This document shows, in pieces, positions 1 to 64,000 of a stretch of 64,000 bases of DNA; within the stretch, counting starts at the first letter, position 1; each line of letters starts with the position of its first letter. This stretch comes from Deltaproteobacteria bacterium (GTDB lineage Bacteria; Myxococcota_A; Polyangia; Polyangiales; Polyangiaceae). The notes below the pieces were generated by a model. That model worked only from the letters and a program-made list of their open reading frames with translations. It did not search any database and was not told the DNA's origin. Location: assembly GCA_016218915.1 (NCBI GenBank), contig JACRCQ010000022.1, forward strand, positions 62,001-126,000, written 5' to 3'. The position numbers and the translations under genes were made by a program.

Positions 1-333
1 CGTCACCATCGCGTCCGCGCTCGGGTCGAGCCCGCTGATGTTCGATGGGATGCAGGTGTTGTCGTTCCAGGAGTGCCACATCGTGGTCTCGCACGTGCCG
101 TGCTTGCCATCGTCGCAAGGCAGAGACTGATCCGACGGGCACGGCACACCGATGTTGCACACGTTCGGCTCATTGCACTCGCAGGCGAACACCGACGCGA
201 GCCCGGTGGGCTGGCCGGAGTTGCACCCGGGCTTGCTCGGAATCGGAGTGCCGTCCGGCTGCGTGATGGCAGATGCAGACAGCGACAGCGCGCCAACGAA
301 CAGGAAGGAAGCGATGGTCGACCAGGTCTTCAT
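1..333 (-). CDS. Secreted Cys-rich protein, N-terminal part
   Basis: The first 111 codons of a minus-strand gene that runs off the left edge of the window. The ATG at 333 is followed by a classical signal peptide (MKTW, a hydrophobic core, then ALSLSASA with probable signal peptidase I cleavage before ITQPDG near residue 22). The mature part has at least eight cysteines (residues 37, 51, 53, 59, 65, 73, 81 and 94), which suggests a disulfide-stabilised extracellular domain. It has no lipobox. The family is not recognised. Such short Cys-rich exported proteins are common in myxobacteria, but a function cannot be given from this fragment. Confidence 0.7.
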   Translation of the reverse strand, partial: MKTWSTIASFLFVGALSLSASAITQPDGTPIPSKPGCNSGQPTGLASVFACECNEPNVCNIGVPCPSDQSLPCDDGKHGTCETTMWHSWNDNTCIPSNISGLDPSADAMVT

Positions 334-487
334 GCGACGTACCTCACCTCTGAGTGACGCTATCCTAGCACCTCTTATCGAAATGCGCTCGGCCAACAGC
401 GCTGCGGGGCCGCGCGCCGTGGAGAGTCAATAACCGAGCGAAAACAGAGGCGAAAAGTCCGTTGGGGAGGAGCCTGGCCCGGAAGAT

Positions 488-1096
488 TTAATAGGCCTCG
501 AGCGCACTGTCCACCAGCCCCGGCAAGAACTGCATCAGCCTGTCCAGGCTCTCCGGCGTAGGCCCGAGCCCGGCCACCTGCACCACGAGCCCTCCTGCAC
601 GCAGCTCCAGATGCCCTGCGAACTTCCACGACATGAGCAGCTTGCGCAGCGACGGATGCAACGCGGCCGCTGCGTCTTGCGCGTTGATCGCAAAGGTCGA
701 TGCCCAGTCGTCCCACGCGGGATCACCGAGCTTCACGCGCGGAGGAGGCGGGCTCTCGATGAACGCCACGCGGGTGAGGAACGACTCGCCCACCCGGACC
801 GAGACCTTGCGCAAGAGACGCGGGTGGCTCGCAAACGCCAGCAGCGTTCGATCAATCGGCTCGAATCCCTCGTCAGCCAGCCACGGCTCGACGAACGTCA
901 ATGCGCCCCGGCGGTACGTCTTGGTGACCGCGTTGAGGTAGCGCGACGGCGACACCATCGTGTCATACGGCTCCCATGCCTGGAACCAACCCTGGTCAGG
1001 AATTGCCTGCCACGTCAGTCCGTTGCGCGAAGCCCAACGGGAAATCCTCTCGGTGCCTGACGGCAGCGGGGTCGATTTTGGATCAGAGCCGGCCAT
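488..1096 (-). CDS. Hypothetical protein, 202 aa
   Basis: A 202-residue soluble protein with no signal peptide or membrane segment. It begins MAGSDPKSTPLPSG and contains a Trp/Tyr-rich N-terminal half (WQAIPDQGWFQAWEPYD, about residues 29-45) and a leucine-rich C-terminus. It looks like a compact single domain, and no catalytic motif is evident. It stands alone, divergent from the lipoprotein gene at 1156, with about 60 bp between the two starts that could hold promoters for both. Codon use has the GC-rich third position of its neighbours. The family is not recognised. Confidence 0.65.
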   Translation of the reverse strand: MAGSDPKSTPLPSGTERISRWASRNGLTWQAIPDQGWFQAWEPYDTMVSPSRYLNAVTKTYRRGALTFVEPWLADEGFEPIDRTLLAFASHPRLLRKVSVRVGESFLTRVAFIESPPPPRVKLGDPAWDDWASTFAINAQDAAAALHPSLRKLLMSWKFAGHLELRAGGLVVQVAGLGPTPESLDRLMQFLPGLVDSALEAY

Positions 1097-1155
1097 GGCG
1101 CATTGAGCCTAGCACACCGCGTGGTGCTACAATCGTTCCGCAGGAGGAGACAACC

Positions 1156-2337
1156 ATGAGCAACAGGTCGCGCACGCTCGTCGTCGCCATGCTTGCGGCA
1201 ATGACGTTCCCTATCGGATGCGGTGGCTCCAGCGAGGACACGGGCAATCCCGCGGGCACGGCAGGCTCTGCGGGCACGGACGGCGGAACCCTGGACGGCG
1301 AACCCGACGTCTCGGCCGACGTGCCTGCGGACAACGAAGTCCCGGACTCCCCTTCCCCCGAGACCTCGACCGACTCGCAGCCTCCTCCCGATGTGGCTCC
1401 GGACGTTGCGCCCGCCTGCGCGCCTCCGAGCGACTCGTCCAAGGCAGCGCTCTGCGTGGACATCAAGCCTGAGAAGATCACGCCTATCGCGGGCAACGAT
1501 GCGCTGGACGGCATGGGGGTGCTCATCGTGGAGGTCTACGACACGCCGCATCCCTCGCAGGGTGACGGCGGCACCGTGCAGCCCATCGCCCTGGCTGTGC
1601 GACCGGAGCAGGATGCGGGGACCAATCCTCCCCTGACAATGAACCTCTTCGATCCGATCGACACGATCCGGTTCGACAATCTTCCTGCGCAGACGCTGTA
1701 CGTGCGAGCCTACTTCTTCGACAACTTTGCCGCGTTCACAGCTCAGAACGTGGTGCCTGGCACCTGGCTCGGCGGCTATGACCTGAGCGCTGGCATGAAG
1801 GAAGGGCTCGGCTTGTCGCCGGTCGCGTTGGCGGCTGGGGCCGGATTGCAGCACGATCTCCCGTTGACCGCGCTGCGCGCACTGACCATCAACCTGTCGC
1901 TGGTCAACGGCAAGTCACCGCTCGGAGATGGCCAGGGGCCTGCGGGTGCCATCCTGGTCAAGGAGCAGCAGGTTGGCGCCAACATGCCAGCCTTCGGCTC
2001 CGCAGGCGCCCCGTGCGTCGACCTGCTGGCCCCAGGGGGAGCCAAGCTCCGCGGCCTCTTGTACGGCACCGGGCCGTACTATGCCCTTGGCTATGTCGAC
2101 GACTACGGCGCCATGGCTGGAAATGGATTGCCCCCCGGCACGGTCGTGGACGTAACGTTCAATGGCTCGCAGCCGGAGATCCCTGCGAGCGGTCTTGTGA
2201 CCTACGCAGCGGACGCCTATGCGGTCACCAAGGATCTGGAGCTGAACTTCGTGATTCCGTTTACGGGCACCGTCCCGGCTGACACCATGCAATGCGTGTC
2301 GGACGCCGGCCCTGGTCCGGACGCAGCGACGGACTAG
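1156..2337 (+). CDS. Lipoprotein with Asp/Pro-rich linker
   Basis: The predicted protein has 393 residues. The ATG at 1156 is chosen over upstream in-frame starts because the strong ribosome binding site AGGAGGAGA lies just before it and the product then begins with a lipoprotein signal (MSNRSRT, hydrophobic core, FPIGC with acylated Cys22). A low-complexity linker rich in Gly, Asp, Pro and Ser covers about residues 23-95 and probably spans the periplasm or surface layer. The rest (about 100-385) looks like beta-rich domains with GVLIVEVYD and NLPAQTLYVRAYFF strands and few cysteines. No enzyme motif is seen. It converges on the M50 protease gene with 16 bp between the stops. Confidence 0.72.
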   Translation: MSNRSRTLVVAMLAAMTFPIGCGGSSEDTGNPAGTAGSAGTDGGTLDGEPDVSADVPADNEVPDSPSPETSTDSQPPPDVAPDVAPACAPPSDSSKAALCVDIKPEKITPIAGNDALDGMGVLIVEVYDTPHPSQGDGGTVQPIALAVRPEQDAGTNPPLTMNLFDPIDTIRFDNLPAQTLYVRAYFFDNFAAFTAQNVVPGTWLGGYDLSAGMKEGLGLSPVALAAGAGLQHDLPLTALRALTINLSLVNGKSPLGDGQGPAGAILVKEQQVGANMPAFGSAGAPCVDLLAPGGAKLRGLLYGTGPYYALGYVDDYGAMAGNGLPPGTVVDVTFNGSQPEIPASGLVTYAADAYAVTKDLELNFVIPFTGTVPADTMQCVSDAGPGPDAATD

Positions 2338-2353
2338 GGCGGAGCTTCATCTC

Positions 2354-3472
2354 TCACTCGCCGGCGCTTCGCGCCTGCGCCCTGGCCTCTGCCGCGCGCT
2401 CCGTCTCACCCGTCTTTTCGAGCGCGTCCGCGAGCAGCTCCCACGCGTGCTTGCCCGCTCCTTGTCGAGCCGCGGTCTCGAGGTGTGCAACGGCCTCTGG
2501 AGCACGCCCCGCAGCCAGCAGACACGCGCCCACCAGCGTTTCGTCGACCTGGTTGGGAGGAACCGGCTTGATGGCAGCGAGCGCCTCCTGTGGCCTGCCA
2601 AGCTCGAGCAGCGCGATCGCCAGCACGTGCGTTGCCCCGTATCGCAGCCCGGCGTTCTTCGCTCCTTCGGCAATCGGCCGCGCGAGACGCGAGGCTTCCT
2701 CGTAGTCCCCAGCCTCCAGAGCCGCGGTTGCCAGCTTGATGTTCTCCTCGTGCCCTGCCATGCGGTCAGCTCTGCGGCTGATCGAATCGATCAGCTGCCG
2801 CACCGCGCTCATGGAGAACAGCGCGAACAGCATCGCTGCCCAGACCAGGCCGCTGAGGTAGGCGGCCACAGCCACCAGCGGCCCCACCACGACCGACACG
2901 TACAGCGCCCGGATGTACCCCTCTTCCTCGCTTCCAAGCACCATGCGCGCAACATTGCCGCCGTCGAGAGGGATCACGGGGAACAGGTTCACCGCTCCCC
3001 ACCCGAGGTTGATCCACAGAAGGTCCTTGACCGCACGTGCCACGGGCGGAGCGTTCTCCGAGCCGAGCACAGCGAAGACTTCCCTCGCCCGCTCCGGCCA
3101 GGGTGCACCCGCATGGGTCAATGCAAACATCGCCCCCACGAACACGACCCCGCCGAAGATGAAACCCGCGATGGGACCCGCAAGGCTGATCATCACGTGC
3201 GCCCCGCGGCTGATGCTGTCCGGCGTCTTCGGGAAGGTAAGCCCTCCCATCGCGTAGAGCAGTACCTCCGGCTTGCCCCCATAGGCACGCGCCGCGATCG
3301 CGTGGCCGAGCTCATGGCAAAGCACAGCCACAAACACGCATCCCACCCAGGACAGCACGTCTGCAACGCCGCGACCGGTCCAGCCGAGCACCGCGCTCAG
3401 GAGCCAGAAGCCAGGCTCAACACGGATCGGAATGCTCCCGACCCGGAACTTGAGTACCAGCCCGCTCAACAT
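2354..3472 (-). CDS. M50 site-2-protease-type membrane zinc metalloprotease
   Basis: A 372-residue multi-spanning protein with the intramembrane metalloprotease signature HELGH (residues 53-57) in an N-terminal transmembrane helix and the second zinc-ligand motif NLFPVIPLDGG (162-172, Asp170) in a later helix. The family cleaves substrates within the membrane, often releasing transcription factors or processing signal peptides. After about residue 240 comes a soluble helical region (EENIKLATAALEAGDYEEAS and similar pairs) that looks like TPR repeats, so this is a rhomboid-sized S2P core with a cytosolic TPR tail rather than a PDZ-bearing RseP. A good ribosome binding site (AAAGGAAGGG) precedes the ATG. 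The substrate is unknown. It lies 71 bp downstream of the carboxylase gene on the same strand. Confidence 0.85.
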   Translation of the reverse strand: MLSGLVLKFRVGSIPIRVEPGFWLLSAVLGWTGRGVADVLSWVGCVFVAVLCHELGHAIAARAYGGKPEVLLYAMGGLTFPKTPDSISRGAHVMISLAGPIAGFIFGGVVFVGAMFALTHAGAPWPERAREVFAVLGSENAPPVARAVKDLLWINLGWGAVNLFPVIPLDGGNVARMVLGSEEEGYIRALYVSVVVGPLVAVAAYLSGLVWAAMLFALFSMSAVRQLIDSISRRADRMAGHEENIKLATAALEAGDYEEASRLARPIAEGAKNAGLRYGATHVLAIALLELGRPQEALAAIKPVPPNQVDETLVGACLLAAGRAPEAVAHLETAARQGAGKHAWELLADALEKTGETERAAEARAQARSAGE

Positions 3473-3543
3473 CCCTTCCTTTTCCGCATGGGCGGCGGTC
3501 TACCACGATCCGCCTGGACGCGCCCGGACGATGCAGGCAGCGG

Positions 3544-6500
3544 TCAACCTGCCATGACGACCGGCTTGCGATGGCTCGCAGGCGATTCAGAAGCCAGCAC
3601 CTTGGCGATCCCGGTCTCCACAGCGGAAACCAGCCAGGAGCGCAGCTGCCGGGCGGGGATGATGTCGTGCAGCGACCCGACCTGCTTTGCGCGCTGCACG
3701 CTGTGGATCCCGTCGAAGTACTCGGCGACTTCGCCCTGCTTCTCGGAGTAGACGGTCTTGTAGACGTCGTCGAAACGAGCCGCCATTCTCGGACGCTCCT
3801 GCTCCGTGGCTTTCTTGAGCGCTGCCTGGGCTTCTTTCACCCGAGGATCCGCCATGGTTCGGGTCTTGACCTCCGCAGGGAAGACCACGGCTGCCGCAGG
3901 TGCCCCGCCGATGACCGATGCGTGCGACCCCTCCAAGGCAGCCACCTGCAGATTCTCGTTCAACGTGCAGGAGAACACGACGTACGCCCCGCCGTGGTAC
4001 CGGGACACCACGCAGAACACCATGGGCCCGTCGAAGTTCACCACGGCACGGCCGATCTCTGCGCCATACTCCAGCTGAAGCTTGCGCATCGATTCGGGCG
4101 ATCCATCGAATCCGGAGAGATTCGCCAGCACCACGACCGGTCTGTTGCCGCTCGCCGCATTGATAGCCCTCGCGACCTTCTTCGACGATTGCGGAAAGAG
4201 CGTGCCCCCGGTCCAGGTCTCCGGTCCGTCCCCGGACACGAAGCCGAACCTCGAAAGAGGCCTGGACTCGATTCCGATCAGGCACACAGGCATCCCGCCG
4301 AGGTGCGCGTCCCACACGACCGCAGTCTCTGCGTTGCGCCAGGCAAGCCAGCGCTCGAACGGCTCGTGGTCCTGATCCACCGTGGCCCGCATGACCGAGC
4401 GGATGTCGAACGGCTTCTTTCTCCCTGGATTCTTCTCGATCGAGAACACGTCGCCCACGGTATCGAACCCGGTGCCATTCACGCTCCGGTGCGGCGCGCC
4501 GCACACGTCGCGGTCCACGGTGTCGTAGGTCTTGGCCCGCCGTGGGAATCGCTCTCCCGGCGCCACGTAGGTGTGGTCGTAGTGGCGCAGCAGGATGTGG
4601 CACGCCTCTGCGATGTCGCGCGCCACGTACTGCGCTTGTCCGTTGACGCCCATGATCCTGTCGAATCCACCGATGCCCTGGTTGGTGTCTGCGGACACTC
4701 CGCCCGAGTAGTCGAGCGCTCGCTTGCCGGTGAGCACCATCGACCCCTGCGGGGTCATGATCAAGATGCCCCGCGTGTGCATGAGCATGGTGGCTTCTGC
4801 GTTCCAGTACGATTGCCCGCCCACGCTGATGCCGGCCACGATCACGTTCACCTCGCCGCCGCACTGCGTGAACTCGATCAGCCTTCGCAATACCCGGGCT
4901 ACCCAGTCGAGCCCTTCGGTGCCCACATCCATGGCGATCTTCGCGCCCGAGGAGACCGGGAACCAGTCGATCGGCACGCGCATCTGCTCTGCGAGATCGA
5001 TGGCCCTGACGATCCGATCGCACTCCGGCTCGGCGAGCGCGCCCATCTCCCGGCTCGGATCGCCGAGCAGCATCACGCGCGTCATGCCTTCAGGGTGCTT
5101 GGTGGTGATGTTGCGAATCACGCCGACCACGATGTTCGCTTTGTTCTCGCCGGGAGGGCGTCGCACCGGCACCAGGTTGCCCTGATCGTCGAGGTCGTGC
5201 TCCACAAAGTCGCCCACGGGAAACTCCGCCTGATCGATGTCCCGGGTCGGAGTCAGCATACGGATGATCTCGTAGGGGTAGACCATCTGCAGCCGCCGCA
5301 TCTGCACGACCCGCTGGCCGTAGGCGGTCAGCGGCCGAATCGGCTGATCCGAGAGCGTATCGAACTGCAGGCGAAGGCCGGTGCCCGCACGGTTCGACAG
5401 GTGCAGCACGCGGTCGACCATCGCCCCGGAGGCGTCGCGCACGCGCATGCGCGCAACGGTCTTCTCGAGCCCCAGGTTCTTCGTTGGGGGCGCGAGCCGC
5501 TTGGCGATGCGCATCATCTCCTCGGGGTTCACCTCGAGAGTGGGCCACATGTACAGCAGCACGCGGTTCCAGTGCAGCCGATCCCTCGCAGACCGCTTGG
5601 CCTGGAACTCCCGGATCCCTGCCAGGGCCGCGAGGAACATGTGCTCCAGGTGAGGCAGCTGCACCACCTCACCCGCCTCGTTGCGCATCGGCGTCAGGTC
5701 CCTGACGTCCACGAACGAGAACAATCGCTCGTCTTTCGGGTTGTCCTTGGCCACCGCGCGGAACAGGTAGATGTCTTCCTCTGCCGAGACTTGCTCGATG
5801 TTGAAGTTCTCCAGGCGCCACAGCTCGAGGCGCTGCGCCACCATGGGATGGATGTCCCGGTGCGCCCGATGCTCCTCGTACCCCTGCTCCGTGGGCAGCC
5901 AGGTGAAGTAGCGGACCTTGCCGGAAACCGAGCTGGCCACAGCCACGCAGACGTGGTGCACCGGCCGGAAGAACCGGGCGAACTGCAGTGCGTGCGCGAT
6001 CTTCGCGCAAGCCGCCTCGGGATCGATGTCCGCCTCGTCGATCTCGGCGTAGACATCGAGCGCAACCTCGTTGGGACGGTTGTAGCGGGCCAGCACCGGG
6101 CCAGCCGCTGCGAGCGCGGACGCGAGCTCGTCGAACCTCGCCTGCGTTGCCACGACCTGGCCGCTCACCTTGCCGTACTCGTAGAATGCCGTGATCACGC
6201 TGTGCCCGCCGCTCTCCTCGATCTCGAGATGATCGAGCGTCGTGATCCGGTAGTGCCGCCGCAGCAACGCCTCCACGCAGGCGCGTCGACGCACCAGGTC
6301 CGGGCTGCCGAGCTCCTTCGAAAACATGCCGATGACCGGGTGCGGGCACTGCACCACAACGTCCATGTCCGCGCGACGGGTGGGCCCTGTGTCGCTCGCC
6401 ATCAGGCGGGCGAGCGGCTCGCGCACGTTGCGGTAGCTCTCCTGACGTGCAGCCTCGAAGACCGGCCGATCGTACACGCGATAGCGCAGCTCCCGGGCCA

Positions 6501-9126
6501 GGTCGTTCACCGAGAGGAATCGGTTGTGCGTCGCGTCGATCACCTCGTCGAGCAGGTCTCGCCCCTCCGGGCGCACCCGGCTGTCGATTTCTTCGACGTG
6601 ACGGAGCCTGCGCTCGAGGATCCCGAAGATCTGCGCAGCGCTTTCATCCACGCGCCTGTAGGACTTGTGCACGAACACCAGCGCTTCCTCCAGCGCTGGC
6701 GTGGGCTGCAGCGAGGTCACCCCGTAGTGGCGGAGCACCTGCAGCAGCTTGTCCACAAACGGCTCAGGGAGCCCCTTGCCCTCGCTGCGAATGGAGCGGA
6801 GGTAGTCATGAAGGCTCTCCTCCGGGCTGATCGGCTGCTCGAAGGCCCCGGTCGGCTCCTGGCGATGCAACGCGACGATATCCGCGAAGATCTGCAGGAC
6901 CTGGTCTTCCCGGCGCCACAGCGACGCATCGTCGGCCGCAAGCGCTGCGCACGCTGTCGCGCGCATCCCCGCAATGGCTTTCGCCTCCCTAGCGTCGATG
7001 TCATAGCCGAGCACCATCCGCTCCAGCTCATCCATCACCGGTCCGCACCCGACCGGCTCCTGCTGCGCGCACGCAGCGGTATTCCGGAAGCCGACCTTGT
7101 CCCCTGCTGGAGCCTGCTCGCCCTCGGCATCGAGCTCGAGGAGCACGAGCGGCGCGCCCGCATTGACCTGCACGTTCGGGCGAACGAGCACCTCGCGGAC
7201 GCGTCCTGCGCAAGGCGCGACCACGGCCATCTCCATCTTCATCGCCTCGAGCACCACGAGGCGGTCCCCTGCCTCCACCGAATCACCCGGCTGCGTGTGG
7301 ATCCCCAGCACCACCGCAGGAGCCGGAGCCCGGACCACGCCCCCCTCGTCACTCGAAATCCGATGGGCGACGCCATCGACCTCCACCAGGTGGTGCGGGC
7401 CGTCGACCACCGACACCACGCGGTGCCGATGCCCGCAGCACGTCAGCCAGCTCTCGAACTTTCCCTTGCGATCCACGCACACGTCGATGCGCGTTCCCTC
7501 GGCGTAGACTCGGTAGTCGCGCGGGCCGAGGCGACGCACGTCGAGCTTGTAGCTCTGCCCCTCGTATCGCAGCTCAGCCGTGCGACCGACCTCGGAACGG
7601 ACCGTAGGACGCCCTCGCGCTGCGCTGGCGTAGAAGTTCGTCTGCTCCAAGGCATACTCGCGATCGTAGACCTCCAGCGCTGCCTGGATGAGCGCCGCGT
7701 CCGCCTGCGGCTTGGTGCCTGCGCCTCGCTGCGCCCACGTCCGGTCGAGCCAGCCAATGTCGAGCGCGCCTGACACCACGTCCGGGTGCGACAGCAGCTC
7801 GAGCAGGAATGCCTTGTTGCTGGTGCCGCCGCGGATCACCACCACGCTCTCCTGCAACGCCCGCCTCAGCCTTCCCATCGCTTCTTCGCGGGTTGTTCCA
7901 TACGCGATGAACTTGGCGATCATCGAGTCGAACTCGGGCGCGACCTGGTCTCCCTGACGCACGCCCGTGTCCACGCGCAACCCTGGCCCGGTCGGAAGGC
8001 GAAACACTTCCACCAACCCCGGCGACGGCGAGAACTGGTTGTCCGCGTCCTCTGCGTTGAGTCGCACTTCGATGGCGTGGCCGCGCGTCACCGGCGCCTC
8101 GCCCTCGAGACGCCCTCCGCTCGCAACGTGGATCTGCAGCTTGACCAGGTCGACTCCGGTCGTCGCTTCGGTCACCGGGTGCTCCACCTGCAGCCGGGTG
8201 TTCATCTCCATGAAGTAGAACGCGCGCTCCTCGGGCTTGAAGAGGAACTCCACGGTGCCGGCATTGCGGTAGCCCGCGAGCTGCGCGAGCCGCACGGCTG
8301 CGCTCCGCACCTGCGCGTCGAGCGCTGCATCGAGCGCAGCGCTCGGCGCTTCCTCCAACACCTTCTGGTTGCGACGCTGCACCGTGCAGTCGCGCACGCC
8401 CACAGCCCACACGGCACCATGAGCGTCGGCCATGACCTGCACTTCCACGTGACGCGCCCCAACGATCGCCTTCTCGAGGAACACCGTGGCGCTACCGAAG
8501 AACTTCAGCGCCTCGCTCCGGGCGCTGTCGAATGCGCTGTCCAGGTCCTCCATGCGTTGGATCCTGCGGACACCCCTGCCTCCGCCGCCGGCCGTGGCCT
8601 TGAGCATCAAGGGGAATCCCAGACGAGCCGCGTGGATCCGCGCTTCCTCGAGCGTGTCGACCGGCCCTCCGCTCCAGGGCGACACCGGAACGTCAGCCTG
8701 CTCAGCGAGGAGCTTGGAGGAGATCTTGTCCCCCATCCGACGCATCACGTCGCCGTCGGGCCCGATGAACACGATGCCCAGCCTGTGGCAGAGGTCTGCA
8801 AACTCCGCGTGCTCTGCGACGAAACCCCAGCCAACCCAGACTGCATCCGCTTTGCTCGCCACCAGCGCACGCGCCAGCGCCTGGTAGTCGAGGTACGTGC
8901 TCTTGCGTTGCCCGTCGCGATCGTCGATGAACGTGGCCGCGCCAAGGCAAACCGCCGAGTCTGCCTCCCGAACGTACAAGCTGTGCCGGTCCGGCTCCGT
9001 GTACAGCGCGATCGTCTCCACGCTCGTGTGCAGCTCTTCGTTGAGCTCGCGCACCGCGTGCAGCAAACGCATGGCAGGCTCGCCTCGATTGACGATCGCG
9101 ATTCGGCGGAACTTCACATCCATCAT
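3544..9126 (-). CDS. Giant single-chain biotin-dependent acyl-CoA carboxylase
   Basis: An 1860-residue protein carrying all parts of an acetyl/acyl-CoA carboxylase in one chain. Residues 1-460 are the biotin carboxylase (NRGEPAMR start, Gly-rich ATP loop GGGGRG at 180-185, EMNTRLQVEHPVTE at 307-320). About 590-665 is the biotin carrier domain with EAMKMEM, Lys630 being the biotinylation site. About 670-1250 is a central region with no motif seen. The N-terminal carboxyltransferase half follows (VSSGAKIAMDVG, GGQSYWNAEATM, MTPQGSMVLTG), then the C-terminal half (AHLGGMPVCLIGIESR, LANLSGFDGSPESM, GGAYVV). The order BC-BCCP-central-CT matches eukaryotic ACC and differs from split bacterial AccABCD. 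The usual role is to carboxylate acetyl-CoA or another acyl-CoA; the substrate cannot be told from the sequence. Gene and frame are certain. Confidence 0.93.
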   Translation of the reverse strand: MMDVKFRRIAIVNRGEPAMRLLHAVRELNEELHTSVETIALYTEPDRHSLYVREADSAVCLGAATFIDDRDGQRKSTYLDYQALARALVASKADAVWVGWGFVAEHAEFADLCHRLGIVFIGPDGDVMRRMGDKISSKLLAEQADVPVSPWSGGPVDTLEEARIHAARLGFPLMLKATAGGGGRGVRRIQRMEDLDSAFDSARSEALKFFGSATVFLEKAIVGARHVEVQVMADAHGAVWAVGVRDCTVQRRNQKVLEEAPSAALDAALDAQVRSAAVRLAQLAGYRNAGTVEFLFKPEERAFYFMEMNTRLQVEHPVTEATTGVDLVKLQIHVASGGRLEGEAPVTRGHAIEVRLNAEDADNQFSPSPGLVEVFRLPTGPGLRVDTGVRQGDQVAPEFDSMIAKFIAYGTTREEAMGRLRRALQESVVVIRGGTSNKAFLLELLSHPDVVSGALDIGWLDRTWAQRGAGTKPQADAALIQAALEVYDREYALEQTNFYASAARGRPTVRSEVGRTAELRYEGQSYKLDVRRLGPRDYRVYAEGTRIDVCVDRKGKFESWLTCCGHRHRVVSVVDGPHHLVEVDGVAHRISSDEGGVVRAPAPAVVLGIHTQPGDSVEAGDRLVVLEAMKMEMAVVAPCAGRVREVLVRPNVQVNAGAPLVLLELDAEGEQAPAGDKVGFRNTAACAQQEPVGCGPVMDELERMVLGYDIDAREAKAIAGMRATACAALAADDASLWRREDQVLQIFADIVALHRQEPTGAFEQPISPEESLHDYLRSIRSEGKGLPEPFVDKLLQVLRHYGVTSLQPTPALEEALVFVHKSYRRVDESAAQIFGILERRLRHVEEIDSRVRPEGRDLLDEVIDATHNRFLSVNDLARELRYRVYDRPVFEAARQESYRNVREPLARLMASDTGPTRRADMDVVVQCPHPVIGMFSKELGSPDLVRRRACVEALLRRHYRITTLDHLEIEESGGHSVITAFYEYGKVSGQVVATQARFDELASALAAAGPVLARYNRPNEVALDVYAEIDEADIDPEAACAKIAHALQFARFFRPVHHVCVAVASSVSGKVRYFTWLPTEQGYEEHRAHRDIHPMVAQRLELWRLENFNIEQVSAEEDIYLFRAVAKDNPKDERLFSFVDVRDLTPMRNEAGEVVQLPHLEHMFLAALAGIREFQAKRSARDRLHWNRVLLYMWPTLEVNPEEMMRIAKRLAPPTKNLGLEKTVARMRVRDASGAMVDRVLHLSNRAGTGLRLQFDTLSDQPIRPLTAYGQRVVQMRRLQMVYPYEIIRMLTPTRDIDQAEFPVGDFVEHDLDDQGNLVPVRRPPGENKANIVVGVIRNITTKHPEGMTRVMLLGDPSREMGALAEPECDRIVRAIDLAEQMRVPIDWFPVSSGAKIAMDVGTEGLDWVARVLRRLIEFTQCGGEVNVIVAGISVGGQSYWNAEATMLMHTRGILIMTPQGSMVLTGKRALDYSGGVSADTNQGIGGFDRIMGVNGQAQYVARDIAEACHILLRHYDHTYVAPGERFPRRAKTYDTVDRDVCGAPHRSVNGTGFDTVGDVFSIEKNPGRKKPFDIRSVMRATVDQDHEPFERWLAWRNAETAVVWDAHLGGMPVCLIGIESRPLSRFGFVSGDGPETWTGGTLFPQSSKKVARAINAASGNRPVVVLANLSGFDGSPESMRKLQLEYGAEIGRAVVNFDGPMVFCVVSRYHGGAYVVFSCTLNENLQVAALEGSHASVIGGAPAAAVVFPAEVKTRTMADPRVKEAQAALKKATEQERPRMAARFDDVYKTVYSEKQGEVAEYFDGIHSVQRAKQVGSLHDIIPARQLRSWLVSAVETGIAKVLASESPASHRKPVVMAG

Positions 9127-9439
9127 CCATCCAACCCCTCCCGATCCCTCGGGCTGTCGTGCGGACCCTTGCCTCCGCGGTGCCCGCCGAAGACAAGTAT
9201 CGTTCCAGTCCGATGAGACAGACCGTGCAGGCGTCTCGCATCGTTCTTCGACGCACGGCGTTGCTCACAACGCAGAGCGTTGGTCCTTGTTTCATAGGCA
9301 GAACGAGAGTTCGTGCTGAGCAGATATCCTGGGGCGATTGCCTTCGCCGGAGTGCGGCAATGGGCTGGCTGCGTAGGGTGCGGCGCGATCCGAGCAGCGA
9401 ACCGTGCAACAACCTACGCGCCGCACGGCTTGGGAGGCG
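9127..9439. other. Intergenic region upstream of the carboxylase
   Basis: This 313-bp stretch between the carboxylase start and the stop of the next minus-strand gene holds no convincing ORF. It must contain the carboxylase promoter and 5' leader. A purine-rich GGGAGGGG lies just before the carboxylase ATG. No clear -10/-35 pair, terminator or riboswitch fold was recognised. Confidence 0.4.
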
Positions 9440-10036
9440 TCAGAGATTCATCGGGTCCACGCCTGGCAGCTTGGGCGGGCCCTTGCGGGATGGGTCGAAC
9501 TCCTCCCTTCGGACACCCGCCTTTTCGATCACCGCCCTTGCGACGAAGATCGGCGCGTCAGCGCCCAGCGCAAGAGCGATTGCATCCGATGGCCGAGCGT
9601 CGATCTCTGCGACACGCCGTCCATCGCGCACGAACACCGCCCCGATGTACACGTTGTCGCGAAGCTCGTTGACGTGCACCTTCTCGAGCTCGCCGCGAAG
9701 CTCGCGCATCACGCTGTCGAGCAGATCGTGCGTGAGAGGACGCTGGTATCGCCGGTGATCGAGGCGCAGCTCGATGGAGAGCGCCTCCGTGCCCCCGACG
9801 AAGATCGGCAGCACGATCTTCTGGTCAGCGTCGACGAGCATCACGACCTTGCCGCCCTGGGGCGTGGTACCGACGCCTGCCACGGTCATCTCCACGTGGG
9901 TCAAGGGTGGAGTGGGCCTCTCCCTGGTGCCGCGCAGGCGGCAGCCGGCGCCGAGCAAACCCACCAGAAGGATCGCGAGGCATGCTCGGATCCAGGCGTG
10001 GCGCGCGGATAGAACGGACGAGTGATGGCGCTGCAT
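9440..10036 (-). CDS. Lipid-anchored bifunctional-nuclease-domain (DUF151) protein
   Basis: The predicted protein has 198 residues. The ATG at 10036 is preferred to an upstream in-frame start at 10075 because CCAAGGAGGGGCC precedes it. A lipoprotein signal ends in LLGAGC (Cys32). The remainder matches the bifunctional nuclease / DUF151 fold: THVEMTVAGVG, then IVLPIFVGGTEALSIEL and the signature ARPSDAIALALGADAPIFV. Family members in bacteria and plants have been reported with DNase/RNase activity, but many carry no proven function, and an exported lipidated form is unusual. It ends with a short Pro-rich tail (KGPPKLPGVDPMNL). It is a single gene with no obvious operon partner. Confidence 0.82.
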   Translation of the reverse strand: MQRHHSSVLSARHAWIRACLAILLVGLLGAGCRLRGTRERPTPPLTHVEMTVAGVGTTPQGGKVVMLVDADQKIVLPIFVGGTEALSIELRLDHRRYQRPLTHDLLDSVMRELRGELEKVHVNELRDNVYIGAVFVRDGRRVAEIDARPSDAIALALGADAPIFVARAVIEKAGVRREEFDPSRKGPPKLPGVDPMNL

Positions 10037-10164
10037 GGCCCCTCCTTGGACCAAGCATAGTGCAACGGCGCGCATGTGGCGCTGGGGCTGTGGACCGCGG
10101 GCGGGTGGACGATGGAGGACGTCGCAGCCCCGGAGGACCCGGGGCTGCTCAGGGTGGTATCAGG

Positions 10165-10986
10165 TCACGGCAGATCCGAGCGGGATCCGCGGGCCGAGCC
10201 TGAGTTCTGATCCGACGGCGAGGAGGACTTGTGGGTGGTCGCGCTGTTCTGCTCCGGCGCGCTCATCACGACGTTGCCCTTGGGGGTGCTCGACGGATTC
10301 ATCGTGTTGGGCGAGGACGGGCGGATCTTGGACGATTCTCCCTGGACCTTCTCGATGGCCGAAGGGGTGCGCTGCCAGCTCTCGCTGGTCGGAGTCCCCA
10401 CTGCGCGAGGAGCGTCGCCGTTGAGGCACTTGCCCTGGGCCGAGCAGCCCTGGGCCGCACCAACGCCGGGGGAGATGATGGGACGGGCATTGACCGGGCG
10501 CTGAATGGCGGGCAGCTTGAGCTTGAGCCCAGCGGTCTGCGCTTCGATCGCCTTGTTCTTGTTCGGGTTCTCGGTGTCAGGACGCCCACCATGGGCCCCG
10601 CCCATCTTGTTCGCATGGGCAACGACCGCCTCGCGGGCGACCGGGTTGATGCGCTGCATCGGCTTGACGATACCCCGACCAGCCTTGTCCGAGGTTGCCA
10701 CTTGGGGCTGCTTTCCAGCCTTGGCAGCGCCCTTGGGGTTCATCCGGGGGTCGGCGCCGATGTCCTGGGGCCTTTCCTTGATGATGGACGGCTTCTCGGC
10801 GTGGGGACGACGATCCGGCAGCGCCTCGCGATGGGATGTGGCCTGGCTGAACCTCTCTTTCATGACCTGGGCGGGTGTGGGCCTATCCCGACCGCGGCAT
10901 TCGTCGCAGTCGCTCGGATGGGCCAGGGCCACGCCGGTCAACAACATGGTTGAGACCAGCGCGGATACTGCAAGGACGACACGCAT
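10165..10986 (-). CDS. Secreted low-complexity basic protein
   Basis: A 273-residue protein with a clear signal peptide (MRVVLAVSALVSTMLLTGVALA, cleavage probably before HPSD) and a perfect ribosome binding site, CTAGGAGG, seven bases before the ATG. The mature part is hydrophilic, rich in Lys, Arg, Pro, Ser and Asn, without predicted domains, and carries two short CxxC-like cysteine groups (CDEC near residue 27 and CSAQGKC near the middle). It is probably an unfolded periplasmic or extracellular polypeptide. The family is not recognised. Confidence 0.7.
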   Translation of the reverse strand: MRVVLAVSALVSTMLLTGVALAHPSDCDECRGRDRPTPAQVMKERFSQATSHREALPDRRPHAEKPSIIKERPQDIGADPRMNPKGAAKAGKQPQVATSDKAGRGIVKPMQRINPVAREAVVAHANKMGGAHGGRPDTENPNKNKAIEAQTAGLKLKLPAIQRPVNARPIISPGVGAAQGCSAQGKCLNGDAPRAVGTPTSESWQRTPSAIEKVQGESSKIRPSSPNTMNPSSTPKGNVVMSAPEQNSATTHKSSSPSDQNSGSARGSRSDLP

Positions 10987-11227
10987 GATTCCACCTCCTA
11001 GTAGATGGGGACGGGCTCCACATGCAATCCAGACACCATGCCAGACATGGCCGAAACTAGGGCATTGTACGCCGAACTCGCGCGCGGCGTTAGTCCAATG
11101 ACGGGACCATCGATTCTTGGCGCACGCCTGCCTGGCCCAGATCGCCCCATCGCCCCTGTCTCCTTGGGTCGGCGATGACCCCGGTCAAGGGAGTACAGGA
11201 GGTTGGTCAGTTTCTCGTGGGGGGGAC

Positions 11228-11250
11228 GGGCGCGTCACCAAGACGCGCCC
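11228..11250 (-). terminator. GC-rich hairpin after the metalloprotease pair
   Basis: A perfect inverted repeat GGGCGCGTC / GACGCGCCC (9-bp arms, 5-base loop ACCAA) lies 14 bp beyond the stop codon of the metalloprotease gene that ends at 11264. It has no long T run, so it may be a weak intrinsic terminator or an RNA-stabilising hairpin. Confidence 0.5.
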
Positions 11251-11263
11251 AGGGAGGGGAGAA

Positions 11264-14200
11264 TCAGAGCGGTCCGCCGCCGAGGTACAGGCCGATCTGC
11301 CTCATGCCGTCGATGATGCCGACGTACTTGATGTAGGCAGACAGCTTGGTGCTGGCCGGGTCCGCAGCGATCAGCTGTACGTCACCATTGGCGTCCAAGA
11401 GGAACTTCACCTGGCCGTACTGATCGAATACTGGCGCATTCTTGCCGCCTTCGACCTTCCACGTGCCTGCCGCAAGCCAGTTGGCGTACTGCAGCATGCT
11501 GGCGCCGACGCCCTTGTCCACAGTCTTGTCCGCGATGTTGTCAGGGCCGAACTTGCGGGCGATGTAGGTGAAGCCGCTGAGCGGGTTGAAGAGCCGCTGC
11601 TGCTGCGCCGGATCCGGGAAGCCCGTGCCTCCGATGTTGCCATCCACGCCTTCGATCCAGATCCTCATCTTGTTCATGAGGGTCATGTCGCCCGTCTCGC
11701 GGGAGTACATGGCTGCGAAGATCGACGCGTAGCTCTGCTGGTTGAAGCCGATGTTCGGGAACACCACGTAGCTGGCCGCATCACGCGGGCCGGGGTTCGG
11801 AGCCGTGATGTCGTACAGCCCGATGGTGCCGTCCGGTCGGTAGTCAGGTCCGACGGTCTCCCAGTCCTCTGACAGGATGCCACGCACGAGCCGATCCATC
11901 GCAAGCGGCATGTCAGAATAGAAGTTCACGCTCTGGATTCGAGGATCCAGGAACAGAGCGCGGGACGGCGTGTAGATTGCGGGGCGCCCGTCGCACAGCA
12001 GCGCCATCGCGTAGGCTTTCTCAACTTCGAATCCAGAGCGCCGGACCCAGTAGTTGTAGTTCCAGTCGCCGCCACCGGTGGGGGTGCTGTCCACAGCGGT
12101 GTCCACGAAGCGGCCGTAGCCGATGGCAATGTTGCCAACTTCGAGATCGTACTGGCCTGGGTACTCCATGAAGTCCGTGATCGCGTTCTTCTGCCAGCCC
12201 GTAAGGCCGCGGCCCACCGTGGGCCCGTTGTACAGGATCCCGGGCTGGGGGACCACGACCGCGCGATAGAGCATGTTGAACGTCTCTACGCCGCCCTGAA
12301 GGTACGGGCGCAGCCAGTCGTCAGACTTGGCGATGTCAGCGTACTGCGCAGGGAAGCTCGCCTGGAACTGCGCGGCGCGCGTCGCCGTCTGGTAGTGAAT
12401 CGCCCGGACGCGGTCAAAGTACGTCTCCGCAACGCGGCTCGGGAGGAAGAAGTCCATGAACTCGCGGTTGTGGCGGCGGAAGTAGCCGAACGGGTACATC
12501 GCCTCGAACTTCAGACGCGTGGCGACTGCAACCTCGTAGGGGTCAGCGCCGGCGTCGCTCGGGTTCGTGTGCATGAAAGAGTTGTTCGTAGAACCCCAGC
12601 GGTAGAACCACCGAACGTTGCCGTTGCCCTTCTTGGCATCCTTGGGCGTGTGCCAGAACGGCGCCACAGCCTCGGGATCGGCGCCATCGGTCGTGTCGCT
12701 GAGGAAGTCCTGCCAGGCAGCATGATCCTTGGGCACAAGCCCGCAGACCTTGCCATGCACGATGCGCCACTTGCCGACAGCCTTCTCTTCCGGGGTCGCG
12801 TCACGACAGCGGTTCGGATTGAACACGTTCATCCGCCGGGCGAGCTCGGTGTAGTGCACCGGCTGGGCGAACACGCCGTTGCCGATGTTCGAGGTCCCCA
12901 TGACCATGTCCTGCTCGTTGAGCTGCGTGCGCATCCGAGGGGCAAAGGTCTCCTGCGTGGCAACAGGCATCTCCCTGTCGTCAAAGGTCTCGAGCACACG
13001 GCCGTACAGCGTCTTCATCGTGTACAGGTCGTACGGTCCGAGGCCAGCGGACTCGCCGAAACGCTCCCACTGGTATTCCATCGTGGAGGTCGAGCCGAAG
13101 TACTCGATGCCAGGGCGGGGCTCGCCCGCAAGGCCCAGCTCGTCGGCCGTGTGGCCGTCGAGGTAGCGCGGGCCCATGCAGGTATCCGGGTCATTGACTC
13201 CACCCGGACGCGGTACGCCTTCGCAGCTGGCCGTGGCAGTGCCGTCTGCCGTGCGCAGCTGCCAGTACTGCGGGATGTAGTTGGGGGAGTCCCAGGAGGA
13301 GGCGAACTGGTGGAGCATGCCGAGCGAGTGGCCTACCTCGTGGAGCTCGATGCCCATGTAGGTCTCAGGCAGGATGTCACGGTAGATCGCTTCGCCGAGC
13401 GCCTTGCCTGTGAGCCCAGGGAACTTGTTCTTGAAGTAGGTCGCCAGGCCCGGGATGTTGATGCTGCCGATGAGCGGCGCGTCCTCGTTCATGAAGCAGG
13501 CACCGTGCTGCTCCAGACGGGTTCGGATCGAGTCCTTGATGAAACGGGCACGCCCCGGATCCATCATCTGCAGCGGTGACGCGAATGCCCTCATGTCAGG
13601 CGTGATGTTCGTGTTCGGCGACATCCCCATCGCATCGCGCATCCAGTTCGCGTCGGTGAGAGCCGATTCCGTGGTCGTTCCGATCAGCGGGCTGGACAGC
13701 GAGTCGAAGCGCGCCAGGGCCGCGGCTTCCGACTTCGGATCGTAGATTTGCGCGCCCTTGAGGGCGGCAAAGGACGACATCTTCTCGCCCATGGTCGCGC
13801 CGTAGAGCGGCAGGATTCCCATCGTGTCGGCCGCGTGCTTGGCGTCGACAGCCTTCACGCGGTTGTCGATCTCCTTCTGGGAGAGCTTGAGATCCGCGTG
13901 GGACTTGAACGTGCTCTCCGAGTTCCAGTATGTGTTTTGCGGCGTGCCTTCGACGATGTCCGCCATGGTCAGCTCGCCCATGGCGACCATCAGCACGTCG
14001 CGAGCAAACGCCGCGCCGTAGCGGGTCGATCGACCCATGGTCAGGGCCATGGCACCGATGATCTCGCCCGTGAGTGGATCGCCGTTCCAGTTGGCGATGC
14101 CGCCCCAGGGGGCACGCGACTCGTACGGCCAGTAGACCATCATGTTGCGACGGATGTCGCCCGTGCGCGCTCGATATCCAACCTGGCCGCACACGCCGAT

Positions 14201-15736
14201 GTTGTCGTACTCGCGCACCGGGTTGTGGCACATGGTGAGGACCGGAATCTCGTCCTTGGTCGTCTCCACGAGCCAGCTGCCCAGCGGAACCATCTTCTTT
14301 TCGCCCGTGAAGTACAGGCTGTGGCAGGCGTCACGAGCGTCGTCGCCCGTGCGCCTGCACTCGACCTCACGCGCGTAGGCGGCCGCGACGCGGAACATCA
14401 TGTCCCAAGACTCGATGATCTGCTCGGACGCGCCACGAATCGGCATGCCTGTGTTGGGATCGCCTACCCGCGTGCCCTTGCAGTCGGGCTTCTCGGTCAT
14501 CGGCGTGGGTGATACGTCCTCAGACAGTGGATCCTGGAACTCGCAAGGCATCAGGTCATTGACCCAATAGCCTACGGTCTTGATCTGGCGATCTCGGTAC
14601 GGGATCGTGCACTTCTTGGTGAACACGTCGCATTGCGAGCCGGAATTGCCGTTGTAGCCGGTCACGTCGTTCGCGCACTGGTCGTCCGTGCCGTCGCCGT
14701 TTGCGTCACCCTTGGCCGTGCATGTCGCGGCCTGGTGGCTCTGCTGCCAGATGTTGTGGATGTTCGTCAGCCGGTGATAGTTCTTGTCCGTGAACCCGTA
14801 CGAAGGGTCGAACCCCTGGCGCGGGGCTGTGACGATTCCGACCTCGAAGCTGTCGCCGAGACCACCGGGATTGCCCACGATGTCGAGTGCGGCGCGGGTG
14901 TTCTCGAGGGGCTCGAAGTCGTGGTTCGGATCGACCTTCCAGTAGGAGAAGCGGACCGTGGCTTCCTGCGGATCGCAGTCGTACGTCGCGCTCGCCGTGA
15001 AGATCGACATCAGGTAGCAGGTCGGGATCGACCAGCCCCACAACGGCGTCTGCGCGGTCTCCAGGTAGTAGCGGTTGGTGATGTCGAAGTAGCCCTGGTC
15101 TGCCTCGAAGTGCGGTGCGTCCGGGCTCGTCGGGTCGGTCACGTTGTAGACAAGCGGGCTGATCTTGATCTCGCCGAATGCCTTGCCCAGGAACATGTCG
15201 AACCACATCGGGTCGTCCACGATGTTGCTCGACCAGTCCACGCGCATGTACTGCCGCTGGTACCAGGGGCGGTCGGTCGTGTTCTCTTCGATGAGGTTCA
15301 TCTCCTCACCGGTCGAAGAGTTGTATGCGCGCCGGATGTCGAAGTGGCTCGAGATGTTGTACTTCGCCACCACGGTGCCCTTGGAATCGGGACCGGCGAA
15401 CGGGTCGTTCGCCACCAGTGGATCGAAGAACAGCGGATACGCCTTGCGCGCGATCAGCTGGGTCTCGGTGATCTCCCACCGGATCCGATCCACGTGCGAC
15501 CAGCTACCCACGCCGATCTGCTCCTGGGTAGCCGAGCCGTCCGTTACGTATCCACGCCAGTAGAACTCAGGATCGTCCTTGGGCGTGGACAGGTCGCCGA
15601 CGAAGAATGTCTTGTCGAGCGCGTTGGGCTGGACGCGAACGATGGGCTCTTTCTCCTTCGCGCAGCCGAATGATGCCAGAAGCACGCCTAGGCCCAATCC
15701 CAGGCGGAGCAATCCTCGAAGAGACGTACGGGTCAT
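11264..15736 (-). CDS. Giant lipoprotein, metzincin-type zinc protease (copy 2)
   Basis: The predicted protein has 1490 residues from the ATG at 15736, which gives a lipoprotein signal ending LLASFGC (Cys25); an earlier in-frame start at 15880 would put 48 unlikely residues before it. The zinc site HEVGHSLGMLH starts at about residue 799, followed some 70 residues later by a candidate Met-turn (STMEYQ), the arrangement of metzincin proteases. The N-terminal 200 residues (RIRWEITETQLIARKAYP, then a YNSSTGEEMNLIEEN stretch) are shared with the upstream paralogue. It would act on the cell surface or in the periplasm as a peptidase; the substrate is unknown. It lies 119 bp downstream of the paralogue, so the two are probably cotranscribed. 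Confidence 0.82.
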   Translation of the reverse strand: MTRTSLRGLLRLGLGLGVLLASFGCAKEKEPIVRVQPNALDKTFFVGDLSTPKDDPEFYWRGYVTDGSATQEQIGVGSWSHVDRIRWEITETQLIARKAYPLFFDPLVANDPFAGPDSKGTVVAKYNISSHFDIRRAYNSSTGEEMNLIEENTTDRPWYQRQYMRVDWSSNIVDDPMWFDMFLGKAFGEIKISPLVYNVTDPTSPDAPHFEADQGYFDITNRYYLETAQTPLWGWSIPTCYLMSIFTASATYDCDPQEATVRFSYWKVDPNHDFEPLENTRAALDIVGNPGGLGDSFEVGIVTAPRQGFDPSYGFTDKNYHRLTNIHNIWQQSHQAATCTAKGDANGDGTDDQCANDVTGYNGNSGSQCDVFTKKCTIPYRDRQIKTVGYWVNDLMPCEFQDPLSEDVSPTPMTEKPDCKGTRVGDPNTGMPIRGASEQIIESWDMMFRVAAAYAREVECRRTGDDARDACHSLYFTGEKKMVPLGSWLVETTKDEIPVLTMCHNPVREYDNIGVCGQVGYRARTGDIRRNMMVYWPYESRAPWGGIANWNGDPLTGEIIGAMALTMGRSTRYGAAFARDVLMVAMGELTMADIVEGTPQNTYWNSESTFKSHADLKLSQKEIDNRVKAVDAKHAADTMGILPLYGATMGEKMSSFAALKGAQIYDPKSEAAALARFDSLSSPLIGTTTESALTDANWMRDAMGMSPNTNITPDMRAFASPLQMMDPGRARFIKDSIRTRLEQHGACFMNEDAPLIGSINIPGLATYFKNKFPGLTGKALGEAIYRDILPETYMGIELHEVGHSLGMLHQFASSWDSPNYIPQYWQLRTADGTATASCEGVPRPGGVNDPDTCMGPRYLDGHTADELGLAGEPRPGIEYFGSTSTMEYQWERFGESAGLGPYDLYTMKTLYGRVLETFDDREMPVATQETFAPRMRTQLNEQDMVMGTSNIGNGVFAQPVHYTELARRMNVFNPNRCRDATPEEKAVGKWRIVHGKVCGLVPKDHAAWQDFLSDTTDGADPEAVAPFWHTPKDAKKGNGNVRWFYRWGSTNNSFMHTNPSDAGADPYEVAVATRLKFEAMYPFGYFRRHNREFMDFFLPSRVAETYFDRVRAIHYQTATRAAQFQASFPAQYADIAKSDDWLRPYLQGGVETFNMLYRAVVVPQPGILYNGPTVGRGLTGWQKNAITDFMEYPGQYDLEVGNIAIGYGRFVDTAVDSTPTGGGDWNYNYWVRRSGFEVEKAYAMALLCDGRPAIYTPSRALFLDPRIQSVNFYSDMPLAMDRLVRGILSEDWETVGPDYRPDGTIGLYDITAPNPGPRDAASYVVFPNIGFNQQSYASIFAAMYSRETGDMTLMNKMRIWIEGVDGNIGGTGFPDPAQQQRLFNPLSGFTYIARKFGPDNIADKTVDKGVGASMLQYANWLAAGTWKVEGGKNAPVFDQYGQVKFLLDANGDVQLIAADPASTKLSAYIKYVGIIDGMRQIGLYLGGGPL

Positions 15737-15855
15737 GGGGCAACTCCGTTCAGACGTCGCATTTTCTAGTTCGGAGGCCTGGCGAGCGCGCTGCGCGCCC
15801 GCCGTGGCCTTGTTCGATCCCTGCTTGTTGCTGTAGTTCCTCATCGGATTCCAGC

Positions 15856-18800
15856 TCAGTAGGGACCCTGCCCGAGCCAATGGCCGAGCTGACGGATCGA
15901 GTCGATCAAGCCGACGTATCGGGACAGCTGCGCTCGCCGCGCGCCGTCCTTGACCTGGGGCTGACCGTCTGCATCCAGCACCAGCGTTGGCTTTCCGGTC
16001 TCATCGAGCACCGGCTGATTGTTCGTGTCCAGCTGGACCACGTACGCCTGGATGACCAGGTCGTTGGCTCGCTGAAGCACACGCGACGAGATTCCGCGCT
16101 CCACCGCCCGCCCGTCGATCTGCTCGTTGCCGAATCGACGGCCGATGTAGGTGAAGCCCGAGCCCGGATCGTAGAACTTGAGTTGATCCTTCGGGGCTGG
16201 GAACGCTGCGTCGGAGATGTCCCCTTCCACGCCGTCCACCCAGATCCGCATCTTGTGCACCAACGTCATGTCCGTGTTCTCTCGTGCGTAGAGCATCGAG
16301 AACACAGCCGAGTACAGCTGCTGCAGGTAGCCGACGTTCGGGTACAGGATCTTGGCGCCCGCAGGCCGCTCCACCGGTTTCGTTATGTCTTCGACGTTCA
16401 GCTGAATCGGAACCGCTGCTGTGCCGGGCGCCGTGTTCATCACGTAGGGCGCCAACGATGCCCAGTCCTCGGCCAGCAGAGCGCCAAGGACACGGTCGAA
16501 CGCCTGCGGCATGTCAGAGCGGAAGTTCAGCTTCGGCTCTCGTCCGTCCAGGTAGTTGTCGCGCGAGATCGTCGCCAGGGTCGGCCGCGAGTCGCACAGC
16601 GTCAGGAACGAGAAGCTCTTCTCCGTGTAGAATCCTGCGCGAGTCCACCACCTCTCGAAGTCCCACGACCCGCCGGCACTCGCTGTCGTGTTGTAGGCCT
16701 CGTCGATGTAGCGGCCGTCGATGATCTTCACCGTGAAGTCCGCATCGCCCGCAGGCTTCGCCGTCGCATCGTACAGAGGCACGCCGAAGGAGTTGTCTGC
16801 CATCAGCTTGAAGTCACCCGGCTGCGGCGTGAGCGTGTAGCTCAGCAGCGCCCGGAAGATCTCCAGGTTCGAGAGCGCCGCAGGACGCGACCAGTCGTCG
16901 CTCTGCACGAACAGGTCGTAGTACTGTGCCCCGAGAGAGAGCCAGTACAGTCCGCGGTTGGCGGCGGACCAGTGGTAGGACCGCAGCACCTCGAACAATC
17001 GTTCTGCAGCAATCGACGGAATCCCACCTGTGGACGCATCGCGGTTGCCGCGTCGGAAGTAGCGGAACGGGTAGGCCGAGTTGAATTCGGCAATCGAGTT
17101 GACGGCGATCTCGTAGGGATCCGCGCCGGCATCCATCATGTTGGTGTGGATCCAGGCCGGGCTGTAGCTCTCGCCGATCTTGTAGGGCCAACGAACCACG
17201 TCATTCGGCCCATTGGGCAGGTCGGCGCGCGTGTGCCACGCGAGCATCGGATCCGGGCTGTTCGCGTCGTTGACCTCGTTGTTCCAATCGCTCAGGAAGT
17301 CGGCCCAGCGCGCATGGTCGCGCGGCATCGGCTGGCACACCTTGCCGTGGATCAAACGCCACTTGCCTACGAGCTTCTCCTCCGGGGACGCAGGACGGCA
17401 ATCGCGCGCCGGGTCGAACGGCTTCGCCAGGCGGAACACGTTGGTGTAGTGCGTCGAGTGCATGAAGGGCTCCGTCCAGATCTGCTCGGTCGGATCGCCC
17501 GGCTCAGGCGGCGTGAACGTGTAGTCCGCGTCCGCCAGATGGGACAGGTGCTTGGGCGCCATGGCCTTTTGCGTGTCCCGGTTCATCACCTCGGTGTCCA
17601 TCGTCTCGAGCACGCCGAAGTACGCTGCCTTCGTCATGTGGTAGTCCCAGGTCCCGAGCCCCAGCGTCTCGCTGAAGTTCTCGTTCTGGTACTCCATCGT
17701 CGACGTATTGCCGTAGTACTCGATCGCGGGGTGCGGCTCCTCGCCCCACCCCTTCTCATCCTGGGTGTGCGGGTCAAAGTAGCGCGGCCCAAGGCAGGAG
17801 TCCGGCTGGCTCGTGTCACGCGGCTTGCCGCCGCAGCTGACGGTGGCGGCGCCTTCGTTCGTGCGGAGCTGCCAGTACTGGGGCGCATAGTTGAGGGAGT
17901 CCCACGACGACGAGAACTGGTGTCGCATGCCGACGCCGTGCCCCATCTCGTGGAGAATCACGCCCTTGAACGTCTCGCGGTACACTTCCTTCTTGATCGC
18001 CTCTATCTTCTCTTCCGTGGAGCCGAGCCCCGCGTACTTGGTCTTGAAGTAGTTGACCAAAGGAGCGTTGTTGATCTGCCCAATGCCGGCCCCGTCTTGT
18101 ACCGGCGTGAAGCACACGCCAGCGTCGGCGAGCCGCTTCTGCATGAACGCGCGCATCTGCTCAATCTTCGCCGTGTCCATGTTGCGCAGCGGTGATGCCT
18201 GCTCCAGCACCGAGTCGTCCACTGCGCTGCTCGGATCTATGTTCAACCCGACCAGCCACCGCGAGTCGACCAAGTCGTGGTCGAGTCCCGCGTTGCGAAG
18301 CGGTGTCATCATCTGGTCGTTGTGCAGCGCCTGGGCGCCCAGCAGACTCGGGCCCGTGGTCATTGACTTCTGGGCTGACACGAAGGCTTTGACCTGGCCC
18401 GGAAGCGGTCCCGCTCCCGTGCTCTTCAGCCCACCCGACACCGCCAGCTGCTTCTTGTCGACCAGCGAGATGCGACGGGTGATCTCCTCTGGGGTCAGCG
18501 CCTTCTCTTGCTTGCGAACGTCGTAGAGCTGCGCGTACTTCTCGGCAGACCCGCCGGCCAGCAGCTCCTCGAGGGTCAGGTAGCCCATCTCCACGAACAG
18601 CATGTCCAGGAACCGCTGGGCACGTAGGCCGATGTGCACCGAGGTCGAGGTCCCGCCAATCAGCTCGCCCGACACCGGGTCAGGTCCCAGGTGCGTGACG
18701 CCGCCGAACGGCGCATTGGTCGCCATCGGATAGTCGATCAGGAAGAACTTGCGCTGGTCGCCGAGACGCGCCTTGAAGCCCGTGTCTCCGCAGACATCGT

Positions 18801-20307
18801 GCATGTCGTACCCGCGCACCGGGTTGTGGCAGAGCGTGTAGACCGGCGTCTTGTCGATCGGATCGTCGATCAGCCAGTTGCCGTAGCTGACCATCACCTT
18901 GTCCGGCTTGCCGTCCTTGAGGTTGAAGAAGTTCTCGTAGCACTTGCCCCTATCGCCATCACCCGTGCGACGGCACTCCGTCGCTCGCGCCCAAGCGACG
19001 CTAGCCGTGAAAAGCTGGTTCCAGGTGTAGACAACGTCTTCGACTGCTCCGCGATCCGGATTGCCGAGCTCGTTCAAGACCGGGTTGCCGCTCTCGTCGA
19101 GGGTGTCCTGGACGATGTCGGGCATCTCCTTGTTGACCCACCACCCCACGGTCTTGATCTGGCGATCGCGGTACGGGATCGTGCACTTCCTCTTGAACAG
19201 GTCGCACTGCGAACCCCACGAAGTCCCTTGATAGCCAGCACACTGGTCCGCCGTGCCGTCCGTTCCAGGCGTCCCATCGGCCTTCAGCACGTCCGCATTG
19301 GAGTCGCACTCGATGTCCGTGTGCGATTGCTCCCAGATGTTGATGCGCGCCACCAGCCCGTGCAGCCCCTTGTCCAGGTAGCCGTACTGCGGGTCGTACT
19401 CCTGGATCGGTGCGCCATACTGCACCAGAAGAGCATCGCCTGAGCCGCCGAAGTTGTTGATGATGTCCTGCGGGGCGTAGGTGTTCTCCATCGGCTCGTA
19501 GTCGTCATGGCGGCTGTTCACCTTCCAGAACGACAGCCGTACATGCACCTCCTGCGCATTGCAGTCGTGCACGTTCGAGCCCGTCGTGAGCCCGATCAAC
19601 ATGCAGGCCGGGATGGTGCCCCAGTCGAAGTAGAACTTGCCCGGCTCCACCCAGAACCGGTTCGTCACGTCGAAGTAGCCGTCCTTCTCGTCGAAGAAAG
19701 GCGCTTCCTCGCTGTTCGGGTCGTTCACGTAGTAAGACATCGGCGTGATCTTGGGATCGCCGAACCAGCGCCCGATCAGCGTGTCGAGGTCCATCGGGTT
19801 GGCGACCTGGTTGGTCGACCAGTCCACGCGGAAGTACTCACGCTGGTACCAGGGGCGGTCTGACGTGTTCTCGTCGACCACGTTCATCTCTTCGCCCGTC
19901 TGCGGGTTGTAGGCCCGGCGAACGTCGAAGTGCGTCAGGATCTTGTAGGCCGCAACGACCGTGCCGTTGGCCTCGCCACCCGGCACCCCCTTGTTGTCCC
20001 GGCCAGGAGCCAGGCTGTAGGCCTTGCGGGCAATCAGCATCCCCTCGGTGACTTCCCACCGGATTCGGTCCTCGCCGGTGCTCGTCCCGATGAAGAGCGT
20101 GCCCTGGTCAAAGGAGTTCTGCACGTTGTAACCCCGGGTCAAAAACACGGGGTCGTCGGCGGTGCTTTGCAGATCCTCTCCTAAGAAGAAGCTCTTCTTG
20201 AGGGCGTCAGGCTGGACGCGGTTGATCGGGTCGCGCTCTTGGGCGCATCCCAACGTGGCGATGCCCACGAGCAAGCCTAGGCCCGCTGCGTAAATGCCTC
20301 TTCTCAT
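15856..20307 (-). CDS. Giant lipoprotein, metzincin-type zinc protease (copy 1)
   Basis: The predicted protein has 1483 residues from the ATG at 20307, which follows TGGAGG by about 8 bp and starts a lipoprotein signal (MRRGIYAAG, hydrophobic core, ATLGC with Cys21). The zinc motif HEMGHGVGMRH begins at residue 786 and NTSTMEYQNE is the candidate Met-turn. The protein is collinear with the downstream copy over its whole length, including RIRWEVTEGMLIARKAY, a DRPWYQREYFRVDWS segment, the zinc region with SSSWDSLNYAPQYWQLRT, and a C-terminal half ending in RYVGLIDSIRQLGHWLGQGP. This shows an old tandem duplication. The family occurs as 'zinc-dependent metalloprotease' lipoproteins in myxobacteria; the substrate is not known. 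Confidence 0.82.
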   Translation of the reverse strand: MRRGIYAAGLGLLVGIATLGCAQERDPINRVQPDALKKSFFLGEDLQSTADDPVFLTRGYNVQNSFDQGTLFIGTSTGEDRIRWEVTEGMLIARKAYSLAPGRDNKGVPGGEANGTVVAAYKILTHFDVRRAYNPQTGEEMNVVDENTSDRPWYQREYFRVDWSTNQVANPMDLDTLIGRWFGDPKITPMSYYVNDPNSEEAPFFDEKDGYFDVTNRFWVEPGKFYFDWGTIPACMLIGLTTGSNVHDCNAQEVHVRLSFWKVNSRHDDYEPMENTYAPQDIINNFGGSGDALLVQYGAPIQEYDPQYGYLDKGLHGLVARINIWEQSHTDIECDSNADVLKADGTPGTDGTADQCAGYQGTSWGSQCDLFKRKCTIPYRDRQIKTVGWWVNKEMPDIVQDTLDESGNPVLNELGNPDRGAVEDVVYTWNQLFTASVAWARATECRRTGDGDRGKCYENFFNLKDGKPDKVMVSYGNWLIDDPIDKTPVYTLCHNPVRGYDMHDVCGDTGFKARLGDQRKFFLIDYPMATNAPFGGVTHLGPDPVSGELIGGTSTSVHIGLRAQRFLDMLFVEMGYLTLEELLAGGSAEKYAQLYDVRKQEKALTPEEITRRISLVDKKQLAVSGGLKSTGAGPLPGQVKAFVSAQKSMTTGPSLLGAQALHNDQMMTPLRNAGLDHDLVDSRWLVGLNIDPSSAVDDSVLEQASPLRNMDTAKIEQMRAFMQKRLADAGVCFTPVQDGAGIGQINNAPLVNYFKTKYAGLGSTEEKIEAIKKEVYRETFKGVILHEMGHGVGMRHQFSSSWDSLNYAPQYWQLRTNEGAATVSCGGKPRDTSQPDSCLGPRYFDPHTQDEKGWGEEPHPAIEYYGNTSTMEYQNENFSETLGLGTWDYHMTKAAYFGVLETMDTEVMNRDTQKAMAPKHLSHLADADYTFTPPEPGDPTEQIWTEPFMHSTHYTNVFRLAKPFDPARDCRPASPEEKLVGKWRLIHGKVCQPMPRDHARWADFLSDWNNEVNDANSPDPMLAWHTRADLPNGPNDVVRWPYKIGESYSPAWIHTNMMDAGADPYEIAVNSIAEFNSAYPFRYFRRGNRDASTGGIPSIAAERLFEVLRSYHWSAANRGLYWLSLGAQYYDLFVQSDDWSRPAALSNLEIFRALLSYTLTPQPGDFKLMADNSFGVPLYDATAKPAGDADFTVKIIDGRYIDEAYNTTASAGGSWDFERWWTRAGFYTEKSFSFLTLCDSRPTLATISRDNYLDGREPKLNFRSDMPQAFDRVLGALLAEDWASLAPYVMNTAPGTAAVPIQLNVEDITKPVERPAGAKILYPNVGYLQQLYSAVFSMLYARENTDMTLVHKMRIWVDGVEGDISDAAFPAPKDQLKFYDPGSGFTYIGRRFGNEQIDGRAVERGISSRVLQRANDLVIQAYVVQLDTNNQPVLDETGKPTLVLDADGQPQVKDGARRAQLSRYVGLIDSIRQLGHWLGQGPY

Positions 20308-20868
<561 letters not shown>

Positions 20869-21651
20869 TCACCTGGGCTTGAATCCCCGCCCGACAGCCC
20901 AGCTCAGCGCCCGCCTCGGCAGCACCCGCCTCAACTGCGTCAGCATCCTGTTCGGCCACCCTGTGACCACCACGTGAGCGTCCGTCTGCTCAAACGCCTG
21001 GAGCGCCTCCAGCACGACCCCTTCCACGGTCTGCGAGGTGGTGCGAGCCGGGCGCCGGTCCGCTCCCGATTTCTTCTGGAACTCCGTGGGAGTATGACCC
21101 GGGCAGACCGCAAGCACCCGAACGCCGGTGCCCATGGTCTCGCGCGCCACAGCTTCGGCAAAATGCAGGACAAACGCCTTGGACGCGCCATAGGTCGCCA
21201 TGTAGGGCACTGGCTGGAACGAGGTGGTCGATGCGACCTGGATGATTCCTCCCCTTGCCCTGCTGACCATGCCTGGCAGGAAGTGCCCGGTGAGTGCCAC
21301 CAACGCTCGCACGTTCAGGTCGATCATCTCGAGCTCGCGCTCGAGCGGCAAGCTGTGAAATGCGCCGTAGGTCCCGATCCCCGCGTTGTTCACCAGCAGA
21401 TCCAGCTCTCGCCCTATCCGATCAAAGCCCACAATTGCGTCGTCGACCCCTCTGGGCGTCGAAAGGTCCGCACGCACCACCTGCACTTCGCACCCATGGC
21501 GCCCCTGCAGCTCCTCGGACAACGACTTCATCCGATCGGTCCTGCGTGCAACCAGGCACAAATCCCAGTCTCGAGCAGCGAGCGCGCGGGCAAAGCCCTC
21601 GCCGATTCCAGAGGACGCTCCAGTGACGAGGGCGAGACGACGGTTCGACAT
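20869..21651 (-). CDS. Short-chain dehydrogenase/reductase (SDR)
   Basis: A 260-residue classical SDR. The NAD(P)-binding motif TGASSGIG is at residues 10-17, NNAG at 88-91, and the catalytic Ser141, Tyr154 and Lys158 are all present (TYGASK). ARRTDR after the second strand suggests NADPH preference. The family reduces or oxidises carbonyl and hydroxyl groups, and the C-terminal substrate-binding part does not identify the substrate. The C-terminal end (LRRVLPRRALSWAVGRGFKP) may form a membrane-associating helix, as in fatty-acid or lipid-linked SDRs. It is divergent from the lipoprotein gene at 21756. Confidence 0.9.
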   Translation of the reverse strand: MSNRRLALVTGASSGIGEGFARALAARDWDLCLVARRTDRMKSLSEELQGRHGCEVQVVRADLSTPRGVDDAIVGFDRIGRELDLLVNNAGIGTYGAFHSLPLERELEMIDLNVRALVALTGHFLPGMVSRARGGIIQVASTTSFQPVPYMATYGASKAFVLHFAEAVARETMGTGVRVLAVCPGHTPTEFQKKSGADRRPARTTSQTVEGVVLEALQAFEQTDAHVVVTGWPNRMLTQLRRVLPRRALSWAVGRGFKPR

Positions 21652-21755
21652 GACCGAAGAGGATCACGCAGAGCGTCCCGCGTCAAATCCTTCACGCCCG
21701 CGCCAGGTCCCGTTTTCTGGAGCCTCCGATGGCTGTACGCCCTATACTCGGCGCC

Positions 21756-22316
21756 ATGTCGCGGACCTCGTATCTGCTGGTGGTTTGCAGCTGCGTTCTC
21801 GTTGGGGCCCCGGGTTGCGGTGCCAAAGACACGCTCTCCCCCGATTCCCCGGTCGAAGCTGGGGCAGCGGGAGCAGCGGGCACGGGCGGCGCTTCGTTCG
21901 ATGCCGCAGTGCAGGACCACGCAACCGCGGATCAGCACATTCCGCCTCCGCAGGAAGCCGGGCCCGACGTTGCACCGCCTCCGCCAGACGCACAGCCGAT
22001 CTACGATGGGGCGGTCCCGGACACAGGCGTGCACACGACCAAGTCGTGCGCTGCCCAGGGAGGCGCGTTGTGCACCAACGCTCGCTGGGAGCTGTGTCCG
22101 ATCGGGTTCGAGCCGATCGCCGCAGGCGATGGGCACTTCAACTGCGGCATGACGCACGATGGGTGGTGCTGCGTGGCTGCACCCACCTCTTCGTGCACCA
22201 TGTCCGGCGTTGCCAACTGCGTCGTCAATGCGTGTACGGACTGCTTTGCGCCAGCGCCCGACAAGAGCCTGACGTGCGAGCCTGGCCGGGCCTGCTGCGT
22301 CGACATGTGCAATTGA
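21756..22316 (+). CDS. Small Cys-rich lipoprotein
   Basis: The predicted protein has 186 residues from the ATG at 21756, giving a lipoprotein signal ending GAPGC (Cys21); an ATG 27 bp upstream is possible. A Gly/Ala/Asp/Pro-rich linker (about 22-100) leads to a C-terminal domain with twelve or so cysteines in CxxC and CC patterns (WCCVA, CTDC, ACCVDMC), probably a disulfide-bonded surface domain. No function can be assigned. It is followed 69 bp downstream by another lipoprotein gene on the same strand, so the genes at 21756-26562 may form one surface-protein transcription unit. Confidence 0.72.
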   Translation: MSRTSYLLVVCSCVLVGAPGCGAKDTLSPDSPVEAGAAGAAGTGGASFDAAVQDHATADQHIPPPQEAGPDVAPPPPDAQPIYDGAVPDTGVHTTKSCAAQGGALCTNARWELCPIGFEPIAAGDGHFNCGMTHDGWCCVAAPTSSCTMSGVANCVVNACTDCFAPAPDKSLTCEPGRACCVDMCN

Positions 22317-22385
22317 CCTGAAGATTCACTCACGCCCGTTGCACGACGGCCCTCCGCACTCTACGCTTTGACCACCGTGGGCGAA

Positions 22386-24476
22386 ATGCACCGACCGATT
22401 CTCGTCGCGCTTGGGGCAGCGGCCCTGTTCGGCGCTTGCATCGCTGTGCCCGAAGGGCAGGGCATCCCCCACAAGCTGACCGACGACGACAGCGGCGCAG
22501 CGGGCTTCGTCAACGTCGACGCATCCGGGACCGGTATCGACGTGCGCAACGAGCTGTCCATGACCGACCCGCACATGGTCATCGGCGTGGAGCCACCGCA
22601 CGGCCCCTTCTCCGGGCAGCAGCATGCGATCGTGCGCGGCAACGGCTTTGCTCCGAGCGCCCGTGTCTGGTTCGGGCCCAACGAAGTCGAGAGCGGGAAG
22701 GTCGTGCGCATCGACGCCAACCGCCTCCAGGTCTCGGTCCCTGCTGGCACGCCGGGGCCTGTGGAGGTGCGCGAGCAGAACGGCGACGATGCGAGCACGA
22801 TGCGAGCGCTCGTCGACGGCTACACGTACGACGCGTTCTACGCTGAGCCGTCCACAGGACCGACGTCGGGTGGAACGCTGGTCACGCTTCGCGGCAGCGG
22901 CACGCAGTGGGGCGATGGTACTTCCGTCAAGATCGGGGGCGTCGCCTGCAGCGACCTGAAGATCAAGTCTCCCACCGAGCTGCGTTGCGCAACTCCGCCT
23001 CATCCTGCTGGCTCCGTGCAGGTATCGGTGTCGACGCCGGGGTCGTCGCCGATCGTGGTCGACGACGGATTCGTGTTCGCCGACAGCGACAACGGCTTCA
23101 AGGGCGGGCTTTCCGGGCTGCCTCTGGCGGGCTCGCTGCGCGTCGGCGTGTACAACAACTACACGGGCCTTCCGGTCGTGACTGCGACCGTGGTGGCAGG
23201 CGATTCGCTCGGCACAGCCCTTACCAAGAAGACCGACACCAAGGGCATGGCCGTGTTCAACGACGATGCGCTGATCGGCAAGCGCTCGGTCACGGTCGCG
23301 AAGCACTGCTACCAGCCGATCACGTTCGTGGACGTGCCGGTCGACACGGTGACGGTGTACCTCAACCCGGTGATGAGCCCCGATTGCGGCGGGGACGGGG
23401 GCGACGTTCCGCCGGTAGGGGGCAAGGGCACGACCCCTGCCACCATCAAGGGACAGCTCGTGTGGAACGGCGGCAACGAGTTCAAGCGGGCTCCGTGGAC
23501 CAACGTACCGATCCCCAAAGGCCCGAACGAGAAGCAGGCTGCCTACCTTTTCCAGCCGAACGGCGACCCCACGGCCCGATTCTACCTGCCCGATGCTTCC
23601 ACAGCGGTGCACCCCGACGCCGATGGAACCATCGGCTATACATTCTCGTATAGCGTCTATCCAGGGAACATCACCCTGTATGCCGTCGCCGGACTCGAGG
23701 ACCGTTCGGTCTACCCGCCGATGTTCACCGCCTACGCGTTCGGGCTGGTGCGCGGCATCTCCACGGTTCCCGCTCAGACCACCGGCGATGTCTACATCCT
23801 GATGGACAAGGTCCTCGACCAGGCGATGACCCTGGCGATTTCTCCTCCTGCACCCGGCCCCAAGGGACCGGATCGAGTCGTAGCAGGGGTCGCGATCCAG
23901 CTCGGCGGCGACGGCTATGCCATCCTGCCGAACGCATCGCATTCGGTGCCGATCAGCACGAGCATCCCGCTGAGCATCGTGGGACTGCCAGGGCTCGATG
24001 GCACGCTGGATGGAACGCACTTCGTGTCGACTGCGAGCGCGGTCACCGGCTCGAACAATGGCCCCCCGCTCTCGATCGTCGGGAAGTTCATCACCAACGA
24101 CGCGTCGCTGCAGGTGCCGATCGACGGCTTCGTGCAGGTGCCGGTGCTCAAGACGCCTGCGCCTGGCAGCAAGTTCGACGGCACCCACCTGGAGTTCGAG
24201 ACCGCGTCAGGCGCAACCTCGATCGACGTCGCGGTGTTCGAGCTCGCAGCCGCTGGCGGGTTGATCGAGTGGACCGTCGCAGCGCCTGCGGGAAAGACCT
24301 CGGTCGAGCTTCCGGATCTCGGCTCCCTTGGCATTGGTCTGACCTCAGGCCCGCTCGACATCTCGGTCTACTGCGGACACATCGACCCGTTCGACTACGG
24401 CAACCTGCTGTACCGGCACCTGTCTTCGAGAGGCTGGAACGCCTACTCGTATGACGTCTTCCATGTGTACTACTGA
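22386..24476 (+). CDS. Lipoprotein with IPT/TIG domains
   Basis: The predicted protein has 696 residues from the ATG at 22386 (an in-frame TTG lies 18 bp upstream). The lipobox is LFGAC, Cys18. Residues about 65-235 hold two Ig-like IPT/TIG domains (VEPPHGPFSGQQHAIVRGNG and then STGPTSGGTLVTLRGSGTQW), folds typical of extracellular binding proteins. A carboxypeptidase-regulatory-like segment follows (GLPVVTATVVAGDSLGTALT), then a long beta-rich C-terminal half. It probably acts as an adhesin or surface scaffold. The 3' end overlaps the next gene's possible start, suggesting translational coupling. Confidence 0.78.
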   Translation: MHRPILVALGAAALFGACIAVPEGQGIPHKLTDDDSGAAGFVNVDASGTGIDVRNELSMTDPHMVIGVEPPHGPFSGQQHAIVRGNGFAPSARVWFGPNEVESGKVVRIDANRLQVSVPAGTPGPVEVREQNGDDASTMRALVDGYTYDAFYAEPSTGPTSGGTLVTLRGSGTQWGDGTSVKIGGVACSDLKIKSPTELRCATPPHPAGSVQVSVSTPGSSPIVVDDGFVFADSDNGFKGGLSGLPLAGSLRVGVYNNYTGLPVVTATVVAGDSLGTALTKKTDTKGMAVFNDDALIGKRSVTVAKHCYQPITFVDVPVDTVTVYLNPVMSPDCGGDGGDVPPVGGKGTTPATIKGQLVWNGGNEFKRAPWTNVPIPKGPNEKQAAYLFQPNGDPTARFYLPDASTAVHPDADGTIGYTFSYSVYPGNITLYAVAGLEDRSVYPPMFTAYAFGLVRGISTVPAQTTGDVYILMDKVLDQAMTLAISPPAPGPKGPDRVVAGVAIQLGGDGYAILPNASHSVPISTSIPLSIVGLPGLDGTLDGTHFVSTASAVTGSNNGPPLSIVGKFITNDASLQVPIDGFVQVPVLKTPAPGSKFDGTHLEFETASGATSIDVAVFELAAAGGLIEWTVAAPAGKTSVELPDLGSLGIGLTSGPLDISVYCGHIDPFDYGNLLYRHLSSRGWNAYSYDVFHVYY

Positions 24477-26562
24477 GGTGAAGGGGGCTGCGCAAGGCTG
24501 CGGGCATCGAGGTCGGGCGCGTGCCCGACCCGCGAAGCGACCATGGGCTGGGCCCTGCCTCGTGCTGGCTTCGCTGGCGGTCGGCTGCCAGTACGATCGC
24601 GCGGACCGCTGGGACGACGTGGCCCAGGCGCTGACCTGTGCGCCGGGCGGACTCAGGTGCGCGGGCGTGCTGCAGCAGTGCGCCGCGACCGGCGACAGCG
24701 CGCAGTGGAACGTGGTCGACGATTGCGGCGCAAGAGGCCTGGTGTGCGCACCGACCCTGCTCAAGTGCACGACGTGCTTGCCATCGCAGAAGTTCTGCGA
24801 CGGCAACCATGTCTCGATGTGCGCTGCGGATGGCAACTCCTTCTCCCACACCGAGACCTGCAAGGGGACTGCGAGCTCGGTGTGTCGCGAAGGCTCCTGC
24901 ATGGATCTGTGCGCCCACGCTGCCTCGGTGCGCAGCAATGTCGGATGCGAGTACTGGGGCGTGGACCTCGACAACGCGATGATCGATCCGACCAGCAACG
25001 CCGCCGGCCAGCAGTACGCCATCGTGGTGTCCAATCCCCAGCCGGATCTGGTTGCGCACGTGCTGATCGAGCAGGACGACAGCTTGCCGGGCGAAGTGGC
25101 CAAGCTGAGCACGGTCGCCGAATCGCAAGTCCAGCCCATGAACCTGCGTGTATTCAAGCTCGGTCCGCGAGAGGTGGATGGCAGCCCGGACGGCGAGTTC
25201 GATACCGGAACCGGCACTGCGATCACCCGGCACGCCTACCGCATCACCAGCCAGGTGCCTGTCGTCGCCTACCAGTTCAACCCGCTCGACAACGTCGGTG
25301 TGTTCTCGAACGACGCGTCCCTGCTCAAGCCGGTCGAGGCGCTGGTCGGAACCCCTGGCTCGCTCCTGCCCGCCTACGTCGTGCTCGGCTGGCCGCAGAC
25401 CATCGCGTCCACCGATGATCCCAACACCAACTTCAATCCATCGGATCCCATCGATCTGAGAGCGTTCGTGACGATCGTGGCGACGCGCCCGAACACGCAC
25501 GTGCGCTTCGTGTCCACGACCCGCATCATTCCGGGCGCAGGAATGAAGGGAACAAGCCTCCCCTACCCTGGCATCCCGGAAACGCAGCCCGGCCAGAGCA
25601 TCGACGTCACGCTCCAGCCGTTCGACGTGCTCAACCTCGAATCAGGGGGCTTCAATGCGGACTTCACCGGGTCGCTGATCGACGCGGATCAGCCGGTGGT
25701 GGTCTTCTCCGGCAGCGAAGCGTCGGACGCACCCAAGTTCGACAAGCTCGCGGACAGGTTCTGCTGCGCTGACCATCTGGAAGAGCAGATCGACCCCATC
25801 CGGACCGCGGGCATGAACTTCATCGCGCCCCACTCGCCAAGTCGGACGCGCGCCGTGGTGGAGGCCGGGGGCGACATCGCGATCGCGGACGAGCCCGAGC
25901 TGTTCCGCGTGCTGGCAGTGTCTGATGTGGGACCGACGCTGGTGAGCACGACGTTGCCGTCTCCGGACGACGTATTCACGCTTCCGGGGCGCGGCGCCTA
26001 TCGCGACATCACGGTGCGCCACGGGGACGTGGCACAAACGCACACGGACTTCATGCTCTCATCGGACAGGCCCGTGGTGCTCGGCAACACGAACGTCAGC
26101 CAGGACGCTGCCTATGTGAAGCGTGGCTATCCAGGCGGGGATCCCAGCTTGATCGTGGTGCCGCCCATGGAGCAGTACCGGACGCAGTACGTGTTCCTGA
26201 CGCCGGACAAGTACATGTTCGACTTCATCGCAGTGGCTGCGCCCTTGGACGCCTACGTCGTGTTCGACGGCAATCCGATCACGTCGTATTCCTGCACTGT
26301 CTCGGCGGCGGACGGCAGGACCGAGAAGGAGCGGGGCAAGCCGCAGCCGGACTTCGTGGTCTACCGCTGCCAGCTCAGCTTCCCTGTGATCGACCCCAAC
26401 CTTCCTGCGCCCTACAACGTGGCTGCGGGTGACCAGAACGACGGCGTGCACCGGCTAGAAGCAGATCGCCCGGTGATGGTGCTCGCGTATGGATTCGACA
26501 ACTACGTGAGCTACGGCTACGCAGCCGGCACCCAGCTCGAGACGATCGGCCCAGTGCGCTGA
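24451..26562 (+). CDS. IgGFc-binding-type surface lipoprotein
   Basis: The predicted protein has 703 residues if started at the ATG at 24451, inside the preceding gene; a GTG at 24478, just after that gene's stop, is an alternative. The lipoprotein signal ends in SLAVGC. An N-terminal Cys-rich part (about 50-150, with CxxC pairs) is followed by a large domain with the hallmark segments of the IgGFc-binding N-terminal family: YAIVVSNPQPD, VVAYQFNPLDN, VVVFSGSEASD, the Cys-Cys-Ala-Asp-His sequence and a final MVLAYGFDNYVSYGYAAGT. The name comes from a mucin-associated human protein. In myxobacteria these are surface proteins of unknown ligand. Confidence 0.8.
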   Translation: MTSSMCTTEVKGAAQGCGHRGRARARPAKRPWAGPCLVLASLAVGCQYDRADRWDDVAQALTCAPGGLRCAGVLQQCAATGDSAQWNVVDDCGARGLVCAPTLLKCTTCLPSQKFCDGNHVSMCAADGNSFSHTETCKGTASSVCREGSCMDLCAHAASVRSNVGCEYWGVDLDNAMIDPTSNAAGQQYAIVVSNPQPDLVAHVLIEQDDSLPGEVAKLSTVAESQVQPMNLRVFKLGPREVDGSPDGEFDTGTGTAITRHAYRITSQVPVVAYQFNPLDNVGVFSNDASLLKPVEALVGTPGSLLPAYVVLGWPQTIASTDDPNTNFNPSDPIDLRAFVTIVATRPNTHVRFVSTTRIIPGAGMKGTSLPYPGIPETQPGQSIDVTLQPFDVLNLESGGFNADFTGSLIDADQPVVVFSGSEASDAPKFDKLADRFCCADHLEEQIDPIRTAGMNFIAPHSPSRTRAVVEAGGDIAIADEPELFRVLAVSDVGPTLVSTTLPSPDDVFTLPGRGAYRDITVRHGDVAQTHTDFMLSSDRPVVLGNTNVSQDAAYVKRGYPGGDPSLIVVPPMEQYRTQYVFLTPDKYMFDFIAVAAPLDAYVVFDGNPITSYSCTVSAADGRTEKERGKPQPDFVVYRCQLSFPVIDPNLPAPYNVAAGDQNDGVHRLEADRPVMVLAYGFDNYVSYGYAAGTQLETIGPVR

Positions 26563-26570
26563 CACACAGT

Positions 26571-26607
26571 ACGGAGCCGCGACCGTCAGGGGGCGGGCAT
26601 GGCTCCG
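26571..26607 (+). repeat. REP-like GC-rich element, copy at 26.57 kb
   Basis: Nine bases after the stop of the IgGFc-type gene. The core ACGGAGCCGCGACCGTCAGG is followed by GGGCGGGC. CGGAGCC at 26572-26578 pairs with GGCTCCG at 26601-26607, so the RNA could form a stem-loop. Related copies lie near 48173, 55286-55340 and 61901. Confidence 0.6.
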
Positions 26608-26667
26608 CGACACTTGATCCGTACCCAAGGGCGGTTCACCATGCATTCGGCTGCTGCGAGGTCCCCC

Positions 26668-28017
26668 ATGACGTCACGCATCAAGATCGGTTCGCCGCTC
26701 TGCATGTTCGCCCTGGTTGCTCTCGGATGCGCAAGTCCGGGCGATCAAGGTGACACCAATCCCTTGCGGACCCATCAGCTGCCCGTGGTGGGCGGACAGC
26801 CCGCCCTGCCCTCCGAATACCCTTCCACTGTCGCGCTCGTCGACTCGTTTCAGGGCGCCCCCTTCTGCACTGGCACCCTGGTCGCCCCGACCGTGGTGGT
26901 CACCGCAGCGCATTGCCTGCAGAGCTGGCCACCCACGAACTTCACGCGCGTCGTCTACGGCTTCGCCAACCCGCAAGCAGCGCCTGCCTCCGAGCGACGT
27001 CCGATCACCAAGAGGGTTGCGCATCCCCAGTACAAGCCCAACGCGCCGGTCGACGCCGACGGATTGGGCGTGACCAACGACATCGGAGTCGTGATCCTCA
27101 AGGATCCGATCCCCAACGCCCTGGTCACTCCCATACTTCCGCAAGCAGATATCGATCCGGAGCTTCCTGACTGGACCGCGAGCTCGCATCAAGACGTCGA
27201 CGTGGCCGGATACGGAATCTACGACCTGTCGAACGACAAGAGCGGATTGCTCTACAAGGCGCGCACTCCCCACATCCGCCACATCCCCACCGAGATGTTG
27301 GCTGGACGCCCAGGCGAACCCGACACGTGCAACGGCGACTCGGGCGGCCCTGTGTATCTCGTGCGCGGTTGCAGCCTGTGGCTCGTCGGTGTCACTTCAC
27401 GGGCATGGGCCGGGTCCAGCGCACAATGCGGCGACGGCGGCATCTACACCATTCCTTCTGCATACCTTTCGTGGATCGAAACTGCGTCGGGGGTGACGCT
27501 TCCCGTTCCGGACGGCGATGGCGGCGGGCTGCCGACAAGTGTGTGCGAGGACGACGGTGGCGTGCCGGACAGCGGTGCGCCGGACGGGTCCGATGCGAGC
27601 GATGAGCAGGTGCTGCCCGAGAGCGGCCCTGACGCCCCTGACGCGTGGGATGGCAAGGCCGGTGCCGCGGGCACGGGCGGATCAGCAGGCAGCGGCGGAG
27701 CAGGCGGCAAAGGCGGCTCTGCGGGGGCTGGAGGAAAGGGCGGCTCTGCGGGCGCGAGCGGCAAGGGCGGCAGCGGTGGCCAGCCAGCCACCGGCGGCTC
27801 AGGCGGCGCTGGCAAGGGCGGCGCCAGCGGCAAGGGCGGCGCTTCCCCTGACGGCGGCAAGGACGCATCCACCACAGACCCACCGGTCGACGAAGCATCG
27901 ATCGAAGGCGGCTCCTGCTCTTGCAGCACGCCGGGCGACCGACGCGCCTCCACTTCGATGCTAGTCGTGGGGCTGCTGGCGGTCGCTCCAGGGATACGAC
28001 GTCGGCGATCGAGGTAG
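26668..28017 (+). CDS. Trypsin-like S1 protease with lipobox and MYXO-CTERM-like tail
   Basis: The predicted protein has 449 residues from the ATG at 26668 (26641 also possible). The lipobox is VALGC, Cys21. The protease domain starts at VVGG (40-43) and has the full catalytic triad: His82 (TAAHC), Asp138 (NDIGVV) and Ser225 (GDSGGP). From about 290 to 420 there is an Asp-rich and then Gly/Ala/Ser/Lys-rich linker with many GGxGGxG repeats. The C-terminus has GGSCSCSTPGDRR, a hydrophobic stretch and RRRRSR, the layout of the MYXO-CTERM sorting signal that anchors myxobacterial surface proteins. Having both an N-terminal lipid anchor and a C-terminal sorting tag is odd. It is likely an extracellular or cell-surface endopeptidase. 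Confidence 0.88.
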   Translation: MTSRIKIGSPLCMFALVALGCASPGDQGDTNPLRTHQLPVVGGQPALPSEYPSTVALVDSFQGAPFCTGTLVAPTVVVTAAHCLQSWPPTNFTRVVYGFANPQAAPASERRPITKRVAHPQYKPNAPVDADGLGVTNDIGVVILKDPIPNALVTPILPQADIDPELPDWTASSHQDVDVAGYGIYDLSNDKSGLLYKARTPHIRHIPTEMLAGRPGEPDTCNGDSGGPVYLVRGCSLWLVGVTSRAWAGSSAQCGDGGIYTIPSAYLSWIETASGVTLPVPDGDGGGLPTSVCEDDGGVPDSGAPDGSDASDEQVLPESGPDAPDAWDGKAGAAGTGGSAGSGGAGGKGGSAGAGGKGGSAGASGKGGSGGQPATGGSGGAGKGGASGKGGASPDGGKDASTTDPPVDEASIEGGSCSCSTPGDRRASTSMLVVGLLAVAPGIRRRRSR

Positions 28018-29025
28018 CTACCTGCCCCGCTTCGCTGTCCTCGCTCCGTGCCCCTTCTTCTGCTTGGCTTCCTCGTCGAGCGGCTTGCTGCAGCACCGGA
28101 AGCCCACCTCGTAGCCGAGGTACCTCTCGTCGTGGTGGGACACGATCGGACGGCATCGTCCGCGAACCGGCCCCCACCACCCGCCCTTGAGTGCGGCGCG
28201 ATGCGGCGGCTCCTTGTAGCGCAGCATCACCAGCTCGTTGACGTTGCCATTGAGGTCAAAGACGCCGAATGGCGAGACGCACTCCGCACGCTCCCCGATC
28301 GCACCGCGGGCATCGAGGCGATCGAAGCCTGCTTTGCAGGCCTTGTCCCGCTCGCACGTGCTGAAGTTGCGCGGAGCAAAGTCCCCTGGCTCCTTGTAGG
28401 GCTTGTCCACGTTGCACTTGTTGGCGTCTCGTTCGAATCCGTACGAGTACGGGAGCATCTCCTCGCCTTCGCATGCAAAGTTGAACTCGGACTCCGAGCA
28501 CAGGCGCTTGTTCTCCTGCTTGCACAGCTTGGAGGCTTCCTCCCAGGTCACCAGCACCCGCGGCATCTCGCCGACCTTGTTCGGGTACTCGTACTTGTCC
28601 ATGCAGAACCGCATGTGGGCCCGCTGCGGCGAAAGGCACACGCTCGGCTTCTCGAACTTCAGGCAGATCGCCTCCATGTCCTCGGCCGCCTTGTTCTTGC
28701 CGTGCTCCAGACACCGCTGCTCGACCAGCGGGCAGTACTCGCCTTCGATGAAAGCCATTCCCTCGGCGCACAGTCCAGGCTTCTCCTCTTGAGCCGCGCT
28801 TGCCGATGCTGCCGCCGGCGCTTGCGGAGGCTCGACTTCCGGGCAGGAGCAGACCGGCGCAGGCGCGCTCTGCGCCACCGGCAGCGACACCGACGAGCAC
28901 TGGGCTGTGGGCGCCGGCCCCGCTTGCCCGCAAGCCACGCCTGCCACGGCTGGGAAAGCAAGGCCGAGGCCGAGCACAGAGATGCCCACAACAGTGCGCT
29001 TTCGGGTTGGTACGATGCTTCGCAT
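28018..29025 (-). CDS. Exported FGE-sulfatase-fold (SUMF1-like) protein
   Basis: The predicted protein has 335 residues from the ATG at 29025, behind GCAGGG. The signal sequence ends AGVACGQ, cleaved by signal peptidase I or lipidated. The C-terminal 230 residues have the formylglycine-generating-enzyme fold: CMDKYEYPN, VTWEEASKLCKQENKRLC, GVFDLNGNVNELV and GGWWGPVRGRC then GYEVGFRCC. Compared with human FGE, one of the two active-site cysteines (the C336 position) is a proline while the second (C341) is kept, so classical formylglycine formation is doubtful. It is the last gene of an operon behind two outer-membrane barrel genes. Its stop abuts that of the convergent protease gene. Confidence 0.83.
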   Translation of the reverse strand: MRSIVPTRKRTVVGISVLGLGLAFPAVAGVACGQAGPAPTAQCSSVSLPVAQSAPAPVCSCPEVEPPQAPAAASASAAQEEKPGLCAEGMAFIEGEYCPLVEQRCLEHGKNKAAEDMEAICLKFEKPSVCLSPQRAHMRFCMDKYEYPNKVGEMPRVLVTWEEASKLCKQENKRLCSESEFNFACEGEEMLPYSYGFERDANKCNVDKPYKEPGDFAPRNFSTCERDKACKAGFDRLDARGAIGERAECVSPFGVFDLNGNVNELVMLRYKEPPHRAALKGGWWGPVRGRCRPIVSHHDERYLGYEVGFRCCSKPLDEEAKQKKGHGARTAKRGR

Positions 29026-29075
29026 GATGCCCTGCGGTACGGCATTCACGCGCCTCAGGCCAACTAATGGGAGAA

Positions 29076-30323
29076 CTAGAACGCGTACGCGAGAATGCCG
29101 CCCAGCGTCGGGCCACCGCCTGTGGACAGCCGCGCCTGGTATCCACCCCGCAGCCCCACCCCAAACCCTGACCCGAGGTCGAACCGCATCTCTCCGAGCA
29201 GCCGCAAGCCGTATCGATCCGCATGAGGCATGTCCGTGACCTCGATGATCGGCGAGATGAGCAGCGTGCGGTTCGCGAGAATGTCCAAGCGGCTGTAGAA
29301 ACGCGAGCCGAACGTCTGGATCGTCTCGAAGCCCACGGTGAACTTGGTGCCATAGGGATCGCCGACGAGCAGTGCGCCGCCCGCACCAGCCGAGAACCCC
29401 AGCTCCGTGACGCTGGTCACCAGCGAAGTCTCGAGGTGCCAGGCGTCATCGAGACGGAATCGCACCGATGGCGACCCGTAGTTCAAACCGACGTCGTACT
29501 TGTCGCGGTCCGTCGTTCCAGGCACGATCGAGGTCCCACGCACCACGCCGATTCGGATGCTGAACTCCGCGATCGTACCCAGGGGACGGTACGTGTACGA
29601 GCCTTCCACGCGGTAGTACTGGTCCGGCACCTTCTCGCTGTGCAGAACGCTGTTGGTCGGAGTGGTGACCTGCGTCGTCGTGCTGCCGAAGTAGACGTAC
29701 TCGCCCGACGCGCTTGCCACGGACCGCCTGTTGTCTAGGCGCGTTGCCAGCGCCCGCTCGCGCAGATCCGCGATGTCGTCAGGAACCTGCACGCGGTGAG
29801 GCGCCTCGCGCGACGCAAACACGGCGAATCTTCGCCCCTGCGTGTCCTCGATCTCGATCGTGTAGGCGATCGATGGGCCGATCATCACGTCTGCCGGGAG
29901 GATCGCCAGGTACGGCCCTTCGGAGGCGCGCTGGAACGGCGCTTCGTGCCAGGAGCCGTCCGCGATCTGGTAGACCACGGTCGCAGCGCGCAGCTGGTTG
30001 GTTCGGTCGATCGAAGCCTTGATGTTCAACGGCTCGTGAGCTCTCGCGGTCGACACCGGTGCATGGTGCACGCTCGGTGTGTCCGCTTGCGCTGTGGCGG
30101 TGGGACGCGCCGTGGCGATGGTGGCCGCGTACGAGGATGCCGCCGCGCTTGCCGAGGGAGGCAGCGCAGGGTGTGCAGAGGCCGAGGACGGCGGCTGCGA
30201 CGATGGCTGTGCTGGCGCCTGGGAAGGTCCCTGCGCCGAGGCCCAACCAGAGCCCAGCACGCCGAGCGCGCTGCACGCTGCCGCGATGATCCAGGCGTGA
30301 CGTTTGGTCGTTGTCGCGTTCAT
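29076..30323 (-). CDS. Outer-membrane beta-barrel protein
   Basis: The predicted protein has 415 residues from the ATG at 30323, eight bases after the preceding gene's stop. The signal peptide ends GWASAQG. A Ser/Ala/Pro linker (about 30-90) leads to an Ig-like domain (ATVVYQIADGSWHEAPFQ, GPSIAYTIEIEDTQG) and then a C-terminal barrel of alternating amphipathic strands that closes with LGGILAYAF, the terminal Phe typical of Bam-inserted proteins. The architecture parallels that of the upstream gene, which suggests duplication. Ligand or transported substrate unknown. Confidence 0.75.
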   Translation of the reverse strand: MNATTTKRHAWIIAAACSALGVLGSGWASAQGPSQAPAQPSSQPPSSASAHPALPPSASAAASSYAATIATARPTATAQADTPSVHHAPVSTARAHEPLNIKASIDRTNQLRAATVVYQIADGSWHEAPFQRASEGPYLAILPADVMIGPSIAYTIEIEDTQGRRFAVFASREAPHRVQVPDDIADLRERALATRLDNRRSVASASGEYVYFGSTTTQVTTPTNSVLHSEKVPDQYYRVEGSYTYRPLGTIAEFSIRIGVVRGTSIVPGTTDRDKYDVGLNYGSPSVRFRLDDAWHLETSLVTSVTELGFSAGAGGALLVGDPYGTKFTVGFETIQTFGSRFYSRLDILANRTLLISPIIEVTDMPHADRYGLRLLGEMRFDLGSGFGVGLRGGYQARLSTGGGPTLGGILAYAF

Positions 30324-30331
30324 GATCGGCC

Positions 30332-32068
30332 CTACCATTCGTACGTGATCCCAGCGCCCAGTCCGGGCCCAGCGTGATTGATGTTTCGGCCTTGATACGA
30401 GCCGCGAAGCGCCACGGTCAGCTCCGGAATGATGCGGTAGCCGACCTGCACGATGGCCCTGACTCCAACCTCGGCTGCGTCCTTGGACGTCTCCTTCTTG
30501 GTCTCGTCCGTCGGAACCGGTGAGGTCTCGCCCATTCCCGCAGGCTGATTGGTCACCTCGGTCCGCAAGAGGATCGGCACGCGCTTGAAGTTGTTGAGCT
30601 CCAGCTGCGTGATGCCGCGCAAGCCAACCCCGCCCAGCACCTCGCCGCCCAGCTGCAGGTTCGTCTTGCGATCGTTCCCGATGCGGATCAGTAGCTGCGC
30701 ACCGCCCGTGATGCCGTTGTCCCTCAGCCCCACCACGCCGCGACCCACGAACCCCACGAAGTCCGATACCCCGAGCTCGGTCTCGAGATACCCGTAGGTA
30801 AGCCCGATTGCGCGCGGTGACTTGTTCGACACGTCCAGATCGTTGATCGTTCCGCCTGCGCCTCGGTACACGCCAAAGCCCGATCGGAACGACCGCATCC
30901 CGACGTCGCCGAATCGCATCCCGAAGTTGCCCTCGGTCTGGGATGCCCAGTCGTTGTGCCGCAGCCGGTTGTAGTCCGCGTAGTCTGTCCAGATCGCCGC
31001 CGAGTACAGATGCTTCTTCGGCGGCACCGGCACCGGCAGATCCTCCACCTCGATCCGCTCCGGCTTGTTCGCGAACCCCACCAGCGGCATCGTCGTGCCG
31101 TCCGGCTTCACCGCCTCCACGAAGTACTCCTGCCCGGGCGGCGCCATCTTGGCCGCAGGCAGCGACACCGTGAAGTAGCTCCGCCCAGAAGGGAGCATCG
31201 GATACGATGCATAGGAGCTTTCGCCTTCCTTGCGGACGTGCATCACCGCGCCCGCAACAGGCCCCTTGATCTCAAAGGTGATCTGCAGGGGAGTCTGCGC
31301 AAGCGCTGAAGTCGGACGCGCAAAGTGGGCCACCTCCGGAGTCGCGTCGGTATCTGCCTTCCCGGCTGTCGTCGGTGCGTGGAGCAGCTGACGCAGCGAC
31401 TGCGCTTCCTCGTAGAGCACGCGCGAGAACCGCCCTTGCGGCTTGGCCCGGACGTAGTCCTCGTAGGCGCGGATCCGGGTCACCAGATCCGCGCCCTTCA
31501 GATTCTCGAACATGTCGCTCAGCAGCTTGGCTTCAGGATCTGCCTCCACAGGCGCTGGGCCTTCCGCCGGGCGTATCGAGATCTCGGGTGGCGGAAGGGC
31601 GGGCGCCGACGATCCACCTGGTTTCGCCGTGGTCGTCGCCGGACGCGCAGGAGCAGGAGGCGGCGGCGGCGGCGCTGCGGTTCTCACCGGCTGCGGAGCG
31701 GCACCGCGAAGGATCACGATGTCGCCCGGCATCGGCGCGCGCGCCAGCTGCTCGGCCGGCGTCGCGATCGACAACGTCTCGCCCACCTGCGTCAGACGCA
31801 ACGTGCCGATCTTGAACCGATCGATCAGCATGCGTCCGCTCACAGGATGCTTGAGCTTGAGTGGTCGCCACAGCTCGACCAGGTTGCCGACCGCAGCCCC
31901 TTTGGACACGCTCAGGTCCACGACCAGATCGCCTTGGTCGAGCGCCACGAGGCTGCCGGTGACTTCGGTTGTCTGCGCGGTCGCTGTGCCGGACACGAGC
32001 GATACCAGGGAAATGCCCCCTGCGACCGCCAGCAGCGCCACGAGCCTCTTGAGTCGGATTCGGTGCAT
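30332..32068 (-). CDS. Outer-membrane barrel protein with Ig-like domain
   Basis: The predicted protein has 578 residues from the ATG at 32068. The signal peptide ends GTATAQT. Residues about 28-115 form a beta-rich domain (LVVDLSVSKGAAVGNLVELW) like those that recognise GDLVxL patterns in flagellar or polysaccharide-associated proteins, followed by a Pro/Ala linker (about 125-185), a short helical region and an Ig-like domain (TPLQITFEIKGPVAG). The C-terminal half is a predicted beta-barrel ending GLGAGITYEW. It is the first gene of a three-gene operon with the barrel and FGE-fold genes downstream. No function is assigned. Confidence 0.75.
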   Translation of the reverse strand: MHRIRLKRLVALLAVAGGISLVSLVSGTATAQTTEVTGSLVALDQGDLVVDLSVSKGAAVGNLVELWRPLKLKHPVSGRMLIDRFKIGTLRLTQVGETLSIATPAEQLARAPMPGDIVILRGAAPQPVRTAAPPPPPPAPARPATTTAKPGGSSAPALPPPEISIRPAEGPAPVEADPEAKLLSDMFENLKGADLVTRIRAYEDYVRAKPQGRFSRVLYEEAQSLRQLLHAPTTAGKADTDATPEVAHFARPTSALAQTPLQITFEIKGPVAGAVMHVRKEGESSYASYPMLPSGRSYFTVSLPAAKMAPPGQEYFVEAVKPDGTTMPLVGFANKPERIEVEDLPVPVPPKKHLYSAAIWTDYADYNRLRHNDWASQTEGNFGMRFGDVGMRSFRSGFGVYRGAGGTINDLDVSNKSPRAIGLTYGYLETELGVSDFVGFVGRGVVGLRDNGITGGAQLLIRIGNDRKTNLQLGGEVLGGVGLRGITQLELNNFKRVPILLRTEVTNQPAGMGETSPVPTDETKKETSKDAAEVGVRAIVQVGYRIIPELTVALRGSYQGRNINHAGPGLGAGITYEW

Positions 32069-32551
32069 GCGATGACCCCTGTCCTTTGCGATCGACCCTA
32101 GCCGGTCTGCAAAGAAGGGACCAAACAACGATCAGCTTGTTTTGTCGCGCAGCGCAAAACGAAGGGGCGCGCGTCCGAGGCACAGTGTTGTTGGACGGCA
32201 ACGCGGTGAATCTCCAGGGCGACACCGCCCGTAGGGTCGCAATGAGCTGTAATCCGACGGCCCTCGGGGTCCGATCGGCTGCAGAACACCGTCCGCCTCA
32301 GGACAACGCGCCTGGCGCGGCTGCAGAAGACCTTTGTCGCGCGGAGAACGGCGCTCGAGCGGCTGCTGGGGGGCGTTGTCCGCCCGCAGGGGGCGTCAGG
32401 CGCGATGGACGACGAAAGCTCCAGGGTTGTGCGCCCGAGCGTGGCCTTGAGCAGCGCGGTCTTGCCAGCCCCAGGGCTGCTGGCTTGTGAGGCAGGCGAG
32501 GTTCGGCAACGAGACTTGAGGCGCCAGATCTCATGATAGAATCCATGCAGG
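32069..32551. other. Intergenic region with hypB-derived fragment
   Basis: This 483-bp stretch lies between divergent genes. It holds promoters for both sides and no convincing ORF. Its only recognisable content is a 53-bp near-copy of the hypB P-loop at 32430-32482. The rest shows no clear homology. Confidence 0.5.
32430..32482 (-). pseudogene. Fragment duplicate of the hypB P-loop
   Basis: This 53-bp segment is identical at 51 positions to 36555-36607 inside hypB. On the minus strand it encodes SSPGAGKTALLKATLGR against SSPGAGKTALLEATIGR in the intact gene, so both differences are conservative replacements. Flanking sequence does not match. It is either a remnant of a second, lost HypB-type GTPase gene or a short duplication. 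Confidence 0.6.
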
Positions 32552-33325
32552 ATGAGGTCTCGCCGGCTGCTGCTCGCCGCCGTCCTTTCGGCCGCTTCAT
32601 GCGCGGGTCCGCCGGCCACGACGCCATCTCTGCCCGTCGCTTCTTCGGTGCCGGTCGCGGTCGCAGCGCCGGACGCGAGCGCGCCGGTTCACATCGAACC
32701 TCCCGACGCAGTGGGTGCGACGTGCCCACCGGGGATGTACGCCTATCGCATCGGCGCTATCAATGCCGATCGGGGGTGCGTGGTTCCGGAGGGACGAATC
32801 GCAGGATGCTCATGGACCCCCAAATTGCCGCCGATGCTAGCCGTGACCGGCTGCGTGGCGGATCGGGAGCATCACCTCATCTACCTCCGGGGTTCCATGG
32901 GAGGGCCAACGTACGGTTCGACCATCACAGGCGAGCACTGCACGTACGATGAACAGAATATCGTGGAGAGAATGGGAGGCCGGCTTCTGAATTGCGGACA
33001 GGTGCCCGAGGACGCGGGAATGCCAGAAGGTCACTTGGCGCGAGGGAAGCGCAATTGTGACGCCGTCAGAAAAGCGGCCCTCAGCAGTCCCAAATCACCT
33101 GCAGGGTTGGAACATTGCTTCGACTCGGATGCCGGAAGCGCTCCAATCACAACGCCCGCATGCATGAAGGCCGGCGTATGGCTGCTCCGGCGACGCGTGA
33201 TGCTGGGCCGTCCAACGATCGAGGACGTGCGGCGATTGGCTATGCTCTGCATGCATGAAAGGGACGAGGAATGCTGGAGGTGCGCTGGATACCTGGCGGA
33301 GACGATGCAGGATGGGGGGACGTGA
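32552..33325 (+). CDS. Cys-rich lipoprotein
   Basis: A 257-residue protein with a short lipoprotein signal (MRSRRLLLAAVLSAASC, Cys17), an Ala/Pro/Val linker (about 18-55) and a globular domain with about a dozen cysteines, beginning CPPGMYAYRIG and ending in an HERDEECWRCAGYL motif. The regular cysteines suggest an exported disulfide-bonded domain. No family is recognised. It is a lone gene next to the decayed accessory patch at 33.4-33.8 kb. Confidence 0.68.
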   Translation: MRSRRLLLAAVLSAASCAGPPATTPSLPVASSVPVAVAAPDASAPVHIEPPDAVGATCPPGMYAYRIGAINADRGCVVPEGRIAGCSWTPKLPPMLAVTGCVADREHHLIYLRGSMGGPTYGSTITGEHCTYDEQNIVERMGGRLLNCGQVPEDAGMPEGHLARGKRNCDAVRKAALSSPKSPAGLEHCFDSDAGSAPITTPACMKAGVWLLRRRVMLGRPTIEDVRRLAMLCMHERDEECWRCAGYLAETMQDGGT

Positions 33326-33363
33326 AGTGGAGCAGGTGGACCGACGTCGGCGAGGCCTCCAAC

Positions 33364-33617
33364 TCAGCGCACCGCTTTTGTCTTCCGCCCCCGAGATCGG
33401 GCTGTCTTGAGCCGTTCGAGCGCGACCACGTCCGCGACATCCTGCGGACGCTTTGCCGCCGCCTTGTTCTTCAACAGGTCGTCCAGTCCGATCACCGGGC
33501 ATGTCACACCGGCACCGAAGCTCGTCTCGATGTGGTTTCGCCGGCTTCAGCGCGGACGAACGACGAAAGAAGATCGAGGAAGTCTTCGTTGACGGCGCTT
33601 ACCTCGTGCGAGCCCAT
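33364..33617 (-). pseudogene. Decayed nucleotidyltransferase-like gene
   Basis: Two out-of-frame pieces of one protein family. From the ATG at 33617 the frame reads MGSHEVSAVNEDFLDLLSSF and stops at 33504. In another frame, from about 33522 to 33364, the sequence encodes a C-terminal part with GLDDLLKNKAAAKRPQDVAD and VVALERLKTA. This beginning and end are those of DUF6036/MNT-type nucleotidyltransferase-like proteins of about 140-180 residues. The central catalytic region is missing, so an internal deletion plus frameshift is inferred. It follows the small partner gene at 33547-33792. Confidence 0.6.
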
Positions 33618-33792
33618 AGGCCTCCTCGCTCACGTGCCAGGTTGCCGCTGCGCGTTCTTCCTGCGGAATTTCAGCCCAGAACAGCGCATCCCGCTCGGCC
33701 TCCGCCTCTGCATCGGCGAGATCGAAGACACGAACCGTCCACCCGGCGCGCGCCTCCCGCCTCTCGTCAACGCTTCGGCCTGAAGTCGACAT
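33547..33792 (-). CDS. Small partner protein of the decayed nucleotidyltransferase
   Basis: 81 residues: MSTSGRSVDERREARAGW, then VRVFDLADAEAEAERDALFW and PQEERAAATWHVSEEAYGLA. Short proteins of this pattern (a DERR..GW..RVF start and a TWxxSEEAY end) are commonly encoded directly upstream of DUF6036-type nucleotidyltransferase genes and may form an antitoxin-like pair; that is family knowledge recalled, not shown here. The last 18 codons overlap the start of the broken downstream gene, so the true C-terminus may have been altered. It probably no longer has a working partner. Confidence 0.5.
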   Translation of the reverse strand: MSTSGRSVDERREARAGWTVRVFDLADAEAEAERDALFWAEIPQEERAAATWHVSEEAYGLARGKRRQRRLPRSSFVVRPR

Positions 33793-33858
33793 GGCCCAAG
33801 AATATCACGGATACTTTCCGATGGCCGCTTCCCAGGCCGCTCTGCAGACGCGTCCGCC

Positions 33859-35058
33859 TCAGAACATCATCACGTCGTGGCAGTTCCCGAAAACCTCGCG
33901 GATCAGCTTCTGTCGCGCCTCCGGCGAAAGCGCTCCCTCTTTCTGCGCCGCCCGGAAGGTCGCCGCCCGCGCCACAACCTTTGGCCGCACGATGTCGAGG
34001 CGCTTGCAGAACGCAGTCCGCGCGCGGCGCTCCACGAGCCCTCGGTCCACGAGAAACCCGTACAGCTCGAGGAGAGCGTCACAGATCCCGTGGATCAGCT
34101 TCCCGTCGGCGTCACGGTGCCGTATCACGAAGCCGTTTAGCTTCATCTCGATCTCCCGCCGCAAGCCGTCGATGTCCTCCATCAGCAGCGGTTGAGGCTC
34201 CCCGAAAACGTCGCGCCCGATGGCCCGGAAGAACCCGCGAATATTGCTCGCCAGCGGGGGAAACGTCGAGATCGTGCCTCCGCGCAGCCGCTCGACTCCC
34301 ATCGCGATCAAGCGATACGAGTTGATGTCATCGATCGCCTCATCGGTATCGGCCTCAAACCCGTCACTGCTGCCGTCGTAGTCGACCGGGCGGAGCAGAT
34401 AGTCGAAGTACGTCTTGCCCTCATGCCGCTCCATCCATCCCAACACGTCGAAATTCGCGTCGAGCGCAGTCGAATCGCCTCCGAGACGCCGTGAGCGCTC
34501 CAGCGCCTGCGTTGCGCGCTTCGCGTCGCCCCCCATGAGTGCATACAGCCCGCGATCGTTCCACCAGTTCCCGTTGTCGGGGTCAAGCTCGGTCGCATGC
34601 TCCGACAGCTCCCACGCGCGCGCCGGATCTCCAAGCATGGCAACCGCATGCGCAAGCTCCATGTGGAACCACGCGTTGCGGGGCGCTCGCTCTACCATCT
34701 TCTGCAGAAACGGCCGCGACAGGTCAAAGCGAAACAGGTCGTGCAGGTTCGCCACGCTCGCTTGCGCTGCCTCCGCCGCTTCCTCGGGTTTCCGCCGAAG
34801 CTTGCGATCGCTCAACAGCAGCGTGAGCCCCTCTTCGACGTTCTGCGCTCCGTCTGCCTGCCCTGTTTCGATTCGCAGCACCCCAAGCTCGATGAGCGCC
34901 GGATAGAACGTGGGGCAAAGGTCCACGATCTCCTTCAGTCGCTCTGCGGTGTCCGTCGGTCCTAGCACCGAAGCGAGCATACGCTCCGCATGGAGCATGT
35001 CGTACTGCCATTCGGCCGCTGACCACGCCTTGCTCGTGTCCTGAGATTTGCTCGTCAT
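33859..35058 (-). CDS. TPR-repeat protein
   Basis: 399 residues, no signal or membrane segment. Helical pairs with TPR character fill residues about 20-210 (AERLKEIVDLCPTFYPALIE, NAWFHMELAHAVAMLGDPAR, NGNWWNDRGLYALMGGDAKR). The C-terminal half is helical with a stretch of charged residues (GFVIRHRDADGKLIHGI). TPR proteins mediate protein-protein binding; no partner is identifiable. GGAAGG precedes the ATG at 35058. The next gene upstream is the PIN-domain toxin, 149 bp away. Confidence 0.75.
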   Translation of the reverse strand: MTSKSQDTSKAWSAAEWQYDMLHAERMLASVLGPTDTAERLKEIVDLCPTFYPALIELGVLRIETGQADGAQNVEEGLTLLLSDRKLRRKPEEAAEAAQASVANLHDLFRFDLSRPFLQKMVERAPRNAWFHMELAHAVAMLGDPARAWELSEHATELDPDNGNWWNDRGLYALMGGDAKRATQALERSRRLGGDSTALDANFDVLGWMERHEGKTYFDYLLRPVDYDGSSDGFEADTDEAIDDINSYRLIAMGVERLRGGTISTFPPLASNIRGFFRAIGRDVFGEPQPLLMEDIDGLRREIEMKLNGFVIRHRDADGKLIHGICDALLELYGFLVDRGLVERRARTAFCKRLDIVRPKVVARAATFRAAQKEGALSPEARQKLIREVFGNCHDVMMF

Positions 35059-35207
35059 GCCGTGCGCCTTCCGATGAGCTGGCTACCGACATTCTCCGAT
35101 CGCCGAGTCGAAGTGTCGATTTCGCTACAAGCTCACAGTGTCCGCTGCAAGCGCTTCCATGTCCACACGCGGATGCGGAACCAGTCGAGCGCCTGACGGA
35201 GCCTCCT

Positions 35208-35591
35208 TCAGATCTTCCGGATCTGCTCGGGAGGGACGCCGTATCGCTTCATGTCCTTCGGATCACTCGTCCAGACCAGGCTGTGCGTAGCTCGGGCGAC
35301 GAGGGCGACGTGAGCATCGACAACGTCGACTTTTCCGTCGCCAGGCACGCGTACCCGCGCGATGAACTCCCCGATCGCCCGCGCTGCGCGTTCGTCGACC
35401 GCGACAACGGTCGCGGGTTGTCGAAGCAGGCGCGCAAGCGGAGCACTTCTTGGCCCTCCGCGCCATACTTGCGCAAGCGCCGCCGCAGGCACGCGAATGG
35501 CGAGGTTCAGTCTGTGCGCAGCCAGCAGCGCGACAGCGAGCTCGACATGGTGATGTTCGATCGCTCGCAGTGCGCCCGCGTCGAGAACCAT
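35208..35591 (-). CDS. PIN-domain RNase toxin, VapC-like
   Basis: 127 residues from the ATG at 35591; a GTG at 35639 that overlaps the antitoxin stop is an alternative start. The acidic residues of the PIN fold are present: Asp4 and Glu12 (MVLDAGALRAIE), Asp92 (DVVDAHVALVARA) and Asp110 (WTSDPKD). VapC toxins are Mg-dependent RNases, usually cutting tRNA or rRNA. It lies directly downstream of the small basic antitoxin gene, with the stop/start separated by 19 bp or overlapping, the normal order for VapBC. Confidence 0.78.
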   Translation of the reverse strand: MVLDAGALRAIEHHHVELAVALLAAHRLNLAIRVPAAALAQVWRGGPRSAPLARLLRQPATVVAVDERAARAIGEFIARVRVPGDGKVDVVDAHVALVARATHSLVWTSDPKDMKRYGVPPEQIRKI

Positions 35592-35610
35592 CCCCGGTCC
35601 GTTCGACGCT

Positions 35611-35919
35611 TCAGCCGGCTTTGCGGTGTGCTTCGTCACGCTGCTTGTTCCCCCGAACCTGGCGCTTGCGTTTCGGCGCAAGTCCCGCGCGCTCAAAGTC
35701 CGAGAGCGCCTTGCGCTCGGCCGCTCGGATCTCCTGATCCGAGGCTCCACTCTCGCGCAGCCAGTCCGCAATCATCTCCTCGAAGGATTCAGACGCGCTC
35801 TCTTGATCGATGAGCAGGGCAATATAGTTGCTCACATTGCGAGCCTTGCCCCGGCGGACGGCCGCCTTGGCCCTGTCGAGGGTCTGGTCCGGCAGGCTGA
35901 TCGCCAGCTTCCTGGTCAT
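35611..35919 (-). CDS. Ribbon-helix-helix antitoxin, VapB-like
   Basis: 102 residues from the ATG at 35919 (an upstream in-frame start at 36018 gives an unlikely leader). The N-terminus MTRKLAISLPDQTLDRAKAA is the beta-strand and first helix of a ribbon-helix-helix DNA-binding domain, followed by a helical region (SASESFEEMIADWLRESGAS) and a basic tail that would bind the toxin. It is expected to repress its own promoter with the PIN toxin. It is placed downstream of the hyp cluster in the same direction, 144 bp after hypB, and may be expressed on its own. Confidence 0.75.
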   Translation of the reverse strand: MTRKLAISLPDQTLDRAKAAVRRGKARNVSNYIALLIDQESASESFEEMIADWLRESGASDQEIRAAERKALSDFERAGLAPKRKRQVRGNKQRDEAHRKAG

Positions 35920-36063
35920 ACCGACGACATACCACGCGACGGGCGAGAGGTCGAACGGTACATCGGCGCTGAGCCCCAGGGGCATCGCACCACGTCCGAC
36001 CGCTGGGTCCCCTCGCAACTTGGTGACCGGGCGCAGGCGGCGTGCCGTGGTGTCACGAGAATG

Positions 36064-36723
36064 TCACGGCTTCTTCAGCCACTCGATCCACGCATCGAAC
36101 CCCTCGCCGGTCTGCGACGAAAGCTCCAGCGTCCGGACCTTCGGATTCATCTGACGCACGTTGGCGCGCAGCGCCTCCATGTCCACGCGAAGATGGGGCA
36201 CAAGGTCGACCTTGCTGAGGATCACCAGGTTCGCGACCTGGAACGCGAGCGGATACTTCAGGGGCTTGTCCTCGCCTTCGGTGACCGACAGCATCGACAC
36301 CTTGGCCTGCTCTCCCAGATCGAACTCCGCAGGGCACACCAGGTTGCCCACGTTCTCCACGAACAGCAGGTCCAGCTCCTTGAGCGGGATCTCGTCGAGC
36401 GCCTGGCGGATCGTGCTCGCCTCGAGGTGACACGAGCCTCCGAACGACTCTGTCGTGATCTGCACCACCGGCACGTCATGCTTCGCGATCCGCTCCGCAT
36501 CCTTGGTGGTCGCAATGTCGCCCACGATCACGCCGACCCGGCGATCCTTGCGGATGCGCCCGATCGTGGCCTCGAGCAGCGCGGTCTTGCCAGCCCCAGG
36601 GCTGCTGATCAGGTTGACGACCTTCAGGCCGAGCTCGGCGAACCGACGGCGGTTCTCGTCTGCAACGCGATCGTTTGCCGCCAGGATCTTGGTCACCACG
36701 TTGATCCGCTTGCCAGCTTCCAT
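36064..36723 (-). CDS. hypB: Hydrogenase nickel-insertion GTPase HypB
   Basis: The predicted protein has 219 residues from the ATG at 36723 (an ATGA overlap with the hypA stop). It has the P-loop SSPGAGKT at 40-47, the GGSC[H]LEA metal-binding region and the ENVGNLVCPAEFDLGE motif of the HypB family. It delivers nickel to the large hydrogenase subunit with HypA, using GTP. The N-terminus lacks a His-rich or CCxxxC nickel-storage segment, so this is a minimal HypB. It is the last gene of the ten-gene hydrogenase operon. Confidence 0.95.
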   Translation of the reverse strand: MEAGKRINVVTKILAANDRVADENRRRFAELGLKVVNLISSPGAGKTALLEATIGRIRKDRRVGVIVGDIATTKDAERIAKHDVPVVQITTESFGGSCHLEASTIRQALDEIPLKELDLLFVENVGNLVCPAEFDLGEQAKVSMLSVTEGEDKPLKYPLAFQVANLVILSKVDLVPHLRVDMEALRANVRQMNPKVRTLELSSQTGEGFDAWIEWLKKP

Positions 36724-37070
36724 CAATCTACCTCCACTGCGTCGATCAGAAGCTCCCTGCCCGTCTCGAACCGCGTGTCCGCAGATCCACACTTGGGACA
36801 GATGAGCCGGATTTCTTCGTGCATCTCGAACGCCTCCTCGCACGCCTTGCAGCGCACGCGAATCGGCACTTCCTCGATCTCGAGCTTGACGCCGGCAAGA
36901 GGGCCTTCCTCGGCCAGCACGCCGAACATGAACTGCAGATTGTCCGGAACCACAGCGGTCAGCTTGCCGACCTTGAGGTAGACCCGCGCAACCTTGCCTT
37001 GCACCGTGCCGTCCGCGATCAGACGAAGCACCGACTCGATCACGTTCTGCGCAATGGATGCTTCGTGCAT
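36723..37070 (-). CDS. hypA: Hydrogenase nickel chaperone HypA
   Basis: 115 residues starting MHEASIAQNVI; the His2-Glu3 pair binds nickel. The zinc site is formed by CKAC and CPKC (about residues 74-77 and 91-94). HypA receives nickel and passes it to the large subunit with HypB. Four-base overlaps with both hypE and hypB show translational coupling. Typical length for the family. Confidence 0.96.
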   Translation of the reverse strand: MHEASIAQNVIESVLRLIADGTVQGKVARVYLKVGKLTAVVPDNLQFMFGVLAEEGPLAGVKLEIEEVPIRVRCKACEEAFEMHEEIRLICPKCGSADTRFETGRELLIDAVEVD

Positions 37071-38068
37071 CAGCAGATCCTCGGCAGCTGCGCTCCTTCG
37101 AGCGCGATCAGCGGACGCAGCCCCCCTACCCTCGTGTCGAGCACCAGCCCCTTGCCTTCCCTCACCTCGCCGATGCTCGCTGCACCCGCGCCGCGCGGGT
37201 GGCTTCGCAACGCACCGAGCGCTGCGTCGGCTTGATCCGCGGGCACTACCGCGATCAGACGCCCTTCGCAGGCCACGTAGAGAGGATCGAGCCCGAGCAG
37301 CTCACAGGCACCACGCACGGCGCCGCGCACCGGAATCGTCTCCTCGCGCAGGCGAATCTCGACCTTCGAGGCAAGGGCGATCTCGACGAGCGTGGTTGCC
37401 AACCCGCCGCGCGTGGGGTCGCGCATGCATCGCACCCCCGGCGCAGCAGCAAGCAGCGCGCGCGCCAGATCCCCCAGCGGCTGGCAATCGCTCTTGAAGT
37501 CCCCGGTCATGCCGAAGCCTTCCCTTGCGACCATCACCGCTGTGCCGTGCTCGCCAATCGACCCGCTCACCAGGACCGCATCGCCAGGCTCGCAGCTCGC
37601 ACTCGAAAGCGTCCGCCCCGCAGGCATCACGCCCACGCCGCTCGTGTTGACGTACAGCCCATCAGCTTCGCCGCGGGCCACCACCTTCGTGTCGCCAGTG
37701 ACGATCCGCACGCAAGCCTCGGCTGCAGTTGCGGCCATGGACGCGACCACCTGTTCGAGCAGCGCGATCTCGAGCCCTTCCTCCAGGATGAATCCAGCGC
37801 TCAGGTAACGAGGCTCAGCTCCCATCACTGCGAGGTCGTTGACCGTTCCACACACGGCAAGCTTGCCGATGTCGCCGCCTGGGAACACCGATGGGCGCAC
37901 CACGAACGTGTCCGTGGTCAGCGCGATCCGCTCCGCTCCTGCCACGATCGCAGCGTCTTCCAGCACCTCAGGTCCGCCCAGGTGGCGAAGGAACACGTCG
38001 CGCACGAGCCGCGAGGTCGCAGCTCCCCCTTCGCCGTGATCCAACGTGATCGTGCCCTGAACGCTCAT
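37070..38068 (-). CDS. hypE: Hydrogenase maturation protein HypE
   Basis: 332 residues of the HypE/AIR-synthetase-like family. It begins with the DHGEGGAATSRLVRD signature and ends in PRIC, where the last cysteine carries the carbamoyl group that HypE dehydrates to cyanide for the Fe(CN)2CO ligand set. ATP-binding residues lie in TTDTFVVRPSVFPGGDIGKL. Works with HypF and the HypCD complex in the cytoplasm. Four-base overlap with hypA. Confidence 0.96.
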   Translation of the reverse strand: MSVQGTITLDHGEGGAATSRLVRDVFLRHLGGPEVLEDAAIVAGAERIALTTDTFVVRPSVFPGGDIGKLAVCGTVNDLAVMGAEPRYLSAGFILEEGLEIALLEQVVASMAATAAEACVRIVTGDTKVVARGEADGLYVNTSGVGVMPAGRTLSSASCEPGDAVLVSGSIGEHGTAVMVAREGFGMTGDFKSDCQPLGDLARALLAAAPGVRCMRDPTRGGLATTLVEIALASKVEIRLREETIPVRGAVRGACELLGLDPLYVACEGRLIAVVPADQADAALGALRSHPRGAGAASIGEVREGKGLVLDTRVGGLRPLIALEGAQLPRIC

Positions 38069-38089
38069 TCGCCAATCGCTCCTGGAAGG

Positions 38090-39172
38090 CTATCCGCGGC
38101 CATACCGATACCACGCCGCGCACGCTCCTTCCGTGGAAACCATGCACGGTCCAATCGGTCTCGACGGCGTGCACGCAGTACCGAACATCGCGCATTCGGT
38201 GGGCACTTTCAGCCCGCGCATCACCTCGCCGCATCCGCATCCTGCAGGAAGATCCACTGCGTCCTTGGGCATCTCCACTTGCACCCTGCGACGGGCGTCC
38301 ATCGACAGGAACTCCTCGCGAGGCTCCAACCCCGTCCCAGGGATCACTCCGATTCCGCGCCAGGCTGCGTCGCACGGCGTGAACGTTCGCGAGAGAATGT
38401 CGAGCGCAGTGCGATTGCCCTCGGGGCTCACCGCGCGACGGTACTGCACCTGCACTTCAGCCTTGCCCGCAGCGCGCTGCTCGAGAAGCAGAATCACCCC
38501 TTCGAGCACGTCGAGCGCTTCGAATCCTGTGACCACGCACGGCACCTTCCGATCGCGCGCGATCGGCTCATAGGCCGCGCTGCCGATGATCGTGCTCACA
38601 TGCCCAGGGCAGATGAATCCATCGATGCGCGTCTCCCCCGACGCGACCAGCGCATCCATGGCAGGAGGCACGACCTTGAACGCCGGGTATACGCAGAAGT
38701 TCCCGATCCCGGCCGCCAATGCCTTGATCATCGTTGCGGCGATGGTCGGGCTCGTGGTCTCAAAGCCGACGCCCATGAACACCACGATCCGGTCAGGCGC
38801 AGCGCGAGCGATCTCCATGGCGTCGTGGGGCGAGTACACGACGCGGATGTCGCTGCCGCGGGTGCGCTCCTGCTCCAACGACGACTTGGAGCCAGGCACC
38901 CGGAGCATGTCGCCAAACGTGGTGACGATCACGCCAGGCTCCCGGGCCATCGCCATCAGGTGATCGATCTGCGACGCAGGCGTGACGCACACCGGGCAGC
39001 CAGGGCCGGACAGCAAGCGAAGAGTCTCGGGCACCCTCGCCCGGATCCCGAACCTGCTGATCGCCATGGTGTGCGTGCCGCAGACTTCCATCAGCGAAAC
39101 CGGTCCGCTCACCAGGGCAGCGATCTTGTCGTAGCAGCGCTCGGCGCGTTCCCGCAGGTCAGGCTGGCTCAC
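38090..39172 (-). CDS. hypD: Hydrogenase maturation protein HypD
   Basis: 360 residues. The start is GTG at 39172 in a GTGA overlap with the hypC stop. HypD holds a [4Fe-4S] cluster and the Fe(CN)2CO centre together with HypC. Family motifs visible include EVCGTHTMAISRFGI, LSGPGCPVCV and CPGHVSTIIG, and a C-terminal cysteine group (AGCGCGEVMRG, TECAMFG). Placement between hypC and hypE agrees with their joint action in building the iron cofactor. Confidence 0.96.
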   Translation of the reverse strand: MSQPDLRERAERCYDKIAALVSGPVSLMEVCGTHTMAISRFGIRARVPETLRLLSGPGCPVCVTPASQIDHLMAMAREPGVIVTTFGDMLRVPGSKSSLEQERTRGSDIRVVYSPHDAMEIARAAPDRIVVFMGVGFETTSPTIAATMIKALAAGIGNFCVYPAFKVVPPAMDALVASGETRIDGFICPGHVSTIIGSAAYEPIARDRKVPCVVTGFEALDVLEGVILLLEQRAAGKAEVQVQYRRAVSPEGNRTALDILSRTFTPCDAAWRGIGVIPGTGLEPREEFLSMDARRRVQVEMPKDAVDLPAGCGCGEVMRGLKVPTECAMFGTACTPSRPIGPCMVSTEGACAAWYRYGRG

Positions 39173-39417
39173 GGCTTGGCCTCGGCTCGGCTCTGCTCCT
39201 CCATCTCGCCTTCGATCTGCGCGAGCAGCGCGAGCGTCTCCCTGGCTTCTTCTTCATCCATGCACTGGATCGCGTAGCCCGCGTGTACCAGCACCCAGTC
39301 GCCCAGCTTGACCTCAGGCACCAGATCCATCTGGACCACACGCTCCACACCGTGGAACTTCACGCGCGCCGACGTGCCGTCGAGCTGCATCACCTGACCC
39401 GGTACTGCCAGACACAT
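39169..39417 (-). CDS. hypC: Hydrogenase assembly chaperone HypC
   Basis: 82 residues beginning MCLAVPGQVMQLDG. Cys2 is the residue that binds the Fe centre and later the large subunit. The C-terminal tail is acidic (CMDEEEARE, EGEMEEQSRAEAKP). The start at 39417 lies two bases after the hypF stop and the stop overlaps hypD. One HypC serves the window; there is no second HybG-type copy, so both hydrogenases probably use it. Confidence 0.96.
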   Translation of the reverse strand: MCLAVPGQVMQLDGTSARVKFHGVERVVQMDLVPEVKLGDWVLVHAGYAIQCMDEEEARETLALLAQIEGEMEEQSRAEAKP

Positions 39418-39419
39418 CG

Positions 39420-41795
39420 CTAGTTCTCCCAACCTGCCAGAGCGCCCTGCTCCAATTGCTCCGACGCTGCGTTCGCCACCATCACCTGCCCTAGCGCAAT
39501 CCCACCGTCGCTGACCGGAATGAGTCCGGGCAGCACCGGCTCCAGTCCCTGCCTCTGCAGGGCCGCCGTGGCAAGCTCCACCAGGATCCGATTCTGGAAC
39601 ACGCCACCGCACAGCACGACTTTGCGCGGAGCCCCGGCCGCGAGCAGACGCGCGCATGCTTCGGCCAGCGCTTCTGCCAGCGCCGCATGGAATCCGTACG
39701 CAAGCTGCGGCCGGCTGACTCCGTCGACGAGCCCCTGCACCAGTCCGCAGAGCAGCGGCTGCGGATCCACCTCGAGGCCAGGCGTCACGGCCATACGCAG
39801 TCTCGCGCCCGGATTGCCAGCTCTTGCGAACTGCTCCAGCTCGATCGCGGCCTGCCCTTCGTACGTCGCCTCGTCGCATACGCCGAGAAGCGATGCCACG
39901 GCATCGAACAGTCGCCCCGCGCTCGTGGTCTGCGGCGTGTTGAAGCGTTGATCCACCATCCGCCGGACCACCGCGATCTCGTCGTGCGCCGCCCGATTCC
40001 ACAGGTCGAGCTTCGCTGATTCTGCCCCGGCAGCGAGAGCGTGAAGGTATGCAATCGCGATCCGTATCGGCCTTCGCGTGGCCGCGTCCCCGCCAGGCAA
40101 AGGCAGCGCACGCAGATGCCCCGCGCGCCGCACGCGCGCAGCGTTCCCCACCAGGATCTCGCCTCCCCAGATCGTCCGATCCAGGCCATAGCCCGTGCCG
40201 TCCAGCACAAGCCCCTGCGCTTCCTCGGTCAAGCCCGCTGCGGCCATGGCCGATGCCAGATGGGCATGGTGGTGCTGCACCGCGACGCGCCGGGCATCGC
40301 CCGCGATCTCGGCAGCGAATCGCGTGGTCAACATGTCCGGGTGGAGATCGTGCACGATCAGCTCCGGCTTCAAGCCGAGCCAGCGGTGCAGCTTGTCCTG
40401 CGATTCCTCGAGGAACTGCAGCACTTCGAGGTTCTCCACGTCGCCGATGTGCTGCGACAGGAACACCCTGCGACCTGACGCGATCGCAAATGCATTGGAG
40501 AACATCGCACCCACTGCGAACGTGGGCTGGACCTCGACCGGGAGCTCCACCGGCAAGGGAACGAAGCCGCGCGATCTACGCATCAGCACCAGCCGCTCGC
40601 CCTGCACCGCACCCACCGAGTCGTCACACCGGTTCCAGATGTCACGGTCGTGCACCAGGAATGCTTCCACGATGTGGCCGAGCATCTCGCGCGCTTCGTC
40701 GTTGGTGACCTCGATGGGCCCACCCGTTCGGTTGCCGCTGGTCATCACCAGGCACGCGGGTGCCCCGGGCGCGAGCAGCAGCTCGTGCACCGGGGTGTAG
40801 GGCAGCATCACGCCGAGATCCTGGTGGCCTTTGGCAACCTCTTCGACCACCGCAGGCCACCCCGGTTCCGGAGAGGCCCTTCGCTTGAGGAGCAGAATGG
40901 GACGACGCGGGAGCGTCAGCTCCCTCAGCTCGCGCTCGGTCACCTCGCAGTACGCTTGTGCCGCCTCCTGATCCCGACACATCACCGCAAGCGGCTTGTG
41001 GCGGCGCGGCTTGCGCTCCCGAAGCGCTCGGACCGCAGCGGCGTTGGTGGCGTCGCAGGCCAGATGGAAGCCGCCCAGCCCTTTGACCGCGACGATCGCA
41101 CCGGACGACAACATCTTCCTGGCTCGCTCGATCGCTTCATCGCATTCCGCGATCACCTCGCCCGATGCGCTGATCAGCTGCGCTCTCGGGCCGCACGCGG
41201 GGCACGCGTCGGGCTGCGCGTGGTACCGACGGTCTGCAGGGTCCTGGTACTCCGTGAGGCAACGCTCGCACATTGCGAAGCGAGCCATGGTGGTCTTGGG
41301 CCGATCGTACGGGACCTCCTGCACGATGGTGAACCGCGGACCGCAGTTGGTGCAGTTGATGAACGGGTATCGATGACGGCGGTCCGTGGGATCGCGCAGC
41401 TCTCGCAGGCAATCGTCGCACACCGCCACGTCGGGGCTGATCAGGGCAGCTTGTCCGCCCCCGGCTGCGCTCTCGATGATCCTGAATCCCGATACGCCCG
41501 TTGGCGCCATGTCCTGCACCTCGATGCGATCGATGCGCGCGATTGGGGGAGGACGATCCCGGAGCGCGTCGAGAAACGCCTGCAGACGCGCCCTTGGGCC
41601 CTCGATCTCGATCTCGGCACCGTCGAACGTGTTGCACACCGAACCCGAAAGCCCGAGCTCGTGCGCGATGCGGTGGATGAAAGGGCGGAAACCGACTCCC
41701 TGCACGATGCCTGCGACGCGGACGCGGAGGCGAGCCCCCGCGCCGCGCAGGGCATCTGGGTCGTCAGTGGACGGAGCAGGAGATGCAGGGGTCAT
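39420..41795 (-). CDS. hypF: Carbamoyltransferase HypF
   Basis: The predicted protein has 791 residues from the ATG at 41795 (a GTG two codons earlier is possible). The N-terminus is an acylphosphatase domain (RVAGIVQGVGFRPF). Two CxxC-x18-CxxC zinc fingers follow, then a YrdC-like domain (GLGGFHLACDAT) and a C-terminal Kae1-like domain (VQHHHAHLASAMA, VLDGTGYG, LCGGVFQNRIL). HypF makes the carbamoyl-adenylate from carbamoyl phosphate and transfers it to HypE. The start overlaps the hydA 3' end by 32 bp. Confidence 0.95.
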   Translation of the reverse strand: MTPASPAPSTDDPDALRGAGARLRVRVAGIVQGVGFRPFIHRIAHELGLSGSVCNTFDGAEIEIEGPRARLQAFLDALRDRPPPIARIDRIEVQDMAPTGVSGFRIIESAAGGGQAALISPDVAVCDDCLRELRDPTDRRHRYPFINCTNCGPRFTIVQEVPYDRPKTTMARFAMCERCLTEYQDPADRRYHAQPDACPACGPRAQLISASGEVIAECDEAIERARKMLSSGAIVAVKGLGGFHLACDATNAAAVRALRERKPRRHKPLAVMCRDQEAAQAYCEVTERELRELTLPRRPILLLKRRASPEPGWPAVVEEVAKGHQDLGVMLPYTPVHELLLAPGAPACLVMTSGNRTGGPIEVTNDEAREMLGHIVEAFLVHDRDIWNRCDDSVGAVQGERLVLMRRSRGFVPLPVELPVEVQPTFAVGAMFSNAFAIASGRRVFLSQHIGDVENLEVLQFLEESQDKLHRWLGLKPELIVHDLHPDMLTTRFAAEIAGDARRVAVQHHHAHLASAMAAAGLTEEAQGLVLDGTGYGLDRTIWGGEILVGNAARVRRAGHLRALPLPGGDAATRRPIRIAIAYLHALAAGAESAKLDLWNRAAHDEIAVVRRMVDQRFNTPQTTSAGRLFDAVASLLGVCDEATYEGQAAIELEQFARAGNPGARLRMAVTPGLEVDPQPLLCGLVQGLVDGVSRPQLAYGFHAALAEALAEACARLLAAGAPRKVVLCGGVFQNRILVELATAALQRQGLEPVLPGLIPVSDGGIALGQVMVANAASEQLEQGALAGWEN

Positions 41796-43041
41796 ACGCA
41801 CGCACCAGCATGGAGCATAGCAGCTCCAGCTTGTCGTCCGTCATGCCTTCCTTGGCGAAGTGCTTCGCGAGTGCACCCATGTCGTGGTGGATGTTCAGGT
41901 TGTTCTGCGTCGTCGGGATGATGCAGTCTGCACGGACAACCCGGCCATCCTTGTCGTACTCGTAGCAGTGGTAGAGGATGCCGCGAGGCACCTCGACTGC
42001 GCCGACGCCGCGACCCGCCTTGGGCGTGACCTTCGCCATCACCGGCACGTCGTCGGACCACTCCACGATCTCCTTGATCATGTCGACGATCTCGTAGACG
42101 ACGTGAACGGTCTCGACGAGCTGGGCCACGTTGTTCATGTACGGATTGTGGTTGACCGGCGCGAGGCCGAAGATCTTGGCGATCTCCTTGGCTTCGGGGC
42201 GCAGTAGGTTGTAGTTCACGTTCACACGTGCGAGCGACCCGACCGCCAGGGATTCGCGCGAGAGCTTGGCCCACTTGGTCGTGTTGTTGTCGTCGACCCA
42301 CTCGTTGGTCATGGCGAGGTATTCGCGCTCCGGCTTGACGACGCCGTCGGTCGAGGCCAGGTCGCCGCCGATCCACGGGTAGCTGTCCACGCCCTTGAGC
42401 GCGACGAACTCGGTCTCGCGCTTGAAGTCGGGGATTGCGAAGGTCTTGAACAGCTCGACCGTGGCCGTGAGCTGGGGAACCGACGCCAGCAGGTCCGCCG
42501 CGATCTTCCTGAGGACTTCGCGGTCAGGCAGCTGGGCGACGCCGCCCACCTGGAGCGAGACCGGATGGGTCGTGCGGCCAGCGACTGCATCGCAGAGCCG
42601 GTTGCCCAGCCCCTTGAGGTTCGCCGCGATTCCCACCACCGCCGGGTTGGCGTCGATGAGGGGAATGGCGCTGGTAAGACCCACGAAGTCAGGCGCGGCG
42701 AGGAAGAACAGGTGCAGCGCATGGCTCGCGAGGGTCTCTCCGTGCTTGGCGAGAAGGCGCAGCTTGACAGCAGCGTCGGGGATCTTCACGCCCATCGCGT
42801 CTTCGCTCGCGCGGATGCTCGCCAGGCAGTGCCCGATCGAGCAGATTCCGCAGATGCGGGCAGTGAGGATGCCCGCAGTTGTGTAGTGCTTGCCCTTGAG
42901 CATCACCTCGAAGTAGCGGGGGGTCTCGACGACGTCCCAGCTGGCATGCTTGACCTCGCCGCCCTCGACCTTCACGCGGATGTTGCCGTGTCCCTCGACA
43001 CGCGTCAGATGATGCACGTTGACGTTCAGATCGAGTTTCAT
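41764..43041 (-). CDS. hydA: [NiFe] hydrogenase large subunit, group 3b type
   Basis: 425 residues. The nickel ligands lie in RICGICSIGHC (Cys64 and Cys67) and DPCISCSVH (Cys419 and Cys422). The chain ends exactly at His425, so no C-terminal peptide is available for removal. The subunit set (HydA with HydD, HydG and HydB) is that of cytoplasmic NAD(P)-linked sulfhydrogenases, which reversibly oxidise H2 or reduce protons. Other family members normally carry a short C-terminal extension removed after nickel insertion; here it is missing. Start/stop overlap with hydD. Confidence 0.95.
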   Translation of the reverse strand: MKLDLNVNVHHLTRVEGHGNIRVKVEGGEVKHASWDVVETPRYFEVMLKGKHYTTAGILTARICGICSIGHCLASIRASEDAMGVKIPDAAVKLRLLAKHGETLASHALHLFFLAAPDFVGLTSAIPLIDANPAVVGIAANLKGLGNRLCDAVAGRTTHPVSLQVGGVAQLPDREVLRKIAADLLASVPQLTATVELFKTFAIPDFKRETEFVALKGVDSYPWIGGDLASTDGVVKPEREYLAMTNEWVDDNNTTKWAKLSRESLAVGSLARVNVNYNLLRPEAKEIAKIFGLAPVNHNPYMNNVAQLVETVHVVYEIVDMIKEIVEWSDDVPVMAKVTPKAGRGVGAVEVPRGILYHCYEYDKDGRVVRADCIIPTTQNNLNIHHDMGALAKHFAKEGMTDDKLELLCSMLVRAYDPCISCSVH

Positions 43042-43790
43042 CGTCGTCCCTCGAAACCGCCGAAGAAGCCAAGGCGCTCAGAGATTTCCTTCTCGCTGAA
43101 CCCGCGCTGCTTCGCCAGGGTCATGAATTCCTCGAAGTTGTGATCCGGGGCAGGTCCGCGGCATCCCCAGCAGCCGAGGCCGCCGGCGGGGCACGGAGCA
43201 TTGCACCCGGCCTGCGCGATCGAGCCGAGGCACAGCTGCCCCTTTTCCATCATGCAGGTGGTGAAGCGCTGCTTGCATTCGACGCAAACAGGGTAGACGG
43301 GGAAGTTGAACGGCACCTCGAAGGCGAGGCATTGCACGATGCGCTCGACCTCGAGCTTGTTGATGGGGCAGCCCGGGATCTCGAGGTCGACCTTGACGAC
43401 CTCCTTGATGGCGCGGACCTTGGCCGTGGACTTCGGCTTGTCGCCGTAGACTTCCTTGTTGGCCTCGTCGAGGTTGTAGGCGTTCTTCAGGCGGTTGACG
43501 CCGCCGAAGCACGCGCAGCTGCCGATGGCGACAAGCACCTTGGCCTGGGCCCGGATCTTCTCGATCCGCCCCACCTCGTCGTCACGGCTGATGCACCCTT
43601 CGATGAGCGCAATATCGTAGTCCTCCCCTTTGTAGGAGGAGACCTCGCGGAAGTTGACGACTTCGATGGCCTTGAGGAACGGCACGAGAGTCTCCTCGTG
43701 GTTGGCGAGCTGCAGCTCGCACCCCTCGCAGCTTGTGAAGTCAAACACGCCAATCCGCGGACGCTTTGGCTCTAGTCTCAAGTACTTCAT
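43038..43790 (-). CDS. hydD: [NiFe] hydrogenase small subunit, group 3b type
   Basis: 250 residues, no Tat signal, so cytoplasmic. The proximal cluster motif is CEGCEL (residues 21-24), followed by GSCACFGGVNRL and cysteines in PGCPINKLEV, and a C-terminal ferredoxin-like set (CVECKQRF, CLGSI, CNAPCPAGGLGCWGC) for further [4Fe-4S] clusters. It passes electrons from the NiFe site to the flavin subunit. Four-base overlap with hydA. Confidence 0.94.
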   Translation of the reverse strand: MKYLRLEPKRPRIGVFDFTSCEGCELQLANHEETLVPFLKAIEVVNFREVSSYKGEDYDIALIEGCISRDDEVGRIEKIRAQAKVLVAIGSCACFGGVNRLKNAYNLDEANKEVYGDKPKSTAKVRAIKEVVKVDLEIPGCPINKLEVERIVQCLAFEVPFNFPVYPVCVECKQRFTTCMMEKGQLCLGSIAQAGCNAPCPAGGLGCWGCRGPAPDHNFEEFMTLAKQRGFSEKEISERLGFFGGFEGRR

Positions 43791-43800
43791 CGCATCGCCC

Positions 43801-44709
43801 TCAGATTGCTTCCTTCAGATTCATGACGGACCAGTAGTCGAACACGGGACCGTCGACGCAGGTGTAGGTGGAGCCGATGTTGCACCGGCAGCACTTACCC
43901 ATTCCGCAGTGCATCCGTCTCTCGAGGGAGACGAACATGCGGTGCATGGGAACGCCCATCTTGCCCAGCTGGTTGCACACGAACTTGAACATCACGGGCG
44001 GGCCGCACACGATCGCGTACGTCTCGTCGCCCACGATCTTCATGCCGTCCATCAGCTTCGTGATGAGCCCCACCGGGCCCTTCCACGTGTCGTCCGCGCG
44101 CTCCACGATCACCGACAAGTTCACCCCGTCGATGCGCTCCCACTGCTTGTACTGGTAGTCGAACAGCAGCTGGCTCGGGTCCTTGGTGCCGTACATGATG
44201 TGCACGTTGCGATAGTCCGACCGGTTCTCCGTGACGTGGAAGATCGGCGCCCGCAGAGGAGCCAACCCCAGACCGCCGGCGATCAGAAGGATGTCGCTGC
44301 CCTTCATCTTGCCCATGGGGAAGTGGGTGCCAAAAGGTCCGCGGATGCCCACGCGCGCACCACGGCCCGCACGGTGCAGCATGCTCGTGACCACGCCTGC
44401 CTTGCGGATGCACAGCTCGACGTAGCCTTTGTTGGTGGGCGAGCCCGAGATCGAGATCGGGACCTCTCCGTAGCCGGGCACCTCGAGCATCACGAACTGC
44501 CCTGGCAGGAACGAGAACGTGTCGCGCTCCTTGGGATCGAGGATGCGGAAGTGGAACAGCTTCTCCATCTCGGTGAGACGGATGATGTTCGTGATCTCGG
44601 CCTTGTAGACCTTGTCGACGTGCTGCAGCGTCGCCTTGCGATTGAAGTCCGGCAACGCGTGGAAGTCGTCCTCTTGCGTGATGTCGTATCGATGAAGGAG
44701 GATGTTCAT
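43801..44709 (-). CDS. hydG: NAD(P)H-flavin subunit of group 3b hydrogenase
   Basis: 302 residues of the ferredoxin-reductase-like family. The FAD site is around [19 protein letters not shown], and the NAD(P) site around [12 protein letters not shown] and [13 protein letters not shown]. The C-terminus has a Cys-rich [2Fe-2S] motif ([18 protein letters not shown]). It carries electrons between NAD(P)H and the clusters of HydD. It overlaps the hydB stop by four bases. Confidence 0.94.
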
Positions 44710-45752
44710 GGTCCGTGCCCCTCCGCCTGCAGGTCCGCAATCACTTCAGGTGGGTTGATGCCAGCGAGGCAGACGGTCCCACAACGGTTGCATCCGACGC
44801 ACTTCGGCTCGTCGTAGGCTTCCACGAAGCCGCGGTGCTGATGGTAGTAGCGGTACTTCAGACGGCTCGAGCGGGTCGGACGGAAGTTGTGTCCGCCAGC
44901 CACCTCCGCGAAGTCCACCAGATTGCAGGAGTGAAGCTGCTTGACCTTCTGGCCCTTGGTGAAGTCCATCGAGACGTGCTCGGCGACGCCGTAGCAGTAG
45001 CAGGTCGGACAGACCATCGCGCAGCTGCCGCAGCTGAGGCACTTGTTGCCCCACTTCTTCCACATGTCCGACTCGAACTCGATGTCGAGCAGGTTGGGAA
45101 GATTGTCGATCCGCACCTTCGTCTTGAAGCTGTTCTGGATCTTGGCGCGCACGGCCAGATAGTCGTGGCTGTCCTTCTCCGTCACCAGCTTGGCGTCCAC
45201 CTTCGCAAGCGCGTTGAATCCGCGGTCCGAGTTGATCGCCACGAAGTACCGATCGCCCAGGTCCGTCAGGAACAGGTCGAACCCGTGCGTCACCGTGTCC
45301 GCTCCTACCGATTGGCAGAAGCACTTCTCCGCCGGCTCGTGATCGATGCCGACGATGAAGGTGTTGCGACGACGAGACACGTAGTAGGGGCTCGGGAACT
45401 TGTCCCTTGCCATCACCTTGTCGAGCTTGAGCAGCGCGTTGATGTCGCATGCATGCATGCCGATGATCGCGCGCGGCTGAATCCGATATCGGATGTCCTG
45501 CTCCCATTCTCCGTTTTCGAAACGGTAGGTCGACAGGTTCTCCTTGTACGGAAGAAAATAGGTCTTCGGAGAGAACTCCGTCGTCTGGTAGCCGAGATCA
45601 ATCTCCTCGAACTTCGCCACCGGCAGGAACTTGTGGATCGGATTCCCGTCCTTGTTCGTCCCTGACTTCTTCGGTCCGATGACCTCGTTCGATTGCAGGA
45701 TGATCTCGACCAGGGATCTGAAATCCTTCTTGGTCAGCGTCTTGAACAGCAT
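44706..45752 (-). CDS. hydB: Iron-sulfur subunit of group 3b hydrogenase
   Basis: The predicted protein has 348 residues from the ATG at 45752. The last 140 residues contain two [4Fe-4S] ferredoxin-like motifs, [18 protein letters not shown] and [15 protein letters not shown]. The N-terminal 200 residues are typical of the 4Fe-4S dicluster beta subunit of Hyd-type enzymes ([30 protein letters not shown]). It is the first gene of the hydBGDA-hypFCDEAB operon. The promoter must lie in the 488 bp upstream. Confidence 0.92.
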
Positions 45753-46006
45753 CGGTCTAACTCCGCCCCCCCGATGGGCCATCGCCCTTCAGGCTTTGCT
45801 CTCTCTCCTGTGGAGCCCTCGGTCTGTCCTCGCGTCCTTCCACCAGGTCTCGCCTGGAACAAACCTTCCTCGCGATCCAACGCCTGCTTCGCGCAACCGA
45901 CCCGCGTGGGGCCGCCCTTCCTCCCGTCTCCCCGCCAGCTACCTTTCGTATACGATCCACTTGCGCGTCTCCACACCAAAGCCAATCGCGTCTGCTCCGA
46001 CTTATG

Positions 46007-46027
46007 GTGAGTTTTCTCACGATCGTG
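46007..46027. promoter_or_regulatory. Palindromic operator candidate upstream of hydB
   Basis: GTGAG-TTTT-CTCAC (perfect 5-bp arms) is fused to the perfect 10-bp palindrome CACGATCGTG. It lies about 255 bp before the hydB start. The spacing resembles dimeric helix-turn-helix regulator sites, but it matches neither the FNR nor the CRP consensus. The regulator is unknown. Confidence 0.35.
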
Positions 46028-46198
46028 TCCGCGAATGCGCAATCGTCTAACATGCACATCCGGCTAGATCAAGGCTCTTCCTGCGCGATCTGGGCCCATT
46101 CCCAACCTCTTCGCGCAATGGTCCCCGGCGCACACGACATCACGACTTGCTAGCGCACCCCTTTGCCGCTCACAGCAAAAGCATTGCGAGTCCGCAAT

Positions 46199-46224
46199 GA
46201 AAAATATGCGCGAATCACTCGCGC
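46199..46224 (-). terminator. Intrinsic terminator after the M23 peptidase gene
   Basis: On the minus strand GCGCGA-GTGAT-TCGCGC forms a 6-bp hairpin, followed by ATATTTTTC. It begins 17 bp beyond the peptidase stop at 46241. The T-rich tract makes it the clearest Rho-independent terminator in the window and separates the peptidase gene from the hyd operon. Confidence 0.65.
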
Positions 46225-46240
46225 GCTCGCCCCTCCCACT

Positions 46241-47260
46241 TCACGCTCCAGGCCGCGTCCACCAACGATCCGCAATGCGGACTCCGCGGTAGTCCGACGC
46301 CGGCAGCGGCAACGTGAGCTTCACTCGACGCGCCTCCCCGCCTTCGCGCAGCTTCACCACGCGCGCTTCGTCAGGCCAGTTGTCCCACCCGTGATGCCGA
46401 TCGTCCTCCACGATCGCAACCCTCCCGGCTTCGCTGCACGCCCGTCGCAGCTCCGCTCGCACACGCTCGCTCCGACACATCGACATCACTCGCTCCAGCG
46501 CGCCTCGATCCACCCCGATCGACGCCTCTCGCTCCGGCTCCTCATCTTCAGGCAACGATCCGGATACGGTCAGCGGCTCGTTGCCACCCACCCACGTCCC
46601 GGCTCGCTCCGGCTCCGACGGCGCGCGAAACGGGTCCACCGGACGGCCGTCCACCCAGATCATGAAGTGCACGTGCGGCGGCACCCACGGAAAGAACGAC
46701 GTCATGTCCAGCCCCGTCACGCCGGAAAGCGCAACCGTCTCTCCGCGACGCAACGGCTGCCCCACCTCTGCCACCATCCTCGACAGGTGCGTGTAGTGCG
46801 TCACCACGCCGTTGCCGTGGTCCACGCACGCGGTCATTCCACCGCGCAGCCACGTGTCTCGCACAGCTACCAGCACTCCCGGTGCCGCACTTCTGAGCGC
46901 CGTCCCAGGAGGACAAACCAGATCCACGCCGTCGTGATCGTCGTAGGTCAGCCGCCCGCCCCGAAAGTCCCGCGCACGCACCCGGGTCACCGCCGTGCGG
47001 TACCGCTTGCCCCCGCCCACCCGATCAAACAGGTTGTAGATCGGCGCCAGACCATCCGCTGGCACAACGCCCGCGTACGCGGGCAAGGACAGATCCGGCC
47101 GAACCAGCCCCGCTGAGCTCAGACCGACGTCGAACTGCTCGCGGCGCGCCACTCTGTGCAGCACGACCTTGAGATCCTCTGCAAGGCGCTCCCGGCTTCG
47201 GATGCCGAACTCCTGTGCCAAGGATGCGAGCGAACGGTTGCGTTGAAAGAAATGCTCCAT
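46241..47260 (-). CDS. M23-type peptidoglycan peptidase (LytM-like)
   Basis: 339 residues; no obvious signal peptide from the ATG at 47260, which follows AAGGGGG. The zinc ligands of the M23 fold are visible: HDGVD (His109, Asp113), a VTHYTHLS segment and PPHVHF (His196, His198). The family cleaves Gly-Gly or peptide cross-links of the cell wall. An N-terminal helical region (LASLAQEFGIRSRERLAEDL) precedes the catalytic part and a charged C-terminal region of about 110 residues follows. Without a signal it may need another export route, or the true start may be different. Confidence 0.85.
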   Translation of the reverse strand: MEHFFQRNRSLASLAQEFGIRSRERLAEDLKVVLHRVARREQFDVGLSSAGLVRPDLSLPAYAGVVPADGLAPIYNLFDRVGGGKRYRTAVTRVRARDFRGGRLTYDDHDGVDLVCPPGTALRSAAPGVLVAVRDTWLRGGMTACVDHGNGVVTHYTHLSRMVAEVGQPLRRGETVALSGVTGLDMTSFFPWVPPHVHFMIWVDGRPVDPFRAPSEPERAGTWVGGNEPLTVSGSLPEDEEPEREASIGVDRGALERVMSMCRSERVRAELRRACSEAGRVAIVEDDRHHGWDNWPDEARVVKLREGGEARRVKLTLPLPASDYRGVRIADRWWTRPGA

Positions 47261-47394
47261 GCGCCCCCTTTCTACGCGATCAGTGCTCGGTCAGCCACGG
47301 CCGCAGGAGGCCGCCCGCACGTCCCTGTCCCTTTCGCCTCCGTCTCGATCTACAGTGGCGCAACCCGAAGCACCACGGTTCCCACGGAGGTCCC

Positions 47395-48150
47395 ATGCGC
47401 CGCATCCCCGCCCGCTGCCTCGCACTCGCCTGCTGCTTCGCGACGCTCGCGCCGTCACTCGCCCTTGCCGCTGAGCCCGAGGAAGAAGGACCCAAGGACA
47501 AGAAGCTGTCCTTCGGCGTCGGCCTCCTCGCATTCGTCGGCGCAGGATTCATCGACAAGCCGTCGAACCGCGATGCCACCAAAGGCGGCGGCCCCGCGCA
47601 CGACGACTTCTATCCCGGGTTCGGGGGTGGCACCTACGGCGGCGGACTGATGCTCGAAGGACGCTTCCTCGGCATCGTCGGGCTCGAGATGGATATCTTC
47701 CGATCGTCGGACCGCGGCCGTGGAGATGTGACGGTCAACGGCGTCAAGTCAACGATCGAGCTCGGGCAGAGCGCCTGGCACATCCCTCTGCTGGTCAAGG
47801 CGACGATCTCGATCTCTCCGTACGTGCGCCCGTGCATCTTCGCTGGGCCAGAGCTCGTGTTTCCGGGCGACGCTTCAGCGTCCGCATCTCCGAACGTAGC
47901 CGCGCCCGTGGGGCCGACCCCGACTGCGACCGTCGACAACTACACGATGATCACTGGCGGGCTCGGCTTCGAGTTCAGGCTCCCGATCAAGGACGTCGAC
48001 GTGCGCATCCCGCTGTCGTTCCGCGGCAGCTACCACTCGCTCGGATCGACTGTTGGCGATCGCATCCACTACACAGCCACGGGCTGGGTGATCGACACGA
48101 CGTGGAAGTACCAGACGCAAGCGACGCTCGGCGCATCGTACTTCTTCTAG
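47395..48150 (+). CDS. Outer-membrane beta-barrel protein
   Basis: The predicted protein has 251 residues from the ATG at 47395, preceded by CACGGAGG at the right spacing. An earlier in-frame start at 47215 would read through the opposite gene's start region and is rejected. The signal peptide ends SLALAAEP. The mature protein has Gly-rich amphipathic strands (GVGLLAFVGAGFID, GGGTYGGGLMLEG, ITGGLGFEFRLP) and closes with LGASYFF, an outer-membrane C-terminal signature. It is a monomeric barrel of about ten strands. Function unknown. Confidence 0.78.
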   Translation: MRRIPARCLALACCFATLAPSLALAAEPEEEGPKDKKLSFGVGLLAFVGAGFIDKPSNRDATKGGGPAHDDFYPGFGGGTYGGGLMLEGRFLGIVGLEMDIFRSSDRGRGDVTVNGVKSTIELGQSAWHIPLLVKATISISPYVRPCIFAGPELVFPGDASASASPNVAAPVGPTPTATVDNYTMITGGLGFEFRLPIKDVDVRIPLSFRGSYHSLGSTVGDRIHYTATGWVIDTTWKYQTQATLGASYFF

Positions 48151-48748
48151 GGCTGCGAATGGCGCCGCGGCTGGCGCTGCGACGATCAGGGGGCGGGTTG
48201 TTCCTCTAGGTGACTATCCGACTCCAACCCAGCGGCATCAGGTGGGCACCGAGGCGATCCGTGAGTAGTCGTCAGCACGCATAGCTTGTTCTGGTTACGT
48301 CGCCGGTTGTTCGGCGTGAACCTTGAGGAATCGCCTGTCACCCGGACGGGGGACAAACCCTTCAATCGTGACTATCGTCGCGACAGGTGATCCGCAGCCC
48401 GTGAGCCAACAAGGAACCGTTCTCGGATAGTGACGAACCGGCACGAATCGAAGCACGAATGCCACGATTCATCAGTGTGATAGTCGCATAAAACCCATAA
48501 AGTGACCGCTTGCGTATAGGCAACAACTCCACGTTCGATGGGGTTGGGTCGTGCGCGTCTGCACCGGATAAGTGGCCAAAGCGAGGGGTCCAGAGGAGAT
48601 CCTGGACTTGGCCATGCCATGCAACCAATCGAATAAGCGACGAAATAGCCAACATACACGAAATCGCCTTCATCAGGGCCCCTCGCCTGATACAATCGAA
48701 CCTGAATTCACGATTGAGGGTCGACAGTTCTCAGAAGGAGAAGCTCGC
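48151..48748. other. Leader region of the hdr-mvh operon
   Basis: A 598-bp stretch with lower GC than its surroundings and no credible ORF. A REP-like remnant sits near 48173-48197. GTGACTATC occurs at 48210-48218 and 48368-48376, and its inverted form GATAGTCGC at 48479-48487. GCACGAAT is repeated at 48441 and 48453. A TACAAT box at 48691-48696 could be a -10 element about 55 bp before the hdrD start, but no matching -35 is clear. Confidence 0.45.
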
Positions 48749-49912
48749 ATGAGAGACTTTCCCTCCCCCCTGATCGAAGTCTCCGAGATGATCGCCGACT
48801 CCGGCGGCTCATCCCTGGACCTCTGCTACCAGTGCGGTACCTGCTCTGGCACCTGCCCCTGGAACCTCGTCCGCGACTTCCGGGTGCGCAACATCATCTC
48901 GCTCGCCCAGCTCGGTCTCGAGGGCTACGAGGGAGAGGATCTGTGGCTGTGTGCCACCTGCAATGCCTGCGTCGATCGTTGCCCGCGCGGTGTCGAAATC
49001 GTCGACGTCATTCGCTCCGTGCGCACGATCATCACCCAGGCCGGCACCTCTCCCAAGACCCTCGGCGCCGTGCTCGGCAGCGTCAAAGCCAACGGCAATC
49101 CGTGGTCCGGCGATTCGAATGCCAGGCTCGCCTGGGCCGAAGCACTGCAAGCTCGCCCCTTCACCGAGCGCTCCGAATACGCCTTCTTCGCGTGCTGCAC
49201 CCAGGCCTACGACGCGCGCAACGTAAAGGTGGGCCGCGCAGCGCTCAAGCTCCTCAAGGCTGCAGGCGTCAACTTCGGGATGCTCGACGGCGCCGAGAAG
49301 TGCTGCGGAGACGCGGTTCGCAAGGCAGGTGGACAGGAGCTGTTCGACGAGCTCTCCGATTCCAACATCGAGATGCTCGACGCCAAGGGCGTCAAAAAGA
49401 TGATCGTGGGCTCACCCCACTGCCTCAATACGTTTGCCAAGGAGTATCCGGACAAGGGCGGACGCTACGAGGTGGTGCACATGGCGTCGCTGCTCGCTGA
49501 GCTGATCAAGAGCAGGAAGCTCCGGCCAACGCGCACGTTCGACGGCGGCAAGGTCGTCTACCACGACCCGTGCTACCTGGGACGTCAGAACCAGGTGTAC
49601 GACGCGCCGCGCGAGCTGCTCAAGGCGGTGCCGGGCCTCGAGCTCCTGGAGTTCGCGCGCAACCGACAGGACTCGGTCTGCTGCGGAGGCGGAGGAGGAC
49701 GCCTTTGGATGGAGACGCCCATCGAAGAGCGCCTCGCCGTCCTCAAGCTCAAGGAAGCCGTCAAGATGGGCGCAACCACGCTCGCCACGGCATGCCCCTA
49801 CTGCGTGTCGATGTTCGAGGACGCGAAGACCGCGCTCGATCTCGACTCCTTCCGGGTGGCCGACGTCACCGAAATCATCGCGGACGCCGTCGAGGAGGTG
49901 AGGCCGTCATGA
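48749..49912 (+). CDS. Fused HdrC-HdrB (HdrD-like) heterodisulfide reductase subunit
   Basis: The predicted protein has 387 residues from the ATG at 48749, after AGAAGGAG. The N-terminal 100 residues carry two ferredoxin motifs (CYQCGTCSGTCPW and CATCNACVDRCPRG), as in HdrC. The rest has two cysteine-rich CCG domains (FFACCTQAYDARN with KCCGD and PHCLN; YHDPCYLGRQNQVYD with VCCGGGGG and ACPYC), as in HdrB, which bind the non-cubane [4Fe-4S] clusters that reduce a disulfide. In methanogens the acceptor is CoM-S-S-CoB; here it is unknown. Stop overlaps the hdrA start (ATGA), so the two are coupled. Confidence 0.9.
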   Translation: MRDFPSPLIEVSEMIADSGGSSLDLCYQCGTCSGTCPWNLVRDFRVRNIISLAQLGLEGYEGEDLWLCATCNACVDRCPRGVEIVDVIRSVRTIITQAGTSPKTLGAVLGSVKANGNPWSGDSNARLAWAEALQARPFTERSEYAFFACCTQAYDARNVKVGRAALKLLKAAGVNFGMLDGAEKCCGDAVRKAGGQELFDELSDSNIEMLDAKGVKKMIVGSPHCLNTFAKEYPDKGGRYEVVHMASLLAELIKSRKLRPTRTFDGGKVVYHDPCYLGRQNQVYDAPRELLKAVPGLELLEFARNRQDSVCCGGGGGRLWMETPIEERLAVLKLKEAVKMGATTLATACPYCVSMFEDAKTALDLDSFRVADVTEIIADAVEEVRPS

Positions 49913-51885
49913 AGAACGATGACCCCAGAATCGGTGTGTTCGTTTGCCACTGCGGCACCAACATCGCCGGCATCGTCAATGTCGACAGCGTTGCCGCAGC
50001 TGCCCGCACCATGCCGTTCGTGGTGCATGCCGAAGAGTACAAGTTCATGTGCTCGGATCCGGGCCAGGCGCTCGTGCGCGACGCGATCCTCAAGCATCGC
50101 CTCAACCGCGTGATCGTCGCTGCTTGCTCGCCACGCATGCACGAGCCGACCTTCCGCAAGGCCACGGCACTCGCCGGGCTCAACCCCTACCTGTTCGAGA
50201 TGGCGAACATCCGCGAGCACTGCTCGTGGGTCCACACCGACAAGGTCGCAGCCACTGAAAAGGCCATCGACCTGGTCAAGAGCGCGGTCGCCAAGGCCCG
50301 CTACCTCGAGCCCCTCGAGAGCCGCTACGTCAATGTCGAGCCCAAAGTCCTCATCGTCGGCGGCGGCGTCGCAGGCATCCAGGCCGCGCTCGACATCGCC
50401 AACGGCGGGACCAAGGTCGTGCTGGTCGAGCGCCAGCAGTCCATCGGCGGACGCATGGCCCAGCTGGACAAGACGTTCCCGACCCTCGACTGCTCGGCCT
50501 GCATCCTCACACCCAAGATGGTGCAGGCGGCCCAGCACCCGAACATCGAGCTGATGACCTACTCCGAGATCGAAGAGGTCAAGGGCTACGTCGGCAACTT
50601 CACGGTCCGCATCCGCCGCAAGGCAACCTTCATCGATCCCAAGGTCTGCACCGCGTGCGGCGTGTGCATCGACAAGTGCCCATGGAAAGCCACTTCGTCG
50701 TTCGAAGAGGGGCTGAGCAAGCGCAAGGCGGTCTACCGTCTCTTCCCCCAGGCCGTGCCAGGCATACCGGTCGTGGACAAGGACGCGTGCAAGTACTTCG
50801 AGAACGGCAAGTGCAAGGCGTGTGAGAAGTTCTGCGAGCCACATGCGTTCCGCTGGGACGACCAAGACAAGATCGTGGAAGAGAAGGTGGGCGCCATCAT
50901 CGTGGCCACCGGCTACGACCTGATCGACCCGAAGCTGCCGTCGCAGTACGGCTACGGCAAGCTCAAGAACGTCATCACCGGCATCGAGTTCGAGCGCATC
51001 AACAACGCCACGGGCCCCACTGCAGGCAAGATCGTCACCAAGGAGGGCAAGGAGCCCGAGAGCGTGGCGATCCTGCACTGCATCGGCAGCCGCGACAGGA
51101 ACCACTGCGAGTACTGCTCGCGCGTCTGCTGCATGTACGCCCTGAAGTTCGCGCACCTGATCAAGGAGAAGACCAAGGCCACGGTCTACAACTTCTACAT
51201 CGACATGCGCTGCTTCGGGAAAGGCTACGAGGAGTTCTACCACCGCCTCCTGGAGGAAGGCGTCAAGTTCATCCGCGGCAAGGCCGCCTACGTCACCGAC
51301 CAGGCCCTGACCGATGCAGAGCAGGGCAAGCTGATCATCAGCGCCGAGGCGACCACGCTGGGCAAGACGCTGCGCGTGCCGGTGGACATGGTGATCCTGG
51401 CCAACGCGATGACGCCGCAGAAGGATGCCGCTGACGTCGCGCGCAAGTTCGGCATCGGTCGCAGCCCGGACGGCTTCTTCCTCGAGAAGCATCCGAAGCT
51501 CGAGCCGGTATCCACCGCGACAGACGGCGTGTACCTGGCAGGCACGTGCCAGGGCCCCAAGGACATCCCCGACACCGTGGCGCAGGGGGCGGCCGCTGCA
51601 TCGGTAGCGATGTCGCTCATCCAGCGGGGGACAGTGGAGGTGGAGGCGGCGACGGCGGGGGTGATCGACGACCTTTGCTCGGGGTGCAAGATCTGCCAGG
51701 ACGTCTGCCCCTACTCGGCTATCGGCTACGAGGTCGACAAGCGCATCGCGGAGATCAACGCCAGCCTGTGCAAGGGTTGCGGGACCTGCGCGGCCACCTG
51801 TCCCTCGAGCGCCATCGTGGCGAAGCACTTCAACGACCAGCAGATCCTGGCCCAGATCCACGCCCTGTACGCACAGGAGGGTTAG
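49909..51885 (+). CDS. hdrA: HdrA flavin-iron-sulfur subunit, electron bifurcating type
   Basis: The predicted protein has 658 residues from the ATG at 49909, behind GAGGAGG. The FAD-binding motif GGGVAG is at residues 151-156. [4Fe-4S] sites include CTACGVCIDKCPW and the C-terminal CSGCKICQDVCPY and CKGCGTCAATCPS. Length and layout match methanogen HdrA. This subunit holds the flavin that splits electron pairs from the hydrogenase between a high-potential acceptor (through HdrBC) and ferredoxin. The MvhD gene follows directly, as expected for an MvhADG-HdrABC complex. Confidence 0.93.
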   Translation: MKNDDPRIGVFVCHCGTNIAGIVNVDSVAAAARTMPFVVHAEEYKFMCSDPGQALVRDAILKHRLNRVIVAACSPRMHEPTFRKATALAGLNPYLFEMANIREHCSWVHTDKVAATEKAIDLVKSAVAKARYLEPLESRYVNVEPKVLIVGGGVAGIQAALDIANGGTKVVLVERQQSIGGRMAQLDKTFPTLDCSACILTPKMVQAAQHPNIELMTYSEIEEVKGYVGNFTVRIRRKATFIDPKVCTACGVCIDKCPWKATSSFEEGLSKRKAVYRLFPQAVPGIPVVDKDACKYFENGKCKACEKFCEPHAFRWDDQDKIVEEKVGAIIVATGYDLIDPKLPSQYGYGKLKNVITGIEFERINNATGPTAGKIVTKEGKEPESVAILHCIGSRDRNHCEYCSRVCCMYALKFAHLIKEKTKATVYNFYIDMRCFGKGYEEFYHRLLEEGVKFIRGKAAYVTDQALTDAEQGKLIISAEATTLGKTLRVPVDMVILANAMTPQKDAADVARKFGIGRSPDGFFLEKHPKLEPVSTATDGVYLAGTCQGPKDIPDTVAQGAAAASVAMSLIQRGTVEVEAATAGVIDDLCSGCKICQDVCPYSAIGYEVDKRIAEINASLCKGCGTCAATCPSSAIVAKHFNDQQILAQIHALYAQEG

Positions 51886-51888
51886 CTC

Positions 51889-52326
51889 ATGGCTGAACAG
51901 TTCGAGCCCAAGATCGCGGTTCTCTGCTGCAACTGGTGCACCTACGCCGGCGCGGACCTCGCAGGCACCAGCCGCATGAAGTACGCCCCCAACGTGCGTC
52001 TGATCCGCACGATGTGCTCGGGCCGGATCGACCCGAGCTTCGTGATGACGGCGCTCAAGGACGGTGCGGATGGCGTGCTGATCGCAGGATGCCACCCGGC
52101 GGACTGCCACTACATCAACGGCAACCACAAGACGATGCGTCGCTTCCCGGTGCTGCACACGATGCTCGCCCAGTTCGGCATCGAGCGGGATCGGGTGCGC
52201 CTCGAATGGATCAGCGCCTCCGAGGGCGACCGCTTCGTGGAGGTCGCCAACGAGATGACCGAAACCGTGCGCAAGCTCGGCCCGCTCGACTGGAAGAGCA
52301 GGACCGCTGCCGGAAACGTCGCTTGA
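51889..52326 (+). CDS. mvhD: MvhD-like electron transfer subunit
   Basis: 145 residues with the MvhD pattern of cysteines: CCNWCTYAGADL, TMCSGRIDP and GCHPADCHY. It binds a [2Fe-2S] cluster and connects the F420-non-reducing hydrogenase to HdrA. It starts three bases after the hdrA stop. Normal family length. Confidence 0.9.
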   Translation: MAEQFEPKIAVLCCNWCTYAGADLAGTSRMKYAPNVRLIRTMCSGRIDPSFVMTALKDGADGVLIAGCHPADCHYINGNHKTMRRFPVLHTMLAQFGIERDRVRLEWISASEGDRFVEVANEMTETVRKLGPLDWKSRTAAGNVA

Positions 52327-52336
52327 GGAGGAGATC

Positions 52337-53311
52337 ATGAGCGGAAAGAAACCCCAACTCGCTCTGTATTGGGCTGCCTCCTGCGGCGGATGCGACGTGG
52401 CGACGCTCGACGTCAACGAGAAGATCCTGGACGTCGCCGCGGCGTTCGACATCCGCCTGTGGCCGATCGCGATGGACTTCAAGTACAAGGACATCGAGCT
52501 GTGGGCCGACAACGAGATCGACGTGTGCCTCTTCAATGGCGCCGTCCGCAACAGCGAGCAGCTCCACCTCGCGAAGCTCCTTCGCCGCAAGTCCAAGGTC
52601 ATGGTCGCCTTCGGCGCGTGCGCGTCGTTCGGCGGCATCCCGGGGCTCGCCAACCTGCACGATCGCAAGACGATCTTCGAGGCGGTGTACGGCTACACGG
52701 TCTCCACCCACAACCCGGACAAGGTCTACCCCGCCCCGAAGCTCAAGGTCTCGGAGGGCGAGCTGACGCTGCCGGACTTCTTCGACGACGTATTCGCGCT
52801 GCACCAGGTGATTCCGGTGGAGTACTTCGTGCCGGGCTGCCCGCCGACGCCGGAGACCATCATGACCGCAGTGGGCGCGATCATCGAGGGGAAGCTTCCG
52901 CCTGCCGGCTCCACGATCGGTATCAACCGGGCGCTGTGCGACGAGTGCAAGCGGACGAAGTCCGACAAGCCGAAGATCGAGAGGTTCTACCGACCGCAGG
53001 AGATCCTCACGGATCCCGACAAGTGCCTGCTGGAGCAGGGGTTGACCTGCCAGGGGTCGGCCACGCGCGGCGGCTGCGGCGCGCTGTGCCCGTCGGTCAA
53101 CATGCCCTGTCGCGGATGCTACGGCCCGATGCCGAGCTCCTCGGACGCGGGCGCCGATGCGCTCTCCGCGATGGCGTCGATCGTGGACGCCTCGGACGAG
53201 AAGACAGCCGACGAGAAGATGGCGCGGCTGGTGGATCCGCTCGGCACCTTCTATCGATTCACGCTGCCCGTGTCGTTGCTGGTGAGATCTCCCAAGCAGC
53301 CGCAGAGCTGA
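52337..53311 (+). CDS. mvhG: [NiFe] hydrogenase small subunit, group 3c type
   Basis: 324 residues without a Tat signal. ASCGGCDVATLD and GACASFGGIPGL carry proximal-cluster cysteines, and PGCPPTPE, CDECKR, GLTCQGSATRGGCGALCP and MPCRGCYGPM the rest. It carries electrons from the NiFe site to MvhD. A long C-terminal segment (about 285-324) is family variable. Located ten bases after mvhD. Confidence 0.92.
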   Translation: MSGKKPQLALYWAASCGGCDVATLDVNEKILDVAAAFDIRLWPIAMDFKYKDIELWADNEIDVCLFNGAVRNSEQLHLAKLLRRKSKVMVAFGACASFGGIPGLANLHDRKTIFEAVYGYTVSTHNPDKVYPAPKLKVSEGELTLPDFFDDVFALHQVIPVEYFVPGCPPTPETIMTAVGAIIEGKLPPAGSTIGINRALCDECKRTKSDKPKIERFYRPQEILTDPDKCLLEQGLTCQGSATRGGCGALCPSVNMPCRGCYGPMPSSSDAGADALSAMASIVDASDEKTADEKMARLVDPLGTFYRFTLPVSLLVRSPKQPQS

Positions 53312-53322
53312 CGAGGAAGGCC

Positions 53323-54789
53323 ATGAAGAAGATTACCGTTGATCCCATCACCCGGCTCGAAGGCCACGGCAAGTTCGACATCTTCCTCAATGACAGCGGG
53401 GAGGTCGAGAACGTCTACTTCCAGATCCCCGAGCTGCGCGGCATCGAGAAGTTCTGCGAGGGGCGCCCGGTCGAGGAGCTTCCCCGCATCACCCAGCGCG
53501 CGTGCGGCGTGTGCCCTGGGCCGCACCACATGGCCGGGACCAAGGCGTGCGACGGCGTCTACAGCGTGGACCCGCCGCGTGCCGCCAAGAAGCTGCGCGA
53601 GCTGTTCCTCAGCGCGCACTTCATCCACTCGCACATCGCGCACTTCTACGCCCTCGCTGCGCCCGACTTCGTCTGCGGCCCCGCCTCCGATCCGGCGCAG
53701 CGCCACATCCTCGGCGTGGTGGCGAAGGTCGGACTGGAGGTGGGAGGCGCCGTGATCAAGGCGCGCTCGCAAGCCCAGCGCATCCAGGCGATCATCGGCG
53801 GCAAGTCCACGCACGCCGTGTGCGGCTTGCCGGGCGGGATGAGCAAAGCCCTCACCAACAAGGACGAGATCGCAGAGATCAAGAAGCACTGCACGGAGCT
53901 CGTGGAATTCGGCAAGTTCACGCTCAAGCTGTTCGACGACGTCGTGCTCGCCAACAAGACCTACGTCGACATCATCCTCAACGGGCCGTACACGATGCGG
54001 ACCTACTACATGGGAATGGTCGACGACCAGGGGCGGGTGAACTTCTACGACGGCAAGCTGCGCATCATCGATCCGGACGGCAAGCAGTGGGCGTTGTTCG
54101 ACCCAAGGAACTACCTCGAGTACATCGAGGAGCACGTGGAGGCATGGAGCTACCTGAAGTTCCCATTCCTCAAGAGCTTCGGATGGAAGGGGCTCAACAG
54201 CGGAAACGACTACGGCATCTACCGCGTGGCTCCGCTCGCCAGGCTCAACGTGGCCCAGGGAATGGCGACCCCGATCGCGCACGAAGCGTTCCAGAAGTAC
54301 TTCTCCGTGCTCGGCAAGGGGCCGGTCCACGCCACGCTGGCCAACCACTGGGCGCGCGTGATCGAGCTGATGTACGCAGCGGAGCGATCGCTCGAGCTCA
54401 TCAACGATCCGGAGACCACGTCCGCTGAGGTCCGCACCATCCCCACGGCAACGCCCAACGAAGGCGTGGGCGTGATCGAAGCGCCGCGCGGAACGCTCTT
54501 CCATCACTACAAGACCGATGAAAAGGGCTTCGTGACCCGATGCAACATGCTGGTCGCCACGGGCAACAACAACGCCGCGATCTGCATGTCCGTTCGCGAT
54601 GCGGCGCGAGGGCTGATCAAGCCCGGAGTCTCGGCGATCTCCGAGGGAACGCTGAACATGATCGAGATGGCGTTCCGCGCATACGATCCGTGCTTCGGCT
54701 GCGCAACCCACAACCTTCCTGGCCAGATGCCGATGGAAGTCACGGTGCACGGCCCCGACGGAAAGGTCGTTTCAAGGCTTGGACGTTAG
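53323..54789 (+). CDS. mvhA: [NiFe] hydrogenase large subunit, group 3c type
   Basis: The predicted protein has 488 residues from the ATG at 53323, 11 bases after mvhG. Nickel ligands are in RACGVCPG (Cys61, Cys64) and DPCFGCATH (Cys457, Cys460, His463). After His463 there is a 25-residue extension (NLPGQMPMEVTVHG then PDGKVVSRLGR), the peptide expected to be cut off by the maturation protease encoded next. The H2-activating core is therefore separate from that of the HydA enzyme. H2 would feed HdrA and give ferredoxin and a reduced disulfide-like product. Confidence 0.94.
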   Translation: MKKITVDPITRLEGHGKFDIFLNDSGEVENVYFQIPELRGIEKFCEGRPVEELPRITQRACGVCPGPHHMAGTKACDGVYSVDPPRAAKKLRELFLSAHFIHSHIAHFYALAAPDFVCGPASDPAQRHILGVVAKVGLEVGGAVIKARSQAQRIQAIIGGKSTHAVCGLPGGMSKALTNKDEIAEIKKHCTELVEFGKFTLKLFDDVVLANKTYVDIILNGPYTMRTYYMGMVDDQGRVNFYDGKLRIIDPDGKQWALFDPRNYLEYIEEHVEAWSYLKFPFLKSFGWKGLNSGNDYGIYRVAPLARLNVAQGMATPIAHEAFQKYFSVLGKGPVHATLANHWARVIELMYAAERSLELINDPETTSAEVRTIPTATPNEGVGVIEAPRGTLFHHYKTDEKGFVTRCNMLVATGNNNAAICMSVRDAARGLIKPGVSAISEGTLNMIEMAFRAYDPCFGCATHNLPGQMPMEVTVHGPDGKVVSRLGR

Positions 54790-54815
54790 CTACAATCCTG
54801 GGGTAGGCTACCTTG

Positions 54816-55358
54816 GTGAAAAGCCTGGTGCTGGGGGTCGGCAACCCGATTCGGGGCGACGATGGCGTCGGCCTGGTGGTTGCCGAGCGCCTGTGCGTTC
54901 GCCTGGGCCCAGAGGCTGAGTACGTGCCGTTCAGCGGCACCGGCTTCGACCTGCTCGGCTGGGTCGAGGGCTTCGAGCGGGTGGTGATCATCGACGCGAT
55001 GGTGGACGGCAGGCTGGGCGAAGGGGAATGCGCCAGGCTCGACCCTCCTCGCCCGGCTGACTGGCACGTCGATCTGTCTTCCCATCGCGGCTCGATCGTC
55101 GATGCAATTGCGTTGGCCCATCGCCTTGGGATTCGGATGCCGGGCGACGTGCGCTGGTATGGCGTGGGGATTGCGCCGCCGGACGATTATCGGGAGGGGC
55201 TCAGTGCCCGGCTGCAGCCACAGATAGACAGGATCGTGGAGCAGATCCGCGAGGATCTCGACGAGAATCCCCGTGTTGCCGACGGTGCGGAGCCGCGACC
55301 GGCGGGGGCTACGGAGCCGCGAGCGTCAGCGAGCGGGCGGTGGAGGGGGGCAACATGA
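54816..55358 (+). CDS. Hydrogenase maturation protease (HycI/HoxW family)
   Basis: The predicted protein has 180 residues with GTG at 54816 (a TTG one codon earlier is possible). The nickel-binding acidic residues and His are in GVGNPIRGDDGVG, VVIIDAMVDG and SSHRGSIVDAI. The enzyme removes the C-terminal extension of its cognate large subunit, which the adjacent MvhA carries. The last 24 or so residues are encoded by a REP-like repeat (55286-55358), making the protein longer than the usual 150-160. The stop overlaps the next gene (ATGA). Confidence 0.9.
   Translation: MKSLVLGVGNPIRGDDGVGLVVAERLCVRLGPEAEYVPFSGTGFDLLGWVEGFERVVIIDAMVDGRLGEGECARLDPPRPADWHVDLSSHRGSIVDAIALAHRLGIRMPGDVRWYGVGIAPPDDYREGLSARLQPQIDRIVEQIREDLDENPRVADGAEPRPAGATEPRASASGRWRGAT
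55286..55340 (+). repeat. REP-like GC-rich element, two copies
   Basis: TGCGGAGCCGCGACCGG (55286-) and ACGGAGCCGCGAGCGTCAGC (55311-) are two tandem-like copies of the element seen at 26571. Here they lie inside the 3' end of the protease gene and are translated. Confidence 0.6.
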
Positions 55359-56104
55359 CGCGCGAGACGGGAGTCGATTCGGTGAGAGGCTCCCACCACA
55401 GGGTGGTGAACCACTTCTTCCATGACTTTCACGGGGAGATCTCGACCATCATCATGTGCATCGGCGCAGTACGCGATGGAATCGGCGGCGAGATCTCCCC
55501 TCCGCAGCGCGAGACGCTGGAGCGCGCGATCGACAACTGCGAGCAGATGGTGCGCCTGATCAACAACTATCGGGATCGGACCCAGATGGAAGAGGGGACG
55601 TACCCACGCGTGCCGGAGGAGGTCGACCTGTCCGAGGCGATGCGACAGCTGGCGGTGGCGACGCAGCCGTTTGCGCGCGAGCGCAACGTGAAGCTCGAGA
55701 TTCGCGGCGATGGGCTGCCGAAGGTGAGATTTCGAGCGGCGCTGCTGGGCAGGGTGCTCGAGAACCTGCTCCTGCAGGTCATCGAGAATACGCCTGCGAG
55801 GGCGGGGGTCGAGGTGCAGGCGAGGATCGCGGAGCGCAAGCTCGAGGTCCGCGTGCGGTTCGAGGGCGAGGAGCTCGACGAGGAGCAGGCGCCGAGCGTG
55901 TTCGATCCGGTGAGGCAGGCAACGCTGGGGCTTCGGTTGGGGCGCGGCTACACGCTGCTCTTCTGCAAGGAAGCGATCAGCTATCTGGGCGGGGACATCC
56001 GCATCACTCCATGGAAAGGGCGTGGCAACGAGCTTGTCGCGCGGGTAGCTTTCGAGGAACAGGGCGGCAACGAGACGGCAGAAGCGACGGACGCCACGAG
56101 GTGA
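55355..56104 (+). CDS. Degenerate histidine-kinase-like protein
   Basis: The predicted protein has 249 residues from the ATG at 55355, with GGAGGGGGG before it and a 4-base overlap with the protease stop. HDFHGE (His23) resembles a phosphoacceptor H-box and residues 20-75 look like a dimerisation helix pair. The ATPase domain is poor: in the N-box (ENLLLQVIENTP) the catalytic Asn position is Gln, and no DxGxG box is seen. It may be a pseudokinase or phosphotransfer/scaffold protein, or a member of the HPt/Spo0B-type class. The downstream receiver gene suggests a joint pathway. Confidence 0.65.
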   Translation: MTRETGVDSVRGSHHRVVNHFFHDFHGEISTIIMCIGAVRDGIGGEISPPQRETLERAIDNCEQMVRLINNYRDRTQMEEGTYPRVPEEVDLSEAMRQLAVATQPFARERNVKLEIRGDGLPKVRFRAALLGRVLENLLLQVIENTPARAGVEVQARIAERKLEVRVRFEGEELDEEQAPSVFDPVRQATLGLRLGRGYTLLFCKEAISYLGGDIRITPWKGRGNELVARVAFEEQGGNETAEATDATR

Positions 56105-56109
56105 GTGCG

Positions 56110-56523
56110 ATGGATAAAAAAGCCAGAATCTACATGGTAGATGACGACACCTACCTGGTGCAGGTGGTGCAATGGGTGTTCGAAGCGGAGGGCTACGAGT
56201 TCTTCTCGGCGCACTGTGCGAAGGACGCTCTGGAGAACGTCGACAAGGTCAACCCGGATCTGATCATCCTCGACGTGATGATGGAGGACGTGGTCGCGGG
56301 CTTCCGGGTGCTCAACGCGCTTCGCAACGGAGAGGATGCCGCGCGCAACGCGAGATACGCGAAGGTTCCGATCCTGATGTTCACCAGCATCCAGCAGAGG
56401 ACCAAGATGAAGTTCTCCCAGGATGCGGGCACGGCACTGCTTCCCACGGACGCGTTCGTCGAGAAGCCTGTGCAGCCCAAGCTCTTGCTGGAGAAGGTCG
56501 CCGAGCTGTTGAGCAAGAGGTAG
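56110..56523 (+). CDS. Single-domain response regulator (receiver)
   Basis: The predicted protein has 137 residues, probably from the ATG at 56110 with GAGG upstream. A GTG in a GTGA overlap with the preceding stop is an alternative. Receiver residues are complete: acidic DDD at 11-13, phosphoacceptor Asp55 (LIILDVM), MFTS and VEKP (the invariant Lys). There is no output domain. Its partners are likely the kinases on both sides. It may act by protein binding, for example on the hydrogenase regulators or motility. Confidence 0.88.
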   Translation: MDKKARIYMVDDDTYLVQVVQWVFEAEGYEFFSAHCAKDALENVDKVNPDLIILDVMMEDVVAGFRVLNALRNGEDAARNARYAKVPILMFTSIQQRTKMKFSQDAGTALLPTDAFVEKPVQPKLLLEKVAELLSKR

Positions 56524-56573
56524 GAAGCCGGGGCAACGGCGCCGGCGCTTCATCCAGCCCCGTCTGAGCAGGC

Positions 56574-58655
56574 ATGGAAAGAAAAAAGCAGGCTCCGGAA
56601 GCACTCGCCCGCCCCGTCCGCCCGTGGGCGCGGCCGTTTCTCAGCGTGCGCTGGACGTTGTTCACCGTGCTCGCCCTGCTCACCCTCGGCGGCGGCGGCA
56701 TGTCGATCTTCCTCGGCTACAACCTCACCTCGGAAGCGGTCATCGGCGAAGCCCAGCGCCGCGTCGAGCTCGACATCATGAGCGCCTGGGCGAGCTATCG
56801 CCACGAGCTCGACCGCGTCAGCCTCGTGGTCAAGCTCGTTTCCCAGACCCAGAAGACCCACGACCTTCTCACGCGAAATGTGGTGGATCGCGACTGGGCA
56901 AGATCGCGCGTCGAGGACTTCCGTCGTCAGTACGGGCTCGACGTGCTGACGATCGTGAGCCCGGACGGCAAGATCGTGCTGCGCACGCGCTTCCCCTACC
57001 GATCGGGCGACAACGTGTACTCCGACCCGGTGGTCCAGCGGGCACTCAAGGGACAGTCCAGCGCGGGCACCGTGCTCATCCCGGCCGAGGTGCTCGACAT
57101 CGAGGGGCAATTCCTGCGCGACCAGGCGTTCATGGAGTTCAAGGAGACTCCCATGGCCGCCCAGACGAACAAGACCGTCGAGACCGACGGCATGATGCTC
57201 AAGGCGGCCGAGCCGGTCTTCGACTCGTCGAACCACGTCATCGGGCTGGTGTACGGCGGCGTGCTGCTCAACCGCAACTACTCCATTCCCGATGGCATTC
57301 GCGAGACGATCTTCAAGAACGAGAAGTACAAGGGCAAGACCCTGGGGACCGTGACGATCTTCCAGGGCGACCTGCGCATCGCCACCAACGTGCTCAACCA
57401 GAACGGCACGCGCGCCATCGGCACACGCGTCTCCAAGATCGTGCGCGACCAGACCCTGGAGAACGGCCTTCCCTATTACGACCGCGCATTCGTGGTCAAC
57501 GACTGGTACCTGACCGCCTATGATCCGATCCGCGATCCGGACGATCGGGTCATTGGCATCCTGTACGTCGGCATCCTCGAGCAGAAGTTCATCGACTACA
57601 AGACCAAGCTCACCCAGTCGTTCGTGGGGCTGATGGGCATCGGCGTGCTCATCGCGCTGGTGGTGGCGCTGTCCTTCGCCGTGTGGCTGTCGGCGCCGAT
57701 CAAGCGTCTGACGATGGTGGCGCACGAGCTGTCGGACGGGAACTTCAAGGCGCGCGTGCACCTGGGACGCGAGATGTTCAAGGAGATCCGACGTCTGAAT
57801 CTCACGTTCAACCAGATGGCGGACACGGTGGTCCACCGGGGCGACGAGCTTGCGCGCATGAATGCGCAGCTGGAGCGGTCGAACCAGGAGCTGACGCAGC
57901 TCAACGAGAACTACATGGACATGCTTCAGTTCGTCACGCACGAGCTCAAGTCCCCGCTCGCGTCCACCACGTTCAGCCTCGCCGCCATCAAGCACGGCTA
58001 CTTCGGCGCGGTGAGCCCGGAGCAGCTCAAGGTCATCGACTCGGTCGAGAAGAACGTCGAGTACCTCAACGAGATGATTCTCAACTACCTGAACCTGGCG
58101 CGCATCGAGCGCGGGGAGCTCGACTTCACCCCCGAGCGCTTTGCGATCCGGACCGAGGTCATCGACCCGATGCTCGAGCAAGTCCGCCGGCAGCTGGAAG
58201 CCGCGGACATGACCCTCGAGTGCGACGTGCCCTCTGGGGTTCAGGTGGAGGGCGAGGCGACGCTGCTCAAGATCGTGATCGACAACCTGTTGAGCAACGC
58301 GATCAAGTACGGAAAGAAGGGTTCGAAGGTTACGATCCACTACGAGCTGCGAAAGGACGGCATGCATCGGTTCCGCGTGCACAACGAAGGACGCGGCATT
58401 CCAGAGGAGGACATCCGCAAGCTCTTCAAGAAGTTCTCCCGTCTCGCCGTCTCCGAGCTGCGCGCGAAGAAGGGCACAGGCCTGGGCCTGTTCATCACGC
58501 ACGCCATCATCCAGAAGCACGGTGGGCGGATCTGGGTGGAGTCCAAGGAAGGGGACTGGACGGAGTTCGTGTTCGAGCTTCCGCCGAAGATGCCGAAGCA
58601 CCTGGCCACGGAGACGCCGACGCTCGAGGTGGGAGAAGCTACCGAGCCGCTTTGA
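56574..58655 (+). CDS. Membrane sensor histidine kinase (dCache-HAMP)
   Basis: 693 residues. TM1 is about 27-49 and TM2 about 350-370, with a periplasmic dCache sensor of about 300 residues between them (ending DDRVIGILYVGILEQKF). HAMP and a coiled coil follow (about 371-450), then the H-box THELKSPL (His456) and an ATPase domain with NLLSNAIKYG, GRGIPEED, and GTGLGLFI. All catalytic boxes are present, so it is an active kinase. The receiver protein just upstream is the obvious partner. The sensed ligand is unknown. Overlaps etfA tail-to-tail by 17 bp. Confidence 0.92.
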   Translation: MERKKQAPEALARPVRPWARPFLSVRWTLFTVLALLTLGGGGMSIFLGYNLTSEAVIGEAQRRVELDIMSAWASYRHELDRVSLVVKLVSQTQKTHDLLTRNVVDRDWARSRVEDFRRQYGLDVLTIVSPDGKIVLRTRFPYRSGDNVYSDPVVQRALKGQSSAGTVLIPAEVLDIEGQFLRDQAFMEFKETPMAAQTNKTVETDGMMLKAAEPVFDSSNHVIGLVYGGVLLNRNYSIPDGIRETIFKNEKYKGKTLGTVTIFQGDLRIATNVLNQNGTRAIGTRVSKIVRDQTLENGLPYYDRAFVVNDWYLTAYDPIRDPDDRVIGILYVGILEQKFIDYKTKLTQSFVGLMGIGVLIALVVALSFAVWLSAPIKRLTMVAHELSDGNFKARVHLGREMFKEIRRLNLTFNQMADTVVHRGDELARMNAQLERSNQELTQLNENYMDMLQFVTHELKSPLASTTFSLAAIKHGYFGAVSPEQLKVIDSVEKNVEYLNEMILNYLNLARIERGELDFTPERFAIRTEVIDPMLEQVRRQLEAADMTLECDVPSGVQVEGEATLLKIVIDNLLSNAIKYGKKGSKVTIHYELRKDGMHRFRVHNEGRGIPEEDIRKLFKKFSRLAVSELRAKKGTGLGLFITHAIIQKHGGRIWVESKEGDWTEFVFELPPKMPKHLATETPTLEVGEATEPL

Positions 58656-59607
58656 TGCCGGCGATGAGCTCTGGGACTGCGGTGAACAGGTCGCCGACGA
58701 GACCGTAGTCGGCCACCTGGAAGATCGGCGCCTCAGGATCCTTGTTGACGGCCACGATGACCTTGGAGCCCTTCATGCCGGCCAGGTGCTGGATGGCGCC
58801 GGAGATGCCGAACGCGAAGTACAGATCGGGCGCCACGATCTTGCCGGTCTGCCCTACCTGCAAGTCTGCAGGCGCAAACCCCGCGTCGCACGATGCACGC
58901 GTGGCACCGAGCGCTGCGGACATCAGGTCGGCCAGGGGACCGAGCGTGGACTCGAACTTGTCCTTCACGCCCCGGCCTCCCGACACGATCACGCGGGCGT
59001 CGGTGAGCTCGGGACGTGCGCTCTTGACCTGGTCGAACGAGAGGAACTCGATGCGATCGGCGCCTGCGCTGGGAGGCTGCGCAGCCACGGTCTCGACCGG
59101 CGAGCTTCCGCCTGAGGGCTCAGCGGCCGTGAACTCGGACTGGCGGACGGTGACGGCCTGGATGGGAGTCGTGAGCTTGGCGATGCCATAGGCGTTGCCG
59201 GCGAACATCGGGCGCCGGTAGGTGAGAGCGCCGCCTTCGGGGATCACGGCGGAGATGTCAGCGGCATAGCCGGCATCGAGCTTGGCTGCGACGCGCGGAA
59301 TGAGGTCTTTGCCGAAGCCGGTGGCTGTGGCGACCACGACGCTGTAGCCCTTGGCGATCTCGGCCACGGTGGGGGCGAAGTGCTCGCAGACATAGCCCTT
59401 GCACGAGGAGATCTCGGCGGTGAGGACCTTGGCAGCGCCGAAGCCGGTGACCCCGGCAGCAGCGCCGGCAGCACCCTGGCCGATCACGAGGATGTCAAAG
59501 GTTCCACCGATGGCGGCAGCCGCGGTGCGAGCGAATGTGACGGCCGACAGAGTGCCTTTGCGGACCTTGCCTTCGGCGAGCTCTGCAACGATTAGAATGT
59601 TTCCCAT
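58639..59607 (-). CDS. etfA: Electron transfer flavoprotein alpha subunit
   Basis: 322 residues. The C-terminal FAD-binding domain carries [33 protein letters not shown] and [21 protein letters not shown], the conserved features of EtfA. The N-terminal domain is typical. EtfAB shuttles electrons from acyl-CoA and other dehydrogenases to the quinone pool. It is cotranscribed with etfB (20 bp apart) and convergent with the kinase. Confidence 0.95.
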
Positions 59608-59627
59608 GGTGCTTGCTCCTTGTCGCC

Positions 59628-60455
59628 TCAGAGGACCTTCGCCTCGTTCTTGAGCTTGTCGACCAGCTCCGCCACGTCCTTGACCTTCTTGCCGGCAGCA
59701 CGCCCCTTGGGCGGCTCGAAGCGCGGGTACTGGATGCGCAGCGCGGTATCGGTCGCGAGATCCGCCAGCTTGAGGACCGCCATGGGCTTCTTCTTGGCTT
59801 GCATGATCGCGGGCAAGGGAGCGAAGCGGACGCCTTCGTTGTACTTGAAGTCGGCCTTGGTGAGCTTGGAGTAGACGCTAGCGGGCGCCACGATCCGAAG
59901 ATCGACCGTGACCACGGCGGGCAGGCGGACCTTCAGGTTGATCACGCCGCCATCGACCTCGCGTCCGACGAGCAGCGCTTCGCCGTCTTCCTTGATCATC
60001 GCTGCGGACGTCGCCATGGGCCAGCCGAGCAGCTCGGCGAGGATCTGGCCTACCTGGTTGGTGTCGCCGTCGACAGCCTGTTTGCCAAGCAGCACCAGAT
60101 CGGGCTTCTCCTGCTCGACGAGCTTCTTGAGCGCGCGAGCGACGAGCCAACCGTCGAGCTGGTCATCCTCGGCCTCGACGCGAATCGCGCGGTCAGCGCC
60201 GGTCGCGAGCATGGCTCGGAGCGTGATCTCGCACTCCTTGGGACCGAAGGTAACGACGACCACTTCGCCAGCGCGCGTCTTGGGTTTGGTTCCGTCCTCG
60301 GTGAGCCGGAGCGCGGTCTCGACCGCGTACTCGTCGAAGGGGTTGGGCTTCCACTCGAGCCCCGTGGTCTCCACCTTCTTTCCATCGGCCGTGACCTTGA
60401 CCTTGTTGGCGTTGTCAGGGTCGGCAACGCGCTTGAGCGGTACGAGAACTTTCAC
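59628..60455 (-). CDS. etfB: Electron transfer flavoprotein beta subunit
   Basis: The predicted protein has 275 residues. The GTG at 60455 is chosen because AAGGAGG lies 8 bases before it and the protein then begins VKVLVPLKRVADPDN, as in EtfB. AMP site and GD.R motifs are visible in VLLGKQAVDGDTNQVGQILA. The NPFDEYAVETALRL segment is close to the classical acyl-CoA-dehydrogenase-linked EtfB group rather than clearly bifurcating. An upstream in-frame ATG at 60527 would add a poor leader. Confidence 0.94.
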   Translation of the reverse strand: MKVLVPLKRVADPDNANKVKVTADGKKVETTGLEWKPNPFDEYAVETALRLTEDGTKPKTRAGEVVVVTFGPKECEITLRAMLATGADRAIRVEAEDDQLDGWLVARALKKLVEQEKPDLVLLGKQAVDGDTNQVGQILAELLGWPMATSAAMIKEDGEALLVGREVDGGVINLKVRLPAVVTVDLRIVAPASVYSKLTKADFKYNEGVRFAPLPAIMQAKKKPMAVLKLADLATDTALRIQYPRFEPPKGRAAGKKVKDVAELVDKLKNEAKVL

Positions 60456-60983
60456 GGGTCTGACCTCCTTGCGAGGGAAATGGCTTGGATTGACCGGAAG
60501 AAAAGCTACACGACCGAATAGAGCCATCCGCCAGGGGCGTCAACGGCGGCACGAATCGGAGCCGGTTTACGTCACGATGCGTACGAGCACGGCTCAATTC
60601 AGGCCAGAAAGCAGGCGACGCACGGGCCAAGAAGGCACATGTCACGATTGGTTCTAGCCGGAGCCTGTGGACGCCTCCTCGGCGCGCAGCGCGCAGCGCG
60701 CATGCGAGATTGGAAATGGCGTTGTCACTATGCGATTTCGGGGAGAAGCCATGAATTCGATTGCGATGGCCACCGCGCTCGTCGTAGCGATAGGGGTGCT
60801 GGCCCTTCACCGCAATCGCTGATGGCAGCGTCTCGAGGTCGTGCATCGTGAAGGCCGCCTGAACCTCGTCCCGGAACGGATCCGGACAGGCGTTGTATAC
60901 GCATTCGGTCAGCGTGCCCTGCCACGGCGACCGGGTGGCGGGAGACTGGAAATCCGGAGCGACTGCGGCTAGGTTCCGCGGTC
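60456..60983. other. Intergenic region with a 23-codon ORF
   Basis: This 528-bp stretch lies between divergent genes and must contain the etfBA promoter. A plus-strand ORF at 60751-60822 (MNSIAMATALVVAIGVLALH and three more residues) follows GGGGAGAAGCC and could encode a single-helix membrane micropeptide. Three GCGCGCA heptamers lie at 60682-60702. Otherwise nothing is recognised. Confidence 0.4.
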
Positions 60984-61913
60984 GTGTCGGAAGCGGGTTC
61001 CAACGAATCGAAGAACGGCAGCTGGGTGCTGCTCGTGGCAGCGCTCGCGGTGGGTATTGGCAGCCACCAGCTCATTCCGGCTCTGCGAGACGGATCGACG
61101 TGGGCGTTGATCACGACGACGGTCGGGGTCTATGGGCTGGGCAATGCGGTATGGGCGCTGATCCGGCAGCGCAAGGCGCCCTCGGCGATATGGCCTGCGT
61201 GGCCGGCAGCGCTGATGGCGGTAGCGACCCTGGCGGCCGGGGCGGCGGGCGGTGCCTCGCTGCGCCAGAAGACCGACGAAGCGAACCTGTTCGTGGACAA
61301 GGCATTTTCCGGGCAGGAGAGAGACACGGAGCATGCGGCGATCCAGACCGCGTATTTCCGCTATGTCGGGTACGGGACCGGGCGCACCTGCGCTGCGGTG
61401 GGCCTCGGGTTGGGCGCGGTGTCGCTCGCGCTTGCGCTGGCGTCGCTGGAGCGGGCACGAAGAGCGCAACGCAAGCGGAGCACCGAGAAAGAGACGGGGC
61501 CCAGCGCTGCGACCCTGTGGATCGGGGTGTGCGGCGTGATGGGTGCAGCGGCGTTGGCTGCGAACGTGGCGGCGATACGGCGTCCGGTGCCCGCGGCCGA
61601 GGATCCCGAGATCGCAGAGGCTGCGCTGATCACGCGGAGGTTTGACTCGGGCGACGTAGCCGGGGCGTGCCGGGTGCTGGAGCCTGCGCTGGAGAGCTCG
61701 AAGGCAGCCGCAGAGGCGCTGGGGCGTCGGTTGCCAGACCTCGCTCGGGGAGCGAAGCAGTGCGTGGACTTCGAGCTGGGCAAGGCGAAGAAGCTGGGTC
61801 CCGGGGGATGCGAGTCGGTGGTGGGGCTGATCGGGCCGATGCGCTTCGTTCAGGTGGCTGGAGCGCAGGAGGCGGTAGCGGCGGCATGTCCGGTGGCTGA
61901 GGAGCCGCGATAG
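60984..61913 (+). CDS. Membrane protein, four predicted helices
   Basis: 309 residues starting at GTG 60984. Hydrophobic segments at about 13-30, 43-60, 70-90 and near 130-155 and 175-200 suggest four or five transmembrane helices, followed by a soluble C-terminal region from about 215 with repeated Ala/Glu/Leu helices. No family motif is seen. The stop codon lies inside the hairpin listed next. Function unknown. Confidence 0.62.
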   Translation: MSEAGSNESKNGSWVLLVAALAVGIGSHQLIPALRDGSTWALITTTVGVYGLGNAVWALIRQRKAPSAIWPAWPAALMAVATLAAGAAGGASLRQKTDEANLFVDKAFSGQERDTEHAAIQTAYFRYVGYGTGRTCAAVGLGLGAVSLALALASLERARRAQRKRSTEKETGPSAATLWIGVCGVMGAAALAANVAAIRRPVPAAEDPEIAEAALITRRFDSGDVAGACRVLEPALESSKAAAEALGRRLPDLARGAKQCVDFELGKAKKLGPGGCESVVGLIGPMRFVQVAGAQEAVAAACPVAEEPR

Positions 61914-61927
61914 CCGGGGGCGGCTCC
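61901..61927 (+). terminator. REP-like hairpin at the end of the membrane protein gene
   Basis: GGAGCCGC at 61901-61908 pairs with GCGGCTCC at 61920-61927 (8-bp arms, 11-base loop). The loop includes the stop codon. A second half-copy, GCGGCTCC, follows at 61941-61948. It resembles the element at 26571 and may act as a terminator or mRNA stabiliser. Confidence 0.5.
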
Positions 61928-61955
61928 ATGCCCCGCGGGGGCGGCTCCGAGCCGG

Positions 61956-62007
61956 TTTGACTCGTTTCGACTCAGATTGACTGCAGTCAAAACAACTTGA
62001 CTCGACT
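61956..62007. promoter_or_regulatory. Phased TYGACT operator array before the RHH gene
   Basis: TTGACT or TCGACT starts at 61957, 61967, 61977 and 61997, exactly one DNA turn apart with one slot empty; another TCGACT is at 62002. The third unit belongs to the perfect palindrome TTGACTGCAGTCAA (61977-61990). This is the pattern of a cooperative ribbon-helix-helix repressor site, and the next gene encodes such a protein. Confidence 0.55.
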
Positions 62008-62035
62008 GGATTCGGTGCACTACCGTCCCGGGCCG

Positions 62036-62278
62036 ATGGGAGACGTCCAGGTCACGATCCGGCTTCCCGGTGAAGTGCTCGCGCGCGTGGACAAGCTCGT
62101 CCATTCCGCAGCCCAAAGCGGGAACCCGCTCATCGCGAGGCTTTCGCGCTCGCAGATGATGCGCGCGATCGTGCAGCTCGGCATCGAGCGAGCCGAAGGG
62201 CACTACGCCGCGCTGGTCGCGACGTCGAGCCAGCCTGCTCCGATCAGGGACACGAAGGGCAGAAAGCCGAGACGGTAA
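62036..62278 (+). CDS. Ribbon-helix-helix DNA-binding protein
   Basis: The predicted protein has 80 residues from the ATG at 62036 (an in-frame TTG at 61997 lies inside the operator). MGDVQVTIRLPGEVLARVDK is the beta-strand plus helix of an RHH (MetJ/Arc/CopG-type) domain, and SRSQMMRAIVQLGIERAE the second helix. Basic tail GRKPRR. Probably autoregulates through the TYGACT array. It may be an antitoxin with the small gene just downstream as its partner. Confidence 0.72.
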   Translation: MGDVQVTIRLPGEVLARVDKLVHSAAQSGNPLIARLSRSQMMRAIVQLGIERAEGHYAALVATSSQPAPIRDTKGRKPRR

Positions 62279-62305
62279 GTGCGGCTGCGAGGAGGGACTC
62301 GAACC

Positions 62306-62500
62306 ATGACAAGCCGTCGAGATCGGAGCTTCAAGCTCAAGACCGCGCGCGTTTCATCGCCCCTTCGGGCGAGCGGCCTGGGGTCGCATACCGGCAAGGC
62401 CGCGAAGTGGTACGTACGTGCGCTGGCCGATGACCTGTTCCGGCTCAGGGCACGGTTCGATCTGATGGCGACAGGCGGTGTGATCCCGCGGACGACGTAG
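62306..62500 (+). CDS. Small basic protein, 64 aa
   Basis: The ATG at 62306 is preceded by GGAGGG at 9 bases. The predicted protein is MTSRRDRSFKLKTARVSSPL followed by a helix with WYVRALADDLFRLRAR. It is basic, has codon use like its neighbours and lies 27 bp after the RHH gene, so it may be cotranscribed as the partner of a regulator or toxin-antitoxin pair. Not recognised; it could also be a chance ORF. Confidence 0.4.
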   Translation: MTSRRDRSFKLKTARVSSPLRASGLGSHTGKAAKWYVRALADDLFRLRARFDLMATGGVIPRTT

Positions 62501-62514
62501 CGCTTCCTATCGGG

Positions 62515-62587
62515 TGGGCCAACCGGGACTCGAACCCGGGACCGACGGATTAAAAGTCCGCAGCTCTACCAACTGAGCTATTGGCCC
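62515..62587 (-). tRNA. tRNA-Lys (TTT anticodon)
   Basis: 73 nt on the minus strand. The acceptor stem is GGGCCAA/TTGGCCC, the D-arm AGCTCAGTTGGTAGAGC, the anticodon loop contains CTTTTAA with anticodon TTT, and the T-arm is CCGGGTTCGAGTCCCGG. CCA is not encoded. All stems pair well. The adjacent accessory genes agree with tRNA genes being insertion sites. Confidence 0.95.
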
Positions 62588-62840
62588 GACAAACGGAGCG
62601 CTCTTGTGCCACAACTCGCTCCCTTTGTCGACAATACTGAACGGCCCACCAACTGTAGGCATGCTGCGAGTGGTTCGGGCTCGGCCGGGGCACGCCACAC
62701 TCCTGAACGCCCATCCTGCACCGCGTGGCTTCAGCGAATGCAACGGCGCAGCTCGTCGGGAGCGAGGACACCCGTTCCACAAGACGCCGCCGAGCTTGCG
62801 CCGACTGGCGAGATCGCCTCCAATGGCAGGCTAGGACGCC

Positions 62841-63362
62841 ATGACACCAGACCTGAAGCAATCCATCGCTGCCCGCGGGAGGAGCCTCCAGAAGAGGCTC
62901 CACGAACGGGTGGCGGAGCCGATCGCCGCTGCCATGGAGGCGAAGAGACTCTTCGAGGACGCTGCGGACGAATCGCACACGCGTTGGCTAACGCTGGAGC
63001 TCACGGGATACGGCGACGTGGTAGCCGCCACGCCGTTGCACCAGGTCCTGCGGGTGGCGCCTGGCGATCGGTTGGCTGTGCACGTTACGGCCTACCGAAC
63101 GCAGCGCGGATGCGACGCTTCGTCTGGGCGACCTCAGGGCGAGTTCCGCCACTTTTTCGTGGAGTCATTGAGCGAGTTGGTGGCCGCGCGCGATCGTCTG
63201 GCCAAGTCGGCGAGCGGGGTTTCCGTCCTGCTCACGTTCCGGCCCCAGTTGGGAGACACGAGTTATCCGACGACCGGTGAGTTCAGCCGAGACGTATTTG
63301 ACAGAATTCTGGCTGGTTTCCTGGCAGCGCTCCACCTTCAGTTGGGAAACCTTCCCCAGTGA
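62841..63362 (+). CDS. AbiTii-like abortive-infection protein
   Basis: 173 residues. The AbiTii-like segment is AKRLFEDAADESHTRWLTLE followed by LTGYGD, resembling the 'L.kal.lA..l.d..l..Wl.lEL.GY' pattern of AbiTii proteins. It starts without an obvious Shine-Dalgarno. The family is linked to phage defence by abortive infection. Its stop overlaps the next gene (GTGA), suggesting a two-gene module. Low-level confidence in the family name. Confidence 0.55.
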   Translation: MTPDLKQSIAARGRSLQKRLHERVAEPIAAAMEAKRLFEDAADESHTRWLTLELTGYGDVVAATPLHQVLRVAPGDRLAVHVTAYRTQRGCDASSGRPQGEFRHFFVESLSELVAARDRLAKSASGVSVLLTFRPQLGDTSYPTTGEFSRDVFDRILAGFLAALHLQLGNLPQ

Positions 63363-64000
63363 TCAATCTCGATGACACGCCGAACCTGTGCGCGGGCGTG
63401 CCTGCAGAGTCGGCAGCTGCGCTGTGCTTCCGGGCCATCGTCGCGCTCCAGCGGCGGCACGAGCCCGAGGTAACCCTTCGCGCGACGGTGGAAGACAACC
63501 CGATCGACGAATCGCTGATGTGGAAGCCGAGGCCCACGGACATAGCGAAGACCGAGGACTTCAACCGCGCCACTGAGGAAGGAGCCGAAGCGCTGGCGCT
63601 GGCGCTTGCGGCGCGACACCCAACATGGTGCGCTGTGCGACGTCTTCAATCGCGAATGGCCGAGGGTGCCGACTGGCTGATGCGCGACCGATCGAGGCAC
63701 TTCGTGGTAACGAGCGCGATCCTCCACGCAGAGCGTCTGGCGCGGGACTCGTTCGAGGCACTTTCGGCGTTTCGTAAGGTGTCCAAGCTTGAGGAGTCGA
63801 TCGCCCGGCTGGCTCCGCCTGGCATCCAGCTTCTGGAGCACTTCCGTCGACACGTCGTCCATCTGATAGCGGCACGCTCGCGGCGGCGTAGGGGACCGCA
63901 CTCCCCGGGTGATCCGCTGCGTGTGCGCATCACAGACGAGCGGGTCCTCACGCACCGTCATGACTGCCGCAGCGGTGACTCCAGCGCCAGCGCCACCCCC
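63359..64000 (+). CDS. Unknown gene coupled to AbiTii-like gene, 5' part
   Basis: An open frame of 214 codons from GTG 63359 (VINLDDTPNLCAGVPAESAA) to the right window edge without a stop. The start overlaps the previous stop by GTGA, which argues for translational coupling and the same operon. It is rich in Arg, Ala and Glu, with helices such as ARHPTWCAVRRLQSRMAEG. No domain is recognised. It would be the partner of the AbiTii-like protein. Confidence 0.6.
   Translation, partial: MINLDDTPNLCAGVPAESAAALCFRAIVALQRRHEPEVTLRATVEDNPIDESLMWKPRPTDIAKTEDFNRATEEGAEALALALAARHPTWCAVRRLQSRMAEGADWLMRDRSRHFVVTSAILHAERLARDSFEALSAFRKVSKLEESIARLAPPGIQLLEHFRRHVVHLIAARSRRRRGPHSPGDPLRVRITDERVLTHRHDCRSGDSSASATP

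Follow-up and report, generated by a model that had tools for sequence, protein, structure and literature searches.

An AbiTii-like gene and a fused reading frame

The window, i.e. the whole stretch of 64,000 nucleotides that was analysed, lies within a 369-kb contig of a Deltaproteobacteria bacterium, away from the contig ends. At its right-hand edge, a 173-aa plus-strand frame (62841-63362) ends in a TGA that overlaps the GTG start of the next frame, and the GTGA overlap described in the earlier note is confirmed at 63359-63362. This next frame is open through the window end. Reading the contig rightwards, an extension which that note had proposed, showed that it stops after 236 aa, at window-equivalent position 64069; its last 112 nt are antisense to a 237-aa minus-strand ORF, the two being arranged tail to tail. 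We refer to the first gene as A, and to the two genes whose remnants make up the second frame as B and C. The features of the locus are:

62513-62587, minus strand: tRNA-Lys (TTT), upstream of A
62841-63362, plus strand: gene A, an intact AbiTii-like frame of 173 aa, with WLxLExxGY and the conserved E53
63359-63362, plus strand: GTGA overlap of the A stop and the next start, kept in relatives
63359-63694, plus strand: remnant of gene B (tblastn), residues 1-112, ending just past the conserved ADWL
63707-63820, plus strand: remnant of gene C, residues ~10-51, in frame with the B stump, by its match to C of relatives
63821-64000 and on to window-equivalent 64069, plus strand: last part of the fused frame, to which neither B nor C shows detectable similarity
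63958-64000, minus strand: 3’ end of the 237-aa ORF, a near-orphan in the family (window-equivalent 63958-64671; L002:3958-4671)

The second frame had been described as one unknown gene of at least 214 codons. This is refuted: the frame consists of stumps of B and C plus a non-homologous tail, and we rejected the idea of a single new gene because each half matches a different gene in relatives. In same-family genomes, the matches fall into two parts, in different frames, at the same places as the A matches. The closest relative is the locus L034, the intact B of which matches the window at 63359-63694 by tblastn with 52% identity over 112 residues (E 5e-35), after which the match ends. Residues 10-45 of its C match at 63707-63814 with 58% identity over 36 residues (E 2e-8); the C of L037 extends this match to approximately residue 51 at 63820, and the C proteins of L036, L037 and L059 also support the C remnant. 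The B match ends at residue 112 and the C match starts 12 nt further on, the same two points being approximately 196 nt apart in L034. A deletion of approximately 184 nt relative to L034 puts the two reading frames into one.

With the residues past ~112 deleted, the window B is without E117, G120, K133 and Q136, i.e. its catalytic core is absent. C is cut to approximately 42 residues followed by approximately 80 residues without homology; the last two thirds of C are absent from the 1400 bases searched, and no other copy was found in the same genome. Codon-position GC keeps a gene-like pattern across both fused parts, B and C, and the deletion may therefore be recent or the fusion expressed. 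Since the partner of A is made of the stumps of two genes, the two frames in the window do not form a working two-protein system, and the ancestor of the unit had three genes. Thus, the working two-protein anti-phage system that had been suggested for this site is not supported.

The flanks of the locus are housekeeping genes, namely the electron-transfer flavoprotein genes etfA/etfB and thiS-thiH-thiG-holB-PSP1, and the neighbours scanned with PADLOC gave no match beyond a weak AbiTii. A defence island, of which the earlier note saw a fragment here, is therefore not shown at the window locus. Concerning the other neighbours it named, the tRNA-Lys is indeed present, and the “RHH operon” contains an RHH match, albeit a weak one (18.6 bits against a Pfam cut-off of 20.5). 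Two ORFs flank this weak RHH gene, at 60984-61913 (309 aa, membrane-bound by eye) and 62279-62500; neither is of a recognised family. The same-genus genome G017 shares the thi-holB-PSP1 order, with 65-77% protein identity, and similarity ends right after thiS. The 237-aa ORF beside thiS, which has no Pfam or PADLOC match, is absent from the syntenic site in G017 and from nearly all same-family genomes. The stretch from tRNA-Lys to thiS thus represents variable sequence beside a conserved block. No second copy of the tRNA-Lys 3’ end was found within the window and there is, therefore, no sign of an integrated element.

The A-B-C operon in related genomes

Same-family relatives contain three overlapping genes encoding proteins of ~160-184 aa (A), 165-170 aa (B) and 121-129 aa (C). 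A and B are found together, overlapping each other, at two loci of G028 and in G010, G016, G006, L059 and the window, and the co-occurrence search put forward earlier thus shows that A and its partner recur together in related genomes. Because the A-B start/stop overlap recurs in related loci, the arrangement is not due to chance; the overlap suggests coupled translation. The proposal that A and the next gene are probably expressed together is supported by this overlap and by the conserved association.

Full-length A-B-C is found in five of the eight A loci (L055, L056, L058, L059 and L061). Besides the window, B has been lost and A kept in two of the seven others: in G006 (L057), B is cut at approximately residue 116, and in G045 (L060), A and a full C are present with only approximately 20 aa of B between them. 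A is retained in all eight loci, a small number, and since these loci were found through A, its retention is partly a sampling effect. On the minus strand of L041 (G027 C43), at ~2266-2652, there is a C gene unaccompanied by B; it is 56% identical to the C of L055 and lies downstream of small ORFs, one of which is HEPN-like by eye and has no Pfam match.

Relationships of the A, B and C proteins

AbiTii is the second protein of the lactococcal AbiT system; it is also found fused to HEPN domains and contains a highly conserved glutamate (PMC3710099). Single-sequence scans of A against Pfam, PADLOC and NCBIfam gave nothing over cut-off: the window A scores 12.8 bits against Pfam AbiTii (PF18864; curated cut-off 27.6), the best relative 16.5 bits, and the PADLOC AbiTii model is matched with an E of 0.019. 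When profiles were compared using hhalign, A aligned to AbiTii over 131 columns (probability 86.2%, E 4.9e-6) with the W-x-x-x-E-x-x-G-Y motifs superimposed, while B, used as a control, gave a probability of 0.2%. The AbiTii reference set comprised nine genuine domains, from one Myxococcota genome (found with PF18864) and from plasmids. W49-L-x-x-E53-x-x-G56-Y57 is invariant in nine of nine A proteins, E53 aligning to E42 of the AbiTii set. Like AbiTii, A has a helical start and an alpha+beta body; unlike AbiTii, it is not fused to HEPN, it adjoins a PD-(D/E)xK-like protein, and it is without the P-x-Y-R that follows GY in all nine aligned AbiTii proteins. Thus, the similarity reported in the earlier note held up in profile-profile comparison and, judged by its sequence, A is a remote relative of AbiTii; scoring below the Pfam cut-off and being without P-x-Y-R, it is called here AbiTii-like and not a member.

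The AlphaFold model of A has a pLDDT of 92.7. Foldseek and VIA found no meaningful structural relative, PDB sequence profiles yielded nothing convincing, and plasmids gave only chance-level partial matches (E 0.3). The A family is rare, with seven loci in 84,980 species genomes scanned using one short peptide pattern, by which remote members are missed; these loci are labelled Polyangiaceae or other deltaproteobacterial assemblies. One further remote A relative was found in a same-class genome.

Searches of Pfam, NCBIfam, PADLOC and the PDB gave no sequence match to B. The AlphaFold model of an intact B (L058; pLDDT 92.2, pTM 0.90) gave no Foldseek hit with an E below 0.001, while the top rows in VIA are nearly all PD-(D/E)xK-fold proteins. 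The best is Hjc (1gef) at a moderate Z of 6.6 (rmsd 3.3, 94 aligned), alkaline exonuclease (3syy) and SPARDA (9qcc) have Z of 6.2 and 6.1, respectively, and a homing endonuclease and tRNA-splicing endonucleases are also among these rows. B shares with this superfamily (Hjc resolvase, lambda-type exonuclease, the SPARDA nuclease subunit, tRNA-splicing endonuclease) a core of helix, strands, helix and strand, with the core acidic residues D...E present as D103 and E117 at beta strands; K133/Q136 lie on the helix that comes next. It differs from the superfamily by an extra N-terminal part of approximately 65 residues and by ExS, ExG or ExH in place of the canonical ExK. All 16 intact B loci, across different partners, have D103, E117, G120 and K133 without exception. 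This conservation, with an invariant lysine on the next helix, makes catalysis plausible, and the model points to B being a putative nuclease of PD-(D/E)xK-like fold; the replacement of ExK by ExS or ExG is also compatible with a protein that may be catalytically dead or non-standard.

C has no match over cut-off in Pfam, NCBIfam or PADLOC; one C protein gave weak TPR matches. The C proteins found with A and those found with other partners match each other by profile (probability 94.9%).

The B-C pair with other partners and the origin of the locus

In other Myxococcota, B-C pairs are immediately followed by, or fused to, genes for proteins that match the PADLOC candidate PDC-M28 (KGGVGR-type ATPases) or SNF2 helicases of Hma/DISARM type. 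A KGGVGR or KGGTGR ATPase is located directly downstream of B-C in L040:8669-10761, L074:2968-4855, L079 (reverse strand) and L081:3126-6540, and KGGVGR ATPases beside B-C score 136.7 and 139.9 bits (cut-off 90). The L081 ATPase is one protein matching both PDC-M28B and PDC-M28C of PADLOC. We found no literature naming PDC-M28, and a literature search for KGGVGR returned nothing relevant. In L075, L077:4089-6486 and L105:2982-5283, the downstream gene encodes a KaiC-like (KaiC/RecA-like) ATPase, none of which matches a PADLOC model above chance. In L076:1732-5929, B is followed by a C-like N-terminus fused to an SNF2 helicase matching the PADLOC HmaA (E 4.7e-155) and DrmD models, and in L080, L104 and L106, C is extended by a further domain. 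In contrast to PDC-M28 and Hma/DISARM, B and C themselves have no PADLOC match, and the window subfamily has the AbiTii-like gene instead.

A conjugative plasmid of Anabaena cylindrica also carries B-C, both genes being annotated as hypothetical; searches of viral contigs (A and B profiles) and of phages and plasmids (single B proteins) gave no match except one Anabaena plasmid. The A locus of G006 (L057:82-6040, C10) is flanked by pglX and pglZ in a BREX locus and is the only A-containing relative in a clear defence locus. Between pglX and pglZ are the AbiTii-like gene, the truncated B, which runs directly into a RhuM-like fragment (PADLOC PDC-S05), and small genes that are DUF433/PIN-like by eye.

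The case for A-B-C acting in defence is built mainly on these associations with ATPases, a helicase, a plasmid and a BREX locus; judged from genomic association, such a role is likely. B-C appears to be an undescribed nuclease-like gene pair that recurs with different partners. Together, we conclude that the window locus is probably a decayed copy of the three-gene A-B-C operon, likely what remains of a system against phages or plasmids in which B would cut nucleic acid. In such a system, intact B, a predicted PD-(D/E)xK-like nuclease, would act on nucleic acid, whether foreign or of the host; C, which is encoded beside it and is short, helical and TPR-like, would scaffold or regulate B; and A would be the AbiTii-like sensing or controlling partner, the place of which would be taken in other B-C loci by the KGGVGR ATPase, the KaiC-like ATPase or the SNF2-type helicase. 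In the window, the deletion has taken the invariant core of B, and A is intact. With B dead, the system is probably inactive in this genome; the stump frame and A may survive neutrally or in the role of a residual regulator.

Three other explanations of the locus were weighed. That the fusion is a sequencing or assembly artefact, the organism having an intact operon, would be in line with its being known from one draft assembly (81 contigs, 92.6% complete). However, a single base error cannot produce an internal change of ~184 nt together with the loss of the last two thirds of C, the site is in a 369-kb contig away from its ends, and B has been independently lost in two other genomes; we regard an artefact as very improbable. 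These same two genomes (G045 and G006), where A is kept, fit the idea that the fused frame encodes a functional protein under selection, in which the N-terminal domain of B and a helix of C form with A a two-gene regulator or immunity unit after loss of the nuclease; A is indeed intact and the joined frame is open with gene-like codon-position GC. Yet the B stump is without most of its fold core, C is reduced to ~42 residues before ~80 non-homologous residues that overlap the antisense ORF by 112 nt, and no second copy with the same fusion was found, all of which makes a working fusion distinctly unlikely.

A-B-C might also be an addiction module of toxin-antitoxin type, B being the toxin and A the antitoxin, rather than a phage-sensing defence. 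The genes are small and overlapping, and B is lost with A kept in three of the eight loci, as expected if uncontrolled B is costly. But there are three genes and not two, and elsewhere the B-C partner is a large ATPase or helicase, which better fits an activated defence machine than an antitoxin. We consider an addiction module unlikely, although a little less so than a working fusion. Compared with these, the decayed three-gene operon remains our preferred explanation.

A broader proposal, which we put forward tentatively and at somewhat less than even chances, is that B-C would be a mobile effector core of two genes, so far undescribed, in which a variant PD-(D/E)xK nuclease with the catalytic lysine moved to the next helix is paired with a TPR-like protein; this core would be plugged into different sensors (AbiTii-like, KGGVGR ATPase, KaiC-like ATPase, SNF2 helicase) to form a defence family across Myxococcota and Cyanobacteria. 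The window would then be a copy from which the effector has been cut out and the AbiTii-like partner kept. The locus also carries a caution, in that two dead gene ends, once joined by a deletion, can read as one long frame without a known function. If our explanation is right, it adds to defence biology a nuclease-like family that is missing from the catalogues searched and is repeatedly found beside defence ATPases of several known kinds, and AbiTii-like proteins would gain a partner with a testable activity.
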